Assembly (NCBI RefSeq): GCF_030867385.1
Contig: NZ_JAPFBJ010000003.1
Span: 62,001-126,000 of the forward strand
DNA from: Sphingobium sp. DEHP117
GTDB taxonomy: Bacteria; Pseudomonadota; Alphaproteobacteria; Sphingomonadales; Sphingomonadaceae
DNA length: 64,000 nucleotides
Direction: 5' to 3'
A program made the position numbers and the translations under genes. The notes under the pieces were generated by a model that searched no databases, was not told the DNA's origin, and was given only the letters and a program-made list of their open reading frames with translations. Positions 1 through 64,000 of the stretch are shown here, piece by piece (position 1 is the stretch's first letter; the number at the start of each line of letters is the position of its first letter).

Positions 1-423
1 CGCTGCCGTGTGGCTGTCTCCGCAGACCAAAGTGGTGCCCGGCAGCGTGAAGCCCTGCTCCGGCCCGACGACATGGACGATGCCCTGCTCCGCATCGGTC
101 GCGCCGATATATTTCACGCCAAACTCCGGCGCGTTCCGCTCCAGCGCCGCAAGCTGCTGCGCGCTTTCCGGGTCGGCGATCGGCAGGCGGTTGCCCTGCG
201 CATCGACACGCGCTGTGGTGGGCAGGTTATGATCCGGCACGGCAAGCGTAAGATCGGGCCGACGCAGCTTACGCCCCGCCATGCGCAGCCCCTCGAACGC
301 CTGCGGGCTGGTCACTTCATGGACAAGATGCCGGTCGATATAGACGAGGCAGGTGCCATCATCCTGCCGCTCGACAATATGGGCGTCCCAGATTTTTTCA
401 TACAAGGTGCGTGGCTGTGTCAT
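1..423 (-). CDS. leuC: 3-isopropylmalate dehydratase large subunit, 5' part (runs off the window)
   Basis: Read on the minus strand from ATG at 423, the frame is open for 141 codons to the window edge. It starts [15 protein letters not shown] and continues through [39 protein letters not shown] and CGDSHTA, which are the conserved N-terminal blocks of LeuC of the aconitase superfamily. With LeuD, LeuC isomerises 2-isopropylmalate to 3-isopropylmalate in leucine synthesis, using a [4Fe-4S] cluster in the cytoplasm. The first cluster cysteine and everything after residue 141 lie outside the window. The gene is divergent from the protease at 571, so 424-570 must hold the promoters of both. The plus-strand ORFs over this stretch are shadows. 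Confidence 0.93.
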
Positions 424-570
424 GCCACGCCCCCTAGCGGTATATCGGTGCTGAATCAATTCGGCCTTTAACCATTCGGCTCTCTGTCGCGGGCGCCCCG
501 TGGCCGCGTTTCTTGCGATCAGACATATTAGCCGTTTACTTCGCCAAGGCGGCGCATACATATCGCAGCC

Positions 571-2148
571 ATGAAGACCCTGATGCGCCTCGTCCTTTCG
601 CTCTGCGCCCTCGCAATGACGCCTGCCAGCCAGGCCGGGGCGGAGCAGCAGGACGTTGCCGTCGCGGTGCGTTCGGCTGTGCGGGTCGTCATCATCGCCA
701 CCAATGGCGATCAGGCCTTTTTCGTCGGCCACGGCAGCGGGCTGGTCGTCGCGCCGGACAAGGTGCTGACCAATGCGCACGTGGTCGAGCTGCTGCGCAC
801 AGAGCGCAACCTCACCATTGGCATCGTGCCGCCCGAGGGTACGCGCGGCTATGGCGGCAAGCTGATCGCCTTTTCGCCCGGCAACGACCTTGCGCTGATC
901 GAGGTGAAGGACGCGCGCCTGCCGGTCGCCACGTTCTTCGCGGGCGGCGTGACGGACGGCCAGCATGTTACCGCCATCGGCTACCCGGCAACGGTCGATC
1001 GCGCGCAGGGGCTGGACCTCAATGAGATCATCCGCCCGCTCGAGCCGGTGAAGACCGGCGGCTCGGTGTCCACCGGGCGGTCAAGCCAGGCGTTCGATAC
1101 CATCCTCCACACGGCCCCCATCGCGGCAGGCAACAGCGGCGGGCCGCTGGCCGACGATTGTGGGCGGATTCTTGGCCTCAACAGCATGGGATCGGTTGCG
1201 GAAACGCAGGCCGACGCGGAGTTCGGCTTTGCCGTCTCGAACCGGGAGATCGCCTCCTTCCTCCGGCAGGCGGGCGTGCAGTTCCGACGCACCACCGTGC
1301 CCTGCCGCAGCATGGCCGAGATGGAGGCGCTCAACGCGAAGATGCAGTCCGACGCCCTGCTCAAGCAGCAACAGCAGGAACAACAGGCGGCAATGGCGCG
1401 GGAAAAGGCGCTGTCCGCCGCGCGTGAGCGCGCATCGCAGGATATCGTTTCCGCGCGTGAAAACATGATGGCGCTTTCCGCCGTGCTGTTGGTGCTCGGC
1501 GGCCTCAGCCTCGGCGGAGCGATGATGTTCAACGCCGAACACAAGCCGCGCCAGCGCAAATGGGCGATGATCGGCGGCGGCGTACTGATCGCCGGCGCAG
1601 TGGCGGCATTCCTGCTGCGCCCCTCCTTCTCCGGCATCGAAGACCGCATGGCCGACACACTGCCGGCCGACAACGCCACCTTCCCGGTCGCTGGCCCAAG
1701 CTATGACGCGAACGGCGACAATATCTGCCGCATCGACGAAGCGCGCAGCCGCATCATCTTTTCCGACACGCAAAACACCAACCTCGCCTGGACGCCCGAA
1801 GGCTGTGCCGATGGCTCCCACCAGTTCGTGCAGGCAAGCAAGGGCTGGAGCCGCCTGTCGCTGCATGACGACCAGAGCGTTTCGGTGGCAAACTTCGATC
1901 CTTCGGACGGCTCCTACCAGATCGAACGCTTTCTGCCCGACGCCGCGACTATGGAACAGGCGCGCAAGATCGACGCCAAGCTTTCGGTGAAGGGATGCAC
2001 GGTGGACCCCGCGCTCCTCGCACGGCTTCAACAGGCACAGAGCCAGATTCGCGCGCTCCTCACCGCCCAGCCCAATGAGCGGCTGATCTATCGATGCGGG
2101 CGCAAGGGGCGAGAGCCAGGCGCCGCCGACCAGCCGAGTCCAAACTAA
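571..2148 (+). CDS. Secreted trypsin-like serine protease with C-terminal membrane hairpin and extra domain
   Basis: 525 residues. A signal peptide covers about residues 1-23 ([10 protein letters not shown]). The trypsin/HtrA-like domain has the catalytic triad His70 (LTNAHVV), Asp106 (GNDLALIEV) and Ser189 (AAGNSGGPL). No PDZ domain is visible. A Gln/Ala/Glu-rich coiled-coil stretch (about 247-295, with four consecutive Gln) follows, then two hydrophobic segments at about 299-320 and 331-349, and a C-terminal region of about 170 residues that I do not recognise. The likely topology places both the protease and the C-terminal domain in the periplasm, anchored by a membrane hairpin. The role is unknown; periplasmic proteolysis or stress sensing is inference. 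The ribosome binding site before ATG 571 is weak. Confidence 0.8.
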
Positions 2149-2271
2149 TCTCCACCACCATCTTGCAACCGCGAAAGACCCCTGCTAACCGGCGCGCACG
2201 TTTGACGGGGTGGCGCATGCGTTTTCCCCTGTTCCCGAACGCGGCATATCGAACTGGAGGAAAAAGGGCGC

Positions 2272-4358
<2,087 letters not shown>

Positions 4359-4374
4359 GACAGGGGTTAATTTC

Positions 4375-4466
4375 ATCGTCACCCTGAACTTGTTTCAGGG
4401 TCCATTGATCCAGATGGCACTGAGTGTGGGGCGAAATGGATGCTGAACCAGGTTCAGCATGACGAA
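4375..4466. repeat. Gene-free inverted pair of REP-like palindromes inside the atp operon (copy A)
   Basis: Two 31-bp arms at 4375-4405 and 4436-4466, inverted to each other and separated by 30 bp. Each arm is itself a palindrome around CTGAAC...GTTCAG (left CTGAACTTGTTTCAG, right complement CTGAACCTGGTTCAG). The arms match at 24 of 31 positions. The bases just outside the core differ as a matched set: CC with GG in the left arm, TG with CA in the right, so each hairpin stays paired. The same arm sequence flanks the GIY-YIG gene at 59661-60052 and forms a second gene-free pair at 33547-33641. Because it lies between atpA and atpG it is transcribed in the operon mRNA. Confidence 0.92.
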
Positions 4467-4486
4467 GGAAGGGTAAGTCAGGACAG

Positions 4487-6852
<2,366 letters not shown>

Positions 6853-6919
6853 TCTCGCACGGCAAAGTGAGTTAGCATATCCCTCATGCACCCGCACAAG
6901 CGGGGCATGGGGAGAGGAT

Positions 6920-7084
6920 ATGGAGAGCAGACAGCTGGGTGCGGCCAGAAGGGCCGGACGGAATGGACTAAGGACGAACAGCGGCTCGATCCAGCGCGAT
7001 ATTGTCTCACTCGTCGGGATAATGTGTGCGGTGATCACAGCCTCTCTGATAATCGACTTCATTCTCTGTCGCCTGATATATTAG
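6920..7084 (+). CDS. Small putative membrane protein (54 aa) between atpD and atpC
   Basis: 54 codons from ATG 6920, with a strong ribosome binding site (GGGGAGAGG, about 5 nt upstream). The N-terminal half is basic (Arg-rich, residues 1-26). The C-terminal half is one hydrophobic segment at about 27-49, containing SLVGIMCAVITASLIIDFIL, and the protein ends CRLIY. This matches a single-pass N-in small membrane protein. I do not recognise a family. It is co-directional with the atp genes and is the only good translation signal in the 298-nt gap. Alternatives are a non-coding spacer with chance signals or a degenerate gene. Conservation in relatives would settle this. Confidence 0.5.
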   Translation: MESRQLGAARRAGRNGLRTNSGSIQRDIVSLVGIMCAVITASLIIDFILCRLIY

Positions 7085-7090
7085 GCGTTT

Positions 7091-7125
7091 GGTCCGGGGC
7101 GAACGGCATCTGAAGGTTCCGGACC
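7091..7125 (+). other. Intercistronic hairpin before atpC
   Basis: GGTCCGG at 7091-7097 pairs perfectly with CCGGACC at 7119-7125, across a 21-nt loop, ending 25 nt before the atpC start. No T-run follows, so it is not an obvious terminator. Such structures in atp operons can adjust mRNA stability or translation of the next gene; here that is inference. Confidence 0.4.
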
Positions 7126-7150
7126 GCCCTCAAGAAACGGAAACAAGATT

Positions 7151-7405
7151 ATGGCTTTGCATTTCGAACTCGTAACACCTGAAAAGCTCGTCCGCTCGGC
7201 CGAGGTCTATCAGGTTGTGGTGCCCGGCACCGAAGGCGATTTCGGCGTGCTGGAGGGCCACGCGCCGTTCATGTCCACCATTCGCGATGGCGCGATCCAG
7301 GTGTTCGAAAGCGCCAATTCCGCACCAGAGAGCATCCCCGTGGTCGGCGGCTTTGCCGAAGTAAACGAGAACGGCCTCACGGTGCTGGCCGAAAAGGCGG
7401 GGTAA
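7151..7405 (+). CDS. atpC: ATP synthase F1 subunit epsilon, short form without C-terminal helices
   Basis: 84 residues, beginning [16 protein letters not shown]. It covers only the N-terminal beta-sandwich domain of epsilon ([22 protein letters not shown], seen here as blocks [13 protein letters not shown] and GHAPFMS). The usual two-helix C-terminal domain of about 50 residues, which can brake ATP hydrolysis, is absent. The reading frame ends cleanly at TAA 7403-7405 and nothing downstream continues the family, so this looks like the natural length rather than a frameshift. Epsilon couples the gamma shaft to the c-ring. Last gene of the F1 operon. Confidence 0.94.
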
Positions 7406-7477
7406 GCTCATTCGCGCGCGATACGCACAGGAAGCGCGCTAACGACAAATAAGCACTTTGTGCGGTAAGCGGGCAGC

Positions 7478-9541
7478 ATGATCATGCGCCCGCCATCTTC
7501 TGCCCTTAATCGTTCGGTGGCGATGAGCATCCATGTGATGCTGGCGCTTCTTGCGCTCGCAACGCTCGTGCAGGTCGCTGGAATGAGCGACCCCGGGGGC
7601 GGCCTGAGCTGGTTCCTGTTCATTCGTCAGGACATCGCGGCCATCGGCGTCATCCTCATCCTTTTCATCATGTGTCAGAGCGCAACTCCCGGCGGGAAAC
7701 CCGGGAAGCGCGCGTTCGCCCTGCTGAGGGCCACTCCGCCGCGCTGGATGCTTTGGGCGGGAGCATCGCTGCTCGTCCTAGCGTGCTGGGCAGGCCACTA
7801 TTTCGTCTTTCAGGGATATGACCTCAGCCGCGACGAGCAGATGGCTAATTTCGACGCCTGGATATTCACGCATGGTCGCCTGCTATGGGAGTTGCCGGAG
7901 CTCTGGCGCGGGCCGCAGGCAGCCGCACTCCATCAGTTGTTCATCCTGCCGATCGGCGATCACGAGGCCTGGGTTTCCAACTATCTTCCGGGAAATGCCG
8001 CGCTGCGCACGCTGGTGGGCGTGGTAGCGGATCCGGCATTAACCAGCCCGCTTGCCGCTGGAGCTGCCGCCATCGCGCTGTGGAAAATCGCCCGCCGCCT
8101 GTGGCCGGACGAGCCGGACAATGCCGCCGTGGCGGTGATCCTCCTCGCCACATCATCGCAGGTCCTTTTCACCGCTATGACAGCCTATGCGATGAGCGCC
8201 CATCTGGCGCTGAACCTAATCTGGCTGGCGCTATACCTCGCAGATCGGCCAAGATATCACGTAATGGCCGTCATGGTCGGCTTTGTCGCGACCGGGCTGC
8301 ATCAGCCGATCTTTCACCCACTGTTCGTCGCGCCATTCATGCTGCTGCTCCTGCGCGACAGGCGCTGGAAACTGCTCTGCGCTTATGGCGCCAGCTATGC
8401 AGCAATAGCGCTTTTCTGGCTGGCGTGGCCGCTATGGTTGAGCGCACATGGCCTACACCAAGCCAGCAATCCGGGTGATGGGATCGGATTTTGGGATCGC
8501 ATCCTGCGCATCGCGGCCCTGCCCGGCCCCGGCGCTTTGTGGCTGATGGCGCTCAACCTCCTGCGCCTCATCTCATGGCAGCACGCGCTCTTCCTGCCGC
8601 TGCTGGTCGTCGGCATGGTGCGCGTTTGGCGTGAACGAAATGATCTAGAGCGGATCGACATTCAGATGATGACGTGCGGAAAATGTCGGTTTTCCGTGAC
8701 CCGGAGCGCAGCGTACTTAAGGTACGTGGGCACCGGAAGCGCGGGGGACCGGCATTTGCAGGCCGTCAGGGCTGAATGTCGATCCGCCCAAGGGGCTGTG
8801 GGGATTCAGTTCAGATGGAGCCGAAAAGGGGGATTTTCGAGCATCGGAGCGCAGCGTACTCAAAGGTACGTGAGCACCGAAGCGCAGAAAATAGCGCTTT
8901 GCAGGCCTATATGGGCTGAATCCCCACAGCCCCTAGGCCGCGCGTTGGCACTCGGTTGCCTACTCCCGCTCCCTGTCCTGCTCATCCTGTTGCCCTATCA
9001 GGGCCATGGCTGGGGCTATCGCTATCTGCACGGCGTGCTGGGCAACGCCGTTTTGCTGTGCGTTTTCGGGTGGCAATATCTCAAGCACGAGGCGGGCGTG
9101 CGCAATGCCATGGTCACGGCCACTGCCGCGACTTGCCTCGTGCTCATCCCAATGCATGGCTGGCAGACGTGGCGCATGGCGGGTGACTATGCGACCATCG
9201 ACAGGGCCATTCAGGCCAGCCCGGCGCATTGGGCAATCGTCGACGACAGAGCCGCGCCCTTTGCCGAGAATCTGGTGATCAACAGCCCCGATCTCGGCAC
9301 ACGCCCCATCCGCCTGATGCAGAGCGAGCTGGCAAAAGTGCCGCTGTCGCGGCTCTGCGCTCAGGGTGATACAACGCTGATAGTCGGGGCAGATGCGCTC
9401 GCGCCGGTGCGCGCCCTTTTCGAGACGGGTGCGCACCAACCCACTGAGACCGCTATCCAGTCCGTCGACACGCGCCTTAAGGCAGCGGGGTGCAAGATCA
9501 TTCCGTTTGCGGCGCAGGCCTCGCGGCAAACAGCCGGCTGA
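7478..9541 (+). CDS. Multi-pass membrane protein, probable GT-C-type glycosyltransferase, with two repeats inserted in frame
   Basis: 687 codons, with about ten or more hydrophobic segments. An early extracytoplasmic loop has YDLSRDEQMANFDAWIF, where the Asp-Glu resembles the catalytic acidic pair in the first loop of GT-C enzymes that use polyprenyl-phosphate sugars. The family assignment is tentative. Residues about 391-486 are encoded by two palindromic repeats (8650-8787 and 8791-8934). The inserted peptide is not membrane-like and sits between VRVWRERNDLE and RALALGCLLPLPVL, in a loop between membrane segments. The interrupted stretch is a multiple of 3 and free of stops, so the frame survives. 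Whether the protein still works is unknown. Its 3' end overlaps the convergent gtrA by 44 nt. ATG 7484 or 7523 are alternative starts. Confidence 0.7.
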   Translation: MIMRPPSSALNRSVAMSIHVMLALLALATLVQVAGMSDPGGGLSWFLFIRQDIAAIGVILILFIMCQSATPGGKPGKRAFALLRATPPRWMLWAGASLLVLACWAGHYFVFQGYDLSRDEQMANFDAWIFTHGRLLWELPELWRGPQAAALHQLFILPIGDHEAWVSNYLPGNAALRTLVGVVADPALTSPLAAGAAAIALWKIARRLWPDEPDNAAVAVILLATSSQVLFTAMTAYAMSAHLALNLIWLALYLADRPRYHVMAVMVGFVATGLHQPIFHPLFVAPFMLLLLRDRRWKLLCAYGASYAAIALFWLAWPLWLSAHGLHQASNPGDGIGFWDRILRIAALPGPGALWLMALNLLRLISWQHALFLPLLVVGMVRVWRERNDLERIDIQMMTCGKCRFSVTRSAAYLRYVGTGSAGDRHLQAVRAECRSAQGAVGIQFRWSRKGGFSSIGAQRTQRYVSTEAQKIALCRPIWAESPQPLGRALALGCLLPLPVLLILLPYQGHGWGYRYLHGVLGNAVLLCVFGWQYLKHEAGVRNAMVTATAATCLVLIPMHGWQTWRMAGDYATIDRAIQASPAHWAIVDDRAAPFAENLVINSPDLGTRPIRLMQSELAKVPLSRLCAQGDTTLIVGADALAPVRALFETGAHQPTETAIQSVDTRLKAAGCKIIPFAAQASRQTAG
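8650..8787. repeat. Palindromic repeat E1, in frame within the GT-C-like gene
   Basis: 138 bp bounded by a perfect 16-bp terminal inverted repeat (GCGGATCGACATTCAG at 8650-8665; its complement at 8772-8787). The interior carries the family core: CGGAGCGCAGCGTACTT, then GGTACGTG and GCACCGGAAGCGC, which fold on each other. A CTAG tetranucleotide lies just outside the left end (8645-8648). Its length is divisible by 3 and the host gene reads through without a stop. Confidence 0.88.
8791..8934. repeat. Palindromic repeat E2, in frame and adjacent to E1
   Basis: 144 bp with a perfect 19-bp terminal inverted repeat (AGGGGCTGTGGGGATTCAG at 8791-8809; complement at 8916-8934). It shares the core GGAGCGCAGCGTACT, GGTACGTGAGCACCGAAGCG with E1, E3 and E4, and its termini match E3 but not E1. 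It is 3 bp from E1 and the pair is bracketed by CTAG (8645-8648 and 8933-8936). It too has a length divisible by 3, so E1, the 3-bp spacer and E2 together add exactly 95 codons. Confidence 0.9.
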
Positions 9542-9896
9542 GGAAGACGAAGCTGAACGACGCCGTGAACAGCAGGTTGATTGCGTAAGCGATGCGCGCG
9601 CCAAAGCCACATATCTCCACCAGCACCGCAAGGCCGATCGTCCCGACGATGAACTGCCCGATATAGATCAGCGCGAACGACGACAGCATCCTCATGCTGC
9701 TCCGCTGGGTATCGCCGAAGGTGAAATTCTTGTTGAGGATGTAGCTCAGGCTCAGGCCGAACAGCCATGCCAGCCCGTTGGCGAGCAGATAGTGCGTATG
9801 AACCGCCAGCAGGAGCAGATAGACGGCATAGCAACTACTCGTCACCACCGCGCCCGACAGGACGAACCGCATCGCCCGTTGCACATGCGCCCCCAT
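9498..9896 (-). CDS. GtrA family membrane protein
   Basis: 132 residues with four hydrophobic segments. RAMRFVLSGAVVTSSCYAVY, LAWLFGLSLSYILNKNFTF and the final FVFLSRLFA are typical of the GtrA/DPMS family (Pfam PF04138), small proteins thought to help move polyprenyl-linked sugars across the membrane. Its ATG is 1 nt past the stop of the glycosyltransferase at 9898, so it is cotranscribed with the two GT2 genes. A GT2 plus GtrA plus GT-C set is a common arrangement for adding sugars to surface polymers or lipids; the acceptor here is unknown. Its 3' end overlaps the convergent GT-C-like gene. Confidence 0.88.
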   Translation of the reverse strand: MGAHVQRAMRFVLSGAVVTSSCYAVYLLLLAVHTHYLLANGLAWLFGLSLSYILNKNFTFGDTQRSSMRMLSSFALIYIGQFIVGTIGLAVLVEICGFGARIAYAINLLFTASFSFVFLSRLFAARPAPQTE

Positions 9897-9897
9897 G

Positions 9898-10884
9898 TCA
9901 AAGGCTGCCCGACAGTCGCAGGCGGAGCCGGGGCCACACCCGTTCCCACAGCCGCGAATAGCGAAAGAACCGCACCAGCTTCGCTGGGGAGAGGCTCAGC
10001 AGCTCGGCCATCGCGCGAGGCATCGATCGCGCATTGCCGGAAAGGGCGCCAGCAAGTGCAACGTTAACGGCCATGGACGCCCGCGCCAGCCTCAGTGCAG
10101 CAGGGCGCCGATCCGCGGCGATGCCACGGCCATGGCGTTCCACGACGATGCGCAGCTGCTCCTCAAAGGCGTGAAGATCACGGCTGCCCTGCACGGTGAG
10201 AGACTGGCCGTGCACCCGGAAGGCCGTTGTCGCGAGCGAATTGCACGCCACTTCTCCAATCGCCGCCAGCTTGAGGTAGAGATCCCAGTCCGCAGTATAC
10301 CACAGCGCTTCGTCCAGCCCTCCGGCGGCGAGCCAAGCATCCCTCCGGATGACGGGCGCGGGAATGGCCACGAAATTCTGCACGATCAGCCGCTCCGCGA
10401 CGTCCGAACCGGCCCAAGCTCGCCCACCGTCGAGCGGACAATGCCAGCCGCCGATATCCCTGTCCTTGCCGTCTATGAGGCGCGATGGAAAGAGATGCAT
10501 CGCTGCGTGCGGATGGCTGGCGATCGTCTGACGCACTGCCTCCAGCCTGCCGGGTAGCCAAAGGTCATCCTGATGGAGCATCGCAACATGAGGTGCACTG
10601 GCCTGGGCAACCGCAAGATTGGTTTTCTGTGTCCATGGCTTGATGTCGGGGCAAAACCGATAGCGGATTGCAAGGCGCGTGCGGAACCGGTCGACGATCT
10701 GACCGCAACGGCCATTCCCGCTGGAATCGAGGATGATGAGTTCGATCCCCGCCCCCTCTTGCGCGGCAACGCTTTCCAGCGTGGCTTCGAGATAGTCTTC
10801 GCCCTCATGCACCGGCATGACCACAGTCAGCCACGGGCGATCGCCGGCCGCATCTGCCAGAGCGCCCGCGCCTTGAGCAGACAT
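9898..10884 (-). CDS. Family 2 glycosyltransferase
   Basis: 328 residues. The N-terminal GT-A domain has LTVVMPVHEGEDYLEATLES, ELIILDSSGNGRCGQ and VAMLHQDDLWLPGRLEAV. The DD of HQDD is the DXD-type metal/nucleotide-sugar site. A WYTADWDLYLKLA segment corresponds to the acceptor/catalytic region of many GT2 enzymes. The remaining C-terminus is less conserved. No membrane segment is evident, so it is probably cytoplasmic or peripheral. The ATG at 10884 directly follows the TGA of the upstream glycosyltransferase (TGAATG), consistent with coupled translation. The sugar donor and acceptor cannot be deduced. Confidence 0.88.
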   Translation of the reverse strand: MSAQGAGALADAAGDRPWLTVVMPVHEGEDYLEATLESVAAQEGAGIELIILDSSGNGRCGQIVDRFRTRLAIRYRFCPDIKPWTQKTNLAVAQASAPHVAMLHQDDLWLPGRLEAVRQTIASHPHAAMHLFPSRLIDGKDRDIGGWHCPLDGGRAWAGSDVAERLIVQNFVAIPAPVIRRDAWLAAGGLDEALWYTADWDLYLKLAAIGEVACNSLATTAFRVHGQSLTVQGSRDLHAFEEQLRIVVERHGRGIAADRRPAALRLARASMAVNVALAGALSGNARSMPRAMAELLSLSPAKLVRFFRYSRLWERVWPRLRLRLSGSL

Positions 10885-12117
10885 TCAGCGCCCCTCGACC
10901 GGGAAATCCCGAAAACGGGCAATATTGCCGCCGAGTATCGCGAGGAGAAATCCCGCCATCCCCGCTTGCAGGCCGAGCGTGATCAAGGTGGTGCCCAACA
11001 CAGCGGGCAGAATCGTGTAGATCGCGCCATAGTCGCGCTCGGTCCATTGCCAGAACACCATGCCAAGCGTTGCTGCACCACTGCAGCCCAGCAGTGCGCC
11101 GATGCCGAGCAGCTTTTCAAGCGACAGTCGCTCGACCAGCCAGCGGGTGCGCCGCGTCATCAGGCGATAGCCCTGCCTTGCTCCATAAAGCTGCGCCGAA
11201 ATCGCTAGGATCAGCGCCATATGGCCCGTGCTGAGCGCAGCGGCGCCCAATATCGTCCAATAGTTTCCAACAGCGGGGAAGGTACCGGGTACGAGGGCAT
11301 CGCTGATCGCCATCGCCAGCATCGCAAGCCCAAACAAGGACGCGACGCTACCGGGAACCCCGAAGATCCAGCGCGGGCTGAGCATCAGCAGATAGCGGAG
11401 GTGACGCCAGCCGTCGCGCCATGGCCGCAGATGGGGCGCACGGTCTCTCAGGTCTCGGGAGAGGCTCGCCGGCACCTCATCCATGCGCAGCCGCTTGAGC
11501 GCGCCCTTGATGACCATCTCGCTGGCAAACTCCATCCCGCTGCCGGTGAGGCCCAATGCGTGAAACGCATCCTTGGTAATCGCGCGCAGGCCGCAATGCG
11601 CATCGGAAACGCCACTGCGAAAGAACAGGTTGAGGATGCCTGTCAGCACCGGGTTGCCGATGTATCGGTTTTTCCAGGGCATCGCGCCCGGCTCGATTCC
11701 GCCCTTGAAGCGCGACCCCATGCAGATATCCGCGCCGTCATCCAGCCGGCCGATCATTGCTACGCCGTCGACGAAATTATAGCTGCCGTCGCAATCACCC
11801 ATCAGGATATAGCGCCCGGCGGCGGCCCGGCATCCGCCGATCAGCGCCGCACCATAGCCACGCTCGGCCACGGGCACCACGCGCGCACCAAGGCTGCTGG
11901 CCAGCGCCTGGCTGCCGTCGGTCGAGCCATTGTCGGCAATGACGATTTCACCGGTCAGCCCATATCGCTCGAAAATCTGGTCCAGCGCGTCCTGCGCATT
12001 GGCAATGCAATGCCTCAGGCTGATGATCTCGTTGAGGCAGGGCATCACGATGGACACGTCGAGCAGATAGAGCTCGCTGTCCGCAACGAATTGCTGTGAC
12101 GGGGAAATTACCGACAT
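10885..12117 (-). CDS. Polyprenyl-phosphate sugar synthase-like family 2 glycosyltransferase
   Basis: 410 residues from ATG 12117, chosen because AGGAGG lies 6 nt upstream; an upstream ATG at 12138 has no such site. The GT2 catalytic domain (about 20-240) has DVSIVMPCLNEIISLRHCI, GEIVIADNGSTDGSQ, ILMGDCDGSYNFVDG, the DXD-like DCD, and the acceptor block GSRFKGGIEPGAMPWKNRYI followed by SDAHCGLRAI (each part of the DPM1-like pattern). Four hydrophobic segments follow (about 255-400). This layout is typical of enzymes that charge undecaprenyl phosphate with a sugar, whose product would feed GtrA and the GT-C-like protein. The gene is divergent from 12526, with repeat E3 between. Confidence 0.88.
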   Translation of the reverse strand: MSVISPSQQFVADSELYLLDVSIVMPCLNEIISLRHCIANAQDALDQIFERYGLTGEIVIADNGSTDGSQALASSLGARVVPVAERGYGAALIGGCRAAAGRYILMGDCDGSYNFVDGVAMIGRLDDGADICMGSRFKGGIEPGAMPWKNRYIGNPVLTGILNLFFRSGVSDAHCGLRAITKDAFHALGLTGSGMEFASEMVIKGALKRLRMDEVPASLSRDLRDRAPHLRPWRDGWRHLRYLLMLSPRWIFGVPGSVASLFGLAMLAMAISDALVPGTFPAVGNYWTILGAAALSTGHMALILAISAQLYGARQGYRLMTRRTRWLVERLSLEKLLGIGALLGCSGAATLGMVFWQWTERDYGAIYTILPAVLGTTLITLGLQAGMAGFLLAILGGNIARFRDFPVEGR

Positions 12118-12234
12118 GCCGCCTCCTGGCGATAGCATGAGCCACGAACTTCACGCTGGGCGCTCGCCCTATGCTACCGCGAAAAACCGGTATGACTTCT
12201 ATTGGCAGCTGGTTAACACTTTCTTATGACCACG

Positions 12235-12404
12235 CTAGGGGCTGTGGGGATTCAGTTCAGATGGAGCCGGGGCCGCAGGCGACCGCAGGGCAAAAGGGGG
12301 ATTGGCGAGCATCGGAGCGCAGCGTACTTAAAGGTACGTGAGCACCGAAGCGCAGAAAATAGCGCTTTGTAGGCCTATATGGACTGAATCCCCACAGCCC
12401 CTAG
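12235..12404. repeat. Palindromic repeat E3, intergenic
   Basis: 170 bp with a perfect 21-bp terminal inverted repeat starting CTAGGGGCTGTGGGG (12235-12255; complement at 12384-12404), so CTAG is at both ends. The core is nearly identical to E2 (GCATCGGAGCGCAGCGTACT, GGTACGTGAGCACCGAAGCG, AAAATAGCGCTTT). E3 has an extra GGGGCCGCAGGCGACCG-type stretch near the left end. It occupies the middle of the 408-nt divergent gap between 12117 and 12526. Outside the repeat I see nothing in that gap beyond the start signals of the two genes. Confidence 0.9.
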
Positions 12405-12525
12405 GTCGAGCGAACTGCCGGTATGTGCAGGCCCATGATCCGGCGCCGCTCACCACAGCCGGTGCAGCTCCGCCAATAATCCCTTGTTAACCATAGTCGA
12501 CTAGGCCTGCCCGGTAGGATAGGCC

Positions 12526-14511
12526 ATGCATGTAACCGCAGACGATCTCTTCCAGCTTTTCGTGGCGACGTTGATCGCGCCTTTTGCGGGTCCGCTTGCC
12601 GGAGCCGCGATCATCTGGTTGGGAGAACGCGCCGGGTGGGTTGCGCGGATGAGCGGCCCGCGCACATTCGGCCTCGGCGCCATTGCCGGCCTGTGCGTCC
12701 TGCCGTCTTTCGATGCGCTGGCGATCCGCTGGATCGGCCTCGGGTCTGTGTCGCTCCTCCATGCCGCAGGCGGCATTCTCGGCCTCGCCTATTGCCTGCG
12801 CCTGTCATGGCCTCCCCTATCCCACTGGGTATGGGCAGGCCTGCTATGGTGGTGCCTTGTCGCCCTGTTCACCGTCGATGTCGCGATGGGGGGCGCTCTT
12901 TACCAAAGCACGCTTGTGTTCGATCTCGTCAAGCATGGCGCGGTGGTGGAGGCTATCGTCCGGAGCGGACTGCCGCTGTCGGACCCCTTTTTCAACAGGC
13001 CGGGTCCCGCAGGCTATTATTATTATTTCTACCTGTGGGGCGCGCAGACCGAATATCTGAGCGGCGGGCTGGCGAGCGGGAGGCTGGCCTTCACCGCCAC
13101 GGCATTCTGGACGGCGATACCCTTCATCGCGGTTATGTGGGAGACGGCGCGGGCGGCCCACCTCATCCGGCCGGGCAGGGAGGCGCGTTTCTTAAGCATC
13201 TGCACCCTGCTGTTCTTCGTCAGCGGTGCGGACTTCCCGTTGGTCATCTTCCGCTCCTGGGCCGCTGAAACATGGATCGTGCAGGCGGAATACTGGACCG
13301 AGGAGGTGCGCTTCGCATCCGGCTCCGTCCTGTGGACGCCCCATCACATCATGAGTCTGTTGTCCGTCTTCACCGCGCTGCTCGCGGTCGGCAGGGTCAG
13401 GGCGAGCAGCGGGCGTCAGGCTGTGTTCTGGACGATCATCGCGGGCGGCGCATTTGCGGCGGCGTTCGGATCGTCGGTGTGGATCATGCTGACGGCCGTC
13501 GCGATCTTCGCCATCTGGGCGCTAGCGCGTGTCAGGCGCGATCCATGGATGATCGGGATCTTCGCCATCTGCGGCATGGTCGGCGCGCTGCTGGCGTCGG
13601 CGCAAATCCTCGATCTGCTGGCGGGGCGCGCACCGGGGCCGTTCCCCGTCGGCCTCACCATACGCCCCTTCATGGGAACCGCCTGGCAGAACGACCCCGA
13701 GTTGATCCTGCCGCTGCTGTTGTTCATGCCATTCCAATACGCCTTGCAATTCGGCGTCTTCGCGCTGGGCAGCTATATGTATTTCCGGGCGCGCCCTCCG
13801 GTGCGCGACGATCTTGGCGCAATGATGCGCTCGCTGCTCGTTGCCTCCGCCATCGGCGGCCTGATCGTGATGAGCTTCTTCAAATCGACGATCATCAACA
13901 ACGACCTGGGCTGGCGCGCGCCCTGGTTTGCGCAGCTGCCCGCAATGATCTGGACCGCGGCCGTGATGCAGAACATGCCCCGCGCGCTCAGGATGGGGCG
14001 TATGTTCACCGCCCTGCTCGTGCTCGGCTTTCTGCCCAACCTGTGGAATCTGGTGAGTTCGCGCATCGCCTTTTACTCCGGCGTGCAGACGTCCATCCGC
14101 CTCTTCAGGCCGCACCCCTACTGCGATTACAGCCAGCGCGCCGCTTATGGTTGGGCCAATGCCCATCTTCCTCCCAGCTCGGTCATCCAACATAATCCGG
14201 CCACTGCGCGCCGGATCTTTGATTTCGGCCTCTATGGGCATTTCAGGACAGGCGTGGCCGATCGCGATGCCGTGTTGTTCGGCGCCTCGCGTGCCCAGGT
14301 GCAGCAGCGGATAGCGCGGTTGCGCCCGATATTCGAGCAGCCCATGCCGGCCGATCGCATCAAGTCGATCGCGCGGTCGGAAGGCATCGACTCCCTGCTG
14401 TTCACGGATCTCGACCCGGTCTGGCGCTCAAGGCGCGGTCCGCCTGCCGGCGTTCCCTGCGCATGGCGGGACGACCGGGCCTGCGTCGCCCTGGTGAAAG
14501 CGATCCCATGA
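12526..14511 (+). CDS. Large multi-pass membrane protein with a YYYYFY motif
   Basis: 661 residues and roughly twelve hydrophobic segments. The most distinctive feature is GPAGYYYYFYLWG, with tyrosines at about 164-167, preceded by LSDPFFNRPG. A similar aromatic motif after a proline-rich loop is seen in DUF2298-type (YYY) membrane proteins of the GT-C fold, but the resemblance is only by eye. The soluble C-terminal part (about 520-661) has DPVWRSRRGPPAGVPCAWR. GGTAGGATAGGCC precedes ATG 12526. It overlaps the next gene through ATGA. The location beside glycosyltransferases suggests a surface-sugar role; the function is otherwise unknown. Confidence 0.7.
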   Translation: MHVTADDLFQLFVATLIAPFAGPLAGAAIIWLGERAGWVARMSGPRTFGLGAIAGLCVLPSFDALAIRWIGLGSVSLLHAAGGILGLAYCLRLSWPPLSHWVWAGLLWWCLVALFTVDVAMGGALYQSTLVFDLVKHGAVVEAIVRSGLPLSDPFFNRPGPAGYYYYFYLWGAQTEYLSGGLASGRLAFTATAFWTAIPFIAVMWETARAAHLIRPGREARFLSICTLLFFVSGADFPLVIFRSWAAETWIVQAEYWTEEVRFASGSVLWTPHHIMSLLSVFTALLAVGRVRASSGRQAVFWTIIAGGAFAAAFGSSVWIMLTAVAIFAIWALARVRRDPWMIGIFAICGMVGALLASAQILDLLAGRAPGPFPVGLTIRPFMGTAWQNDPELILPLLLFMPFQYALQFGVFALGSYMYFRARPPVRDDLGAMMRSLLVASAIGGLIVMSFFKSTIINNDLGWRAPWFAQLPAMIWTAAVMQNMPRALRMGRMFTALLVLGFLPNLWNLVSSRIAFYSGVQTSIRLFRPHPYCDYSQRAAYGWANAHLPPSSVIQHNPATARRIFDFGLYGHFRTGVADRDAVLFGASRAQVQQRIARLRPIFEQPMPADRIKSIARSEGIDSLLFTDLDPVWRSRRGPPAGVPCAWRDDRACVALVKAIP

Positions 14512-15110
14512 TCCGCTCGCTCGCAAAGCATGTCGGCCTCATGGCGATCGTCCCGGTGCTCGGGCTGCTCGGCCTCGTCGCGCTCATCCGCAGCCCGCTA
14601 CTCGCCAGTGTCGACATATTGTTCTACCGTGGCACCCTGCTCTGTATCCTGATTTCCGCAGGCATCTTCGCGCTGGGGCTGGCGACAAGGCGACGCACCA
14701 CACTCGGGGTTGAGAGCATCATCGCCGCCGCCGCACTTTCACTCAGCGTCAACCTGTGTTTTCTCATCGTGATCCCGGTGACGATAGACCGCTCCGTCAG
14801 CATATTTCTGCTCGCCAGCATCGAGAAGAACGACGGGGAATTGACCGCACACGATCTGCAGACGCTGTTCGTCAACGGCTATGTTCACGATTTGAGGCAG
14901 GTCGACCGCAGGATCCATGAACAGATCCGCTCCGGCAACATACGGATCGACAACGGAAAAATCGTCATGACCCAGCGCGGTCGAGCGTTTGTCCGCTTCT
15001 CGCGCACTGTCGCCGACGCGTTACACATTGACCCGCAATTTGTACGCGGCGGCCAGGCCCCAGACGCACTCGCCCCCGCCCCGGCCGAGCACCGCCAGCC
15101 CGGCGATTAG
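14508..15110 (+). CDS. Membrane protein with three hydrophobic segments and a soluble C-terminus
   Basis: 200 residues from ATG 14508, which overlaps the stop of the upstream gene (ATGA), so the two are translationally coupled; the longer frame beginning at 14463 lies inside that gene. Hydrophobic segments are at about 10-27, 40-58 and 68-93. The C-terminal half (about 100-175) is soluble, with LTAHDLQTLFVNGYVHDLRQ, RIHEQIRSGNIRIDNGKIV and MTQRGRAFV, which reads like a winged-helix or small regulatory domain, though I cannot name it. The tail is Ala/Pro-rich. It probably works with the YYYYFY membrane protein. Confidence 0.65.
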   Translation: MIRSLAKHVGLMAIVPVLGLLGLVALIRSPLLASVDILFYRGTLLCILISAGIFALGLATRRRTTLGVESIIAAAALSLSVNLCFLIVIPVTIDRSVSIFLLASIEKNDGELTAHDLQTLFVNGYVHDLRQVDRRIHEQIRSGNIRIDNGKIVMTQRGRAFVRFSRTVADALHIDPQFVRGGQAPDALAPAPAEHRQPGD

Positions 15111-15171
15111 CAGTTTGTAAAAGTTTGCGCCCTATTCTGAACCCAGGAAGATTGGGCAAATCGGGCAGAAA

Positions 15172-16716
15172 ATGAGCGCATTTGGACGGAAAAACGGCCC
15201 CGGGGCCATGCGGCCTGCCTTCGGCGTGGCCAAGCCCATGCAGGTTGTTACCCCGCAGTCCGCCGCGTCGGACAGACCGGCCGTCCCTGCGGACCCGATC
15301 GGCGGCGCCCAGTTCCCGCCGATAGACGCCACCACCCTGCCCCCGCTCGACGGTGAAGAGCTGTCGCCCCAGCAGACCAAGAACGCCGAGGCCATGGCGC
15401 GGCTGCAGGACCGCATGAACGCGGACCACAGTGCGCAGGAAGGCCCGCAAGGCTTCGAGGCCTCGGTTCACAAGATCAAGGAGCAGGTGCTGCCCCGCCT
15501 GCTCGAGCGCGTCGACCCCGAGGCTGCCGCGACGCTGACCAAGGATGAGCTGGCCGAGGAATTCCGCCCGATCATCATGGAGGTGCTCGCCGAACTCAAG
15601 CTCACCCTCAACCGGCGCGAGCAATTCGCGCTCGAGAAGGTGCTGGTCGACGAGCTGCTCGGCCTTGGCCCCTTGGAAGAGCTGATCAACGATCCGGACA
15701 TTTCGGACATCATGGTCAACGGCCCGCTCCAGACCTACATCGAAAAGAAGGGCAAGCTCCAGATCGCGCCGATCCAGTTCCGCGACGAGGAGCATCTGTT
15801 CCAGATCGCGCAGCGCATCGTCAACAAGGTCGGCCGTCGTGTCGACCAGACGACGCCGCTGGCCGACGCCCGCCTGCCCGATGGCTCGCGCGTCAACGTG
15901 ATCGTGCCGCCGCTGTCCTTGCGCGGTACCGCCATCTCGATCCGTAAATTCTCGGCCAAGCCGATCACGCTCGATAATCTCGCCGAATGGGGCGCGATGA
16001 GCCAGAAGATGTGCACCGCACTGAAGATCGCGGGCGCCTGCCGCTTCAACATCGTCATCTCGGGCGGCACCGGCTCGGGCAAGACGACGATGCTCAACGC
16101 GCTGTCCAAAATGATCGACCCCGGCGAGCGCGTGTTGACCATCGAGGACGCAGCCGAACTCCGCCTGCAACAGCCGCACTGGCTGCCGCTCGAAACCCGC
16201 CCCGCGAACCTTGAGGGGCAAGGCGCGATCACCATCGGCGATCTCGTCAAGAACGCCCTGCGTATGCGCCCCGATCGCATCATCCTCGGCGAAATTCGTG
16301 GCGCGGAGTGCTTTGACCTGCTCGCCGCCATGAACACCGGCCATGACGGCTCCATGTGTACGCTTCACTCCAACTCGCCCCGCGAGTGCCTGGGCCGTAT
16401 GGAGAACATGATCCTGATGGGCGACATCAAAATCCCCAAGGAAGCGATCTCCAAGCAGATCGCCGACTCGGTCGACCTCATCGTGCAGGTCAAGCGCCTG
16501 CGTGACGGCTCCCGCCGCGTCACCAACATCACCGAGGTGATCGGCATGGAGGGCGAGGTGATCGTGACGCAGGAGCTGTTCAAGTTTGAATATCTCTCCG
16601 AAGACCCCAGCGGCAAGATCATCGGCGAATACCGCTCCATGGGCCTGCGCCCCTATACGCTGGAAAAGGCGCGCGGTTTCGGTTTCGATCAGGCGATGCT
16701 GGACGCCTGCCTGTAA
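15172..16716 (+). CDS. cpaF: CpaF-type secretion ATPase (Tad pilus / type II-IV secretion family)
   Basis: 514 residues. An N-terminal linker of about 95 residues rich in Pro/Ala is followed by the CpaF N-domain and the ATPase core. The Walker A motif GGTGSGKTT is at about 298-306. The Asp box VLTIEDAAELRLQQPHWLPL, the Walker B ILGEIRGAECFDLL and the His box MNTGHDGSMCTLHSNSPREC (as GHDGSMCTLHSN) follow in order. CpaF powers assembly of Tad/Flp pili at the inner membrane. No cpaB, cpaC, cpaE, tadB, tadC or pilin gene lies nearby: the neighbours are a glycan gene set and a methyltransferase-like gene. The assignment is secure; its partners must be elsewhere. Confidence 0.95.
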   Translation: MSAFGRKNGPGAMRPAFGVAKPMQVVTPQSAASDRPAVPADPIGGAQFPPIDATTLPPLDGEELSPQQTKNAEAMARLQDRMNADHSAQEGPQGFEASVHKIKEQVLPRLLERVDPEAAATLTKDELAEEFRPIIMEVLAELKLTLNRREQFALEKVLVDELLGLGPLEELINDPDISDIMVNGPLQTYIEKKGKLQIAPIQFRDEEHLFQIAQRIVNKVGRRVDQTTPLADARLPDGSRVNVIVPPLSLRGTAISIRKFSAKPITLDNLAEWGAMSQKMCTALKIAGACRFNIVISGGTGSGKTTMLNALSKMIDPGERVLTIEDAAELRLQQPHWLPLETRPANLEGQGAITIGDLVKNALRMRPDRIILGEIRGAECFDLLAAMNTGHDGSMCTLHSNSPRECLGRMENMILMGDIKIPKEAISKQIADSVDLIVQVKRLRDGSRRVTNITEVIGMEGEVIVTQELFKFEYLSEDPSGKIIGEYRSMGLRPYTLEKARGFGFDQAMLDACL

Positions 16717-16819
16717 ACGGCGAGCGTCAACTCATCCCATAATCTCACAACAGTGCATTGCGCGGGCTGCGGCGCGCCTATAGTCTTCGGCGCTCCCCCC
16801 TCTTGCCGGAGAACCGTCG

Positions 16820-17611
16820 ATGCCGCGCCTTCCCAAATGCCTCGCACTTGCCGCCATGCTCCCGCTCGCATTTTCGGTTGCGCCCCTATCGGCGCAACAT
16901 CACGGCGCGCACATTGACCCGGCCATCGCCGCTGCCGTCGCGTCCTCTGCCCGCACGCCGGAGAACATGGCGCGCGACAAATATCGCCATCCCGCCGAGA
17001 CCCTGACCTTCTTTGGCGTCAAACCCAGCGACACCGTGCTGGAATTCAACCCCGGCGGCGGCTGGTATACCGAGATTCTCACGCCGGTCGTGGCTGGCCA
17101 TGGCCACTATATCGGCACGCAGGCGCCCGGCGCAGGGCTGGACAAGCTCAAGGCCCGGTTCACCGGCGCGCACATCCGCTTTGTCGATTGGCCCGTAGGC
17201 GACGTGATCCCGGCAGGCAGCGTCGATACCATCCTCACCTTCCGCAACGTCCATAATCTCGTGATGAAGGACGCGGCGCCCGCCGCCTTCGCGACCTTCT
17301 TCAAGCTGCTGAAGCCAGGCGGCACCTTGGGCGTGGTCGATCACCGCCTGCCTGAGACACGCGACTCGGCCATGGAAAAGACCAGCGGCTATCTGAAGCT
17401 ATCGACCGTGCGCAAGCTGGCGGAGGACGCGGGCTTCGTGCTGGAGGCACAGTCAGAGATCAACGCCAACCCCAAGGACAGCGCAGATTGGGAGAAGGGC
17501 GTGTGGACGCTACCGCCCACGTTGACGAACGGCGCGGTCGATCGCGACAAATATCTCGCCATAGGGGAAAGTGACCGCATGACGCTGCGCTTCCGCAAGC
17601 CGAAGAGCTGA
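16820..17611 (+). CDS. Exported class I methyltransferase-like protein
   Basis: 263 residues with a clear signal peptide (about 1-25, MLPLAFSVAPLSAQ). The mature part has a Rossmann methyltransferase pattern: DTVLEFNPGGGWYTEIL at motif I, VDTILTFRNVHNLV at motif IV and FFKLLKPGGTLGVVDHR at motif V/VI. Motif I is FNPGGG rather than the usual LGCGxG. This corresponds to the predicted methyltransferases of COG4798. An exported SAM-dependent enzyme is puzzling because SAM is cytoplasmic; the protein may bind another ligand. GGAG sits about 12 nt before ATG 16820. It is flanked by cpaF (gap 103 nt) and a DMT transporter. Confidence 0.8.
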   Translation: MPRLPKCLALAAMLPLAFSVAPLSAQHHGAHIDPAIAAAVASSARTPENMARDKYRHPAETLTFFGVKPSDTVLEFNPGGGWYTEILTPVVAGHGHYIGTQAPGAGLDKLKARFTGAHIRFVDWPVGDVIPAGSVDTILTFRNVHNLVMKDAAPAAFATFFKLLKPGGTLGVVDHRLPETRDSAMEKTSGYLKLSTVRKLAEDAGFVLEAQSEINANPKDSADWEKGVWTLPPTLTNGAVDRDKYLAIGESDRMTLRFRKPKS

Positions 17612-17680
17612 CCAACCCGCGCGTCACCAAGGGCGGGGTCAAGGCATTGCACTAAAGACCATTCGTGCTAATGGAGGCCC

Positions 17681-18601
17681 ATGCCTCCGCCCACCTCCCC
17701 GCCCCCCTCACGTCCGCTCTATGCGCTGACGTTGCGGCTGCTTTCGATGCTGGCCGTCTCGATCATGTTCGCCAGCGTGAAATGGCTGAGCGAACATGGC
17801 GTGAACATCGTTGAATCGCTGTTCTATCGCCAACTATGGGGGATGCCCATCGCGCTGGCGGGCGTGATGATGGGGCCAGGGCTGGCCGCGCTCAAGACGC
17901 GGCATCTCGGCGGACATGTCAGCCGGGCCACGCTCGGCTCGATGGGCATGGTGCTGAATTTCGGAGGATATATCCTTTTGCCGCTGGCTGAGGCCACGAC
18001 GATCGGCTTCAGCATGCCGATTTTCGCAACCCTGCTCTCGGTCATGCTGCTCCGGGAGCGGCCGGGCATCCATCGATGGGCGGCGGTTATTATGGGCTTC
18101 CTCGGCGTGCTGGTCATCGTCGGTCCGGGGCATCATGCAGGCGTTACGACGTTGGGGATCATCGTTGCGGTAAGTGCGGCGGTAGTGACCGCCTGCATCT
18201 CCTTGCTGTTGCGTCAGCTGAGCCAGAAGGAGCATTCCTCCGTCATCGTCTTCTATTTCACCTTGCTGCCGCTGCCGTTTCTGGGGCTGGCGATGTTGTG
18301 GTTCGGGCAGGCCCACGACGCTGCGACATGGGCCATGTTGATCGTGCTGGGAACAATGGGCGGCATAGCCCAGCTGCTCATGACCGCCGCGTTGCGCTGG
18401 GGGCCTGTGTCGCTGGTGCTGCCGATGGATTACTCGTCCCTGCTCTGGTCCACATTGCTCGGCTGGCTGGTCTGGCAGACATGGCCCGGCAACTCGACCT
18501 GGGCAGGAGCAGCTATCATCGCGGGCAGCAGCCTCTACATCCTGTGGCGGGAGCGTGTGAAGCATCGGGAATCGATCGACCGGGAAGTCACAGTGCCCTG
18601 A
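17681..18601 (+). CDS. DMT (EamA) family transporter
   Basis: 306 residues with ten hydrophobic segments in two EamA repeats (about 15-145 and 160-295). LYALTLRLLSMLAVSIMFAS, LPLAEATTIGFSMPIFATLL and LLRERPGIHRWAAVIMGFLG are typical of drug/metabolite exporters. GGAGG is 5 nt before ATG 17681. It ends 9 nt from the convergent gene at 18611. The substrate cannot be read from sequence. Confidence 0.9.
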   Translation: MPPPTSPPPSRPLYALTLRLLSMLAVSIMFASVKWLSEHGVNIVESLFYRQLWGMPIALAGVMMGPGLAALKTRHLGGHVSRATLGSMGMVLNFGGYILLPLAEATTIGFSMPIFATLLSVMLLRERPGIHRWAAVIMGFLGVLVIVGPGHHAGVTTLGIIVAVSAAVVTACISLLLRQLSQKEHSSVIVFYFTLLPLPFLGLAMLWFGQAHDAATWAMLIVLGTMGGIAQLLMTAALRWGPVSLVLPMDYSSLLWSTLLGWLVWQTWPGNSTWAGAAIIAGSSLYILWRERVKHRESIDREVTVP

Positions 18602-18610
18602 AAGCAAAGG

Positions 18611-19081
18611 CTACATCCAGCGGCGCACCCGCTGCCTGTATGCGCGATAGGCGTCGCCGAACTTGGTTTCCAGATACCGCTCCTCGCGCGCAATCACCTG
18701 AGTCTGGATGACGATGATCACCACAGGCAACAGCAAAAGCGCACCGGCGCTTGCAAATGCAAACCCCAGCCCGGCGTAGAGCAGGGCCATGCCCAGATAC
18801 ATGGGGTTACGCGTGAAGCGATACACGCCGCTGTCCACCAGCGCCGTTGCGGTTTTCCAGGGCTTTACGTCGGTCCCCGCCCGCCTGAACAGCCCGCTCG
18901 CCGCCAGCAGCAGCCCCGCGCCGGGCACGATAAGCGCAATCGCCAGCACGCCGCGCGTCAGCGGCGGCAGGCCCAGCGGCTGGCCAATCGCCCTGTCCGC
19001 CGCCAGCCCGATCATCAGAAATCCCAGATACACAAACGGCGGCGGAAACGTGACATGCGCGCTGTCGTCGTCGGCTTTCAT
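18611..19081 (-). CDS. Isoprenylcysteine carboxyl methyltransferase-like membrane protein
   Basis: 156 residues from ATG 19081, chosen because GGGGAG is about 7 nt upstream; ATG 19096 is the alternative. There are four hydrophobic segments. The C-terminal SGVYRFTRNPMYLGMALLYA and REERYLETKFGDAYRAYRQR are the signature of the ICMT/PEMT phospholipid methyltransferase superfamily. It probably methylates a small lipid or thiol-like molecule in the inner membrane. It lies 36 nt after gcvPB on the same strand, so it may be a distal member of the gcv transcript. Confidence 0.82.
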   Translation of the reverse strand: MKADDDSAHVTFPPPFVYLGFLMIGLAADRAIGQPLGLPPLTRGVLAIALIVPGAGLLLAASGLFRRAGTDVKPWKTATALVDSGVYRFTRNPMYLGMALLYAGLGFAFASAGALLLLPVVIIVIQTQVIAREERYLETKFGDAYRAYRQRVRRWM

Positions 19082-19117
19082 CGGCTTGCTCCCCACCCCT
19101 GTCAGGCGGGGCGCAGC

Positions 19118-20725
19118 TTATTCTGCCGCCGCCTGCACGGCAAGCCCGCCCGCTTCCTCCCACGCCAGCCGGGGCTTGCGCGCGGCGAGCGTCTCGTCCA
19201 GCCGCCGGCGCGGCGCGAACCACGGCGCGCCCTTCAGCGACTCGTCGCCCGCCTTCGCCCTTTCGGCGACAGACCGCAGCGCCATGATGAACTGGTCGAG
19301 CGCTGCCTTGCTCTCCGTCTCGGTCGGCTCGATCAGCATCGCGCCATGTACCACCAGCGGGAAATACATCGTCATCGGGTGATAGCCCTCGTCGATCAGC
19401 CCCTTGGCGACATCGAGGGTCGAAAAGCCCTCTGCCAGCCCTTTGTCGGAGAACAGCGCCTCGTGCATGCATGGGCCGGTCCCGCCGAACGGTGCATCCA
19501 CCACATCCTCCAGGCTGCGCAGGATGTAATTGGCGTTGAGCACCGCATCCTCCGCCACCTGCCGCAAGCCGTCCGCACCGTGCGAGAGGATGTATGCGAG
19601 GGCGCGGGTGAACATGCCCATCTGGCCGTGAAATGCGACCATGCGGCCGAAAGCCTGGCCATGGTCCGCACCCGCCGTCTCCTCCTCGACGAGGTGGAAG
19701 CTGCCGTCCGCCTGCCTCTCAACAATCGGCAGCGGCGCAAACGGCGCCAGCGCCTCGCTCAGCACCACCGGCCCGCTGCCCGGCCCGCCGCCGCCATGGG
19801 GGGTGGAGAAGGTCTTGTGCAGGTTGATGTGCATCGCGTCGACGCCGAGGTCGCCGGGGCGCACCCGGCCGACGATCGCGTTGAAGTTCGCGCCGTCGCA
19901 ATAGACGAACGCGCCCGCCGCATGCACGGCGTCGGCGATCTTCTTCATGTCGCGCTCGAACAGGCCACAGGTATTGGGGTTGGTGATCATCACCGCCGCG
20001 ACGTCGCAGTCCGGCCCGCCCACCCCGAGGCGCGCCTCCAAAGCCTCAAGGTCCACCCGCCCCTCTGGCGTTGCCGGAATATCCTCCACCGCATAGCCGC
20101 AGAAGGCCGCCGTGGCCGGATTGGTGCCATGTGCGCTTTCGGGCACAAGGATGACGGAACGCGCGTCTCCCCGCGCTTCCAGCGCCGCGCGGATCGCGAG
20201 CAGCCCGCACAGCTCGCCATGCGCACCCGCCTTCGGGCTCATCGCCACCGCCGCCATGCCGGTGAGGGTCTTCAGCCACTGGCCCAGCTCATGGATGACA
20301 GCAAGCGCACCCTGCACCTCAGACTGGGGTGACAGGGGGTGCAGATCCGCAAAGCCCGGCATCCGCGCTACTTTTTCATTGAGGCGCGGATTGTGCTTCA
20401 TCGTGCAGGAGCCGAGCGGAAACAGCCCTAGGTCGATGGCGTAATTCTGGCGCGACAGGCGGGTATAGTGCCGCACCGTCTCCTGCTCGGAAAGGCCCGG
20501 CAGGCCGATGGGCGTTGCCCGCTCCATGCCACCGAGGCGACTCGGCGCGGCGGGTACATCGGCCAGATCCACCCCGGTGCGGTCCGTGCTGCCGATCTCG
20601 AAGATCAACGGCTCTTCAAGCATCAGCGCGCGGTTGCCGGTTGCGGTCGGCGCAGCGATCAGCGCATCCGAAGCAGCCATTTCGGGCTTCCATCCGCTTT
20701 GGTTGCCAATTGCCTTGCCGCTCAT
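19118..20725 (-). CDS. gcvPB: Glycine dehydrogenase (decarboxylating) subunit 2, P-protein
   Basis: 535 residues. C-terminal half of the two-subunit P-protein, the PLP enzyme that decarboxylates glycine and loads the aminomethyl group on GcvH. The PLP lysine lies in NLHKTFSTPHGGGGPGSGP. LYPLGSCTMKHNPRLN appears here as LFPLGSCTMKHNPRLN, and GAHGELCGLLAIRA and SAHGTNPATA are also conserved. AGGAGG precedes ATG 20725. It is separated from gcvPA by 94 nt containing a terminator-like hairpin and a second palindrome, unusual in an otherwise tightly packed operon. It is about 20 residues longer at the N-terminus than many homologues. Confidence 0.97.
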   Translation of the reverse strand: MSGKAIGNQSGWKPEMAASDALIAAPTATGNRALMLEEPLIFEIGSTDRTGVDLADVPAAPSRLGGMERATPIGLPGLSEQETVRHYTRLSRQNYAIDLGLFPLGSCTMKHNPRLNEKVARMPGFADLHPLSPQSEVQGALAVIHELGQWLKTLTGMAAVAMSPKAGAHGELCGLLAIRAALEARGDARSVILVPESAHGTNPATAAFCGYAVEDIPATPEGRVDLEALEARLGVGGPDCDVAAVMITNPNTCGLFERDMKKIADAVHAAGAFVYCDGANFNAIVGRVRPGDLGVDAMHINLHKTFSTPHGGGGPGSGPVVLSEALAPFAPLPIVERQADGSFHLVEEETAGADHGQAFGRMVAFHGQMGMFTRALAYILSHGADGLRQVAEDAVLNANYILRSLEDVVDAPFGGTGPCMHEALFSDKGLAEGFSTLDVAKGLIDEGYHPMTMYFPLVVHGAMLIEPTETESKAALDQFIMALRSVAERAKAGDESLKGAPWFAPRRRLDETLAARKPRLAWEEAGGLAVQAAAE

Positions 20726-20742
20726 GCCAGCACCTCCTCAGA

Positions 20743-20784
20743 GCGATTTCGAAGCAGGCGCCTGCCTGCTGACTCGGAAATCGC
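20743..20784. repeat. Short palindrome before gcvPB
   Basis: GCGATTTC at 20743-20750 and GAAATCGC at 20777-20784 are exact complements. Between them lies a perfect inner palindrome, GCAGGCGCCTGC, at 20754-20765. It sits 18 nt upstream of the gcvPB start, just ahead of the AGGAGG, so in the transcript it could fold close to the ribosome binding site. Confidence 0.5.
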
Positions 20785-20790
20785 GGTCAA

Positions 20791-20840
20791 ACAAAAAAAT
20801 TGGAAGCGGTCATCCATCATTATTGGATCACCGCTTCCAA
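20791..20840 (-). terminator. Intrinsic terminator or attenuator at the end of gcvPA
   Basis: On the minus strand, TTGGAAGCGGT (20840-20830) pairs perfectly with ACCGCTTCCAA (20810-20800) over a 19-nt loop and is followed by seven T residues (20799-20793). The 5' arm consists of the last sense codons of gcvPA (Leu-Glu-Ala-Val), so the ribosome finishing gcvPA would cover it. That would make termination sensitive to translation. It separates gcvPA from gcvPB. Confidence 0.75.
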
Positions 20841-22178
20841 ACCTGCGCACAAGGCATCGACATCCTCGTCCGTCGTCGTCTCCGTCACCGCGACGACGAG
20901 GCCGTTCGAAAGCCCCTCTTCGCCCGGAAACAACCGCCCGAGCGAGACGCCCGCCAAAATCCCGCGCGCTGCCAGCGTGCGCACAACCTCGCGCGCATCC
21001 TTCTCAAGGATCACCGTTAACTCATTGAAAAAGCTGTCGTTCAAAACCCTGACGCCCGGCACAGTGGCGAGCTTGTCCGCCGCCCGCACCGCCAGCGCAT
21101 GATTGAGCGCAGCCAACTCGCGCAGCCCCCTCTCGCCCAGCAAGGTCATGTGGATGCTGAACGCCAGCGCGCAAAGCCCTGAATTGGTACAGATATTCGA
21201 TGTCGCCTTCTCGCGCCGGATATGCTGTTCGCGCGTGGAGAGCGTCAGCACGAAACCGCGCTTGCCTTCCGCGTCCACCGTCTCGCCGCACAGGCGGCCC
21301 GGCATCTGCCGCACATATTTCTGTTTGCAGCCAAAGAGGCCAAGATACGGCCCACCGAACTGCAGGCCGACGCCGAGCGACTGCCCCTCGCCCACCACAA
21401 TGTCCGCGCCCATCTCGCCGGGCGAGCGAATGGCGCCCAACGCCACCGGCTCCGTCACCACCACGACCAGCAGCGCGCCCTGCGCCCGCGCCGCCGCGCC
21501 GATCTCTTCCAGATCGGGCAGGCGACCCAATATGTCCGGATACTGCACCACGACGCAGCTCGTCTCCCCGTCGATCCGCGCGATCAGACCGGCATTGTCG
21601 GGCTTGGGCTGGATCGAGGGCAGCGAGTCGGCAATCGTATAGTCCGTCACCTTGGACATGGTCTTCACGACCTGTGCATAATGGGGGTGCAGCGCGCCTG
21701 AGAGCACGGCCTTCTTGCGCTTGGTAATGCGTGCGGCCATCGCCACCGCCTCCCAGCACGCGGTCGAGCCGTCATACATGCTGGCGTTGGCGACATCGCA
21801 GCCGAGCAGGCGCGCAACCTGGGTCTGAAACTCGAACAACATCTGGAGCGTGCCCTGCGCGATCTCCGGCTGATAAGGCGTATAGGCGGTGAGGAACTCG
21901 CCGCGTTGAATGAGGTGATCCACCGAAGCGGGGATATGATGGCGATAGGCCCCCGCGCCGAGGAAAAACGGCCCGTCCCCCGCCGCCCGGTTCTGCCGTG
22001 CCAGCGCACCCATGTGCCGCTCCACCGCCAGCTCGCTCGCATGATCAGGCAGGCCCGCGATCTTGGCGGTGAGCTGAGCCTCAGCAGGCACATCGACGAA
22101 CAAATCGTCGATGCTCGCGGCGCCGATGGTGTCCAGCATCGCGCGCCGGTCTGTGTCTGTCAGGGGAAGATAACGCAT
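20820..22178 (-). CDS. gcvPA: Glycine dehydrogenase (decarboxylating) subunit 1, P-protein
   Basis: 452 residues, N-terminal half of the split P-protein. Conserved blocks are [12 protein letters not shown] at the start, [39 protein letters not shown] (as [13 protein letters not shown]) and [14 protein letters not shown]. It pairs with GcvPB to decarboxylate glycine. It starts 3 nt after the methyltransferase gene and is translated in the same unit. Its last codons form the 5' arm of the hairpin at 20791-20840. The length is typical for the split form. Confidence 0.97.
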
Positions 22179-22181
22179 AAG

Positions 22182-22949
22182 TTACGGTTTCCTCATTGAA
22201 AATCTCAGGCGCACATAGTCCGCCCGCCACACGCCGTCCTCGCCCTGCATCGCGGCAGGCAGGCGCGCGGCGGCAGCATCGAACAGCGCCTCGCGCTCCG
22301 CTTCGGCCACGCCGACGACATCGCAATAACCGCTGCGAAAGGTGCGGAACCATCCCTGCGGTCCGGCGGGCAGCGGCGTCGGCCGGTCGATCAACCGCGC
22401 GTCAATGTTCCCGAACCCCGCCGCGCCATAGATCGCGCCGAATTCTTCTGGCGACGGGTACCATTGCTGGTCCCCTGCTGGCAGCTCATAGCCCCGCGCC
22501 TCCAGCTCGGCATTGAGCGCGGCGCGCATTGCGCGGACATTGCCCGCGCCGCCCATCTCGCCCACGAAACGCCCACCGGACTTGAGCGCGCGAAACACGC
22601 CAGCCGCTACCGCCGCGCCATCAAGCATCCAGTGCAGCGCCGCGTTGGAAAAAACGGCATCGAACGCATTGACGAAGCTCAATTTTTCGCCGTCAGCCAC
22701 CGCCGCATCCAGCCCACGCTCACGCGCCGCCGCCACCATATCCGCCGAGGCATCCACCGCGGTAACAATCGCGCCCGCGTCCACCAACGCCTGCGTCAGC
22801 GTGCCGTCGCCGCAGCCCAGATCGAGAATATGTTCGCCCGGCCCGGGATTGAGCAGCGCCACCACTGGCAGGCCGAGCGCGGGCACAAACGCACCATTGC
22901 GGCCATAATCGGCGGCGTTCCACTGGCTCGACTGGTTGGGCGCTTTCAT
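22182..22949 (-). CDS. Class I SAM-dependent methyltransferase within the gcv operon
   Basis: 255 residues. Motif I is ILDLGCGDGTLTQALVDAG, followed by VTAVDASADMVAAARERG (acidic end of beta 2) and FDAVFSNAALHWM. The SNAALHW pattern and overall layout resemble trans-aconitate methyltransferase (Tam) and related small-molecule enzymes. The substrate is unknown. It begins 15 nt after gcvH and ends 3 nt before gcvPA, so it is built into the glycine cleavage operon rather than merely next to it. Since that operon makes methylene-THF, which feeds SAM regeneration, a physiological link is possible but is inference. Confidence 0.88.
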   Translation of the reverse strand: MKAPNQSSQWNAADYGRNGAFVPALGLPVVALLNPGPGEHILDLGCGDGTLTQALVDAGAIVTAVDASADMVAAARERGLDAAVADGEKLSFVNAFDAVFSNAALHWMLDGAAVAAGVFRALKSGGRFVGEMGGAGNVRAMRAALNAELEARGYELPAGDQQWYPSPEEFGAIYGAAGFGNIDARLIDRPTPLPAGPQGWFRTFRSGYCDVVGVAEAEREALFDAAAARLPAAMQGEDGVWRADYVRLRFSMRKP

Positions 22950-22964
22950 TGCCAGGCGCTCAGC

Positions 22965-23336
22965 TCACAGCCCGTCGACATATTTGGCGTATGCGGCTTC
23001 GTTCATGAGCGACTCCAACTCGCTCGCATCGGTGAGGCGCAGCTTGAAGAACCAGCCATCCTCCTCTGCGTCGGAGTTGACCAGCGCAGGCTCGCCTTCC
23101 AGCGCGGCATTGGCCTCGATCACCTCGCCGGAAACCGGCGCATAGACATCCGACGCCGCCTTTACCGACTCGACCACCGCCGCGTCGTCACCCTTGTCGA
23201 AGCTCTTGCCCTCCTCAGGCAGCTCGACAAACACGATATCGCCCAGTTGCTCCTGCGCATAGTTGGTGATGCCGACCGTGGCGACCTCGCCCTCGACATC
23301 GATCCACTCATGGTCTTCGGTGAAATAACGGCTCAT
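22965..23336 (-). CDS. gcvH: Glycine cleavage system H protein
   Basis: 123 residues from ATG 23336, chosen for the AAGGAG 9-14 nt upstream; the frame extends further upstream into gcvT, but without signals. It begins [20 protein letters not shown]. The lipoylated lysine is in [14 protein letters not shown], followed by SGEVIEAN and GWFFKLRL. The protein carries the aminomethyl group on lipoate between P-, T- and L-proteins. It starts 19 nt after the gcvT stop. No gcvL-type dihydrolipoamide dehydrogenase is in the window; it is normally shared with other complexes. Confidence 0.98.
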
Positions 23337-23355
23337 AAAAGGTGGCTCCTTTCTG

Positions 23356-24489
23356 TCAGGACGGTTGGCGATGATAACGATGCGGCACGAACGGCATGGG
23401 CGCGACCCGCGCGGCAAGGCGCTTGCCGCGCACTTCGATCTCCAGCGCAGTGCCAGTCGCGGCGTGCGCGGCGGCGACCCAGCCCATCGCGATCGGCACG
23501 CCGAGGCTGGGCGAATGGCCGCCTGAGGTCACGGTGCCTACCCTGGCCCCGCCTGCGTAAATCTCCGCCCCTTCCCGCGCGGGCAGCTTGCCCTCGATGC
23601 TGAGGCCAACCCGCTTCACCGGCGCGCCTTGGGCCAGCTCGCGCGCCACGCGCTCATGGCCGATATAGCCGCCCGCCTTGCGGCGTTTCTTCAGGATCGC
23701 AAAGCCCAGATCCGCGCCGATCACGCTGATCTCGGGCGAGAGGTCATGCCCATAGAGCGGCAGGCCAGCTTCCAACCTTAAGCTGTCACGCGCGCCAAGG
23801 CCGATGGGCTTCACCTCCGCCTGGGCGCACAGCGCATCGGCAAAGGCTTCCGCCGCTTCCGCCGGCAGGCTGATCTCGAACCCGTCCTCGCCGGTGTAGC
23901 CGGAGCGGCTGACCCACAGATCATGCCCCTGCCACGCAAATCCCGCGCACTGCATGAAGAACAAGCCTTCCACGCCCGGCACCAGCCGCGACAGCGCCAC
24001 CACCGCCTCAGGCCCCTGAAGCGCCAGCAGCGCATGCTCATCCATCAGGTTCATCGTCACATCGTCGGGCAGATGCTCGATCAGCCAGCCGATATCGTCA
24101 TATTTGGTCGCGCCGTTTACGACCATGTAGATATCGTCCGGGCGGCGGGAGACCATCAGGTCGTCCAATATCCCGCCCTCCTCGTCGAGCAGCAGCGAGT
24201 AGCGCTGCCGCCCTACGGCGAGGCTTGTGACACTGGCGGGGATGATCGCCTCCAGCGCCGCATCCAGCCCGTCTCCGGTGAAGCACAGCTGCCCCATATG
24301 GCTGACATCGAACAGCCCGGCATGTGCGCGCGTCCACAGATGCTCAGCCATGATGCCCTCATACTGGATCGGCATCATATAGCCCGCGAACTCGACCATC
24401 CGCGCGCCGCGCGCCCGATGCCAGCCGTCGAGCACCAGCTCCTGCGGCGGCAGTTCCTCCTCAATGTCGATATCGGGTTCGGCGCTCAT
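23356..24489 (-). CDS. gcvT: Aminomethyltransferase, glycine cleavage T protein
   Basis: 377 residues from ATG 24489 ([14 protein letters not shown]), preceded by AAGGAACC; ATG 24519 is an in-frame alternative without a clear ribosome binding site. [42 protein letters not shown] and [20 protein letters not shown] are the conserved T-protein blocks. It releases ammonia and transfers the methylene group to tetrahydrofolate. First gene of the gcv operon, with its start 61 nt below the end of the second glycine aptamer. The N-terminal acidic 20 residues are an extension relative to shorter homologues. Confidence 0.96.
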
Positions 24490-24550
24490 CTTCTGGTTCC
24501 TTGACTCGAGTGCAGCCACGCGCGACGCGCCAACAAGCGCGCCTGCCCGG

Positions 24551-24768
24551 CTACCCCCTCTGTCACGGAACCTGAGAGTTTTGACCGCATGATGCCCGGC
24601 TGGACATACGCGGCTTACCCCTTCGGTGGGGCGGTGACCCGCCCGCTTTCCAGAGTGCCTCGTTCAGGATGCGGTCCTGTGGCCTGAGAGTTTCCGGGGC
24701 GGTTGCTCCTTCGGCGGCTTTGCTTGGGGTTGCCCCCGGCTCAGCGCTCTCCCGCATCCTGCCCGCAC
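24551..24768 (-). ncRNA. Tandem glycine riboswitch controlling gcvT
   Basis: Two consecutive glycine aptamers are visible on the minus strand. The first runs from about 24768 to 24665 with CGGGAGAGCGC, GCCGCCGAAGGAGCAA and AAACTCTCAGGCC. The second runs from about 24664 to 24551 with GGCACTCTGGAAAGC, CACCGAAGGGGTAAGCC and AAACTCTCAGGTTCCGTGAC. The paired GAAGGxGxAA and ACTCTCAGG signatures, the short linker, and placement directly before gcvT leave little doubt. Binding of glycine would be expected to turn on the operon. Only about 60 nt remain for the expression platform, and I see no strong T-run terminator there, so control may act at translation. Confidence 0.97.
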
Positions 24769-24795
24769 CGAATCCTCGGCGCGGAGACAGGCAGA

Positions 24796-24824
24796 GCCTT
24801 GGCCTTAACGGCGGCAGCTGTCAA
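24796..24824 (-). promoter_or_regulatory. Possible promoter of the gcv leader
   Basis: TTGACA (24824-24819, minus strand) is a perfect -35 hexamer, overlapping the dgt stop codon. A 17-nt spacer leads to CAAGGC (24801-24796), a poor -10 match. The position, about 30 nt before the first aptamer, is right for a leader promoter; the match is only half convincing. Confidence 0.3.
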
Positions 24825-25984
24825 TCAGTGGTGGAAGGCTTCCCGAAGATTACTTCATATTGCCGCTCGGCATAGCGGTCCGTCATGCCGGCAATATAGT
24901 CGCCGATATGGCGGCTGCGCTGCGGTTCGTCCTCCGCCGTCGCGCCCTGCCACGCCGCGCCCATCAGCGCCGGGTCATCCCTGTAGGCTGCAAACAGGCT
25001 CGCGACGATCGCGCGCGCCCGCTCCGCCTCGGCAAGCTGCGACTCGTGGAGATAGAGATTGTCGTACATGAAGCGGGACAGCGCCTTTTCCTCCGCCGCC
25101 AGTGGCCCCGAAAAGCCAACCAGGCGCCTGCCGCACGCGCGCACATCGGCAACGCTGCCGACCCCCGACTCCGCAATCGCGCGCGCGCTCGTCTCGATCA
25201 CGTCATTGACCATCCGGCCGATCTGGTCGCGGATCAGCTCGCGCGCGAGGCGGTCCTCCGCCACATCGGGATAGCGCGCCCGCACCGCGTCCCACCCCTC
25301 GCGTACCAACGGCACTGCGCAAATCTGATCGATACTCAGCATCCCGGCGCGCAGGCCGTCGTCGATGTCGTGATTGTCATAGGCGATGTCGTCCGCCACC
25401 GCCGCGACCTGCGCCTCCAATGAAGGCCAGCTTTCCAGCTCCAGCGGATAGAGCGCATCCAGCTCCGCCATTGCCCATGTTGGATCGGTGATGGGGCCAT
25501 TGTGCTTGGCCAGCCCCTCCAGCATGTCCCAGCTCAGATTGAGGCCGGGGAAGCGCGGATAGGGGCTTTCGAGCAGCATCAGCACGCGCAGGCAATGCGC
25601 GTTGTGATCGAACCCGCCGACCTCGGCCATCGCCTCCTCCAGCGCATGTTCGCCCGCATGGCCAAACGGCGGGTGGCCGATATCGTGCGCAAGGCACAGC
25701 GCCTCGGTCAGGTCCTCGTTCAACCCTAGCGCGCGGGCAATCGTGCGGCCGATCTGCGCAACCTCGAGGCTGTGGGTGAGGCGCACACGATAATGATCGC
25801 CGTCAGGCGCCATGAACACCTGCGTCTTGTGGCGCAGGCGGCGAAAGGCGATCGAGTGGATGATGCGATCCCGGTCGCGCTGAAACACATCGCGCGGGCC
25901 GCGCTGTTCGCCACCGCCCTCGGGGTGGAGCCTGCCCCGGCTCGCTTCCGGCAGGCACGCATAGGGCGCGAGCGATGCTGCCAT
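24821..25984 (-). CDS. dgt: dGTP triphosphohydrolase-like HD-domain protein
   Basis: 387 residues. It begins MAASLAPYACLPEASRGR. The HD metal site is spread over RVRLTHSLEVAQIGR, ALCLAHDIGHPPFGHAGE and VADDIAYDNHDIDDGLRAG, as in the deoxyguanosine triphosphate triphosphohydrolase family (type 2/dgtP-like). It hydrolyses dNTPs to deoxynucleosides and triphosphate, affecting dNTP pools. FQRDRDRIIHSIAFRRLRHK near the N-terminus is the family's second hallmark. The ATG is 3 nt after the stop of the TPR/SPOR gene, so the two are cotranscribed. The C-terminus ends at the presumed gcv promoter. Confidence 0.93.
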   Translation of the reverse strand: MAASLAPYACLPEASRGRLHPEGGGEQRGPRDVFQRDRDRIIHSIAFRRLRHKTQVFMAPDGDHYRVRLTHSLEVAQIGRTIARALGLNEDLTEALCLAHDIGHPPFGHAGEHALEEAMAEVGGFDHNAHCLRVLMLLESPYPRFPGLNLSWDMLEGLAKHNGPITDPTWAMAELDALYPLELESWPSLEAQVAAVADDIAYDNHDIDDGLRAGMLSIDQICAVPLVREGWDAVRARYPDVAEDRLARELIRDQIGRMVNDVIETSARAIAESGVGSVADVRACGRRLVGFSGPLAAEEKALSRFMYDNLYLHESQLAEAERARAIVASLFAAYRDDPALMGAAWQGATAEDEPQRSRHIGDYIAGMTDRYAERQYEVIFGKPSTTD

Positions 25985-25987
25985 CGC

Positions 25988-27619
25988 TCAGTTGCCGCCG
26001 AGAGCTTCCAGCTCCTCGCCCGCGTCAGACCGCCAGACGAACGCATCGCTGCCGCCCTTCTTGAGGTCTGCCTCCACCGCCTTGGCGCGGTCGAGGTTCT
26101 TGAACGGGCCGACGACCAGCCGGTTGGTCGCGCCCCACGCGGCGGAGAAGCCATCCTGTTTGGCGAGCGCATCATGCTCTTTCTTCATGCGCTTCAGCGT
26201 GAAGGCGAGCGCGCTCTTGTTGCGCCCGGTGCCGATCTGCACCCAATAGCGCGCCGGGTTGGCGGCAAGGCGCTTCTTTTCGGCATCCGCCTTGGCTTTC
26301 GCCTCGGCCTCCGCCTTCTTCTTTGCAGCGGCCTCCTGCGCCTTCTTGCGCGCCGCCCTCATCGAGGCGACGTCGGAAAGGTCCACGGCTGCAACGCGCG
26401 GGGCGAGTTCAGACTGCGGAATTTCCACCTCGGCCATGATGTCGGCAAGGGTGCGCGTAGACGTTCCCGGTGTCGGCGCGGGCCGTGCGGCTGGCGGCGG
26501 CGAAGCCCTCACCGGGGCAGGCGCTGGCGCAGCGGCGGCGGGTGCTGGCGGCCCCTGCACTGTGCGTGGAGCAGCCGGGGTAGCTGGAGTGGCTGCCGCC
26601 ACCTGCGCCACCGGCGCCCGGCTTTGCGTCGGGGCGGGCTGCGTCGCTGTCGGTGTTGGCGCGGGCCGTTGCGGTGGCGGCGAGACAGGTTTGGCCACCG
26701 GCTGTGTCCGGGCGACCGGCGCCTGCACGGGTGCGGGCTGCGGCTGGCTCTGCTGCCGGGGCGCGGGTGCGGGCGTTGGCGTGGGCGCAGCGCGCGCGGG
26801 CGTGCTCCCCGCTGCCGACGCCACCTGCACATTCACCAGCCCCGGCGGAAAGCGGCCCATATGCACCGCGGCCGCGCGTTGCGCCGGGCTGAGCGCGGTC
26901 ATCCGTTCCAGATAGGGGCGGATCGCCGCGGCCAGCTGGGTCGGCATCACCTTGTTCGCGATCGAGATCGCCTCGCTTGTCCGCCCGTTCATCGCGAGGA
27001 TGAAGGCCTTGTCGCGCCACGCGCCGCGATCGCTCTTGTAGAGCAGCGGTTGCAGCGCCTTGTCGGCGAGGTCCACCTGCCCCGATATGCCGTAAGACAC
27101 CGCCTGCCGCCGCATCACCCGCGCATCGTCCGGGTTGATCCGCAGGGCGGCGGCATAGTCGGCCTGCGCGCCCGACTGATTGGCGGCAAGGTCGCGCGCC
27201 AGGCCACGATCGGCAAGCAGGCCAAAATCGCTATATCCCAGATTGCCCGCCAGCTCCATCAGCCGGAGGCCATCGCCCACCTGATCGAGCTGGAGCATGG
27301 CGCGGCCAAGCCCCGCCTTCACGCGGCCATTGTCGGGTGCCACATCATCCGCCCGGCCGAAAAAACCGAGCGCCGAGCGCGGGTCTTCCAGCTCCAGCGA
27401 GGCCTCGCCCGCGCGGATCAACGCATCGAGATCGCGCGGGCTGGCGGCCAGCCGCGTCATCGCGGTGGCGAGCGCCGTGCCGGCATCGGTCGGCTTCAGC
27501 TGCAACTGCGAGGACGGCGTCGCCATCATCTGCGCCTGCGCCAATGGGGGTAGCGCCACGGCCCAGAGCAGCCCGGCGGCCACCGCGGGCATTGATCGCG
27601 AAATGCTATACGGCCTCAT
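25988..27619 (-). CDS. Exported TPR and SPOR domain protein
   Basis: 543 residues from ATG 27619 (MRPYSISRSMPAVAAG); the frame runs further upstream without a start signal. A signal peptide ends near PPLAQAQ (about residue 30). Tetratricopeptide-like repeats span about 45-230 (SALGFFGRADDVAPDNGRVK and ARVMRRQAVSYGISGQVDLA). A Pro/Ala-rich low-complexity linker covers about 265-400, and an Ala/Lys coiled coil with repeated KKKAEAEAKAKAD-type sequence about 415-450. The C-terminal SPOR domain begins at RYWVQIGTGRNKSALAFTLK. SPOR domains bind denuded glycan strands at the septum, so a division or envelope role is likely, in keeping with the ftsZ gene upstream. Confidence 0.85.
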   Translation of the reverse strand: MRPYSISRSMPAVAAGLLWAVALPPLAQAQMMATPSSQLQLKPTDAGTALATAMTRLAASPRDLDALIRAGEASLELEDPRSALGFFGRADDVAPDNGRVKAGLGRAMLQLDQVGDGLRLMELAGNLGYSDFGLLADRGLARDLAANQSGAQADYAAALRINPDDARVMRRQAVSYGISGQVDLADKALQPLLYKSDRGAWRDKAFILAMNGRTSEAISIANKVMPTQLAAAIRPYLERMTALSPAQRAAAVHMGRFPPGLVNVQVASAAGSTPARAAPTPTPAPAPRQQSQPQPAPVQAPVARTQPVAKPVSPPPQRPAPTPTATQPAPTQSRAPVAQVAAATPATPAAPRTVQGPPAPAAAAPAPAPVRASPPPAARPAPTPGTSTRTLADIMAEVEIPQSELAPRVAAVDLSDVASMRAARKKAQEAAAKKKAEAEAKAKADAEKKRLAANPARYWVQIGTGRNKSALAFTLKRMKKEHDALAKQDGFSAAWGATNRLVVGPFKNLDRAKAVEADLKKGGSDAFVWRSDAGEELEALGGN

Positions 27620-27702
27620 CGAATATCCTAGCGAGAGCTTGCGGCATCGCGCCAAAACATGGCAACCGGTGTTTGGCAAAAGCGATGCGAATACAAAAGC
27701 TT

Positions 27703-27742
27703 GAAGCGCGCTGTTTGATCAACGTTGAACACCACGCGCTCC
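27703..27742 (-). terminator. Possible terminator after ftsZ
   Basis: On the minus strand, AGCGCG (27740-27735) pairs with CGCGCT (27710-27705), extendable to 8 bp with one wobble pair, over a 24-nt loop, and is followed by CTTTTG. It lies 33-72 nt past the ftsZ stop. The loop is long and the T-run short, so this is a weak candidate. Confidence 0.3.
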
Positions 27743-27774
27743 AACGGATCCGCACCCCCGAAGCGGAACCAATC

Positions 27775-29259
27775 TTACTGATTGCCCTGACGATTGAGGA
27801 ACTGCGGGAACTTGGTCACCGGCGGGCCGCTATCGTCGTCGTCATCGTCATCGCTGCTCGATCCACGCCCCAGCCCGCGAGACAGGCCGGACATGCGCTC
27901 GAACAAGGTTCCGCCTGCGGGCTTTGATGCAGGGGCGGGAGTCGGCGCTGCCGGGGCGGGAGCAGGTGCTTCCGGCTCCACGCTCGCCTCCGCGCCGAGC
28001 AGCAGCTCATCATTGCCGTCGATATCATCGAACCGGGCAACAGGTGTCGACTGCGAGAGCGGGGGAAGCGGCATCGGCGAAGCCGTCGGCTCCACCACCT
28101 CGGCCTCGACTTCTTCGATGATCTCCGTTCCGGCGAGATCCATGGACCCGTCGGCCTCGGGGGCGACTTCCGCCGGTGCGTCGAACATGCGCGGCGCCGC
28201 CTCGGCCGCTGGCGCCACTGCGGGCGCTGCCGCTGCACCAGTTGAGCGGGCGGTGCTGGAGAAGCTGAACGGCTGGGTGGCGGCGGCCGAACCGTCGCTG
28301 TCGATTCCGGTCGCGACGACCGACACGCGGATCTTGCCGTTGAGATTGTCGTTGAACGCCGAACCCCAGATGATGTTCGCGTCCGGGTCCACCAGCTCGC
28401 GGATATGGTTTGCCGCCTCGTCAACCTCCATCAGGCGCATGTCCTCGCCGCCGGTGATCGAGACGATGACGCCCTTCGCGCCCTTCATCGATACGCCGTC
28501 GAGCAGTGGGTTGGCGATCGCCTTCTCGGCTGCGGCCAGTGCGCGTCCATCGCCCTCTGCCTCGCCGGTGCCCATCATCGCCTTGCCCATCTCGCCCATC
28601 ACGGAGCGCACGTCGGCAAAGTCGAGGTTGATGAGGCCGGGCATGACCATCAGGTCGGTGATGCCGCGCACGCCCTGCTGCAGCACCTCGTCCGCCATCA
28701 GGAACGCTTCCTTGAAGGTGGTGTTCGGGTTGGCGACCAGGAACAGATTCTGGTTGGGAATGACGATCAGCGTGTCGACATGCTTCTGCAGCTCCTCGAT
28801 CCCCGCCTCGGCAGAGCGCGCCCGGCGTGAGCCTTCGAAGGTGAACGGCTTGGTGACGACGCCGACGGTGAGAATGCCCTTCTCCCGCGCGGTCTTGGCG
28901 ATGACCGGGGCGGCGCCGGTGCCGGTGCCGCCGCCCATGCCTGCGGCGATGAACACCATATGCGCGCCTTCGAGCGCCTGCTCGACCGAGAGGATCGTCT
29001 CTTCAGCCGCCGCGCGGCCGATCTCGGGGCGGGAGCCTGCGCCCAGCCCCTCGGTAATACGCGGGCCGAGCTGGATGCGCCGCTCTGCGGGCGAAGCGTT
29101 GAGCGCCTGCGCGTCGGTATTGGCGACGATGAAATCGACCCCCTCGACCTGCGCCGCGATCATGTTGGCGATGGCGTTGCCCCCTGCCCCACCAACGCCG
29201 ATCACGCTGATGCGCGGCTTCAGTTCATCCACAAGCGGCGGTCCGATTTCGATGCTCAT
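27775..29259 (-). CDS. ftsZ: Cell division protein FtsZ
   Basis: 494 residues from ATG 29259 ([20 protein letters not shown]), with AGGGAG 9 nt upstream. The GTP-binding tubulin signature GGGTGTG is at about 109-115, and NADAQ-type NTDAQAL and the T7 loop [11 protein letters not shown] are present. The GTPase core ends near residue 320. A long Ala/Pro/Glu-rich linker with a run of seven Asp follows, then the C-terminal peptide [10 protein letters not shown] for FtsA and other partners. FtsZ forms the Z ring. Last gene of the dcw cluster; 159 nt separate it from ftsA, enough for its own promoter. Confidence 0.98.
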
Positions 29260-29418
29260 ATGCTTGCTCCCTGGGGCATTCCCCACCCTCAACCTTGCCT
29301 ATACTTCCCGCGCGAAGCGGCTGCGCGTCTCACACTTGCTTCATGCACGAGATGGATCGGCAATTCACCCCTTTTTTAACCATTTTTTACCGTTTGCCCC
29401 ATCCTTCATCGCCCAGGA

Positions 29419-30684
29419 TCAATAATTCGTCTTGAGCGCGTGCATAAGCCTTTGCCAGAGGCCGCCTTTCGCGCCGCCCGATCCCTTGGATCCGCCAGCG
29501 CTTCCCGGCCCGCCAATGTCGAGCGGCTTGATATGGCCATAGAGCGCCAGCCCGACCAGCGTGGCGAACGCGGGGCCGGCATGCGCCTCGGGCAGCGCCG
29601 CTAGCCCGCGCGGCCGCCCGATCCGCACCGTGCGCCCGAGCGCGCCCTGCGCATAGTCGGCAATGCCCTTCATCTCCGCGCCGCCGCCAGTCAGCACAAC
29701 CTGTCGCCCCGCGGGCGCGCCGAAACCCAGTTCCTTCAGCGCCTCGTTCACGCGGGAGAGGATCTGATCGAGCCGCTGGCAGATGACGGCGACCAGCGCC
29801 GCCCGCGTAATCTTTCCGCCGTCCGATCGCTCTCCCTCCGCCACATTGGGAACGATCTCTATCATCTCCCTGAAATCGCGCGGGTTCTGCATGGCGGAGC
29901 CGTAAAAACATTTCACGCGCTCCGCCTGGCTGCGGCGGATGCCGAACGCCGAGGCAATATCGTCCGTGATGTCGGATGCGCCCATCGGGATGCTGTGCAT
30001 GCCGAGCAGCACGCCACCGGCATAGACCGATACGTTGGTCACCCCTGCCCCCAGCTCCACCAGGGCCACGCCGAGGTCGCGCTCCTCCTCGCTCAGGCAC
30101 GCCATCCCGGTCGCGAGCGGCGCGGCGATAATGGCATTGACGTTAAGATAGGCGCCGCGCACGCACGCTTCCATGTTCGCAAGCGGCGCGCCGTCCGCCA
30201 TCACCACATGGATGTCCACGCCCAGCCGGTCCGCATGCATGCCCTCGGGCTTGCGCACGCCCTCGTTGCCGTTGATCGTATAGCAGGCAGGCTGCGCATG
30301 CAGCACCACCTTGCCGCCCGGGTCGATGCTGTCTCGCCCCAGCTCCAGCAGGTCGTCGATGTCGGTCTGTTCCACGCGCAGCCCACCGAGCGCCCGCTCG
30401 ACCGAGACGACGTCGCTCACCTGATTGCCGCCGGAAAAGCCGACCCACACGTCCTCGATATTGCTGCCCGCAACGCGCTCCGCCTGCTCCACCGTCTCGC
30501 GGATCGCCATCTCGGTGCGTTCCATGTCGGCAATGAAGCCGCGCCGCACACCCCGGCTCTCGCGCTGGCCGGTGCCCAGCACCTCCAGCTCGCCCGCATC
30601 ATTCAGGCAAGCAATAAGGGCGGAGATCTTCCATGATCCGATGTCGACTGCCGTGATGAGGGTCCGCTTGCCCGGTGCCGCCAT
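29419..30684 (-). CDS. ftsA: Cell division protein FtsA
   Basis: 421 residues, actin-like ATPase that tethers FtsZ to the membrane. Conserved elements are the phosphate-1 loop VDIGSWKISALIACL, the SHDS-type insertion starting RRGFIADMERTEMAI, DLGVALVELGAGVTNVSVY and the adenosine site VVLTGGGAEMKGI. The C-terminus ends GGLWQRLMHALKTNY, an amphipathic membrane-targeting helix expected for FtsA. The ATG lies 5 nt after the ftsQ stop. The Gly/Ser-rich stretch before the final helix (about 395-405) is the usual flexible linker. Confidence 0.98.
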   Translation of the reverse strand: MAAPGKRTLITAVDIGSWKISALIACLNDAGELEVLGTGQRESRGVRRGFIADMERTEMAIRETVEQAERVAGSNIEDVWVGFSGGNQVSDVVSVERALGGLRVEQTDIDDLLELGRDSIDPGGKVVLHAQPACYTINGNEGVRKPEGMHADRLGVDIHVVMADGAPLANMEACVRGAYLNVNAIIAAPLATGMACLSEEERDLGVALVELGAGVTNVSVYAGGVLLGMHSIPMGASDITDDIASAFGIRRSQAERVKCFYGSAMQNPRDFREMIEIVPNVAEGERSDGGKITRAALVAVICQRLDQILSRVNEALKELGFGAPAGRQVVLTGGGAEMKGIADYAQGALGRTVRIGRPRGLAALPEAHAGPAFATLVGLALYGHIKPLDIGGPGSAGGSKGSGGAKGGLWQRLMHALKTNY

Positions 30685-30689
30685 GCCGA

Positions 30690-31685
30690 TCAGCCCTCTT
30701 CCCGGCTCGCCAGCGCCTGCGGCAGCGCGGCCTCGGGCTTGGTCGTCTTGGCGGCATCGCCTTGCGCGGGGCTTGCGGCATTGTCCGCAGGCACGGCAGG
30801 CGCGGCCCGCCCTTCCGGCATGCGCATCACCATCCGCGCAGGGTCGCGCAGGTCAAAGCGCAACACGCCGCGCCCGAGCAGATGATTGACCCCGTCCAGC
30901 CGCGCGAAGTTCACCAGCGCGGCCGCCGCCTGCGCGTCCCCCTCCGGCAGGGCCAGCGTTTCGCCAGACTGAAAGCGCAGGTCCCAGCGCCGGTTGCCCA
31001 CCCATGTCGCCCCCGCGAGCAGGGACTTGAGCGCCGGCGCCGCCTCCATCAGCTTCGCCAGCCGATCCGCCTGCCCGTTCGCCGCCTCGCCCACCAACAG
31101 CGGCAGGTCGGGCATCGCCTGCGGGGAAACCGCCTCTAGCACCACGCCATTCGCGTCGATCAGCGCCAGCCTGCCCTGATGCTGCCACACGGCGGCGGGC
31201 GTGCGCTCGACGATATCCACCACCAGCGTATCGGGCAAACGCCGCGAGACGCGCGCGTCACTCACCCAGGGCAGGCGCACGATCTCGGCGCGCACCGCCG
31301 CGAGATCGACATTGAGCATCGAGCGGTCCACCTGCCCCAGCGCGATGTCGTACACCGATTTGGCGTCCATGCGCTTGGTGCCGTGCACCTCGACCTTCTC
31401 GACCTCATAGCCCGAATGCGCGGCAACTTCCGCAAGCTCCATGCGCGCCATGCCCGGCAGGCCAAAGAAGCTTGCCACGCCCCAGAGCACCGCAAGCGAG
31501 AGCGCCACGATGCCCCATGTCATGCCGCGCTGCATCGCTTCGGCGCTGATCGGCAGGCGCGCGACCGAGCGGCCGAGCGCGGTCTTGCCCGCAGCCTTTT
31601 TCACCTGCCGCGCGGCGCGGGGCGCGTCCTTTACCGACAGCCTGTTGGACGTGCCGCCCCGGCGGATGCGCTCACCCTTGGTCAT
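30690..31685 (-). CDS. ftsQ: Cell division protein FtsQ
   Basis: 331 residues. A basic cytoplasmic N-terminus of about 55 residues precedes one membrane segment (WGIVALSLAVLWGVASFFGL), then the POTRA domain (YEVEKVEVHGTKRMDAKSVY) and the beta domain with WVSDARVSRRLPDTLVVDIV and RTPAAVWQHQGRLALIDANG. FtsQ joins FtsL and FtsB in the divisome core. The Pro/Ala-rich C-terminal tail (about 285-331) is poorly conserved. Its ATG overlaps the ddl stop (ATGA). Confidence 0.97.
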   Translation of the reverse strand: MTKGERIRRGGTSNRLSVKDAPRAARQVKKAAGKTALGRSVARLPISAEAMQRGMTWGIVALSLAVLWGVASFFGLPGMARMELAEVAAHSGYEVEKVEVHGTKRMDAKSVYDIALGQVDRSMLNVDLAAVRAEIVRLPWVSDARVSRRLPDTLVVDIVERTPAAVWQHQGRLALIDANGVVLEAVSPQAMPDLPLLVGEAANGQADRLAKLMEAAPALKSLLAGATWVGNRRWDLRFQSGETLALPEGDAQAAAALVNFARLDGVNHLLGRGVLRFDLRDPARMVMRMPEGRAAPAVPADNAASPAQGDAAKTTKPEAALPQALASREEG

Positions 31686-32611
31686 GGCGCCAATGCCTCC
31701 TCGATGATCCGCTCGACCAGCTCGGGATAGTCGATGCCCAGCTTCGCCGCCTGCTCGGGCACCAGGCTCAAGGGCGTCATCCCGGGCTGGGTGTTGACCT
31801 CCAGCAGATACAGCCCCTCAACGCCCCGGCTGTCATCCCAGCGGAAGTCGGAGCGCGATGTGCCCTTGCAGCCCAGCAACCGGTGCGCCTTGAGCGCGAT
31901 ATCCTTGCAGGCAAGCGCGATTGTCTCCGGGATTTCGGCGGGGCAGACATGCTCGGTCATGCCGTCGGTATATTTGGCGTCGAAATCGTAAAAGCCCGAC
32001 TTTGGGCGCAACTCCGTTACCAGCAGCGCCTCGTCGGCCAGCACCGCCGTGGTCAGCTCCCGCCCACGGATATAAGGCTCGGCCAGCAACTCTTTGAAAT
32101 GTTTCCACGGCCCTTCGCTATCCCGGCTGATCGGGTTGCCATAATTGCCCTCCGCCGTCACGATAGCGACGCCGACCGAGCTGCCCTCATTGACCGGCTT
32201 CAACACATAAGGCCGGGGCAGCGGATCACCCGCATACAGGCTCTCGCTCTCGATGATATGGCCACCGGGCATCGGCACGCCATGCGGCACCAGTGCCTGC
32301 TTGGTGAGCTGCTTGTCGATGGCGATGACCGAGGTCGCAAGGCCGCTATGGGTATATTTGAGACCCATCAGGTCCATCATGCCCTGCACCGTGCCGTCTT
32401 CGCCCGGCACGCCATGCAGCGCATTGAACACGACATCGGGCGCGGCTTCCATAAGCCGCTGCGCGACATCGCGGCCCATGTCGATGCGGGTAACGCGGTG
32501 GCCGCGCGACTCAAGCGCCTTCGCCACCCCCTCGCCGCTGGAGAGCGAGACCGTCCGCTCCGCCGACCAGCCGCCCATCAGGACGGCGACATGCCAGGGT
32601 CCGCGGCTCAC
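31682..32611 (-). CDS. ddl: D-alanine--D-alanine ligase
   Basis: 309 residues from GTG 32611, which overlaps the murB stop as GTGA, the pattern used throughout this cluster; an in-frame ATG at 32641 would give a 34-nt overlap. The ATP-grasp protein starts SRGPWHVAVLMGGWSAERTV, with VFNALHGVPGEDGTVQG, VLKPVNEGSSVGV, EVNTQPGMTPLSLVPEQA as conserved blocks. It makes the D-Ala-D-Ala dipeptide used by MurF. Both neighbours overlap it by 4 nt. Confidence 0.97.
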   Translation of the reverse strand: MSRGPWHVAVLMGGWSAERTVSLSSGEGVAKALESRGHRVTRIDMGRDVAQRLMEAAPDVVFNALHGVPGEDGTVQGMMDLMGLKYTHSGLATSVIAIDKQLTKQALVPHGVPMPGGHIIESESLYAGDPLPRPYVLKPVNEGSSVGVAIVTAEGNYGNPISRDSEGPWKHFKELLAEPYIRGRELTTAVLADEALLVTELRPKSGFYDFDAKYTDGMTEHVCPAEIPETIALACKDIALKAHRLLGCKGTSRSDFRWDDSRGVEGLYLLEVNTQPGMTPLSLVPEQAAKLGIDYPELVERIIEEALAP

Positions 32612-33522
32612 TTTGCCACCCCGACGCGCTGAATCTCCCACTGCAACTCGACGCCGCTCTTCTCTTTCACCCGCCGCCGCACCTCCTCGCCCAGCGCCTC
32701 GATGTCCGCCGAGGTCGCGTCGCCAGTGTTGATGAGGAAATTGGTGTGCTTCTCGCTCACCTGCGCGCCGCCTTGCCTAAGCCCCCGGCATCCCGCCTCA
32801 TCGACCAATGCCCAAGCCTTGTGCCCATCCGGATTCTTGAAGGTCGATCCGCCCGTCTTGCTGCGCAGCGGCTGGCTCGCCTCGCGCTCTGCCGCGATCC
32901 GGTCCATCTCCGCCTGTATCGCTTCACACTCGCCCGCCTCGCCCCGGAACAGCGCCGAAACGACGATGGCGCCCTCGGGCAGCTCCGAATGCCGATAGCT
33001 GTAATGCAGCTCGGCGTTACTCACCGTCACCTGCTCACCGGAGCGCAGCACCACCTCGGCCTCGACCAATATGTCCTTGACCTCGCGGCCATAAGCGCCG
33101 CCGTTCATGCGCACAAACCCGCCAACCGTGCCGGGAATGGAGCGCAGGAATTCAAGCCCAGCGATGCCCGCATCCCGCGCGGCCGAAGACACCGCAATGC
33201 CGCTCGCCCCGCCGCCGCAACGCAGGGTGAGCGGGTCCGCCAACTCCACCTTGCCGCACGCCTTGCCCAGCCGCACCACCACGCCCGGCACCCCGCCATC
33301 GCGCACGATGAGGTTGCTGCCCAGCCCCAGCGCCATCACCGGCATGGCCGGATCGAGCGCGGAGAGAAACGCGCGTAAATCCGCCACATCCTCCGGCTCG
33401 AACAACCATTGCGCGTTTCCGCCGGACTTAAACCACACAAGCGGCGCGAGCGCAGCGTCCGGCGTCAGCTTGCCGCGCACGGAAGGTAGAGCATGAGAGA
33501 ACGAAAGTGCGGCGTTTCTCAT
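32608..33522 (-). CDS. murB: UDP-N-acetylmuramate dehydrogenase
   Basis: 304 residues. It is a flavoenzyme that reduces UDP-GlcNAc-enolpyruvate to UDP-MurNAc. The FAD-binding blocks are VMALGLGSNLIVRDGGVPGV, LEFLRSIPGTVGGFVRMNGG (as SIPGTVGG, NGGAYG) and the proton-donating serine region SKTGGSTFKNP. GCRGLRQGGAQVSEKHTNFL is the C-terminal signature. Type I/II assignment was not attempted. There are 140 nt between the murC stop and this start, the only sizeable gap within the mur genes, and it holds a palindrome pair. Confidence 0.97.
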   Translation of the reverse strand: MRNAALSFSHALPSVRGKLTPDAALAPLVWFKSGGNAQWLFEPEDVADLRAFLSALDPAMPVMALGLGSNLIVRDGGVPGVVVRLGKACGKVELADPLTLRCGGGASGIAVSSAARDAGIAGLEFLRSIPGTVGGFVRMNGGAYGREVKDILVEAEVVLRSGEQVTVSNAELHYSYRHSELPEGAIVVSALFRGEAGECEAIQAEMDRIAAEREASQPLRSKTGGSTFKNPDGHKAWALVDEAGCRGLRQGGAQVSEKHTNFLINTGDATSADIEALGEEVRRRVKEKSGVELQWEIQRVGVAK

Positions 33523-33546
33523 TCTTCACATCGCCTGTTCAAAACC

Positions 33547-33641
33547 GACGTCATCCTGAACTTGTTTCAGGATCCATCCATCCCGACAGAGCCAGGCCCA
33601 AGGCGGCGAAATGGATACTGAACCGAGTTCAGCATGACGGG
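33547..33641. repeat. Gene-free inverted pair of REP-like palindromes in the dcw cluster (copy B)
   Basis: 31-bp arms at 33547-33577 and 33611-33641, inverted, 33 bp apart, between murC and murB. The left arm has CTGAACTTGTTTCAG as its core, identical to copy A left and to both arms around the GIY-YIG gene; the right arm complement has CTGAACTCGGTTCAG. As in copy A, the right arm is preceded by GGCGA, so the arm homology runs a few bases inward. The pair would form adjacent hairpins in the mur transcript. Confidence 0.92.
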
Positions 33642-33662
33642 TAAACAATTGACCGGCGAACG

Positions 33663-35096
33663 TCATGCCGCCTGCGTCTCCAGCTCGGACGAAACCGCCG
33701 CCGCCAGCCCCGCCGCCCATTTGGTAATGTCGCCCGCGCCGAGGCAGACGATCATGTCGTCCGCCTGGCAATCGCCCGCGATCACCTGCGCAAGCGCGTC
33801 GGCACCCGCGATTTCCGCCGCCGCGCGATGCCCGCGCCGCTTCAACCCCGCCACCAGCGCCGCGCTGTCCACACCTTCGATCGGCTGCTCGCCCGCCGCA
33901 TAGACCGGCGCGGCATAAACGACATCCGCATCGTTGAATGCCTGCTGAAACTCATCCATCAGATCGCGCAGGCGCGTGAAACGGTGCGGCTGCACCACGG
34001 CGATGACGCGGCCCTTCGCGCCCTCGCGAGCTGCCGCAAGCACCGCCTTGATCTCGACCGGGTGATGACCATAGTCGTCGATCACCGTCGCCATGCCGCC
34101 GCCCGCAACCGCGATCTCACCCACCTTGGTGAAGCGCCGCTTGACCCCGCCGAACTTGGCAAAGCCGGTGCGGATCGTCTCGTCGGATATGCCCATATGC
34201 AGCGCGACGCCGATCGCGGCCATCGCGTTCAGCACATTGTGCCTTCCGGGCATCGGCAGCTCGATCCCCTCGATCCGCCGCACCGATCCATCGCGCGCGC
34301 GCACCTGCACGTCAAAGCGGTTGCCGCCCGGAATGGGCTGCACGTGCTCGCCACGAATGTCCGCCTGCGCGGAAAAGCCATAGGTCACGATCCGCCGGTC
34401 CTGCACGCGCGGCAGGATCGCCTGCACCTCCGGATGATCGAGGCACAGCATCGCCGCGCCATAGAAGGGCACATTCTCCACGAACTCGACGAACGCGTCC
34501 TTCACCTTCTCGAAATCACCATAATGATCGAGATGCTCGGGGTCGATGTTGGTCACCACGGCGATGGTGCCGTCGAGGCGCAGGAAGCTGCCGTCGCTCT
34601 CGTCCGCCTCCACCACCATCCATTCGGAAGAGCCGAGCCGCGCGTTGGAGCCATAGGCATTGATGATGCCGCCGTTGATCACCGTGGGGTCCACCCCGCC
34701 CGCATCGAGCAGCGCCGCGATCATGCTGGTCGTCGTCGTCTTGCCATGCGTGCCCGCCACCGCGACGGTGGATTTGAGGCGCATCAGTTCGGCCAGCATC
34801 TCCGCCCGGCGGATCACCGGAACCCGCTTCTCCAGCGCAAGCTCGACCTCAGGGTTGCCGCGCTTGATTGCGGTGGAGGTGACGACAACCGCCGCATCGC
34901 CCAGATTCTCGGCCTTGTGGCCGATCATCACCTTGATGCCCTTTTTGCGCAGGCCCTCGATCACATAGCCCTCGGCAACGTCAGACCCCTGCACGCTATA
35001 GCCGAGATTGTGCATCACCTCGGCAATGCCGGACATGCCGATACCGCCGATGCCGATGAAATGGATCGTGCCGATGTCGGTCGCAACACCCCTCAT
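33663..35096 (-). CDS. murC: UDP-N-acetylmuramate--L-alanine ligase
   Basis: 477 residues. It adds L-Ala to UDP-MurNAc. The N-terminal [20 protein letters not shown] (as [13 protein letters not shown]) binds the substrate. The P-loop [15 protein letters not shown], the block [20 protein letters not shown] and the later [16 protein letters not shown] are typical of Mur ligases of this type. The ATG overlaps the murG stop (ATGA). Antisense frames of up to 564 codons over this gene are shadows. Confidence 0.98.
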
Positions 35097-36268
35097 GCCG
35101 CCGCCCCGCCAAGGTTGAGCGCGGAGGGCGAAGCAATTCGGGGTTTCACGGGCAACGGGTCATTCATCAGGGGAGCACTTCCTATCGATTCCAGCAGGTC
35201 GGCCATATCGCGCGCGGCGTCCGGTCGGCCACAATTCCATGCGCGCTTCGCCGCATTTTGCAGTGCGCCCGGCTCCATCGCCATCTTCTGCATCTGCTTG
35301 GCGAGCTCGACCGGCGTGAAATGCGCCTGCGGGATCGAGCGCGCCCCGCCCGCCTCGACCAGCTCGCGCACATTGGCGGTCTGGTGGTCGTCCATGGCGC
35401 TGGGCAGCGGGATCAGGATCGCGGGCCGCCCGGCTACCGTCAGCTCCGCCAGCGTCGACGCCCCCGCCCGCGCGATCACCAGATGCGCCCAGTTGAGCTT
35501 CTCCGGCATGTCAGTGATATAGGTCGCGAGGTCCGCCGGTATCTCCAGCTCGGCATAGGTGGCGCGCACCCGCTCTATATCTTCCGCGCGGCACTGCTGC
35601 GTCACCTGCAAGCGCCGCCGCAGCGAGATAGGCAGCATCGACAGCCCCTCCGGCACCACGTCGGACAGGATGCTCGCGCCCTGGCTACCGCCGGTGACGA
35701 GCAGGCGGAACACGCTCTCGTCGGTCAGCGCGGGGAATTCCTCTCCCCTCAGCGCCAACACTTCCTCGCGCACCGGATTGCCGACGAGGTGAACCTTGTG
35801 GTCGAACTTGTCCTTCAGCCGCTCGACATGCGGATAGGCGGTGGCGATGGCGTTGACCTTGCCCGCCAGATAGCGGTTCACCCGCCCCAGCACGGCGTTC
35901 TGCTCGTGCACGACGGTGGGGATGCCCTCTTTCAACGCGGCGAGCAGCGCGGGCAGCGCCGGATATCCGCCAAAGCCACACACGACCATCGGCTGGAAAT
36001 TGTCATACATGCGCCGCGCCATGTCGCGCCCGTCGCGGATGCCCTTCAAGCCCCTCAGCCAGCCCAGCGGCCCGCCCTGCATCCGCCCGGCGGGCAGCAC
36101 ATGCACCGCCGCCTTCTCGAAAATGCCGGGGATCTTCGCGCCGCGCTCGTCCGTCACCAGCGCGACATGATGGCCGCGCGCCATCAGCTCCTCCGCCACG
36201 GCATGCGCCGGAATCATATGCCCCCCGGTCCCGCCTGCCGCGAGAACGAAGTGACGGGTAACGCTCAT
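35093..36268 (-). CDS. murG: UDP-GlcNAc:undecaprenyl-PP-MurNAc-pentapeptide GlcNAc transferase
   Basis: 391 residues from ATG 36268 ([20 protein letters not shown]), which overlaps the ftsW stop (ATGA). A much longer open frame continues upstream through ftsW in another frame and is not real. The two G-loops are [13 protein letters not shown] and [18 protein letters not shown]. The UDP-GlcNAc site shows as [20 protein letters not shown] with [14 protein letters not shown]. MurG makes lipid II at the inner face of the membrane. The C-terminus has about 20 extra residues rich in Pro/Ala. Confidence 0.97.
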
Positions 36269-37503
36269 CGGCCACTCCACCTTGTCTTGCTCGCGCGGGG
36301 CTTGCCATCCAGATACGGGTTGCGCCTGGTGAAGGCGAGCAGCAGCCCCACGCCGATGCTCAGCGCCAGCATAGAGGAGCCGCCATAGCTGATAAAGGGG
36401 AGCGTCATGCCCTTTGAAGGAAAAATCTGTGCATTGACACCCATGTTGATGATCGCCTGCAGGCCGAACTGGATCGTGAGGCCCGCCGCCGCCAGCAGGA
36501 TGAACAGATTGTCCTCGTCGAGCAGCTTCAGCAGCACGCGCACGATGATCGCGAGATAGACGAGCGCCACCGCAATGCACGAGATCAGGCCGAACTCTTC
36601 GCCGATCACCGAGAAGATATAATCCGTGTGCGCTTCCGGAAGGCGGAACTTGGCCTGCCCCAGCCCCGGCCCTACGCCGCCGAAGCCGCCGTTGCTGATC
36701 GTGCGATGCGCCAGCTCCACCTGGTCCGGCCCCGTGTCCGCCACAATGCCCAGCCCGAGGAAGTCGTTGATGCGCTGCCGCCCGTTCTCGTAAAACAGAT
36801 AGACGGCGAAGAGCCCCGCCACGCCCGCGCCCGTCAGCCCGCCGATCAGCCGCCAGCTCACCCCCGCGAGCAACAGCAGCACGCCCCAGCACACGCAGAA
36901 GATCACCGTCTGCCCGAAATCGGGCTGGCGCATCAGCAGCAGCGCGATGATCCCCGTGATCGCGCCGGTCAGCGGCACCACGGGCAGCGCCGCATCCCGC
37001 TCGCGCAGGGAAAGCAGCCACGCCATCGTCACCACAAAGGCGGGTTTCAGGAATTCGGAGGGCTGAAAGCGCATGCCGGGCAGCTCGATCCAGCGCTTCG
37101 CACCGTTGATGCTGCTGCCCAATATCGGCACCAGAACCAGCGTGAGCAGGAAAAATCCGCACAGACCGATCGCAAGTCTGCGCGCCTGATCGCGCTGCAT
37201 CATCGATATAACGAGCATCAACGGCACGCCGAGGCCCACCCACAAAAGCTGGCGATAAAAATAGATCAGCGGATCGACGCTGACCTTCGCTGTCGAGCGG
37301 TCGATCGCCGCCACCGGAGACGCTGCCGCCACCGCCACCAGCCCGATGGCGATCAGCACGACGATGAGCGAAAGGAGAACACGGTCGATCTCCCAGAACC
37401 AGACGCCCAATGGCGTGCGCTCGCGCGGCACGGTGCGGCTGCGGAAGTCGCGCACCATTTCGCCGGGGCGAGAGAACATGCGGCGCGGGCGGGTCTCACG
37501 CAT
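36265..37503 (-). CDS. ftsW: Septal peptidoglycan polymerase FtsW (SEDS family)
   Basis: 412 residues, about ten membrane segments. A basic N-terminus (about 1-40) precedes LLSLIVVLIAIGLVAVAAAS. The SEDS signatures are GSSINGAKRWIELPGMRFQP, with QPSEFLKPAFVVTMAWLLS, and the loop PEAHTDYIFSVIGEEFGLI. The C-terminal block is GMTLPFISYGGSSMLALSIG. FtsW polymerises glycan strands at the septum together with FtsI. ATG 37503 overlaps the murD 3' end by 8 nt. Confidence 0.97.
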   Translation of the reverse strand: MRETRPRRMFSRPGEMVRDFRSRTVPRERTPLGVWFWEIDRVLLSLIVVLIAIGLVAVAAASPVAAIDRSTAKVSVDPLIYFYRQLLWVGLGVPLMLVISMMQRDQARRLAIGLCGFFLLTLVLVPILGSSINGAKRWIELPGMRFQPSEFLKPAFVVTMAWLLSLRERDAALPVVPLTGAITGIIALLLMRQPDFGQTVIFCVCWGVLLLLAGVSWRLIGGLTGAGVAGLFAVYLFYENGRQRINDFLGLGIVADTGPDQVELAHRTISNGGFGGVGPGLGQAKFRLPEAHTDYIFSVIGEEFGLISCIAVALVYLAIIVRVLLKLLDEDNLFILLAAAGLTIQFGLQAIINMGVNAQIFPSKGMTLPFISYGGSSMLALSIGVGLLLAFTRRNPYLDGKPRASKTRWSGR

Positions 37504-38839
37504 CGGCTGCGGCCTCGCTCTCGTCCAGCGCGGCGACGGCGGCTACAAAGGCCTCTCCGCGCGCCTCATAATCGCGAAACTGGTCGAAGCTCGCGCAGGC
37601 GGGCGAGAGCAGCACGACATCGCCCGGCTCCGCCACCCGCGCGGCGCGGCGCACGGCGGCGGAGAGCATCTCCGAGTCGTCCACCGGCATGTGGGGGGAG
37701 AGCAGCTCGGCATATTTGTGCCCTGCCTCGCCGATGGTGTAGGCCGCCTTGATGTTGGGATAATATGGCACGCACTCGTCCAGATGATCGGCCTTGGCGA
37801 GACCGCCGACGATCCAGTGAATACGTGGCTTGCCGTTCACCGGCGGATAAGCGCCAAGCGCGGGCGCCGTGGACGCGGCATTGGTCGCCTTGCTGTCGTT
37901 CACCCACAGCACCCCATTGCGCTCCGCCACCCGCTGCATCCGATGGGGCAGCGCGGCGTAGGTCTGGAGGCCGAGATTGATCTGATCGCGCGCCAGCCCC
38001 AGCGCGAGACAGACCATGCGGGCTGCCCATGCGTTTTGCGCGTTATGTGGTCCCTGCAATGCGGGCCAACTGCGTTGCTCGTCCGCGAAATCGCTCGCAT
38101 AATCGCCGCCGAACCACTGGGTCAGCTCCGCTCCGCCTTCCAGAGCCATGACCGCCTCTTTGAGGCCATTCTCGCCACTGGCCACAATCGCGACATGGTC
38201 CCAGCTCTGCATTTCAAGCAGCCTGATCTTGGACGCGACATAGCCCGCAAACCCGTCATAGCGATCGAGATGATCCGGCGTAACGTTGAGCAATACCGCC
38301 ACATCGCAATCGAGACTGAACGTCAGGTCGATCTGATAGCTCGACAGCTCCAGCACATAGATGCCGCCTTCGGGCAGCGGTTCCTGCCCCAAGATGGGTA
38401 ACCCTATATTCCCGCCCATCCGCGTCGGTATGCCGGCCGTCTCGATGATGTGATGCACCAGCGCGGTGGTGGTCGATTTGCCGTTGGTGCCGGTAATGCC
38501 GACAACCTTGTGCGCGGGCAGCGTCGGTCGCGCCAGCGCGAACAGCTCGATATCGCCGATCACCGGCACGCCAAAGCTGCGCGCATGCTCGGCAATTGGA
38601 TGCTTGTTGAGCGGCACGCCGGGCGAGACGACCACGCCGTCAAACCCTGCAAGATCGACCAGCAGCGGGTCGGCAATCTCCGCCCTGCCTTCCACTTCCG
38701 CGCGCGCATCCTCTCGGCTGTCCCATGCCAGCACCCGCGCGCCGCTCTCCAGCAGACACTCCACGGTCGCAAGGCCGGAGCGCGCCAGCCCCAGCACCGC
38801 ATAGCGTTTGCCAGCAAAGACGGAAGAGACGATCCCCAC
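37496..38839 (-). CDS. murD: UDP-N-acetylmuramoylalanine--D-glutamate ligase
   Basis: 447 residues from GTG 38839 (GTG GGG ATC), with a GGGGGC-rich stretch upstream. YAVLGLARSGLATVECLLES is the N-terminal UDP-binding fold; the P-loop is VVGITGTNGKSTTTALVHHI; VLNVTPDHLDRYDGFAGYVA and HRMQRVAERNGVLWVNDSKA follow. It adds D-Glu to UDP-MurNAc-L-Ala. It starts 10 nt after the mraY stop and overlaps ftsW. Confidence 0.97.
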   Translation of the reverse strand: MGIVSSVFAGKRYAVLGLARSGLATVECLLESGARVLAWDSREDARAEVEGRAEIADPLLVDLAGFDGVVVSPGVPLNKHPIAEHARSFGVPVIGDIELFALARPTLPAHKVVGITGTNGKSTTTALVHHIIETAGIPTRMGGNIGLPILGQEPLPEGGIYVLELSSYQIDLTFSLDCDVAVLLNVTPDHLDRYDGFAGYVASKIRLLEMQSWDHVAIVASGENGLKEAVMALEGGAELTQWFGGDYASDFADEQRSWPALQGPHNAQNAWAARMVCLALGLARDQINLGLQTYAALPHRMQRVAERNGVLWVNDSKATNAASTAPALGAYPPVNGKPRIHWIVGGLAKADHLDECVPYYPNIKAAYTIGEAGHKYAELLSPHMPVDDSEMLSAAVRRAARVAEPGDVVLLSPACASFDQFRDYEARGEAFVAAVAALDESEAAADA

Positions 38840-38849
38840 CCGCGCCCCC

Positions 38850-39920
38850 TTATCTGAGCTTCAGCGTGGCGAGGCCCGCCAGCGCCAGCACGAACGAGAC
38901 GATCCAGAAGCGGATCACCACCTGCGTCTCCGGCCACCCCAGCTGCTCGAAATGATGATGAATCGGCGCCATCTTGAACACGCGCCTGCCGGTGCGCTTG
39001 TAGAAGAACACCTGGATGATGACCGACAGCGCCTCCACCACGAACAGCCCGCCGATAATCGCGAGCACGATCTCGTGATGGCTGACCACCGCAATGACGC
39101 CGATGGTGCCGCCCAGCGCGAGGCTGCCGGTGTCACCCATGAAGACGGCGGCGGGCGGCGCGTTAAACCACAGGAACGCCAGACCCGCGCCGATCATCGC
39201 CCCGGTGAGGATCACGAGATCGCCCGCGCCCGGCACATGCGGGATGCCGAGATAAGCGGCAAAATCCGCGCGCCCGGCAAGATAGGTGATCGCCGTAAAT
39301 GCCATGCAGGCGATGATCACCGGCATCGTCGCCAGCCCGTCCAGCCCGTCGGTGAGGTTGACAGCATTGCCGAACGATACGATCACGAACGCGGCAAAGA
39401 CATAATAAAGCGGTCCAAGGTCCAGCGCCGGTCCGTTCCAGAATGGGACATAGAGCGCGGTGCCATTGTGCTGCACGATCAGCATCGCCGCGATCCCTGC
39501 GATGATGAACTCAGCCAGCAGCCGGAACTTGCCGGACAGGCCCTTGTGGCTCGCCTTCGTCACCTTGTCATAATCGTCGAGAAAACCGATCGCGCCGAAC
39601 CCCATCGTCACCGCGATACACGCCCAGACATAGGTGGAGCTAAGGTCCATCCACAGCAACACGGAGACCATCATCGCCGTGAGGATCATCAGCCCGCCCA
39701 TGGTCGGCGTGCCCTTCTTGGCGAGGTGGCTCTGCGGCCCGTCGTCGCGGATCGGCTGGCCCTTGCCCTGCCGCACCCGCAACCAGCCGATGAAACGCGG
39801 GCCGATGATGAGGCCGAGGAACAGCGCCGTCATCACCGCCGCACCCGCCCGGAATGTAAGGTAGCGAATAAGGTTCAGAACGCCGGGAAAGTCGAGCTGC
39901 GCCGCCAGCCAGTAAAGCAT
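38850..39920 (-). CDS. mraY: Phospho-N-acetylmuramoyl-pentapeptide transferase
   Basis: 356 residues from ATG 39920 ([20 protein letters not shown]), downstream of GGAGAAAGA; the frame extends upstream into murF without signals. About ten membrane segments. The cytoplasmic catalytic loops show [40 protein letters not shown] (with the Asp pair), [20 protein letters not shown] and [20 protein letters not shown]. It transfers phospho-MurNAc-pentapeptide to undecaprenyl phosphate, giving lipid I. Confidence 0.98.
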
Positions 39921-39924
39921 CGGT

Positions 39925-41307
39925 CTATCTTTCTCCGCCCGCCAGCGCCGCGACAAGCCGCGACAGGCCGACACTGTTTGAACCCTTGACAAGGACAGCA
40001 TCGCCCGCGCGCATCATATCGCGCAGCGTCGCCGTCGCTGCTTCCGCATCGGCCACATGCGCCAAAGCGAGGCGGCCTTCAAGCCTGCGTTCGAGCGGAT
40101 CCATCTCCGGCCCCACCAATATGGCACAATCGACACCGGCCTGCTCGACCGGATCGGCCAAGCCGGCGTGCAGCCGCTCGCTCTGATCGCCCAGCTCCTT
40201 CATTGCGCCGAGCACGGCGATGCGCCGCGCCGCCTGCTCGCGCCCCAGCTGACCCAGCGTCGCCGCCATAGAGAGCGGGTTGGCATTATAGCTTTCGTCG
40301 ATCAGCAGCGCGGTGCCATCCTCAAGCGGAACGGTGTGCCGCGCCCCGCGCCCCGCCAGCCCCGGCATCTCCGCCAGCGCGAGGCCCGCCGCCGCCAGAT
40401 CACCGCCGACTGCCTCCACCGCCGCGATGATGGCGAGCGAGTTCGCCACATTATGATCGCCCGGGGTCGAGACCGTGTAGCACAGCTCCACCTCGGGCAG
40501 CTGCGCCGCCACCAGCGTGCCGCCCGACGATGCGGGAACGGCTTCCGCCGCGCGCACGTCCGCGCCCTGCTTCAGGCCGAAGGTGACGACGCGCGCGCCC
40601 TGGTCCTCCGCCGCCTTCACCAGCAGGTCACGATGCGGGCTGTCATAGGGGACGATGGCAAAGCCCCCCGGCTCCAGCCCCTCGAAGATCTCGGCCTTGG
40701 CGCGGGCAATCGCCTCCTCCGTGCCGAAAAACTCGATATGCGCGGGGGCAATCGCGGTGACGATCGCGACATGCGGCCGCACCAGCCGCGTCAACGCCGC
40801 CAGCTCGCCCGCATGGTTCATGCCCATTTCGAACACGCCGAACGCCGCATCGCGCGGCATTCTCGCCAAGGACAGCGGCACGCCGACATGATTGTTATAG
40901 CTCTTGACCGAGCGGTGCACCGGCCCGCGCCGCCCCCGCTCCAGCGCGGCGAACAGCGCCTCCTTGGTGCTGGTCTTGCCGACCGAGCCGGTGACGCCGA
41001 TTACCTTGCCCTTCATCCGCGCCCGCGCCGCCCGGCCGAGCGCGTTCAGCGCCTCGGTGGTATCGGCCACCAGCACATGGGGCTGGTCTATCGGCTGCGA
41101 GACGATCGCCCCCGCCGCGCCAGCGCCGAACGCCTTGTCGAGAAACTTGTGCCCGTCGGTCGCTTCGCCCTTCAAGGCGATGAACAGGTCGCCCGGCCCG
41201 ACCTCGCGGCTGTCGAATGCGACGCCAAAGACATCGAAATCCGCCGAGGCCTTGCCTCCGGTCGCCTCTGCAATCTCCTGCGCGGTCCACAGCGGCGCAT
41301 CGCTCAT
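39925..41307 (-). CDS. murF: UDP-MurNAc-tripeptide--D-Ala-D-Ala ligase
   Basis: 460 residues from ATG 41307, overlapping the murE stop (ATGA); ATG 41316 lies within murE. The N-terminal domain has [20 protein letters not shown], the P-loop is [20 protein letters not shown], and [20 protein letters not shown] and [20 protein letters not shown] are characteristic of MurF. It completes the pentapeptide. It ends 4 nt before mraY. Confidence 0.97.
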
Positions 41308-42731
41308 CGCGCGCACTCCCGCGCCACCTCGACATCATCGAACGGCAGCACCCGCTCACCGATGATCTGCCCCTGCTCATGCCCCTTGCCGGCAAGCAGC
41401 ACGATATCCTGCGGCCCTGCCTGCGCGATGGCGGCGGCGATGGCGGTGCGGCGCCCGCCGATCTCCTGCGCCTGCGGAGCGCCCGCCATGATCGCCGCAC
41501 GAATGACGGTCGGGTCTTCGGAGCGGGGATTGTCATCGGTCACGATCACATGATCGGCCATTTCCGAGGCCACCTTGCCCATCAGCGGCCTCTTGCCCGC
41601 ATCCCTGTCTCCGCCCGCGCCGAACAGCACGATCAGGCGGCCTCTGGTATGCGGGCGCAGCGCCTCGATTGCCGCGCGCAGGCCATCGGGCGTATGTGCA
41701 TAATCGACATAGACCGGGGCGCCCGTCTTGCTCAGCACCGCGCGCTCCAGCCGCCCGCGCACCGGCATCAGGCGGGAAAGATGCGGCATGATCTGCGCCC
41801 ACGGCGTGCCGGTTGCGAGCACCAGCCCGGCGGCAATCAGCACATTGGCGGCCTGATAAGCGCCTATCAGCGGCAGCTCGATCCTGTGCTCCACACCCTC
41901 GGCCGCGATGACGAGCTTCTGGCCAAGCGCGGTCGGCTCACGGCTGACGAGGCGCAGGGTCTCACCCGCCTCACCGACGGTGACCAGCCGGAGTCCCCGC
42001 GCCTTCGCCCGCGCGATCACCTGGTCTGAATATGCGTCATCGGTCCAGATCACCGCCGCGCCATTGTCCTCGATCACCTCGTCGAACAGGCGCATTTTCG
42101 CGGCGAAATAGGCCTCCATCGTGCCATGATAATCGAGATGATCACGTGAGAGGTTGGTAAACGCGCCCGCCTTCACCGGCAGCCCTTCGGTGCGATATTG
42201 TGCGAGGCCGTGGCTCGATGCCTCGAACGCGGCGTGGGTAATGCCCTCTTTCTTGAGGCCCGCCATGTTGGATAGGAAGGTCACGATGTCCGGCGTCGTC
42301 AGTCCGGTCGACACCTGATCGACCGAGGTGGTGACGCCGAGCGTGCCGATGGACGCCGAGGAGTGGCCCAAAGCGCGCCAGAGCTGGCGCGTCAACTCAA
42401 CGCACGATGTCTTGCCATTGGTTCCCGTAACCGCCACACAAGTATCTGGAAACGGGGCATAAAATCGTGCAGCCATCTGCGCGAACAGCCTGCGCGGGTT
42501 GGCATCCGCTACGTGGAAAACGCCCTCGACTTTCGCCTCCGGCCGCGCCACCACCGCAACCGCCCCGGCCGCCACCGCCTGCGGAATATAGTCCTCGCCG
42601 TTGACGCGCGCGCCCTCGAACGCGCCGAACACGCAGCCCGGGGCCACCTTGCGGTTGTCGAGGGCAAAGCCGCTCACCTCCACTTCGGGCACTTCTCCCG
42701 CCAGACCCTTGGCGAGCATATCGAGGCGCAT
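41304..42731 (-). CDS. murE: UDP-MurNAc-L-Ala-D-Glu--2,6-diaminopimelate ligase
   Basis: 475 residues from ATG 42731, overlapping the ftsI stop as TGATG. FALDNRKVAPGCVFGAFEGA is the N-terminal fold, CVAVTGTNGKTSCVELTRQL the P-loop, and THAAFEASSHGLAQYRTEGL the central block. The C-terminal motif DNPRSEDP is the signature of enzymes that add meso-diaminopimelate, so the cell wall is of the mDAP type. It overlaps murF at its end. Confidence 0.97.
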   Translation of the reverse strand: MRLDMLAKGLAGEVPEVEVSGFALDNRKVAPGCVFGAFEGARVNGEDYIPQAVAAGAVAVVARPEAKVEGVFHVADANPRRLFAQMAARFYAPFPDTCVAVTGTNGKTSCVELTRQLWRALGHSSASIGTLGVTTSVDQVSTGLTTPDIVTFLSNMAGLKKEGITHAAFEASSHGLAQYRTEGLPVKAGAFTNLSRDHLDYHGTMEAYFAAKMRLFDEVIEDNGAAVIWTDDAYSDQVIARAKARGLRLVTVGEAGETLRLVSREPTALGQKLVIAAEGVEHRIELPLIGAYQAANVLIAAGLVLATGTPWAQIMPHLSRLMPVRGRLERAVLSKTGAPVYVDYAHTPDGLRAAIEALRPHTRGRLIVLFGAGGDRDAGKRPLMGKVASEMADHVIVTDDNPRSEDPTVIRAAIMAGAPQAQEIGGRRTAIAAAIAQAGPQDIVLLAGKGHEQGQIIGERVLPFDDVEVARECAR

Positions 42732-44434
42732 CACTCTTCTCCTGTGTCTTGGGACAGGAGCGGCATAAGTTCGGAGATGTCAACATCGCGGCGCTGATCG
42801 GGCAGGATTCCGAGCATCGGGCCGATGCGCGTCACCACCTGCTTCACCACCGGCGCGGAGGTATAGGCCGCCGTGCGCACGCCGGGATATTTGCTGCTGC
42901 CCTGCGGCTCGTCCATCATCGCCAGCACGACATATTGCGGATTGTCCATCGGAAAGGCCGAGGCAAAGGTGGTGATATTCGCATGATGCGCATAGCCGCC
43001 CGCAGACGGCTTTTCCGCCGTCCCGGTCTTGCCGCCAATCCGGTAACCTGGCGCATTGGCGGTGCGGCCGGTGCCATACATCACGATCAGGCGCAGCAGC
43101 TGGCGCATCCGCGCGCTGGTCGCGGCGGAAAAGACGCGGCGCCCCTCGGGCACCTTGTCCGCCTCCAGCTTGAGCAGCGTCGCGGGGCGCCAGATGCCGC
43201 CATTGACCAGCGCGGCATAGGCGCTCGCCAGATGCATCGGCGTAACGGCGATGCCATGGCCGTAGGACACGGTCATGTTGGTGATGCGGCCCCAGTCGCG
43301 CGGCCACAGCGTCGGGAAGCGCTCTTTCAGCTCGATGCTCGGCCGCCGGTCAAACTCCAGCGCACGATAGAGCGTCTGCATCGGCCCGGAGCCCATTTCG
43401 TCCGCGATGCGCGCGGTGACGATGTTGGAGCTATGGATCAGCGTCTCCGGCACGTTGAGCCAGCGGCCCAGCGGGTGATCGTCCTTGATCTTGTATTTCC
43501 CCACCTGGATCGGCGCGGTCGCATCATAGGTGCGCGCCATCGAGGTGACTACGCCCGCATCCATCGCCGCCGCAATCGACAGCGGCTTGAAAGTCGATCC
43601 CAGCTCATAGCGCGCCTGCACCACATTGTTGCTGCGCGCATTGGCATCCCTGCCGAGCTTGTTCGGGTCGAACACCGGGAAGGACGCCATCGCCACCACC
43701 TCGCCGGTATTGGCGTTCAATACGATGCCGGTCGCACCCTTGGCCTTCTGGTCGACCATAGCGGAATAAAGCTCGCTCTCCAGCGCCCCCTGCACGCGCG
43801 CATCGAGCGCCAGCACCAAAGGCTCGCCGCGCTGCGCCGGGTCGACAAGCCGGTCGTTGAACGCGGCCTCCACACCCATGCCGCCCGAAAAAGTGTCCCC
43901 GTCCTTCACCGGTGCAAAACCGAGCACATGCGCGGCGAGCGTGCTCTGCGGATAGAAGCGTTCCTTCTCGCGCGGGAACTCGATGCCAATCTCGCCCAGC
44001 GCGTTTACCGCCGCCACCTCCTCGGGCAGCGCACGGTGGCGCAGATAGGCCCAGCCCTTGCCGGTCAGCTTGGCGTAGAACTCGGCCATAGGCGTATCGG
44101 GGAAAATCTCGTGCAGCTTGCGCGCCAGCTCGGCAGGGTCGCTGATCAGCTTGTGCGGCCGCACCGAAATGGCATAGGCGTCCATCATCCGCGCCAGCGG
44201 TACACCGTTGCGATCGACGATGTCCGCACGCGGCGGCACCCCGGCGAGCGCGCCATCCCGTCCGCCCTTTCCGCCCGCAGCCGCACCGATCCACGTCAGC
44301 CGCACCACCAGAATCACCGACACCGCAATCAGGATCAACAGCACCAGCATCAGCCGCTGATGCGCCACCGCCGTCAGGTTCAGCCGCTCGCGCCGGATCG
44401 GGGGTCTGTCATGCCGGACGACGATGGTGGCCAT
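42731..44434 (-). CDS. ftsI: Septal penicillin-binding protein (class B transpeptidase, FtsI/PBP3)
   Basis: 567 residues. A short cytoplasmic N-terminus precedes the membrane segment LMLVLLILIAVSVILVVRLT. The pedestal domain begins PPRADIVDRNGVPLARMMDA. The transpeptidase active site has SxxK at GSTFKPLSIAAAMD, SxN at HSSNIVTARIADEM and KTG at GGKTGTAEKPSAGG. It cross-links septal peptidoglycan with FtsW. Both ends overlap neighbours (ftsL and murE) by the TGATG pattern. The beta-lactam target status is family knowledge. Confidence 0.97.
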   Translation of the reverse strand: MATIVVRHDRPPIRRERLNLTAVAHQRLMLVLLILIAVSVILVVRLTWIGAAAGGKGGRDGALAGVPPRADIVDRNGVPLARMMDAYAISVRPHKLISDPAELARKLHEIFPDTPMAEFYAKLTGKGWAYLRHRALPEEVAAVNALGEIGIEFPREKERFYPQSTLAAHVLGFAPVKDGDTFSGGMGVEAAFNDRLVDPAQRGEPLVLALDARVQGALESELYSAMVDQKAKGATGIVLNANTGEVVAMASFPVFDPNKLGRDANARSNNVVQARYELGSTFKPLSIAAAMDAGVVTSMARTYDATAPIQVGKYKIKDDHPLGRWLNVPETLIHSSNIVTARIADEMGSGPMQTLYRALEFDRRPSIELKERFPTLWPRDWGRITNMTVSYGHGIAVTPMHLASAYAALVNGGIWRPATLLKLEADKVPEGRRVFSAATSARMRQLLRLIVMYGTGRTANAPGYRIGGKTGTAEKPSAGGYAHHANITTFASAFPMDNPQYVVLAMMDEPQGSSKYPGVRTAAYTSAPVVKQVVTRIGPMLGILPDQRRDVDISELMPLLSQDTGEE

Positions 44435-45078
44435 CAGCGCGCGCCCCTCCGGCCTTCGGAGGCGGCCCTCCGGCCCAGCTCGCCCAATGTGCTGCTATCG
44501 AGCAATTGCGCATCCAGCATGGCAAGCCGTTCGGCCTTGCGCTCAGCCTTGCGGGTGGCAGCCTCGGCGCGTGCGGGCTTCTCCGCCTTGGCCAACCGCG
44601 CGGGCGCTACCTCCACCTTCTCGGGCTTCGCCTTGACGATAGCAGGCGTGATCGGCTTGGGCTGCTCAGCGGGCGCGGCCACGCTCACAGGCTGCGCAGC
44701 CTCATCTGCCGCAGGCGCCCGGTCGCCGCTCTCGATCATCGCCACCAGCACCGGCTGCGGCACATAGTCAGGGCCATTGGGCTGCAATCCATCCAAATGC
44801 GCGAGCTGGCGCTCGTCGGACAGATAATTGTCCGCCCCTAGCGCCGAATAATGGAAATCCCGGCTCGCCCATTGCTCCAGCTGGCGCATATTGGCGCGCG
44901 CAGCGAACTCTGTCTCAAGATAGCGGATATCCGCGCGGGCCGAGGCGATCTGCGCGCGCACCCGCATCAGCTCGTTGCGCTCCGTCGCCACCTTCAGCGA
45001 CACCAGATAGGCGGACAGCGCGCCGAACGCCACGAACAGCACCCAGAACAGGCTTTGCAGACGCTTGACGGCGATCAT
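44434..45078 (-). CDS. ftsL: FtsL-like division protein with a long C-terminal tail
   Basis: 214 residues, nearly twice the usual length of FtsL. A membrane segment near the N-terminus ([20 protein letters not shown]) precedes a coiled coil (about 30-65, [20 protein letters not shown]). After about residue 120 the sequence becomes rich in Ala, Glu, Lys and Pro ([38 protein letters not shown]). The position between rsmH and ftsI is the standard ftsL place. The first 110 residues fit the FtsL role in the FtsQLB complex; the tail has no known role. It overlaps both neighbours. Confidence 0.85.
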
Positions 45079-46052
45079 TCTCGGGTCTCCTGCACGGGGG
45101 TGATGCGATCATCGAGCCGCACGGCGCTGCGCAATGTGGCGGAGCGCGCACGCGGATTGCGGCTGATCTCTGTGTCGGAGGGGCGCACGGCCTTGGCGGG
45201 CTTGGCGAAAGCGGCAGCCTGCGCCTGCTGCGTCAACGGCCGGTGGCGCGATCCTGCCGCCTCGCTGCCGGAGCGCCGCCGCAGGAACTGCTTCACGATC
45301 CGGTCCTCAAGGCTGTGAAACGTCACGACCGCGAGCCGCCCGCCCGGCGCGAGGATCGCTTCCGCCGCCTCCAGCCCGCGCTCCAGCTCATCAAGCTCGC
45401 CGTTCAGGTGAATGCGGATCGCCTGGAATGCGCGTGTGGCCGGATCCTTCTTGTCATGCGGCTTGTGGCCGAGTGCGCGGCGGACCACGTTCGCCAGCTC
45501 GCTCGTCCGCGTGATCGGCCGCGCGGCGACGATGGCGCGGGCGACCCGGCGCGAGCGCGGCTCCTCGCCATAGCGATAGAGCACGTCCGCAATCTCTTCC
45601 TCATCCGCGCTGTTGACGAATTCGGCGGCGGTCATGCCCGCCTGAGCCATGCGCATGTCGAGCGGGCCATCGGCCTGAAACGAAAAACCGCGTTCTGCCC
45701 GGTCGAGCTGCATCGAGGACACGCCGATATCGAGCACCACGCCATCCACTTGGGCTGCGCCCGCCTGCTCCACCAGCGAGGCCATGGCGGAAAACGGCCC
45801 TTCGACAAGACGGATATCGCTGCCCTCGCGCGCGATCCGCTCCCGGCCTTCGGATACAGCATCCGGGTCGCGGTCGATCGCGATCACATGCGCGCCCGCC
45901 GCCGCCATCGCGCGGGAATAGCCACCCGCGCCATAGGTGCCGTCTACATGCGTTTCGCCCTGCCGGATGCCCAGCGCGGCCAGCACTTCATCGAGCAGCA
46001 CGGGGATGTGCGGCGCGTTCGTCATCGCCGGGGCGGCAGTGGAGGCGCTCAT
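45075..46052 (-). CDS. rsmH: 16S rRNA (cytosine1402-N4)-methyltransferase
   Basis: 325 residues, also called Mra[41 protein letters not shown] (SAM motif), [40 protein letters not shown] and [19 protein letters not shown] are all family hallmarks. It methylates C1402 in the ribosomal P site. The ATG overlaps the mraZ stop (ATGA); an internal ATG at residue 10 is possible but less likely given the overlap pattern. Second gene of the dcw transcript. Confidence 0.97.
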
Positions 46053-46558
46053 TTGGCCGCCCCCTTGCCCTTGGTCGGCGCGTTGCCTGCCAGGAACTGC
46101 TCGACCGCATAGACGACGCGGCGGCTGCGGCCCTTGTACTCCAGATATTTTTCCGGCGCCCAGATCTGGATATGACGCCCGGTGCCGACGAACAGCGCGA
46201 CATCGCCAATGCCCATCATGCCCTTGATGTCCTCCGGCATGAAAAACCGGCCGCCATCGTCGAAGTTCAGGTCTTCGAGATCGGGGAAGAATTTCTCGCG
46301 CGCGGCTTCATCATCGAATACCTCGCCGCGCGAGCGGGCCGCCTGCTGGTCCGCCGTCACCTGATCCTCAAGCCATTGCTTGTGCGCCAGGCCAAAACCG
46401 ACGGCGCAGTCATGCTCGGGGTGGAGGGTGATGCACAGCTTGTTGGCGTCGCCGCTGCTCTGCCGGGTGGCCTTGCGCATGTCCAGCGGCAGTACGAAAC
46501 GGCCCTTGCCGTCCGCGACGCTGATGTCGTGCCCTGAAAAGAAGACGCCCTCGGACAC
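46049..46558 (-). CDS. mraZ: MraZ, DNA-binding regulator at the head of the dcw cluster
   Basis: 169 residues from GTG 46558 ([20 protein letters not shown]); TTG 46576 would add six residues, and neither has a strong ribosome binding site (GGGGA lies about 11 nt before the GTG). MraZ proteins are AbrB-like, with two SpoVT domains that each carry a DXXXR-type loop. Here the first is [19 protein letters not shown] and the second [20 protein letters not shown]. MraZ forms rings and binds repeats upstream of its own gene, repressing the cluster in E. coli. Four matching boxes lie upstream at 46699-46733. The protein is longer than the 152-residue E. coli form. Confidence 0.93.
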
Positions 46559-46698
46559 CGGTGCACAAATCCCCAATTTCTGCGCCGTTCGAAGGCCGCA
46601 CGACGCCGCCCGGAAAAGCGCATTGGGGAGCGCCGATCCGCCACGGAATCACACAGGATGAACAGCCCCTAGTGCGGATTGTGTATCAAGGGTCGACT

Positions 46699-46733
46699 TG
46701 GGAGAAAAGGGGAAATTTTGGGAAATTGTGGGA
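46699..46733. promoter_or_regulatory. Four MraZ-type operator boxes
   Basis: On the plus strand TGGGA occurs at 46699-46703, GGGGA at 46709-46713, TGGGA at 46719-46723 and TGGGA at 46729-46733, each separated by exactly 5 bp, giving a 10-bp helical repeat. The described E. coli MraZ site is three TGGGN units with 5-bp spacers, so the match is close. They lie 141-175 nt upstream of the mraZ GTG. The 250 nt between mraZ and the next gene otherwise show no confident promoter hexamers. Confidence 0.85.
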
Positions 46734-46809
46734 AAAGACTCGTTTTATCTCGTTTTCCGCGCTTCCTCGTAAGGGACATGGACTGTCACCGGCCACCTCC
46801 GTGTGTACC

Positions 46810-47937
46810 CTATGTCGTGTTTTTGGCTGATTTCCGTGCAAAAGGGCCATGCAACCCAAACCATCCCAGCCCTGCCCAGCCCAAACCAGCCAGCAGCCCC
46901 CAGCGCAACGCAGCGATCAGCGCAGCATCGTTTGTTACCCTGCGCGGCGCGGTGTCGCGCGGCGGCGCGAGCGGATCCGCCGCCCAACCTGCGAGCAACG
47001 ATATGATGTCCGAGGCATGCGCCTCCCTGCGTCCAGGATGGTCCGGGTCCGCCAGCCACAGCCGATCGTCCAGCACGTCCGCGTCCGCGATCAGCCGGAC
47101 CCTGCCCTTGCCGATGCGGCACAGCGCCATCAGGCCATCCTCCTCCAGCGCGCACGCCGTCTTGCCCAGCGGCAGGAAGCGGGAGGCTCCCGCCAGCATC
47201 ACCACATGGCCGGTGCCAAGCATTCGCCGCTCGACTCCACCCCCGCCCTCCCGAACCGGCGCCAGCGCGAGACCCCAGTGCAGCATCAGCGGATCGAGCA
47301 GGCTGGTAAGCGGCGGGCGGCGCGGATCGCCCAGCGGCAGCTCGCTCGGCCACGCCAGCAAGGGATCGGCGAAAATCACCGCCCTGCCGCCACCCCGCAC
47401 CCAGGCATCAAACGCCACGAGCTCGGCAGGCTGCAACAGCCGTGGCTGCGCGAGAACAAGTGAGTCGAGGCCGCGCAAGGAGGCCGCGTCGATATGATCG
47501 ACCGCCCGGGGCTTGAGGAGGTCAACAAGCGGCGAGCGCCCGCCGCCCTCCGTGCCCGTCATCGCCCCACCCGGCCCGGCGCCCTCGGCCCAGAACAAGG
47601 GCAGCGCACTTATCAGGCCAACCGTACCGGCCCCGCTCAACGCGCCTCGCGCCCCGAACTCCGGCTGATCCCGCGCGCCGCGCCAGCCGAACAGCAGCAC
47701 CGCGCTCACCATTCCACCCACCAGCACACCCAGCCACCAGCGCCGCGCCCGCGCGCCCATCCGCCAGCTCGCCAGCCCGTAGAGCGCGACGGCGATACTG
47801 CCCGCCAGCCACCAGCGCGTCGGCGCGATCTGCCCCGTTTCCAGCACCCCGCCCGCCGCCAAGCCGAGCGGCATGACGAGCGGCAGCATCCCGGCGAACA
47901 GCACAGCCGCAATCAACAGGAAAACCCCCGCCGCCAC
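46810..47937 (-). CDS. Membrane protein with GldG-like (ABC-transport auxiliary) soluble domain
   Basis: 375 residues from GTG 47937. Hydrophobic segments occur at about 2-30, 42-57, 66-85 and near the C-terminus (ALRWGLLAGLGWAGLGWFGL). The soluble part has SLRGLDSLVLAQPRLLQPAE, WVRGGGRAVIFADPLLAWPS and GKGRVRLIADADVLDDRLWL, a pattern like the glutamine-amidotransferase-fold domain of GldG/DUF4350 proteins. No GldA-like ATPase is in the window. The role is unknown. No good ribosome binding site is visible before the GTG, so the true start may be slightly different. It ends at the dcw promoter region. Confidence 0.6.
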   Translation of the reverse strand: MAAGVFLLIAAVLFAGMLPLVMPLGLAAGGVLETGQIAPTRWWLAGSIAVALYGLASWRMGARARRWWLGVLVGGMVSAVLLFGWRGARDQPEFGARGALSGAGTVGLISALPLFWAEGAGPGGAMTGTEGGGRSPLVDLLKPRAVDHIDAASLRGLDSLVLAQPRLLQPAELVAFDAWVRGGGRAVIFADPLLAWPSELPLGDPRRPPLTSLLDPLMLHWGLALAPVREGGGGVERRMLGTGHVVMLAGASRFLPLGKTACALEEDGLMALCRIGKGRVRLIADADVLDDRLWLADPDHPGRREAHASDIISLLAGWAADPLAPPRDTAPRRVTNDAALIAALRWGLLAGLGWAGLGWFGLHGPFARKSAKNTT

Positions 47938-47981
47938 GATGAAACCGCGCCAGCCTCCACTCGTCGCAGATGTTTCTCCAG

Positions 47982-48314
47982 CTATTTGCCGCCATCCGGC
48001 GCGGGCGCGCGATCCATGCGCTTCTTGAGGTTGGGATCGGGCTTGAGATCGGCAACGACGGACTCGTCCGTTTCCTCATCGGCTGACGGCGTCACGCCTA
48101 GCTCAGCCAGCGGCTCGCTCGGTGCGCCATTGGCCGCATCGGCCTCCGCAACATTGGCGGCGACCGCCGGATCGGCTTCGGTGACGTCGTCGCGCCGCAC
48201 CGTGTCCACCACCACCGTGGCAAGGCCGATCAGCAACACAATGCCGACCAGGCCGGTCAATCCGGTCTGAATCCGCTGCATCGCTTCCTTGCGGCGTGTG
48301 GCTGCTTCGGTCAT
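47982..48314 (-). CDS. Small single-pass membrane protein with acidic tail
   Basis: 110 residues. A short basic N-terminus (MTEAATRRKEAMQRIQ) precedes a hydrophobic segment at about 17-39 (GLTGLVGIVLLIGLATVVVD). The rest is soluble and acidic (DEETDESVVADLKPD) with a Pro-rich end. It has the look of a small inner-membrane protein with its tail in the periplasm. No family is recognised. It sits between cysK (gap 36 nt) and the GldG-like gene (gap 44 nt) on the same strand. Confidence 0.7.
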   Translation of the reverse strand: MTEAATRRKEAMQRIQTGLTGLVGIVLLIGLATVVVDTVRRDDVTEADPAVAANVAEADAANGAPSEPLAELGVTPSADEETDESVVADLKPDPNLKKRMDRAPAPDGGK

Positions 48315-48350
48315 TGGCCTCGCTTAACTCACGACCCATCGCGGGGTCGC

Positions 48351-49352
48351 TCAGGCGTCCACCTTGTGCATGAGCCAGGGGAACACCGTCAAGCCCTTCA
48401 TTTCCAGCCACTCGCGGTTGTAGAGCGTGGAGAGATAGCGGAAGCCCGTGTCGCACAATATCGTGGCGATGCGCTTGCCCGGCCCCAGCTGTTTACCCAG
48501 CGCCACCGCACCCGCAACGTTGATGCCGCTGGAAAGTCCTAGGCACAGTCCCTCCTCGCTCAGCAGGCGGCGCACCCACTCCAGCCCTTCCTCGTCAGAG
48601 ATGCGGAACTGCGTGTCGATCGGCGCGCCGTCGAGGTTGCCGGTGATGCGCCCCTGCCCGATGCCCTCGGCCACCGAAGACCCCTCGGCCTTCAGCTCGC
48701 CATGCGCGTAATAGTTATAGAGCGCCGCGCCATAGGGGTCCGACAGCGCGATCGTGATGTCTTCATCCTTCGCCTTGAGGCCGAGGCCCACGCCCGCAAT
48801 CGTGCCACCCGTCCCCGCCGCGCAGGTAAATCCGTCGATGCGGCCGTCCATTTGCGTCCAGATTTCTTCCGCCGTGCCGACGATATGCGCCTTGCGGTTG
48901 GCGATGTTGTCGAACTGGTTGGCCCAGACCGCGCCGGGCGTTTCCTCGGCGATGCGGCGCGAGGTATGCACGAAATGGCCGGGGTTGGAATATGGCGCAG
49001 CGGGCACGAGGATCAGCTCCGCCCCCAGTGCGCGGAGCGTGTCCATCTTCTCCTTGCTCTGCGTCTCCGGCATGACGATGATCGTCTTGTAGCCGCGCGC
49101 ATTGGCAACGAGCGCAAGCCCGATCCCGGTATTGCCTGCGGTTCCTTCGACGATCGTTCCGCCGGGCTTGAGCAAGCCCCGCTCCTCGGCATCGCGCACG
49201 ATGAAAAGCGCGGCGCGGTCCTTCACGGAGGCACCGGGATTGGCGAACTCGCACTTGCCGTAAATGTCACAGCCGCTTGCCTCGGATGGCCCGGCGAGGC
49301 GAACGAGCGGTGTGTTGCCGATGAGCGAAAGCGTGTCGGTAATCGTGGTCAT
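48351..49352 (-). CDS. cysK: Cysteine synthase (O-acetylserine sulfhydrylase) family enzyme
   Basis: 333 residues from ATG 49352 (MTTITDTLSLIGNTPLVRLA). PLP attaches to the lysine in EFANPGASVKDRAALFIV; the phosphate-binding loop is VEGTAGNTGIGLALVANARG; QFDNIANRKAHI and GTGGTIAGVGLGLKAK follow. It makes cysteine from O-acetylserine and sulfide. The TAGNTGIG loop carries Ala where many CysK have Ser (TSGNTGI); such variants occur in a sphingomonad/alphaproteobacterial group, so the exact substrate is not certain. 233 nt upstream to tatC hold a hairpin and presumably its promoter. Confidence 0.88.
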   Translation of the reverse strand: MTTITDTLSLIGNTPLVRLAGPSEASGCDIYGKCEFANPGASVKDRAALFIVRDAEERGLLKPGGTIVEGTAGNTGIGLALVANARGYKTIIVMPETQSKEKMDTLRALGAELILVPAAPYSNPGHFVHTSRRIAEETPGAVWANQFDNIANRKAHIVGTAEEIWTQMDGRIDGFTCAAGTGGTIAGVGLGLKAKDEDITIALSDPYGAALYNYYAHGELKAEGSSVAEGIGQGRITGNLDGAPIDTQFRISDEEGLEWVRRLLSEEGLCLGLSSGINVAGAVALGKQLGPGKRIATILCDTGFRYLSTLYNREWLEMKGLTVFPWLMHKVDA

Positions 49353-49546
49353 GCTCTGCCGAATAGCGCACGGCATGGCCCGTGCCAAGCGAGCGATCCT
49401 TTAGCGCGGTAAAGGCAGAATGCGGCGTTCGGACCAGCGCGAAAAAAATTGAAAATTTTTTGCGTCGCGTTGGAACCATGTGCGTGGTGCCGGGTTCTGT
49501 TCTTCGGATGGCGACCCTTTGCCCCCCGCAGAGCCATCCGATACCA

Positions 49547-49587
49547 GAGCCCGGAACGCATCCCCCCCAACCCCGCGTTCCGGGCTC
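49547..49587 (-). terminator. Strong hairpin after tatC
   Basis: GAGCCCGGAACGC at 49547-49559 and GCGTTCCGGGCTC at 49575-49587 form a perfect 13-bp GC-rich stem with a 15-nt loop. The outer bases overlap the tatC stop codon (49586-49588). In the tatC direction no T-run follows; in the opposite direction six T residues do. It most likely ends or stabilises the tat transcript. Confidence 0.6.
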
Positions 49588-50368
49588 AACTTTTTTCCGA
49601 AAGCGCCAAAGCCTGTTCGTCCGCCCCACGCTTGCGGTCGGTGAACCACATCGCGATCAGCGCCAGCTCATAGAGCAGCACCAGCGGCACCGCGAGCATC
49701 AGCTGCGAGACGACATCCGGCGGGGTCAGCACCGCAGCCACCACGAACGCCACCACAATCATATAGCGGCGCAGGCCCACCAGCTGCGCGCGCGTCACCA
49801 GCCCCGCATGATTGAGCAGCATCAAGAGTACCGGCAGCAGAAAGCAGATGCCGAACGCGAGGATGAACTGCATCACAAGCCCGAGATAGGCGTCGGCGCT
49901 CGGCAGCGCCTCCACCTGCAAGCCACTGCTCGTCCCCTGATATTGCAGGAAGAAATGAAACGCGGTCGGCATCACCACGAAATAGGCGAGGCTCGCGCCC
50001 GCGATGAACAGCACCGGCGTCGCCAGCAGGAACGGCAGCAGCGCGCGCTTTTCCTTGGCATAAAGGCCGGGCGCCACGAACGCCCAGAGCTGGTTGGCGA
50101 TGATCGGGAAGGAGAGGAAGAAAGAGCCGAACAGCGCCACCTTCACCTGCACGAAAAAGGCCTCGTAAAGCTTGGTGTAGACGAGCTTGCCGCCCGCCGG
50201 GCCGAAGGCGTCTTTCAGCGGATGCACGAGGATCGCGAACAAGGTGTCGGAAAAATAGAAGCACAGCGCAAAGCCCAGCACCAGCGCGATCACGCACTTG
50301 AGCAACCGCCCGCGCAGCTCGATCAGGTGATCGAGCAACGGCGCCTTGGTGTCGTCCAGATCCTTCAT
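49586..50368 (-). CDS. tatC: Sec-independent translocase subunit TatC
   Basis: 260 residues, six membrane segments. MKDLDDTKAPLLDHLIELRG and RLLKCVIALVLGFALCFYFS are the conserved N-terminus; the cytoplasmic signal-recognition surface includes LIELRGR. FIAGASLAYFVVMPTAFHFF and the periplasmic/cytoplasmic loops later on match TatC. It recognises twin-arginine signal peptides with TatB. The ATG overlaps the tatB stop (ATGA). The polar C-terminus ends SEKS. Confidence 0.97.
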   Translation of the reverse strand: MKDLDDTKAPLLDHLIELRGRLLKCVIALVLGFALCFYFSDTLFAILVHPLKDAFGPAGGKLVYTKLYEAFFVQVKVALFGSFFLSFPIIANQLWAFVAPGLYAKEKRALLPFLLATPVLFIAGASLAYFVVMPTAFHFFLQYQGTSSGLQVEALPSADAYLGLVMQFILAFGICFLLPVLLMLLNHAGLVTRAQLVGLRRYMIVVAFVVAAVLTPPDVVSQLMLAVPLVLLYELALIAMWFTDRKRGADEQALALSEKS

Positions 50369-50736
50369 GCCGGCTTTTCCGAAGCGGGCGCAGCAGGCGC
50401 GGACTCCGGCGCGGCGGATGCGTCACTATCCGGCGGCGGCAGGCTGCCAGCGCCAATGACCGTCGATGGGTCATATTCCGGCTCCGGCAGCGCATCGGCC
50501 TGCGGATGCTGCGCCATGATGCGGCGGTTGTCCGCGTCCCACTTCTTTTGCAGCTCCTCCATCTCCGCCTCGCGGATCATCGCGTCGATGCCGGAGCGGA
50601 AATGGCGCGACATCGCCCGCGCCTTCCCAACCACCTGCCCCACCTTGTAGAGCGCGCGCGGCAGATCCTTGGGGCCGATGACGACAACGGCTACGATGAT
50701 GATGAGCAACAGCTCGGAAGAGCCAACGTCAAACAT
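50365..50736 (-). CDS. tatB: Sec-independent translocase subunit TatB
   Basis: 123 residues. It starts MFDVGSSELLLIIIVAVVVI, then GPKDLPRALYKVGQVVGKAR, the hinge and amphipathic helix of TatB, and a charged helix (AMIREAEMEELQKKWDADNR). The last 50 residues are Pro/Ala-rich. It receives Tat substrates together with TatC. It lies 35 nt after tatA and overlaps tatC. Confidence 0.96.
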   Translation of the reverse strand: MFDVGSSELLLIIIVAVVVIGPKDLPRALYKVGQVVGKARAMSRHFRSGIDAMIREAEMEELQKKWDADNRRIMAQHPQADALPEPEYDPSTVIGAGSLPPPDSDASAAPESAPAAPASEKPA

Positions 50737-50771
50737 GGGTCAAACCGCGATGCGTGTGAAGCGGTGCGCGC

Positions 50772-51014
50772 TCAAGCCTGCTTCTGCTCATCCTTGGTTG
50801 CGGACGGGGCGGGCGCATCTGGCGCGGGCTGCCCCTCGATGCGGGTGGCCGGGCGCGCCGCAATCGACGCATCATCGTCGTCGGCCATGCCTTTCTTGAA
50901 AGCCTTGATGCCCTTGGCGACATCGCCCATCAGCCCGGAAATCCGGCCGCCGCCAAACAGCAGCACGATGACCAGCACCACCAGAACCCAGTGCATCAGC
51001 GAAAACGAACCCAT
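50772..51014 (-). CDS. tatA: Sec-independent translocase subunit TatA
   Basis: 80 residues. The membrane segment [20 protein letters not shown] is followed by the amphipathic helix [20 protein letters not shown], typical of TatA, the pore-forming subunit. A Pro/Ala-rich tail follows. GGAG lies 10-11 nt before ATG 51014. First of the tatABC genes and 40 nt after scpB on the same strand. Confidence 0.96.
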
Positions 51015-51054
51015 TTAAAATCTCCTTGGGGCGAAACCCTTCAAGCATGCGAGT

Positions 51055-51672
51055 CTAGGCGTCTTCGCCTTCATTTTCCAGCGCGGAATCGCCCTCGTCG
51101 CGTTCAAACAGCCCTTCGCTGGCCAGGTCTATCGGGTCGAGCAGCCCGGCGGCGCGCAGATCGTCGATCCCCGGCAGGTCGCGGCGACTCGCAAGGCCGA
51201 AATGCGTCAGGAAATCGGGCGTGGTGGCGTAGATCAGCGGCCTGCCCGGCACCTCGCGCCGCCCGGCGGGGCGGATCCAGCCCGCCTCCATCAGCACGTC
51301 GAGCGTGCCCTTCGCCACCTGCACGCCGCGGATCGCCTCTATCTCCGCACGGCTCACCGGCTCATGATAGGCGATGATGGCGAGCGTCTCCATACCCGCG
51401 CGGCTCAGCTTGCGCGGCTCGTCCTTCTCGCGCCGCAGCAGGTGCGCCATGTCCGGCGCCGTCTGGAAATGCCAGCGCCCACCCCGCTCCACCAGATTGA
51501 CGCCGCGCCCCGCATAGGCGGCCGCAAGCGCGGCGAGCGCGCCTGCAATATCCGGCGCATCGCCCAGTATCTGCCGCAGCTGCGCGATGCTCATCGGCTC
51601 GGTCGCGGCGAACAAGGCAGCCTCCAGCGCGCGGGAGAGGTCATCCGGTTCGTCGCGCGCGTCCATGCTCAT
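51055..51672 (-). CDS. scpB: Segregation and condensation protein B
   Basis: 205 residues. LEAALFAATEPMSIAQLRQI and AGMETLAIIAYHEPVSRAEI with RGVQVAKGTLDVLMEAGWIR are the two winged-helix domains of ScpB. RPLIYATTPDFLTHFGLASR matches the C-terminal block (usual text PGRPxLYxTT). ScpB with ScpA and Smc makes the bacterial condensin. ATG 51672 overlaps the scpA stop (ATGA). The acidic tail beyond residue 180 is variable in the family. Confidence 0.95.
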   Translation of the reverse strand: MSMDARDEPDDLSRALEAALFAATEPMSIAQLRQILGDAPDIAGALAALAAAYAGRGVNLVERGGRWHFQTAPDMAHLLRREKDEPRKLSRAGMETLAIIAYHEPVSRAEIEAIRGVQVAKGTLDVLMEAGWIRPAGRREVPGRPLIYATTPDFLTHFGLASRRDLPGIDDLRAAGLLDPIDLASEGLFERDEGDSALENEGEDA

Positions 51673-52475
51673 GCCTCCGCCTCCTCGCGCGCATCCGCCT
51701 CCGCGCCGGCCGCCACGCGCATGAAGATCGGCTCGAAAATACCGTCCTGCCGGATGTCCACCCTGCCCTGCCGCGCCAGCTCCAGCATCGCGACGAAGCT
51801 CGACGCCAGCGCCGATCGGCCCAGCGCCCCACCGACGCCCTCGGGCAGGAAACTCTCCAGCCGCGCCCAGTCGAGCCGCGCGCCGACCAGCCGCCCCACC
51901 CGCTCGATCGCCTCGTCGAGCGTCATCACCGGGCGGCGCGATACCACATGCACCACCGGTGCGGTGCGCGCCTTGACCTGCCCATAGGCCGCGACCAGCT
52001 CATAGAGGCTCGCCTGCCACAGCGCCTTTTTGTCGACGCGCAGCCCCTCGGGCGCGCCGCGCGCAAACACATCGCGCCCCAGCCGATCCCGCGCGAGCAG
52101 CCGCGCACCGGCATCGCGCATAGCGGAAAGCCTCTGAAGCCGCAGGTGCAGCCGAAGCGCCAGCTCTTCGGGCGAGGGCTCTTCCTGCATCGCCTTGGGC
52201 AGCAGCAGCGCGGACTTGAGATAGGCCAGCCATGCCGCCATCACCAGATAGTCGGCCGCCAGCTCCAGCTTCAGCGCCTTGGCGCCGGATATGAACGCCA
52301 GATATTGCTCGACGAGCGCGAGGATCGAAATCTGCTTGAGGTCCACCTTCTGCGAGCGCGCGAGCGTGAGCAGCAAGTCGAGCGGCCCTTCCCAGCTCTC
52401 GAAACTCAAGGTCAGCACATCGTCGGCCGCGCGGGGCGGTTCGAACAGATCGAACGCTTCCTCGCGCCCCGCCAT
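51669..52475 (-). CDS. scpA: Segregation and condensation protein A (kleisin)
   Basis: 268 residues. LSFESWEGPLDLLLTLARSQ with KVDLKQISILALVEQYLAFI is the N-terminal kleisin domain; ELAADYLVMAAWLAYLKSAL follows; the C-terminal winged helix ends around ALGRSALASSFVAMLELARQ with GRVDIRQDGIFEPIFMRV. It bridges Smc heads. ATG 52475 overlaps the nagZ stop (TGATG). Confidence 0.95.
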   Translation of the reverse strand: MAGREEAFDLFEPPRAADDVLTLSFESWEGPLDLLLTLARSQKVDLKQISILALVEQYLAFISGAKALKLELAADYLVMAAWLAYLKSALLLPKAMQEEPSPEELALRLHLRLQRLSAMRDAGARLLARDRLGRDVFARGAPEGLRVDKKALWQASLYELVAAYGQVKARTAPVVHVVSRRPVMTLDEAIERVGRLVGARLDWARLESFLPEGVGGALGRSALASSFVAMLELARQGRVDIRQDGIFEPIFMRVAAGAEADAREEAEA

Positions 52476-53485
52476 CAGGCCATCACCCCCAGCAGCGCGT
52501 CCCGCTGGGCCAGCATCTCCTCCAGCGGCATGTCATCCACCGCCTTACCCGCCCCCGCCATCGCCCGGTCGAGCCGCGCGCGCGAAATCTCGTAAATATC
52601 GGGCAGCACGTTCGCGATCCCCGCCATATCCTCCATTCGCGCCCAGCAATTGAGCGCAAGGTCGCACCCCGCTGCCACGACACCCGCCGCAAGGGATGGG
52701 ATATCCCCCTGCAACGCCTTCATGTCGAGATCGTCGGAAATCAGCAGCCCGTCGAACCCGATGCGCTGGCGGATGATCTGTTCGATGACCACGGGCGAGA
52801 GACTCGCGGGCCGCTCCGCATCCCAGGCGGTATAGATGATATGCGCGGTCATCCCCATCGGCGCGGCCTTCAGGCGGATGAACGGCTCAAGGTCGCTCTC
52901 CAGCGTCGCCGCGTCGGCGGCAACGGTCGGCAGGTCATGATGGCTGTCCACCATTGCGCGGCCATGCCCGGGCATGTGCTTGACGATGCCGACCACGCCG
53001 CCCTCGCCCAACCCCTCCAGCACCGCGCGGCCCAGCGCCGCCACGCGCATCGGCTCCGCGCCAAGCGTGCGGTCACCCATGATGTCGGACGCCCCCTCCT
53101 GCCGCACATCGAGCAGCGGCAGCGCATCCACGGTGATGCCTACCTCGCGCAAGGTTTGCGCAATCGCGCGCGCATTCCACCGCGCCGCCATCATCGCCGA
53201 TGAGGGCGCAACGTCATAAAGTGCATCGAACCGCTGCATCGGCGGGAAGGCAGGCCAAACCGGCGGCTGCATCCGCGCCACGCGCCCGCCCTCCTGATCG
53301 ATCATGATGAGCAGGTCGTCGCGGCCGTGCAGCGCGCGCAGATCGTCCGTCAGCGCGCGCAGCTGCGCCTTGCCCACGCAGTTGCGCTTGAACAGGATGT
53401 AACCCGCAGGCTCCGCCTCGCGAAAAAACGCGCGCTCCTCCGCGCTGAGGCTTTCCCCCGCCATTCCGAAAATCACCGGCTTCAT
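52475..53485 (-). CDS. nagZ: Beta-N-acetylhexosaminidase NagZ (GH3)
   Basis: 336 residues, full-length GH3 domain. IMIDQEGGRVARMQPPVW and VVGIVKHMPGHGRAMVDSHH (with the conserved KHxPGHG) are the NagZ signatures, and LLISDDLDMKALQ carries the nucleophile Asp (SDDLDM). It removes GlcNAc from recycled muropeptides in the cytoplasm. The 329-nt gap upstream to the SPOR gene holds the palindrome-flanked element at 53569-53770 and nothing else recognisable. It overlaps scpA at its 3' end. Confidence 0.95.
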   Translation of the reverse strand: MKPVIFGMAGESLSAEERAFFREAEPAGYILFKRNCVGKAQLRALTDDLRALHGRDDLLIMIDQEGGRVARMQPPVWPAFPPMQRFDALYDVAPSSAMMAARWNARAIAQTLREVGITVDALPLLDVRQEGASDIMGDRTLGAEPMRVAALGRAVLEGLGEGGVVGIVKHMPGHGRAMVDSHHDLPTVAADAATLESDLEPFIRLKAAPMGMTAHIIYTAWDAERPASLSPVVIEQIIRQRIGFDGLLISDDLDMKALQGDIPSLAAGVVAAGCDLALNCWARMEDMAGIANVLPDIYEISRARLDRAMAGAGKAVDDMPLEEMLAQRDALLGVMA

Positions 53486-53568
53486 GGGCGGAGACTAGCG
53501 GCGGCCAGCATAATGCGAAAGGGAAAATACGGAAGGCGCTATGGTGTGGATAGCTGCCTGATCCTCAC

Positions 53569-53770
53569 CGTCACCCCGGGCTTGACCCGGGGTCCCGCTG
53601 TTCTGTCAGGCCAGCAGATCGAACAGATCGCGCCATTCCGGACTGCCACCCTCGATCCGGTCAAACTTCCACTGGCGCCGCCAGCGCTTATAGACCCATC
53701 CGCCCTGTATGGTGTCACATATCTTCGGAACATCAAAAAAGCGGGACCCCGGGTCAAGCCCGGGGTGACG
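53569..53770. mobile_element. Palindrome-flanked element with decayed GIY-YIG gene (copy D)
   Basis: Two 31-bp arms at 53569-53599 and 53740-53770 are perfect inverted copies (31 of 31). Each is itself palindromic: ACCCCGGG, CTTGA, CCCGGGGT. The 140 bp between encode, on the minus strand, the C-terminal end of a GIY-YIG nuclease (see 53606-53701). The arm sequence is unrelated to that of copies A-C, but the layout and arm length are the same as in the intact element at 59661-60052. It occupies most of the 329-nt gap between the SPOR gene and nagZ. Confidence 0.85.
53606..53701 (-). pseudogene. GIY-YIG nuclease remnant, N-terminal few residues joined to the C-terminus
   Basis: Minus-strand frame GWVYKRWRRQWKFDRIE, then GGSPEWRDLFDLLA and a TGA at 53608-53606. 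The part from KRW onwards aligns without gaps to the C-terminus of the intact nuclease at 59667-60032 (KRWHRQWK versus KRWRRQWK, then IE, P, W, DL; 14 of 26 identical). GWVY resembles the first strand (GIY region) of the family. So GWVY and KRW appear fused by an internal deletion of about 60 codons that removed the catalytic core. No start codon or full frame remains. The 72-codon ORF in another frame over this region is not a gene. Confidence 0.75.
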
Positions 53771-53814
53771 AAGGAGGAGATGTCCGCAATGATGCAGTGT
53801 CCGGACAGACCGCC

Positions 53815-54558
53815 TCAGTTCACCACCAGACAGTTCTCGCCCGCTACCTTCAGCTTGCCGCAGAGTATCCCCGCCTGCGGGGTTGCCGCGCGGAGGCGGA
53901 AGAATTGCGTGCCGTTCACCGTCACCGGCTCGATATGATAGGTAAGCGCGCCGAGATAGTCGAAGCGCTTGGAGAGCCGCGTCCAGCTCGATCGTGCCAG
54001 CGCCTCGCTGTTATAGGCGCCGAGCTGGATCATCGGCCCACTGGTCTTGGCTGCGGGCGCTGCGGCAGGGGAAGCCTTGGGCGCTGCCAGCTGCTGCCCC
54101 AGCTTTGAGACCGGCATGACGACCTTCGGCCCGGTCAACACGGGCGTGGCTGTCTTGGCGCCTGCCGCTGCGTCGGCGCTGGCGGCGGTCGTTGTCATCG
54201 GCGCTTCGGGCAGCTTGGAGGGGTCGATCACGCCGCCCCGCTCCTTGCCCTCGCTTGCGGCAAAGGTCTCGTCCCCCTCGCCCGCAAACTTCTTGGCGTC
54301 GGCGCTCTTGGCCGGGATCTTGTATGCCCCCTTCGGCGCGGACAGGACCTGCGGCTCTTCCTGTTCGGCGAAATAATTGCGGATCATATAGACGGCGCCC
54401 ACCACCAGGCCCAATATGGCCAGCCCGGCGAGGATCAGCGCACCCAGCCGAACCAGCGAGACTTCATCCTCGCCGTCGTCCTCATAGGCAGGTTCCAGCC
54501 ACGGCAGACGGTCCTCATCGTCAAGGGCGAGGGTGTCGTTCATGCCGTTGTTCGCCAT
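53815..54558 (-). CDS. SPOR domain protein with one membrane segment
   Basis: 247 residues from ATG 54558, overlapping the argS stop as TGATG. An acidic cytoplasmic N-terminus (about 1-33) precedes the membrane segment LGALILAGLAILGLVVGAVY, an Ala/Pro/Lys-rich periplasmic linker (about 70-165), and a C-terminal SPOR domain (GPMIQLGAYNSEALARSSWT, RLSKRFDYLGALTYHIEPVT). SPOR domains bind septal peptidoglycan. The argS-SPOR-nagZ-scpAB-tat order is common in this bacterial group. Relatives of this gene are often left unnamed. Confidence 0.88.
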   Translation of the reverse strand: MANNGMNDTLALDDEDRLPWLEPAYEDDGEDEVSLVRLGALILAGLAILGLVVGAVYMIRNYFAEQEEPQVLSAPKGAYKIPAKSADAKKFAGEGDETFAASEGKERGGVIDPSKLPEAPMTTTAASADAAAGAKTATPVLTGPKVVMPVSKLGQQLAAPKASPAAAPAAKTSGPMIQLGAYNSEALARSSWTRLSKRFDYLGALTYHIEPVTVNGTQFFRLRAATPQAGILCGKLKVAGENCLVVN

Positions 54559-56285
54559 CACTGCAACTCCGAAAGTGCCTCCACTCCCATGAGGGCAAGG
54601 CCGTTGCGCACAATCTGCCCGATTTGCTGCGCCAAGAAAAGCCTAACAGCGGTGATATGAGCGTCGTTAACCACGATTATTCGCCGCGCTGCATCATCGT
54701 TGCCCATGTTCCACCAGCTATGGAAGGAGGCCGCCAAATCCCCTAGAAAAAAGGCGATTCTGTGCGGCTCGCGGGCCTGTGCAGCCGCCTCGATAATGCG
54801 CGGATATTGCGCTGCAAGCTTGACAAGCGCCAGCTCTTCCGTCCCAAGGCGGGACAGGTCTGGCGCGGGCAGCGCCATGCCCGCCTCCGCCGCCTTGCGC
54901 CCGAGCGATGCGATCCGCGCATGCGCATATTGCACATAGAACACCGGATTGTCCTTCGAGGCTTCCACCACCTTGGCGAAATCGAAGTCCATCTGCGCGT
55001 CCGCCTTGCGGGTCAGCATGGTGAAGCGCACCACATCCTTGCCGACCTCGCGCACCACATCGGCGAGCGTCACGAAGTTGCCCGCGCGCTTGGACATCTT
55101 CACAGGCTCGCCATCGCGCAGCAGGCGCACCATCTGCACCAGCTTCACGTCGAAGCGCGCCTTGCCTTCCGTCAGCGCCGCGACCGCCGCCTGAATGCGC
55201 TTTACCGTTCCGGCATGGTCCGCGCCCCATATGTCGATCAGCTGATCGGCCGATTGCGCCTTCTGGAAATGATAGGCCATGTCCGCGCCAAAATAGGTCC
55301 AGCTGCCGTTGGACTTTTTGATCGGCCGGTCCTGATCGTCGCCGAACTTGGTGGAGCGGAACAGCGGCAGCTCAACCGGCTCCCAATCCTCCGGCGTCTC
55401 GCCCTTGGGCGCTTCCAGAACGCCGTCATAAACAAGATCATGGTCCCGCAGCCACGCCTCGGCGGCTTCCGGTTTCTTCGCCGCCTGCAATTCGGCCTCG
55501 GAGGCGAAGACATCATGATGGATGCCGAGCAGCGCGAGGTCGCTCCGGATCATCTCCATCATCGCCGCCACCGCGCGGGTGCGGAACAGGACGAGCCAGT
55601 CGGCTTCCGGCGCGCCCACGAACCGTTCGCCATATTCCTCAGCCAGCGCCTGCCCCACCGGCACCAGATAATCACCCGGATACAGCCCCTCCGGTATCTC
55701 GCCGATGTCCTCGCCCAGCGCTTGCGCGTAGCGCAGATGGGCCGAGCGCGCGAGCACATCGACCTGCCCACCCGCGTCATTGATATAATATTCGCGGATC
55801 ACCTTGTGGCCGACGGCTTCCAGCAGGGTGGCGAGCGCATCGCCCACCACCGCCCCCCGGCAATGGCCCATGTGCATCGGCCCTGTGGGGTTGGCCGAGA
55901 CATATTCGACGTTGACGGTAACGCCCGCGCCGCTGCTTGACCTGCCGTAGTCCGCGCCCATCTGCTCGATCGCGCGCAGCTCCCCCGCCCATGTCGCGGC
56001 CGTGAGGGTCATGTTGATGAAGCCCGGCCCGGCGATCGAGACGCTCTCCACCTCCTCGAGCGCGTCCAACCGTGCGGCGATCTTTTCAGCGAGCGCGCGC
56101 GGGTTCAGCCCGGCGGGCTTGGCCAGCACCATCGCGGCATTGGTGGCGAGGTCGCCATGGCTCGCGTCGCGCGGCGGCTCCACCGTCACCGCCTTGCGGT
56201 TGATGTCAGCGGGCAGCTCCCCGCTCGCGATCATGCCATCGAGCAGCGCATCCATGTGCGCGGCGAAACGAACGTAGAGTGTCAA
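54558..56285 (-). CDS. argS: Arginyl-tRNA synthetase
   Basis: 575 residues, class I synthetase. The HIGH-type motif is SANPTGPMHMGHCRGAVVGD and the KMSKS-type motif is VKMSKRAGNFVTLADVV. The additional N-terminal domain (about 1-110) carries KAVTVEPPRDASHGDLATNA, and the C-terminal anticodon domain ends ALVKLAAQYPRIIEAAAQAR and onwards. It charges tRNA-Arg. Repeat E4 lies 58 nt upstream of the start. Confidence 0.97.
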   Translation of the reverse strand: MTLYVRFAAHMDALLDGMIASGELPADINRKAVTVEPPRDASHGDLATNAAMVLAKPAGLNPRALAEKIAARLDALEEVESVSIAGPGFINMTLTAATWAGELRAIEQMGADYGRSSSGAGVTVNVEYVSANPTGPMHMGHCRGAVVGDALATLLEAVGHKVIREYYINDAGGQVDVLARSAHLRYAQALGEDIGEIPEGLYPGDYLVPVGQALAEEYGERFVGAPEADWLVLFRTRAVAAMMEMIRSDLALLGIHHDVFASEAELQAAKKPEAAEAWLRDHDLVYDGVLEAPKGETPEDWEPVELPLFRSTKFGDDQDRPIKKSNGSWTYFGADMAYHFQKAQSADQLIDIWGADHAGTVKRIQAAVAALTEGKARFDVKLVQMVRLLRDGEPVKMSKRAGNFVTLADVVREVGKDVVRFTMLTRKADAQMDFDFAKVVEASKDNPVFYVQYAHARIASLGRKAAEAGMALPAPDLSRLGTEELALVKLAAQYPRIIEAAAQAREPHRIAFFLGDLAASFHSWWNMGNDDAARRIIVVNDAHITAVRLFLAQQIGQIVRNGLALMGVEALSELQ

Positions 56286-56343
56286 AGCTCGGACCTTACT
56301 CTTCCTGTAATCGCATTAAACGAACATCGAAAAACGAACATCG

Positions 56344-56485
56344 AAGCGGTCTGATATTTGGTTCAGGTGGAGCCGAAAAGCATGATTTTCGAGTATCGGA
56401 GCGCAGCGTACTTCAAGGTACGTGAGCACCGAAACGCAGAAAATCGGGCTTTGCAGGCCCGCATGGGCCGAATATCAGGCCGCTT
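56344..56485. repeat. Palindromic repeat E4
   Basis: 142 bp. Termini AAGCGGTCTGATATTTGG (56344-56361) and CCGAATATCAGGCCGCTT (56468-56485) are complementary at 16 of 18 positions. The core again has ATCGGAGCGCAGCGTACTT, GGTACGTGAGCACCGAA and CGCAGAAAAT as in E1-E3, while the termini differ completely from them. Its right end overlaps the last two bases of the stop codon of the lipoprotein gene (56484-56486). It fills the gap to argS. Confidence 0.88.
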
Positions 56486-57140
56486 ACCGCGTCGCGTTAT
56501 ATTTGAACTGCTCGGGCGTGAGATTAAATCCAACCAGCAGCTCAAAGCTGGTTCGCTGCAACGCCGCGCGCACTTCGGGGAGCGTGAACGGGTCGATCGC
56601 CGCATCTTCCTCGCCGGATTTGCGCTTCTGGGTGATCTTGCGCTGCACATCGGCCGGCAGGCTCGCCTGCGCGCGGTCGACATAGGACGCCGCCTTGGCC
56701 GAAGCCTGCGCGCGATACTGGCCCGCCGCGAAACTGACGCGCACCGTGCCCACCCGCTTGGCGATCACAGCGTTGCCGCCGCGCACCACGACCGAATAAT
56801 AAGGCAGGTCCACATCGCGTGCCGCAGAAGCATCGCGGCGGCTCGCCTGCACGTCGAACGTCGCCTCGGTATAATATTGGTCCGCCGTTTCCGAGCAGGT
56901 CGAGCGCAGATTGGTCATGCTCGCCACCACGTCGATGGCGGCGGCATCGGTGCTGCCTGCGGGGTTGAACAGCGTCACGTCGCCGGTCTGCGCCGGGATC
57001 GCCGCCACCGGGCAGGCGCTGCGCACCGCAATGATGCCGCCGGTTTCATCGAGATCGCCCTTCCTGGAGCACGCCCCGAGCGCGAGCAGCGCGACGGCGG
57101 CAATCGAGAAAGTCCTCAAGGGGTGGCGAGCTGGTGTCAC
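56484..57140 (-). CDS. Putative lipoprotein
   Basis: 218 residues from GTG 57140, which is preceded by AAGGAAA at a good distance; the longer frame from 57227 has no signal. The signal sequence TFSIAAVALLALGACSRKGD carries a lipobox with Cys24. The mature protein has RSACPVAAIPAQTGDVTLF, then blocks such as YYTEATFDVQASRRDASAAR and VGTVRVSFAAGQYRAQASAK. No catalytic motif is seen. It resembles an uncharacterised sphingomonad lipoprotein family by general look only. The stop codon lies at the edge of repeat E4, which may have set its present 3' end. Confidence 0.75.
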   Translation of the reverse strand: MTPARHPLRTFSIAAVALLALGACSRKGDLDETGGIIAVRSACPVAAIPAQTGDVTLFNPAGSTDAAAIDVVASMTNLRSTCSETADQYYTEATFDVQASRRDASAARDVDLPYYSVVVRGGNAVIAKRVGTVRVSFAAGQYRAQASAKAASYVDRAQASLPADVQRKITQKRKSGEEDAAIDPFTLPEVRAALQRTSFELLVGFNLTPEQFKYNATR

Positions 57141-57252
57141 GGAATTTCCTTCGGCGGTAAGAACCGGCTTCTTATCGACCCTCTGCCAACCGCGCAACAC
57201 AAAGCGCGCGTAATGTGCCGCCCCCACTAGCGTTCGCAGCCAATCCTGCCTA

Positions 57253-58224
57253 ATGGCTCAGGGCATGACCGACGCCGCATCGCCCTACCCGCCGCTTGAC
57301 CTGCTGATCGCCGCGCCGCGCGGCTTTTGCGCGGGCGTCGACCGCGCGATCATCATCGTCGAGCGCGCGCTGGAGAAATATGGCCCGCCCGTCTACGTGC
57401 GGCACGAGATCGTGCACAACAAGTTCGTGGTCGATAGCCTCAAGGCCAAGGGCGCGGTCTTCGTTGAGGAGCTGGACGAAGTGCCCGCAGACGTGCCGGT
57501 CGTGTTCTCGGCCCATGGCGTGCCCAAGTCGGTCCCGGCGGCGGCGGAAGAGCGCGGGCTGGATTATCTCGACGCCACCTGCCCGCTCGTCTCCAAGGTT
57601 CACCGCCAGGCCGAGCGGCAGGTCGAGGCCGGGCGGCACATATTGTTCATCGGGCACAAGGGCCACCCGGAAGTCGTCGGCACTTTCGGCCAGGTGCCCG
57701 ACGGCGCGATGACCCTGATCGAGACCGAGGACGACGCGCGCGCAATCCAGCCCGCAGACCCCGCCAATCTCGGCTATCTGACGCAGACCACGCTGTCGGT
57801 CGACGATACCGCCGCGATCATCGGCATCTTGGAGGCGCGCTTCCCCGAGATCATCGCGCCCAAAGGCGAAGACATCTGCTACGCCACCTCCAACCGGCAG
57901 GCGGCGGTGAAAGCGATGGCGCAGGATTGCGATGCCGTGCTGGTGATCGGCGCCCCCAACAGCTCCAACTCGCTGCGCCTCGTCGAATGCGCCGAGCGCG
58001 CGGGAGCGAAGGCGCAATTGATCCAGCGCGGGGCGGAGATTGACTTCGGCTGGCTGGAAGGCGTGCGCACCTTGGGCATCACTGCGGGCGCCTCCGCGCC
58101 GGAAGTGCTGGTGCGCGAAGTCGTCGACGCCCTCGCCGCCCGCTTCGCCGTCACCGAGCGCACGGTGGAGACCGCGCGGGAAAACATCGCCTTCAAGCTG
58201 CCCAAGGGATTGGAGGTAGCGTAA
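57253..58224 (+). CDS. ispH: 4-hydroxy-3-methylbut-2-enyl diphosphate reductase
   Basis: 323 residues from ATG 57253; ATG 57265 ([20 protein letters not shown]) is an equally good start. The three cysteines that bind the [4Fe-4S] cluster are in [25 protein letters not shown] and [32 protein letters not shown] and [12 protein letters not shown] are further conserved. It makes IPP and DMAPP in the MEP pathway. thrB follows after 2 nt, rnhA overlaps thrB, forming a compact three-gene operon. Confidence 0.97.
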
Positions 58225-58226
58225 GA

Positions 58227-59204
58227 GTGGCTGTCTACACCCACGTCCCCGCCGAAGACATGGCGCAGTTTCTGACCCGCTACGACACCGGCGAACTCGT
58301 CTCCGCCAAGGGTATCGCCGAAGGGGTGGAGAACAGCAATTACATGCTCGAAACCCGCCGGGCGAACGGCGCGTCGGAGCGCTTCATCCTCACCCTCTAT
58401 GAAAAGCGCGTGGATGAGGCGGACTTGCCTTTTTTCATGGACCTGCTCGATCATCTCGGCGCGAACGGCTGCAAGGTGCCCCGCTTCATCGCGGACCGGG
58501 AGGGCCACAAGCTGCAACAGCTCGCCGGCCGGCCCGCCTGCCTGATCGAGTTCCTCTCCGGCATCTCGGTAACGGAGCCGACCCCCGCCCAGTGCCTCGC
58601 CGCTGGCCGCGCCATGGGCGAGCTTCACCGCGCGAGCGAGGGCTTCGCGCAGGAGCGGAGCAACGCGCTCGACCTCCACGGCTGGCACGACCTTGCCGAC
58701 AAATGCGGCACGCATCTGGATGACATCGCCCCCGGCCTCGCCGCGCGGGTGGCGCAGGAGCTCGCCTTCCTCGACGCGCGCTGGCCAAGCGCGCTGGAAC
58801 GCGGCGTGATCCATGCCGATCTGTTCCCGGACAATGTGCTGATGAGCGGAGACGCCGTCACCGGTCTCATCGACTTCTATTTCAGCTGCACGGACATCCG
58901 CGCTTATGATCTGGCAATCATGCACGGCGCGTGGTGCTTTGCGGCGGACGGGGGCGCGTATCACGCCGCGCGCGGCGCGGCGCTGGTGCGCGGCTATGCT
59001 GAGGCCCACGGGCTGACCGACGCCGAGCGCGCTGCCTTCCCGGTCCTGTGCCGGGGCGCTGCGCTGCGCTTTTTGCTCACCCGCGCCTATGACTGGATCA
59101 ACACGCCGCCCGACGCCCTGGTGACGCGCAAGGATCCGCTCGCCTACCTCAAGCGCCTCGATTTCTATGCGCAGGCCAACCCGGCGGACCTGCTCGGCGC
59201 ATGA
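58227..59204 (+). CDS. thrB: Homoserine kinase (type II, ThrB2 family)
   Basis: 325 residues from GTG 58227. It starts [20 protein letters not shown]. It has the aminoglycoside phosphotransferase/ChoK fold: [20 protein letters not shown] (ATP loop), [20 protein letters not shown] (catalytic loop, with HADLFPDN) and [20 protein letters not shown] (with the metal Asp in IDF). This family replaces the GHMP-type homoserine kinase in many alphaproteobacteria. It phosphorylates homoserine for threonine synthesis. It overlaps rnhA by 4 nt. Confidence 0.95.
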
Positions 59205-59647
59205 CCGGCCTCACCAAAGTCGAGATCTTCACAGACGGCGCGTGCAAGGGCAATCCCGGCCCCGGCGGCTGGGGCGCGGTGATCCGCTCCGGCCCGCATG
59301 AAAAGGAGCTGTCCGGCGGCGAAGCCGACACCACCAACAACCGCATGGAGATGATGGCGGCAGTGCAGGCGCTCTCGGCCCTCAAGCGCCCGTGCAAGGT
59401 TGTGCTGACGACGGACAGCGTCTATGTGCGAGACGGCATCACCAAATGGGTCCACGGCTGGCAGCGCAACGGCTGGAAAACGGCGGACAAGAAGCCGGTG
59501 AAAAACGCCGACCTCTGGCAAGCCCTCCTCACCGCCGCCGCCCCGCATCAGGTGGATTGGCGCTGGGTCAAAGGCCACAACGGCCACCCGGAAAACGAAC
59601 GCGCCGACGTACTCGCCTGCGCCGCTGCGGAGAAGATGCGGGGGTAG
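59201..59647 (+). CDS. rnhA: Ribonuclease HI
   Basis: 148 residues. The four catalytic acids are in [20 protein letters not shown] (Asp), [14 protein letters not shown] (Glu), [13 protein letters not shown] (Asp) and [15 protein letters not shown] (Asp). The basic handle region [20 protein letters not shown] is present. It cleaves RNA in RNA-DNA hybrids. It overlaps the thrB stop, and 13 nt after its own stop the palindrome-flanked GIY-YIG element begins. Confidence 0.98.
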
Positions 59648-59660
59648 TGCCCCCTCCTCC

Positions 59661-60052
59661 TTCGTCATGCTGAACTTGTTTCAGCATCCATTTCGCGGCA
59701 GGCTCCGCGATGTGATCGAAAAGCAACCTTGCGTCTACATCCTCGCCAGTAAGCCATATGGAACGCTATACATCGGCGTCACATCCGATCTCGTTACGCG
59801 GCTGTATCAGCACCGCTCTCATGCGGTTCCGGGTTTTACCAACCGCTATTCGGTTCACCTGCTCGTTCGCTATGAGATGTTCGGTGCTATGGAAAGTGCA
59901 ATCCTGCGTGAGAAACAGCTGAAACGCTGGCACAGACAATGGAAAATCAATCTCATTGAGAGCGACAATCCGCATTGGGCCGACCTAGCGCCCTCGCTCG
60001 GGCTTGCGCCCTTGAGGCGCGATGGATGCTGAAACAAGTTCAGCATGACGAA
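59661..60052 (+). mobile_element. Palindrome-flanked GIY-YIG nuclease element (copy C)
   Basis: 392 bp bounded by 31-bp arms at 59661-59691 and 60022-60052, perfect inverted copies (31 of 31). Each arm is itself a palindrome with core CTGAACTTGTTTCAG. The 121-codon GIY-YIG gene begins inside the left arm (ATG 59667) and ends inside the right arm (TGA 60030-60032). The same arm occurs in gene-free pairs at 4375-4466 and 33547-33641. A target-site duplication is not obvious. It lies between rnhA and the M16 peptidase. Confidence 0.88.
59667..60032 (+). CDS. GIY-YIG domain nuclease inside a palindromic element
   Basis: 121 codons from ATG 59667. The domain runs about residues 20-105: GIY strand PCVYILASKPYG (Tyr24), YIG strand TLYIGVTSDLVTR (Tyr35, Gly37, Arg45), then QHRSHAVPGFTNRYSVHLLV and the helix with a candidate catalytic Glu76 (AMESAILREKQLKRW). 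It is a single-domain member of the COG2827/YhbQ-like group with no extra DNA-binding domain. Residues 1-9 (MLNLFQHPF) and the last few are encoded by the flanking palindromes; GTG 59711 (VIEKQPCVYI) is an alternative start giving a core protein without the arm-encoded residues. All key residues are present, so it may be active. The role is unknown; mobilising or processing the flanking palindromes is inference. Confidence 0.85.
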   Translation: MLNLFQHPFRGRLRDVIEKQPCVYILASKPYGTLYIGVTSDLVTRLYQHRSHAVPGFTNRYSVHLLVRYEMFGAMESAILREKQLKRWHRQWKINLIESDNPHWADLAPSLGLAPLRRDGC

Positions 60053-60166
60053 CTGGGCCCCCCCCATTCATCCCCGCTTCATCTCATCCCGCCAATTTGC
60101 GTTGCAGCGGCGCCGCGGGCGGCTATGCTCGTGCCCCATCACCATCACCGCACCCGAAAGCTGCTC

Positions 60167-63085
60167 ATGCCCCCTGCCCGTCCCGTCCGCCGCGCACTCC
60201 CCCTGCTCCTCGCCCTCGCACCGCTGCCCCTCGCCCCGCTCGCGCTCGCACCCGTCCCGGCCTTCGCGCAGGCATCGGCGGCGGATCTCGTCTCCAAAGT
60301 CGACATCCCCTATTCGCAGTTCACCCTCCCCAACGGCCTGCGCGTCATCGTCCATACCGATCGCAAGGCGCCGGTCGTCGCCGTCTCGATCTGGTATGAT
60401 GTCGGCTCCAAGCATGAGCCGAAGGGCAAGACGGGCTTTGCCCATCTGTTCGAGCATCTGATGTTCAACGGCTCGGAGCATGCGCCCGGCGACTATTTCG
60501 AGCCGATGCAACAGATCGGCGCGACAGACATGAACGGCAATACCTGGTTCGACCGCACGAACTATTTCCAGACGGTGCCGACCGGTGCGCTGGAAACCGC
60601 GCTGTTTCTGGAGAGCGACCGCATGGGCTATCTGCTCGGCGGGGTCGATCAGGCCAAGCTCGATAACCAGCGCGGCGTGGTGCAGAACGAAAAGCGGCAG
60701 GGTGACAATCAGCCCTATGGCCTCGTCGAATATGCGCAATTGGATGGCCTGCTGCCCGCCGATCATCCCTATGGCCACACGACCATCGGTTCGATGAAGG
60801 ATCTCGATGGCGCGACGCTCGACGATGTGCGGAGCTGGTTCGTGGGGCATTATGGCCCCAACAACGCCGTGCTGGTGCTGGCGGGCGATATCGACGCGAA
60901 GACTGCCAAGCGCCTCGTCACCAAATATTTCGGAGCGATCCCGCGCGGGCCGAAGGTCGCGCCGGTGAAGGTCGATATTCCCGCGCTGCCTGCCCGCAAG
61001 GATGTGACGCTGAAAGATCACGTCGCCACCACGCGGCTCTATCGCTGGTGGGCAGTGCCGGGCCTTAATGACCCGGAAGCGACCCCGCTCGCCATCGGCG
61101 CGCATGTGCTGGGCGGCCTTGCCTCCTCCCGGCTCGACAACCAGCTCGTGAAGGGCGAGCAGCTCGCGGTTTCCGTCACCGCGCAGGTTCAGCAGTTCGC
61201 ACAGCTCGGTATTTTCGAGGTGACGGCGGACGTCAAGCCCGGCGTCGACCCGGCCGTGCTCGCCAAACGGCTCGATGAAATCCTCGCCGACTATATCGCG
61301 AAAGGCCCCACCGCAGACGAGGTGCGCCGTGTGGCGATGAGCGACGTTTCCGCCCGCATCGGTTCCTTGGAGCAGGTGGGAGACAGCGGCGGCAAGGCTG
61401 CGGTGCTCGGCCAGGGCCTGCTCTATTCCAACGACCCCGGCCACTATAAGAAGGAACTGGCCGAAATCGCCGCCGCCACGCCGGAGCGGGTGCGTGCCGC
61501 CATGGGCAAGTGGCTCTCCCGCCCCGTCTTTGCGCTCTCGGTCGTGCCGGGTGAGCGGGATGCCTATGCCGAAGCGGGCAACGGCACCACCGCACCCGCC
61601 AGCGCCACCGCCGAAGCAGCGCCGGCGCCTACCACCGGCCCGGCGCCCACCAAGCCCTTCGCCAAGGATGTCGACCGCAGCCAGCTTCCCACCGTGGGCA
61701 GCTTCGCCAATGTCGATTTCCCGGCGGTCGAAACAACGACGCTCTCTAACGGCATCAAGGTCCACCTCGCGCGGCGCACCGGCCTGCCGACGCTCCGCCT
61801 CTCCGTCTCGTTCGATGCGGGCAAGGCGGCCGATCCCAAAACCGCGCAAGGTACGCAGGCGCTCACCCTCGCCATGCTCAAGGAGGGCACGGCCAGCCGC
61901 ACCAGCATCCAGATCGCCGAGGAGCAGGAGCGCCTGGGCGCGAACATCAGCGTCGGCGCGTCGCTCGACCGCACCACCGTCTCGCTCTATGCGCTCACCC
62001 CCAATCTCGCGCCCTCGCTCGATCTGCTGGCCGATGTCATCCTCCACCCCGCGTTCGACGCCAAGGAGCTGGAGCGCGTGCGCGCCGGGCTGCTCACCGC
62101 AATCGCGCAGGAGCGGACAGACCCTCGCAGCCTCGCGCGGCGCACCTTCTTCCCGGCGCTCTACGGGCCGGAGCATCCCTATGGCGTAGGCAGCAGCGGC
62201 ACCGGCGACCCCGCCGTAGTGGCGAGGCTGACCAGCCACGACCTCGCCGCCTTTCACCGCAAATGGCTGCGCGCGGATACGGCGGAAATCTTCGCCGTAG
62301 GGGACATTACGCTCGCAGATCTCACTGCCCAGCTCGAAAGCCGCTTCGGCCCCTGGCCGATGACGCGCGACCTGCCCGGCAAAAAGGACTTCAGCGCCGC
62401 GCCGCCCGCCGCCCGCCCGCGCATCATCTTGGTAGACCGCCCGCAATCGCCGCAGTCGATGATCTATGGCGGCATGATCCTGCCCGGCAAGGGTCGCGAC
62501 GACATCACCGACCTCGTCGCAGCCAACGACATATTGGGCGGCAATTTCCTCGCCCGCATCAACATGGACCTGCGCGAGAGCAAGGGCTGGTCCTATGGCG
62601 CCTATTCGGTGGTGGAGCGCAACGCCGAGAATATTGCCTATGTCGTCGTCGCGCCGGTGCAGGCGGACAAGACCGGAGAGAGCATCGCCGCCCTGCGCAC
62701 CAACATCACCGACTTCCTCGGCGGCAAGGGCATCACCTCGGCCGAGCTGGAGCGCACGGTGAACGGCTCGATCCGCGAGCTACCCGGCGGCTATGAGACA
62801 TCGGGCACAGTTCTCAGCCAGATGCAGCGGGACGCGCTGTTGGGGCGCCCCTTTGACTATGTCGAAAGCCTCGCCACGCGCTACAAGGCGCAGACCGCGC
62901 CCGCGCTCGATGCCGCCGCCCGCGCCGCCATCAATCCCGCCTCGCTTTTCTGGGTCGTGGTGGGTGACAAGGCCGTCGTAATGCCACAGCTTGCAAAGCT
63001 CGGCCTTCCGGTAGAGATTGCGCCTGGGCAACCAAACGACTCAGGCAGCGCGCCTGCGCCCGCCGCGCACGAAGAGAGGAAATAA
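60167..63085 (+). CDS. Exported M16 family zinc peptidase, two tandem M16 modules
   Basis: 972 residues from ATG 60167 (MPPARPVRRALPLLLALAPL). Signal peptide to about residue 34 (VPAFA). The first module has FTLPNGLRVIVHTDRKAPVV and the zinc motif HLFEH at 93-97 (HxxEH), with the downstream Glu in NEKRQGDNQPYG. The second module (about 520-960, TTLSNGIKVHLARRTGLPTL) has no HxxEH and is structural. A Pro/Ala/Thr linker joins them. Enzymes of this type degrade short peptides in the periplasm. Upstream in-frame codons reach back into the right arm of the GIY-YIG element (LKQVQHDE) and are not part of the protein. ATG 60125 is an alternative start. Confidence 0.93.
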   Translation: MPPARPVRRALPLLLALAPLPLAPLALAPVPAFAQASAADLVSKVDIPYSQFTLPNGLRVIVHTDRKAPVVAVSIWYDVGSKHEPKGKTGFAHLFEHLMFNGSEHAPGDYFEPMQQIGATDMNGNTWFDRTNYFQTVPTGALETALFLESDRMGYLLGGVDQAKLDNQRGVVQNEKRQGDNQPYGLVEYAQLDGLLPADHPYGHTTIGSMKDLDGATLDDVRSWFVGHYGPNNAVLVLAGDIDAKTAKRLVTKYFGAIPRGPKVAPVKVDIPALPARKDVTLKDHVATTRLYRWWAVPGLNDPEATPLAIGAHVLGGLASSRLDNQLVKGEQLAVSVTAQVQQFAQLGIFEVTADVKPGVDPAVLAKRLDEILADYIAKGPTADEVRRVAMSDVSARIGSLEQVGDSGGKAAVLGQGLLYSNDPGHYKKELAEIAAATPERVRAAMGKWLSRPVFALSVVPGERDAYAEAGNGTTAPASATAEAAPAPTTGPAPTKPFAKDVDRSQLPTVGSFANVDFPAVETTTLSNGIKVHLARRTGLPTLRLSVSFDAGKAADPKTAQGTQALTLAMLKEGTASRTSIQIAEEQERLGANISVGASLDRTTVSLYALTPNLAPSLDLLADVILHPAFDAKELERVRAGLLTAIAQERTDPRSLARRTFFPALYGPEHPYGVGSSGTGDPAVVARLTSHDLAAFHRKWLRADTAEIFAVGDITLADLTAQLESRFGPWPMTRDLPGKKDFSAAPPAARPRIILVDRPQSPQSMIYGGMILPGKGRDDITDLVAANDILGGNFLARINMDLRESKGWSYGAYSVVERNAENIAYVVVAPVQADKTGESIAALRTNITDFLGGKGITSAELERTVNGSIRELPGGYETSGTVLSQMQRDALLGRPFDYVESLATRYKAQTAPALDAAARAAINPASLFWVVVGDKAVVMPQLAKLGLPVEIAPGQPNDSGSAPAPAAHEERK

Positions 63086-63087
63086 GC

Positions 63088-63390
63088 ATGGCATCCGTCG
63101 ATGGCGCCTATGACTGCACCACCAAGACGCCGATGGGGGATCAGCCCAGCGTGTTCACCGTCATCAGCAACGGCGGCACCTTCCACGGCACCAATGCCGG
63201 GCCATTGGGCTCGCTCGATGTGAAGAACGGCACGGTCGATGGCAACATGCTCAAATGGACGATGGACATGATCATGCCCATGCCGATGACGCTGGAATGC
63301 GAAGCCGTGGTAGAGGGCGACCGCCTCACCGGCACCATTCAGGCAGGCGCATTCGGCGCGATGGCGATGACGGGGACGCGAAGAACCTAA
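63088..63390 (+). CDS. Small conserved-looking hypothetical protein
   Basis: 100 residues starting 2 nt after the peptidase stop, so cotranscribed with it. MASVDGAYDCTTKTPMGDQP is followed by TVISNGGTFHGTNAGPLGSL and VEGDRLTGTIQAGAFGAMAM. The alternating pattern suggests an all-beta fold, like a small lipocalin-like or carrier domain, with no signal peptide and no catalytic motif. I recognise similar short proteins next to flavin or CoA enzymes in sphingomonads but cannot assign a function. Confidence 0.75.
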   Translation: MASVDGAYDCTTKTPMGDQPSVFTVISNGGTFHGTNAGPLGSLDVKNGTVDGNMLKWTMDMIMPMPMTLECEAVVEGDRLTGTIQAGAFGAMAMTGTRRT

Positions 63391-63433
63391 CGTTGGCGGC
63401 GCGGGGCCGCTTTAGTCAGCCGGGGGGCTGGAT

Positions 63434-63961
63434 ATGAGTGATCAGGGGTTGGTGAAATATGACGGCGTCGCGCGGGCGCTGCACTGGGTCATGGCCTTGG
63501 CCATCATCATCGAACTGCGGTTGGGCCTTACCAGCGACGCATGGGAAGCCAATCCTTGGGCCCCCGGCGTTCACAAGTCCATCGGCCTCACAATATTGAT
63601 GCTCACGCTATTTCGCCTGGGTTGGCGGTTGAAGCACACGCCCCCTGCCCTACCCGCAGATACGCCGCACTGGCAGGCGGTCTCGGCGCGAGGGCTGCAT
63701 ATCCTCTTCTACGTCATGATGATCGGCGTGCCGCTGTCGGGATGGATTTTCACATCCGCCGGGCCATATCCGCTCAACTGGTTCGGCCTGTTCGACATCC
63801 CGAAGCTCGCCGTGGTCAAGGGCAGCCTGCTGGCGGAGGCCGCGCACGAGGGACACGAAATCATGGGCACATTATTTCTGCCGCTGCTCCTGCTTCATGT
63901 CGGGGCCGCGCTCTATCATCACTTTCGCCTTAAAGACAAAGTGTTGAAGCGCATGCTCTGA
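63434..63961 (+). CDS. Cytochrome b561 family membrane protein
   Basis: 175 residues, four membrane segments. The haem-ligand histidines fit ALHWVMALAIIIELRLGLTS, HKSIGLTILMLTLFRLGWRL, LHILFYVMMIGVPLSGWIFT and LFLPLLLLHVGAALYHHFRL. This is the bacterial YceJ/CybB group, di-haem proteins that move electrons from quinol, sometimes to superoxide. CCGGGGGGCTGG precedes ATG 63434. The last 39 nt of the window hold nothing recognisable. Confidence 0.9.
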   Translation: MSDQGLVKYDGVARALHWVMALAIIIELRLGLTSDAWEANPWAPGVHKSIGLTILMLTLFRLGWRLKHTPPALPADTPHWQAVSARGLHILFYVMMIGVPLSGWIFTSAGPYPLNWFGLFDIPKLAVVKGSLLAEAAHEGHEIMGTLFLPLLLLHVGAALYHHFRLKDKVLKRML

Positions 63962-64000
63962 CAAACCGATACCCGTCGGCAACTAATAACTCAGTAAACA

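Follow-up and report, generated by a model that had tools for sequence, protein, structure and literature searches.

Why should a small GIY-YIG nuclease gene begin and end inside two inverted copies of one palindrome? This arrangement lies at positions 59661-60052 of the window, by which we mean the whole stretch of 64,000 nucleotides from Sphingobium sp. DEHP117 that was analysed. A preliminary description, made from the letters alone, took gene and palindromes for one unit and proposed that the nuclease occupies the place of a RAYT transposase and disperses the repeat. The features of the window that bear on this proposal are the following.

59661..59691, + strand: left arm, a CGTC-type REP, which holds the ATG of the nuclease frame
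59667..60032, + strand: GIY-YIG nuclease gene, 121 aa (open reading frame and PF01541 match)
60022..60052, - strand: right arm, the same REP inverted, which holds the TGA stop of the nuclease
59689..59702, + strand: left subterminal stretch, the 14 bases next to the 25-mer REP core on its inner side
60011..60024, + strand: right subterminal stretch, likewise the 14 bases next to the 25-mer REP core on its inner side
33550..33638: inverted doublet, REPIN-like, from the palindrome family of the arms (33550-33574 on the + strand and 33614-33638 on the - strand; 2 and 3 mismatches)
4378..4463: second inverted doublet, diverged (4378-4402 on the + strand and 4439-4463 on the - strand; 4 and 2 mismatches)

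Arms and nuclease of the unit

The two arms (59661-59691 and 60022-60052) were identical at 31 of 31 positions in inverted orientation, and the complementarity of the longer, 36-nt pair (59661-59696 and 60017-60052) was 94%. Each arm consisted of a CGTC tag, an 8-bp stem (ATGCTGAA/TTCAGCAT), a 5-nt loop (CTTGT), and a CCA tail. DNA folding gave a hairpin with an 8-bp stem and a 5-nt loop for each of them (z -5.1 and -3.2), and none of 200 shuffles was as stable for either arm. The left arm codes for residues 1-8 of the nuclease (MLNLFQHP), and the right arm supplies its TGA stop. The perfect inverted arms, their internal palindromes, and the position of both the start and the stop codon within them (open reading frame 59667-60032), as claimed in the preliminary description, were all confirmed.

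In the part of Di Nocera et al. (2013, PMC3733652) used here, which describes the CGTC REP superfamily, these repeats share with the window arms the CGTC tag, the 8-bp stem starting from AT, the 5-nt loop, and the CCA tail; they are further described as forming dimers, as biased toward alphaproteobacteria, and as lacking association with transposase genes. The arms of the window thus show the tag, the stem of 8-9 bp starting from AT, the loop of 4-5 nt, and the tail by which the class is recognized.

The open reading frame 59667-60032 scored 51.6 bits with PF01541 (GIY-YIG), for which the cut-off is 22.6. This was the sole domain found in the bounded protein, and the HUH/Y1 domain (PF01797) that belongs to a REPtron was not found there. 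In 37 aligned relatives, Y24, Y35, G37, R45, H49, E82, and N101 were among the residues that were invariant or nearly so, which fits what is expected of GIY-YIG nucleases from the roles generally ascribed to such residues. At the sequence level, therefore, the protein has the GIY-YIG domain with catalytic residues by which the Ssn family is recognized. The ATG within the left arm is the candidate translation start, as read from the open reading frame. Considering that residues 1-13, mostly encoded by the arm, had a predicted pLDDT below 50, this end of the protein may be without function. The best fold matches were UPF0213 (BH0048; 1zg2, E 7e-4) and Slx1-Slx4 (6seh, E 0.007), with TM-scores against the UPF0213 and Slx1 folds of 0.59 at most, and the match to 1zg2 in sequence reached only E 0.032. 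Slx1, a branched-DNA nuclease according to the title of entry 6seh, has a GIY-YIG fold near that of the window nuclease.

Enclosed GIY-YIG genes in the genus and beyond

We sampled 112 small GIY-YIG genes across 61 genomes of the genus, among the matches listed, and 97 of them had inverted palindromes within 300 bp; the other 15 were unflanked at the threshold, an inverted repeat score of at least 16 within 300 bp either side of the domain. Control windows from the same loci, random windows being the baseline of the comparison, had such palindromes in 0 of 90 cases. The 112 genes comprised 100 chosen by protein family, in order of E-value among the matches listed and reaching 4.8e-13, together with 12 further loci; weaker rows were left out, as were eight whose open frames measured 360-420 aa. 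Another 25 loci (24 open frames of 359-406 aa and one of 220) were counted apart, and 19 of them were flanked, compared with 0 of 125 controls. A recount of the genes alone, after correction of their identities, again gave 97 of 112 and 19 of 25. The preliminary description depended on GIY-YIG genes of this group being usually flanked, and in this one genus they were, with the 15 exceptions. Its view of gene and palindromes as one unit is supported by this general enclosure in the genus and by the start and stop of the gene within the arms. Here the finding departs from the CGTC REPs as treated in the part of PMC3733652 used here: most of the sampled small GIY-YIG genes were bounded by CGTC- or CCGTTCG-headed repeats.

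The genome of DEHP117 itself contained nine GIY-YIG matches. Its seven small genes were all flanked, by palindromes of three types; L010 and L011 were bounded by CGTCATTCCCGC-type palindromes, and all four genes L013-L016 were flanked. A 402-aa frame (L009) had no flanking palindromes at the threshold, and a UvrC-like gene (L017) lay outside the flanking test. Three closely similar genes of this genome (L013, L015, and L016, at G000:C1:659978-661130) stood in tandem at steps of 467 bp, each bounded by CCCCGGGCTTGACCCGGGG-type palindromes, and formed an array of units.

The same arrangement occurred beyond the genus, at loci titled Bacteroidota, betaproteobacteria, and Gastranaerophilales, in a set collected in part by means of a pattern that the REP encodes. 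In a biased set of 62 named loci, 41 were flanked, compared with 5 of 744 control windows; these loci were kept out of the main count because one of the patterns scanned for, MLNLFQHP, is a peptide that the REP itself encodes. Seven of eight hand-picked loci, which enter no other count, were flanked at a score of at least 16. Relatives at 51-53% identity (L359, L360, and L361) were bounded by ATGCCGGA-CTTG[AT]-TCCGGCAT, which has the same tag and the same kind of loop as the window REP and a different stem. A second GIY-YIG lineage (L099-L126 and L009) was characterized by long open frames and often by CCGTTCG-headed palindromes, and the frame of L009 continued into methyltransferase-like sequence.

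If nuclease and palindrome belong together, the phylogeny of the one should track the sequence of the other, a test that the preliminary description proposed. On a tree of 137 domains, eleven palindrome labels, defined by patterns written after the arms were inspected and including "other" (23 rows) and "none" (16 rows), required 35 changes compared with a shuffled mean of 95, and 0 of 200 shuffles were as low. The labels A (14 rows, 3 changes), D (10 rows, 2 changes), and H (10 rows, 2 changes) tracked the tree closely, and E, F, and G changed once each, group G holding three identical rows, since L013, L015, and L016 had there been placed on a single gene. A deep split separated 61 rows with mostly CCGTTCG-headed arms from 76 rows with mostly CGTC- or GTNC-headed arms; the inner forks are weak because the tree has few columns. 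The expectation was largely borne out. It failed for label I (7 rows), whose 7 changes were no fewer than in shuffles and did not follow the tree at all, and it held less closely for B (27 rows) and C (19 rows), with 7 changes each. By sequence, nuclease clade and palindrome type largely go together.

Copies of the repeat and the matching nuclease

In the 3.59-Mb genome of DEHP117, the 25-mer core had 19 copies at up to 3 mismatches and the reversed control pattern had 0. Several of these copies had, at a distance of about 64 bp, an inverted partner, which was often diverged. Among 146 copies in eight genomes (this one at up to 3 mismatches and seven with complete copy lists at up to 2 mismatches), 39 of 40 neighbouring pairs within 2 kb stood in the facing +- sense and 1 did not. 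The spacing of the 39 facing pairs was 61-65 bp (30 pairs), 111-144 bp (4), 246 bp (1), and 361-376 bp (4), the last group being the nuclease units of G023, G027, G050, and DEHP117. The claim that the palindrome is REP-like and dispersed is supported by these data, and the repeat formed inverted, REPIN-like doublets of about 90 bp. Many copies, mostly as dimers, as in the CGTC class, were found in G027, with 56 copies and 21 inverted doublets besides the nuclease unit; other genomes had fewer doublets, and G021 had 0. The spacing of 61-65 bp was present in 20 of 22 pairs in G027 and in 1 of 3 in G032, and in this single genome the latter would fit decay of doublets following loss of the nuclease.

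Stretches similar to the two subterminal ones of the window unit recurred in REPINs of this repeat type and in further nuclease units. The ends of 20 doublet interiors of G027 (REPIN loci L288-L307, used solely for this comparison) resembled the nuclease-unit consensus of 20 other loci with a mean score of 16.35, compared with a mean of 6.1 and a maximum of 7.45 in 2000 shuffles; the score came partly from CAT...ATG beside the REP tails, and the two orientations were near-equal, with no clear polarity.

The number of copies was related to the presence of the matching nuclease. The median count of type-A REPs, the type of the window, with two subtracted per nuclease gene, was 10 where the type-A nuclease was present (24 genomes) and 1 where it was missing (37 genomes; p=1.6e-7), the nuclease set being bounded by a hand-set cut at E <1e-43 that left uncounted the rows just below it (from 1.4e-39 on, with domain identities of up to 65%). 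Type-D REPs had a median of 44 in 11 genomes and of 3.5 in 50 (p=1.5e-5), with a nuclease set taken from the tree of fetched genes, which may miss some. The crossed combinations of nuclease and REP were not significant (p=0.08 and 0.18). For type A, of 12 independent pairs on a 59-genome tree, from which G026 and G042 are absent, a mean of 6.2 to 7.4 agreed in direction and 0.0 to 0.2 pointed the opposite way; median p was 0.031, 0.031, and 0.016 at 3, 5, and 7 copies, with ranges that reach 0.125 to 0.25. For type D, 2.9 to 3.3 of 8 independent pairs agreed in direction and 0 pointed the opposite way, which did not reach significance (median p 0.25). In this one genus, then, the repeat was not equally abundant with and without the nuclease, equal abundance being the outcome that the preliminary description had named as refuting it. 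Exceptions without a type-A nuclease at this cut were G037 (36 copies), G032 (21), G034 (11), and nine more genomes with 5 to 9 copies; in G037 the nearest relative of the protein was bounded by another palindrome.

A RAYT as the general mover of the type-A REP was ruled out, because Y1 domains were present in only 17 of 61 genomes (none at E 0.001 in 44) and their presence did not predict copy number (p=0.66). The Y1 domain was absent from 16 of the 24 nuclease-bearing genomes, and within the 44 genomes without Y1 the medians were 9 with and 1.5 without the nuclease (16 vs 28 genomes, p=1.9e-4). DEHP117 had two weak Y1_Tnp matches (36 bits) at G000:C1:742401-744653, away from the listed type-A REPs.

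By sequence, the unit is a REP-bounded gene whose REP also forms doublets of about 90 bp with similar subterminal sequence, and genomes with the nuclease clade carry more copies of the REP. We give a probability of roughly 0.6 to the reading of the unit as a REPtron-like element whose partner for the CGTC-type REP is a small GIY-YIG nuclease and not a RAYT. In the part of PMC3733652 used here, REPIN-RAYT systems, or REPtrons (see also PMC3116915), likewise have a REP-bounded gene, inverted REP doublets, and a repeat-specific partner, and the window gene is, like theirs, bounded by REPs of a genome-dispersed type. The known partner is an HUH/Y1 transposase, whereas the window protein is a GIY-YIG protein. 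In the mechanism that we propose, the nuclease would recognize the REP hairpin once the DNA is single-stranded, during replication, repair, or DNA uptake, and would cut it; repair or recombination of the cut DNA would then maintain, and now and then copy, REP-bounded segments, of which the nuclease unit would be the autonomous and the REPINs the nonautonomous kind. We infer cleavage and dispersal of the REP by the nuclease from the patterns described above, which suggest that the enzyme maintains or spreads the repeat.

Nucleases of the GIY-YIG type called Ssn, in work in Nature Communications of 2025, reportedly cut single-stranded DNA at a repeat with hundreds of copies in Neisseria, and the role described for them is said to be modulation of transformation and not dispersal of REPINs. 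We take the window nuclease to be probably related to this family of single-strand nucleases; like Ssn, it is a small GIY-YIG protein tied to a multicopy repeat. If Ssn acts as reported, cutting of the cognate single-stranded REP by the window protein is likely. The statement of the preliminary description that no such system had been described is softened on account of the reported Ssn work and of the fit of the arms to the CGTC class; no paper linking Ssn or GIY-YIG nucleases with REPs was among the best matches in the open-access literature.

The reported work in Neisseria also speaks for an Ssn-like marking without mobilization, in which single-stranded REPs are cut to modulate uptake or recombination, the REPs are kept as nuclease sites, and their spread has another cause. 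The links of copy number and of clade are equally compatible with marking, and L010 and L011 of DEHP117 are bounded by CGTCATTCCCGC-type palindromes. In addition, the CGTC-1 family takes in the Neisseria repeat dRS3, according to the part of PMC3733652 used here. Marking alone leaves unexplained both the REPIN doublets with unit-like subterminal sequence and the insertion of a REPIN in G027 (see below), and we consider it doubtful, though worth keeping in view.

Genomic sites and possible movement of the unit

Upstream of the M16 peptidase gene, the site of the window unit, the type-A REP was absent in 28 of 30 genomes; DEHP117 had the nuclease unit and G027 a bare doublet (the names M16 peptidase, rnhA, purL, ruvA, ruvB, carboxylase pair, and UvrC were assigned by visual reading of the translations). 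Compared with G012, the doublet of G027 was a clean insertion of about 90 bp, and no target-site duplication was evident in this one clean case. G050 was also without the doublet, but was shorter on both sides of the place. In G032, the nearest relative at this site (rnhA region 95% identical), and in G090, a different gene lay between rnhA and the peptidase gene, and G083, G044, and G017 had short, REP-free intergenic stretches there.

The 24 type-A nuclease loci (L228-L251) were concentrated at few places: 15 shared one site, 6 shared another, and 3, including that of the window, lay elsewhere. The site of the 15 (L235-L244, L246-L249, and L251) is in L241 between ruvA- and ruvB-like genes, a Holliday-junction operon, and that of the 6 is between two carboxylase genes. 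DEHP117 had no unit at either common site. Since 21 of 24 loci occupy the two common sites, the nuclease gene itself seldom moves, a point against the REPtron-like reading, and the sharing of sites by 15 and 6 loci indicates vertical descent. Descent is mostly vertical in RAYTs. Most simply, the unit would have changed place, by movement or transfer, in the lineage of DEHP117 and would as a rule be inherited vertically; old duplicates plus losses could also account for the distribution. Elsewhere in this genome, at G000:C1:597710-598736 (L002 and L007), there is a decayed unit, a REP with a 5' piece of the nuclease gene, whose pieces are inverted and flank an unrelated small frame beside a purL-like gene.

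The sites bear as well on a homing-type selfish gene, which would cut REP sites and be copied into or between them, with the REPs as landing sites and not as offspring. GIY-YIG domains occur in homing endonucleases, and at the window site in 29 other genomes, 28 were without the type-A REP and one had the bare doublet, which in G027 occupies the same position and is the one case that could fit. Most of the compared sites were REP-free, and close pairs were few. Because nearly all comparable relatives were REP-free at the site, the close ones show no REP on which the gene could have landed, and the sites common to 15 and 6 loci again indicate vertical descent; we consider homing improbable. It is highly improbable that the gene is a passenger, trapped between two host REPs (terminators or determinants of RNA stability; REPs are held to have host roles in the part of PMC3733652 used here) that an unknown transposase moves: fortuitous trapping was ruled out by the 97 of 112 small genes flanked, with largely clade-matched palindromes, and Y1 presence does not predict copies.

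Extended beyond the window, the reading of the unit as a REPtron-like element leads to a broader one, which we put forward tentatively: small GIY-YIG nucleases may be the missing partners of the CGTC REPs and of the CCGTTCG-headed superfamily, as non-HUH REPtrons dispersing REPINs in several phyla, each a structure- and sequence-specific nuclease that would co-diversify with its hairpin and leave REPINs as nonautonomous derivatives. If Ssn acts as reported, the novelty here would lie in the matching of numerous clades with numerous palindrome types, in the REPINs with similar ends, and in the evidence of insertion. The REP classification of 2013, in the part used here, did not settle whether anything moves the CGTC class, or what does (PMC3733652). 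Through the clade-by-clade pairing of nuclease and palindrome, this question becomes directly testable, and many pairs of a nuclease and its cognate hairpin are on offer for studying sequence-specific recognition of single strands.
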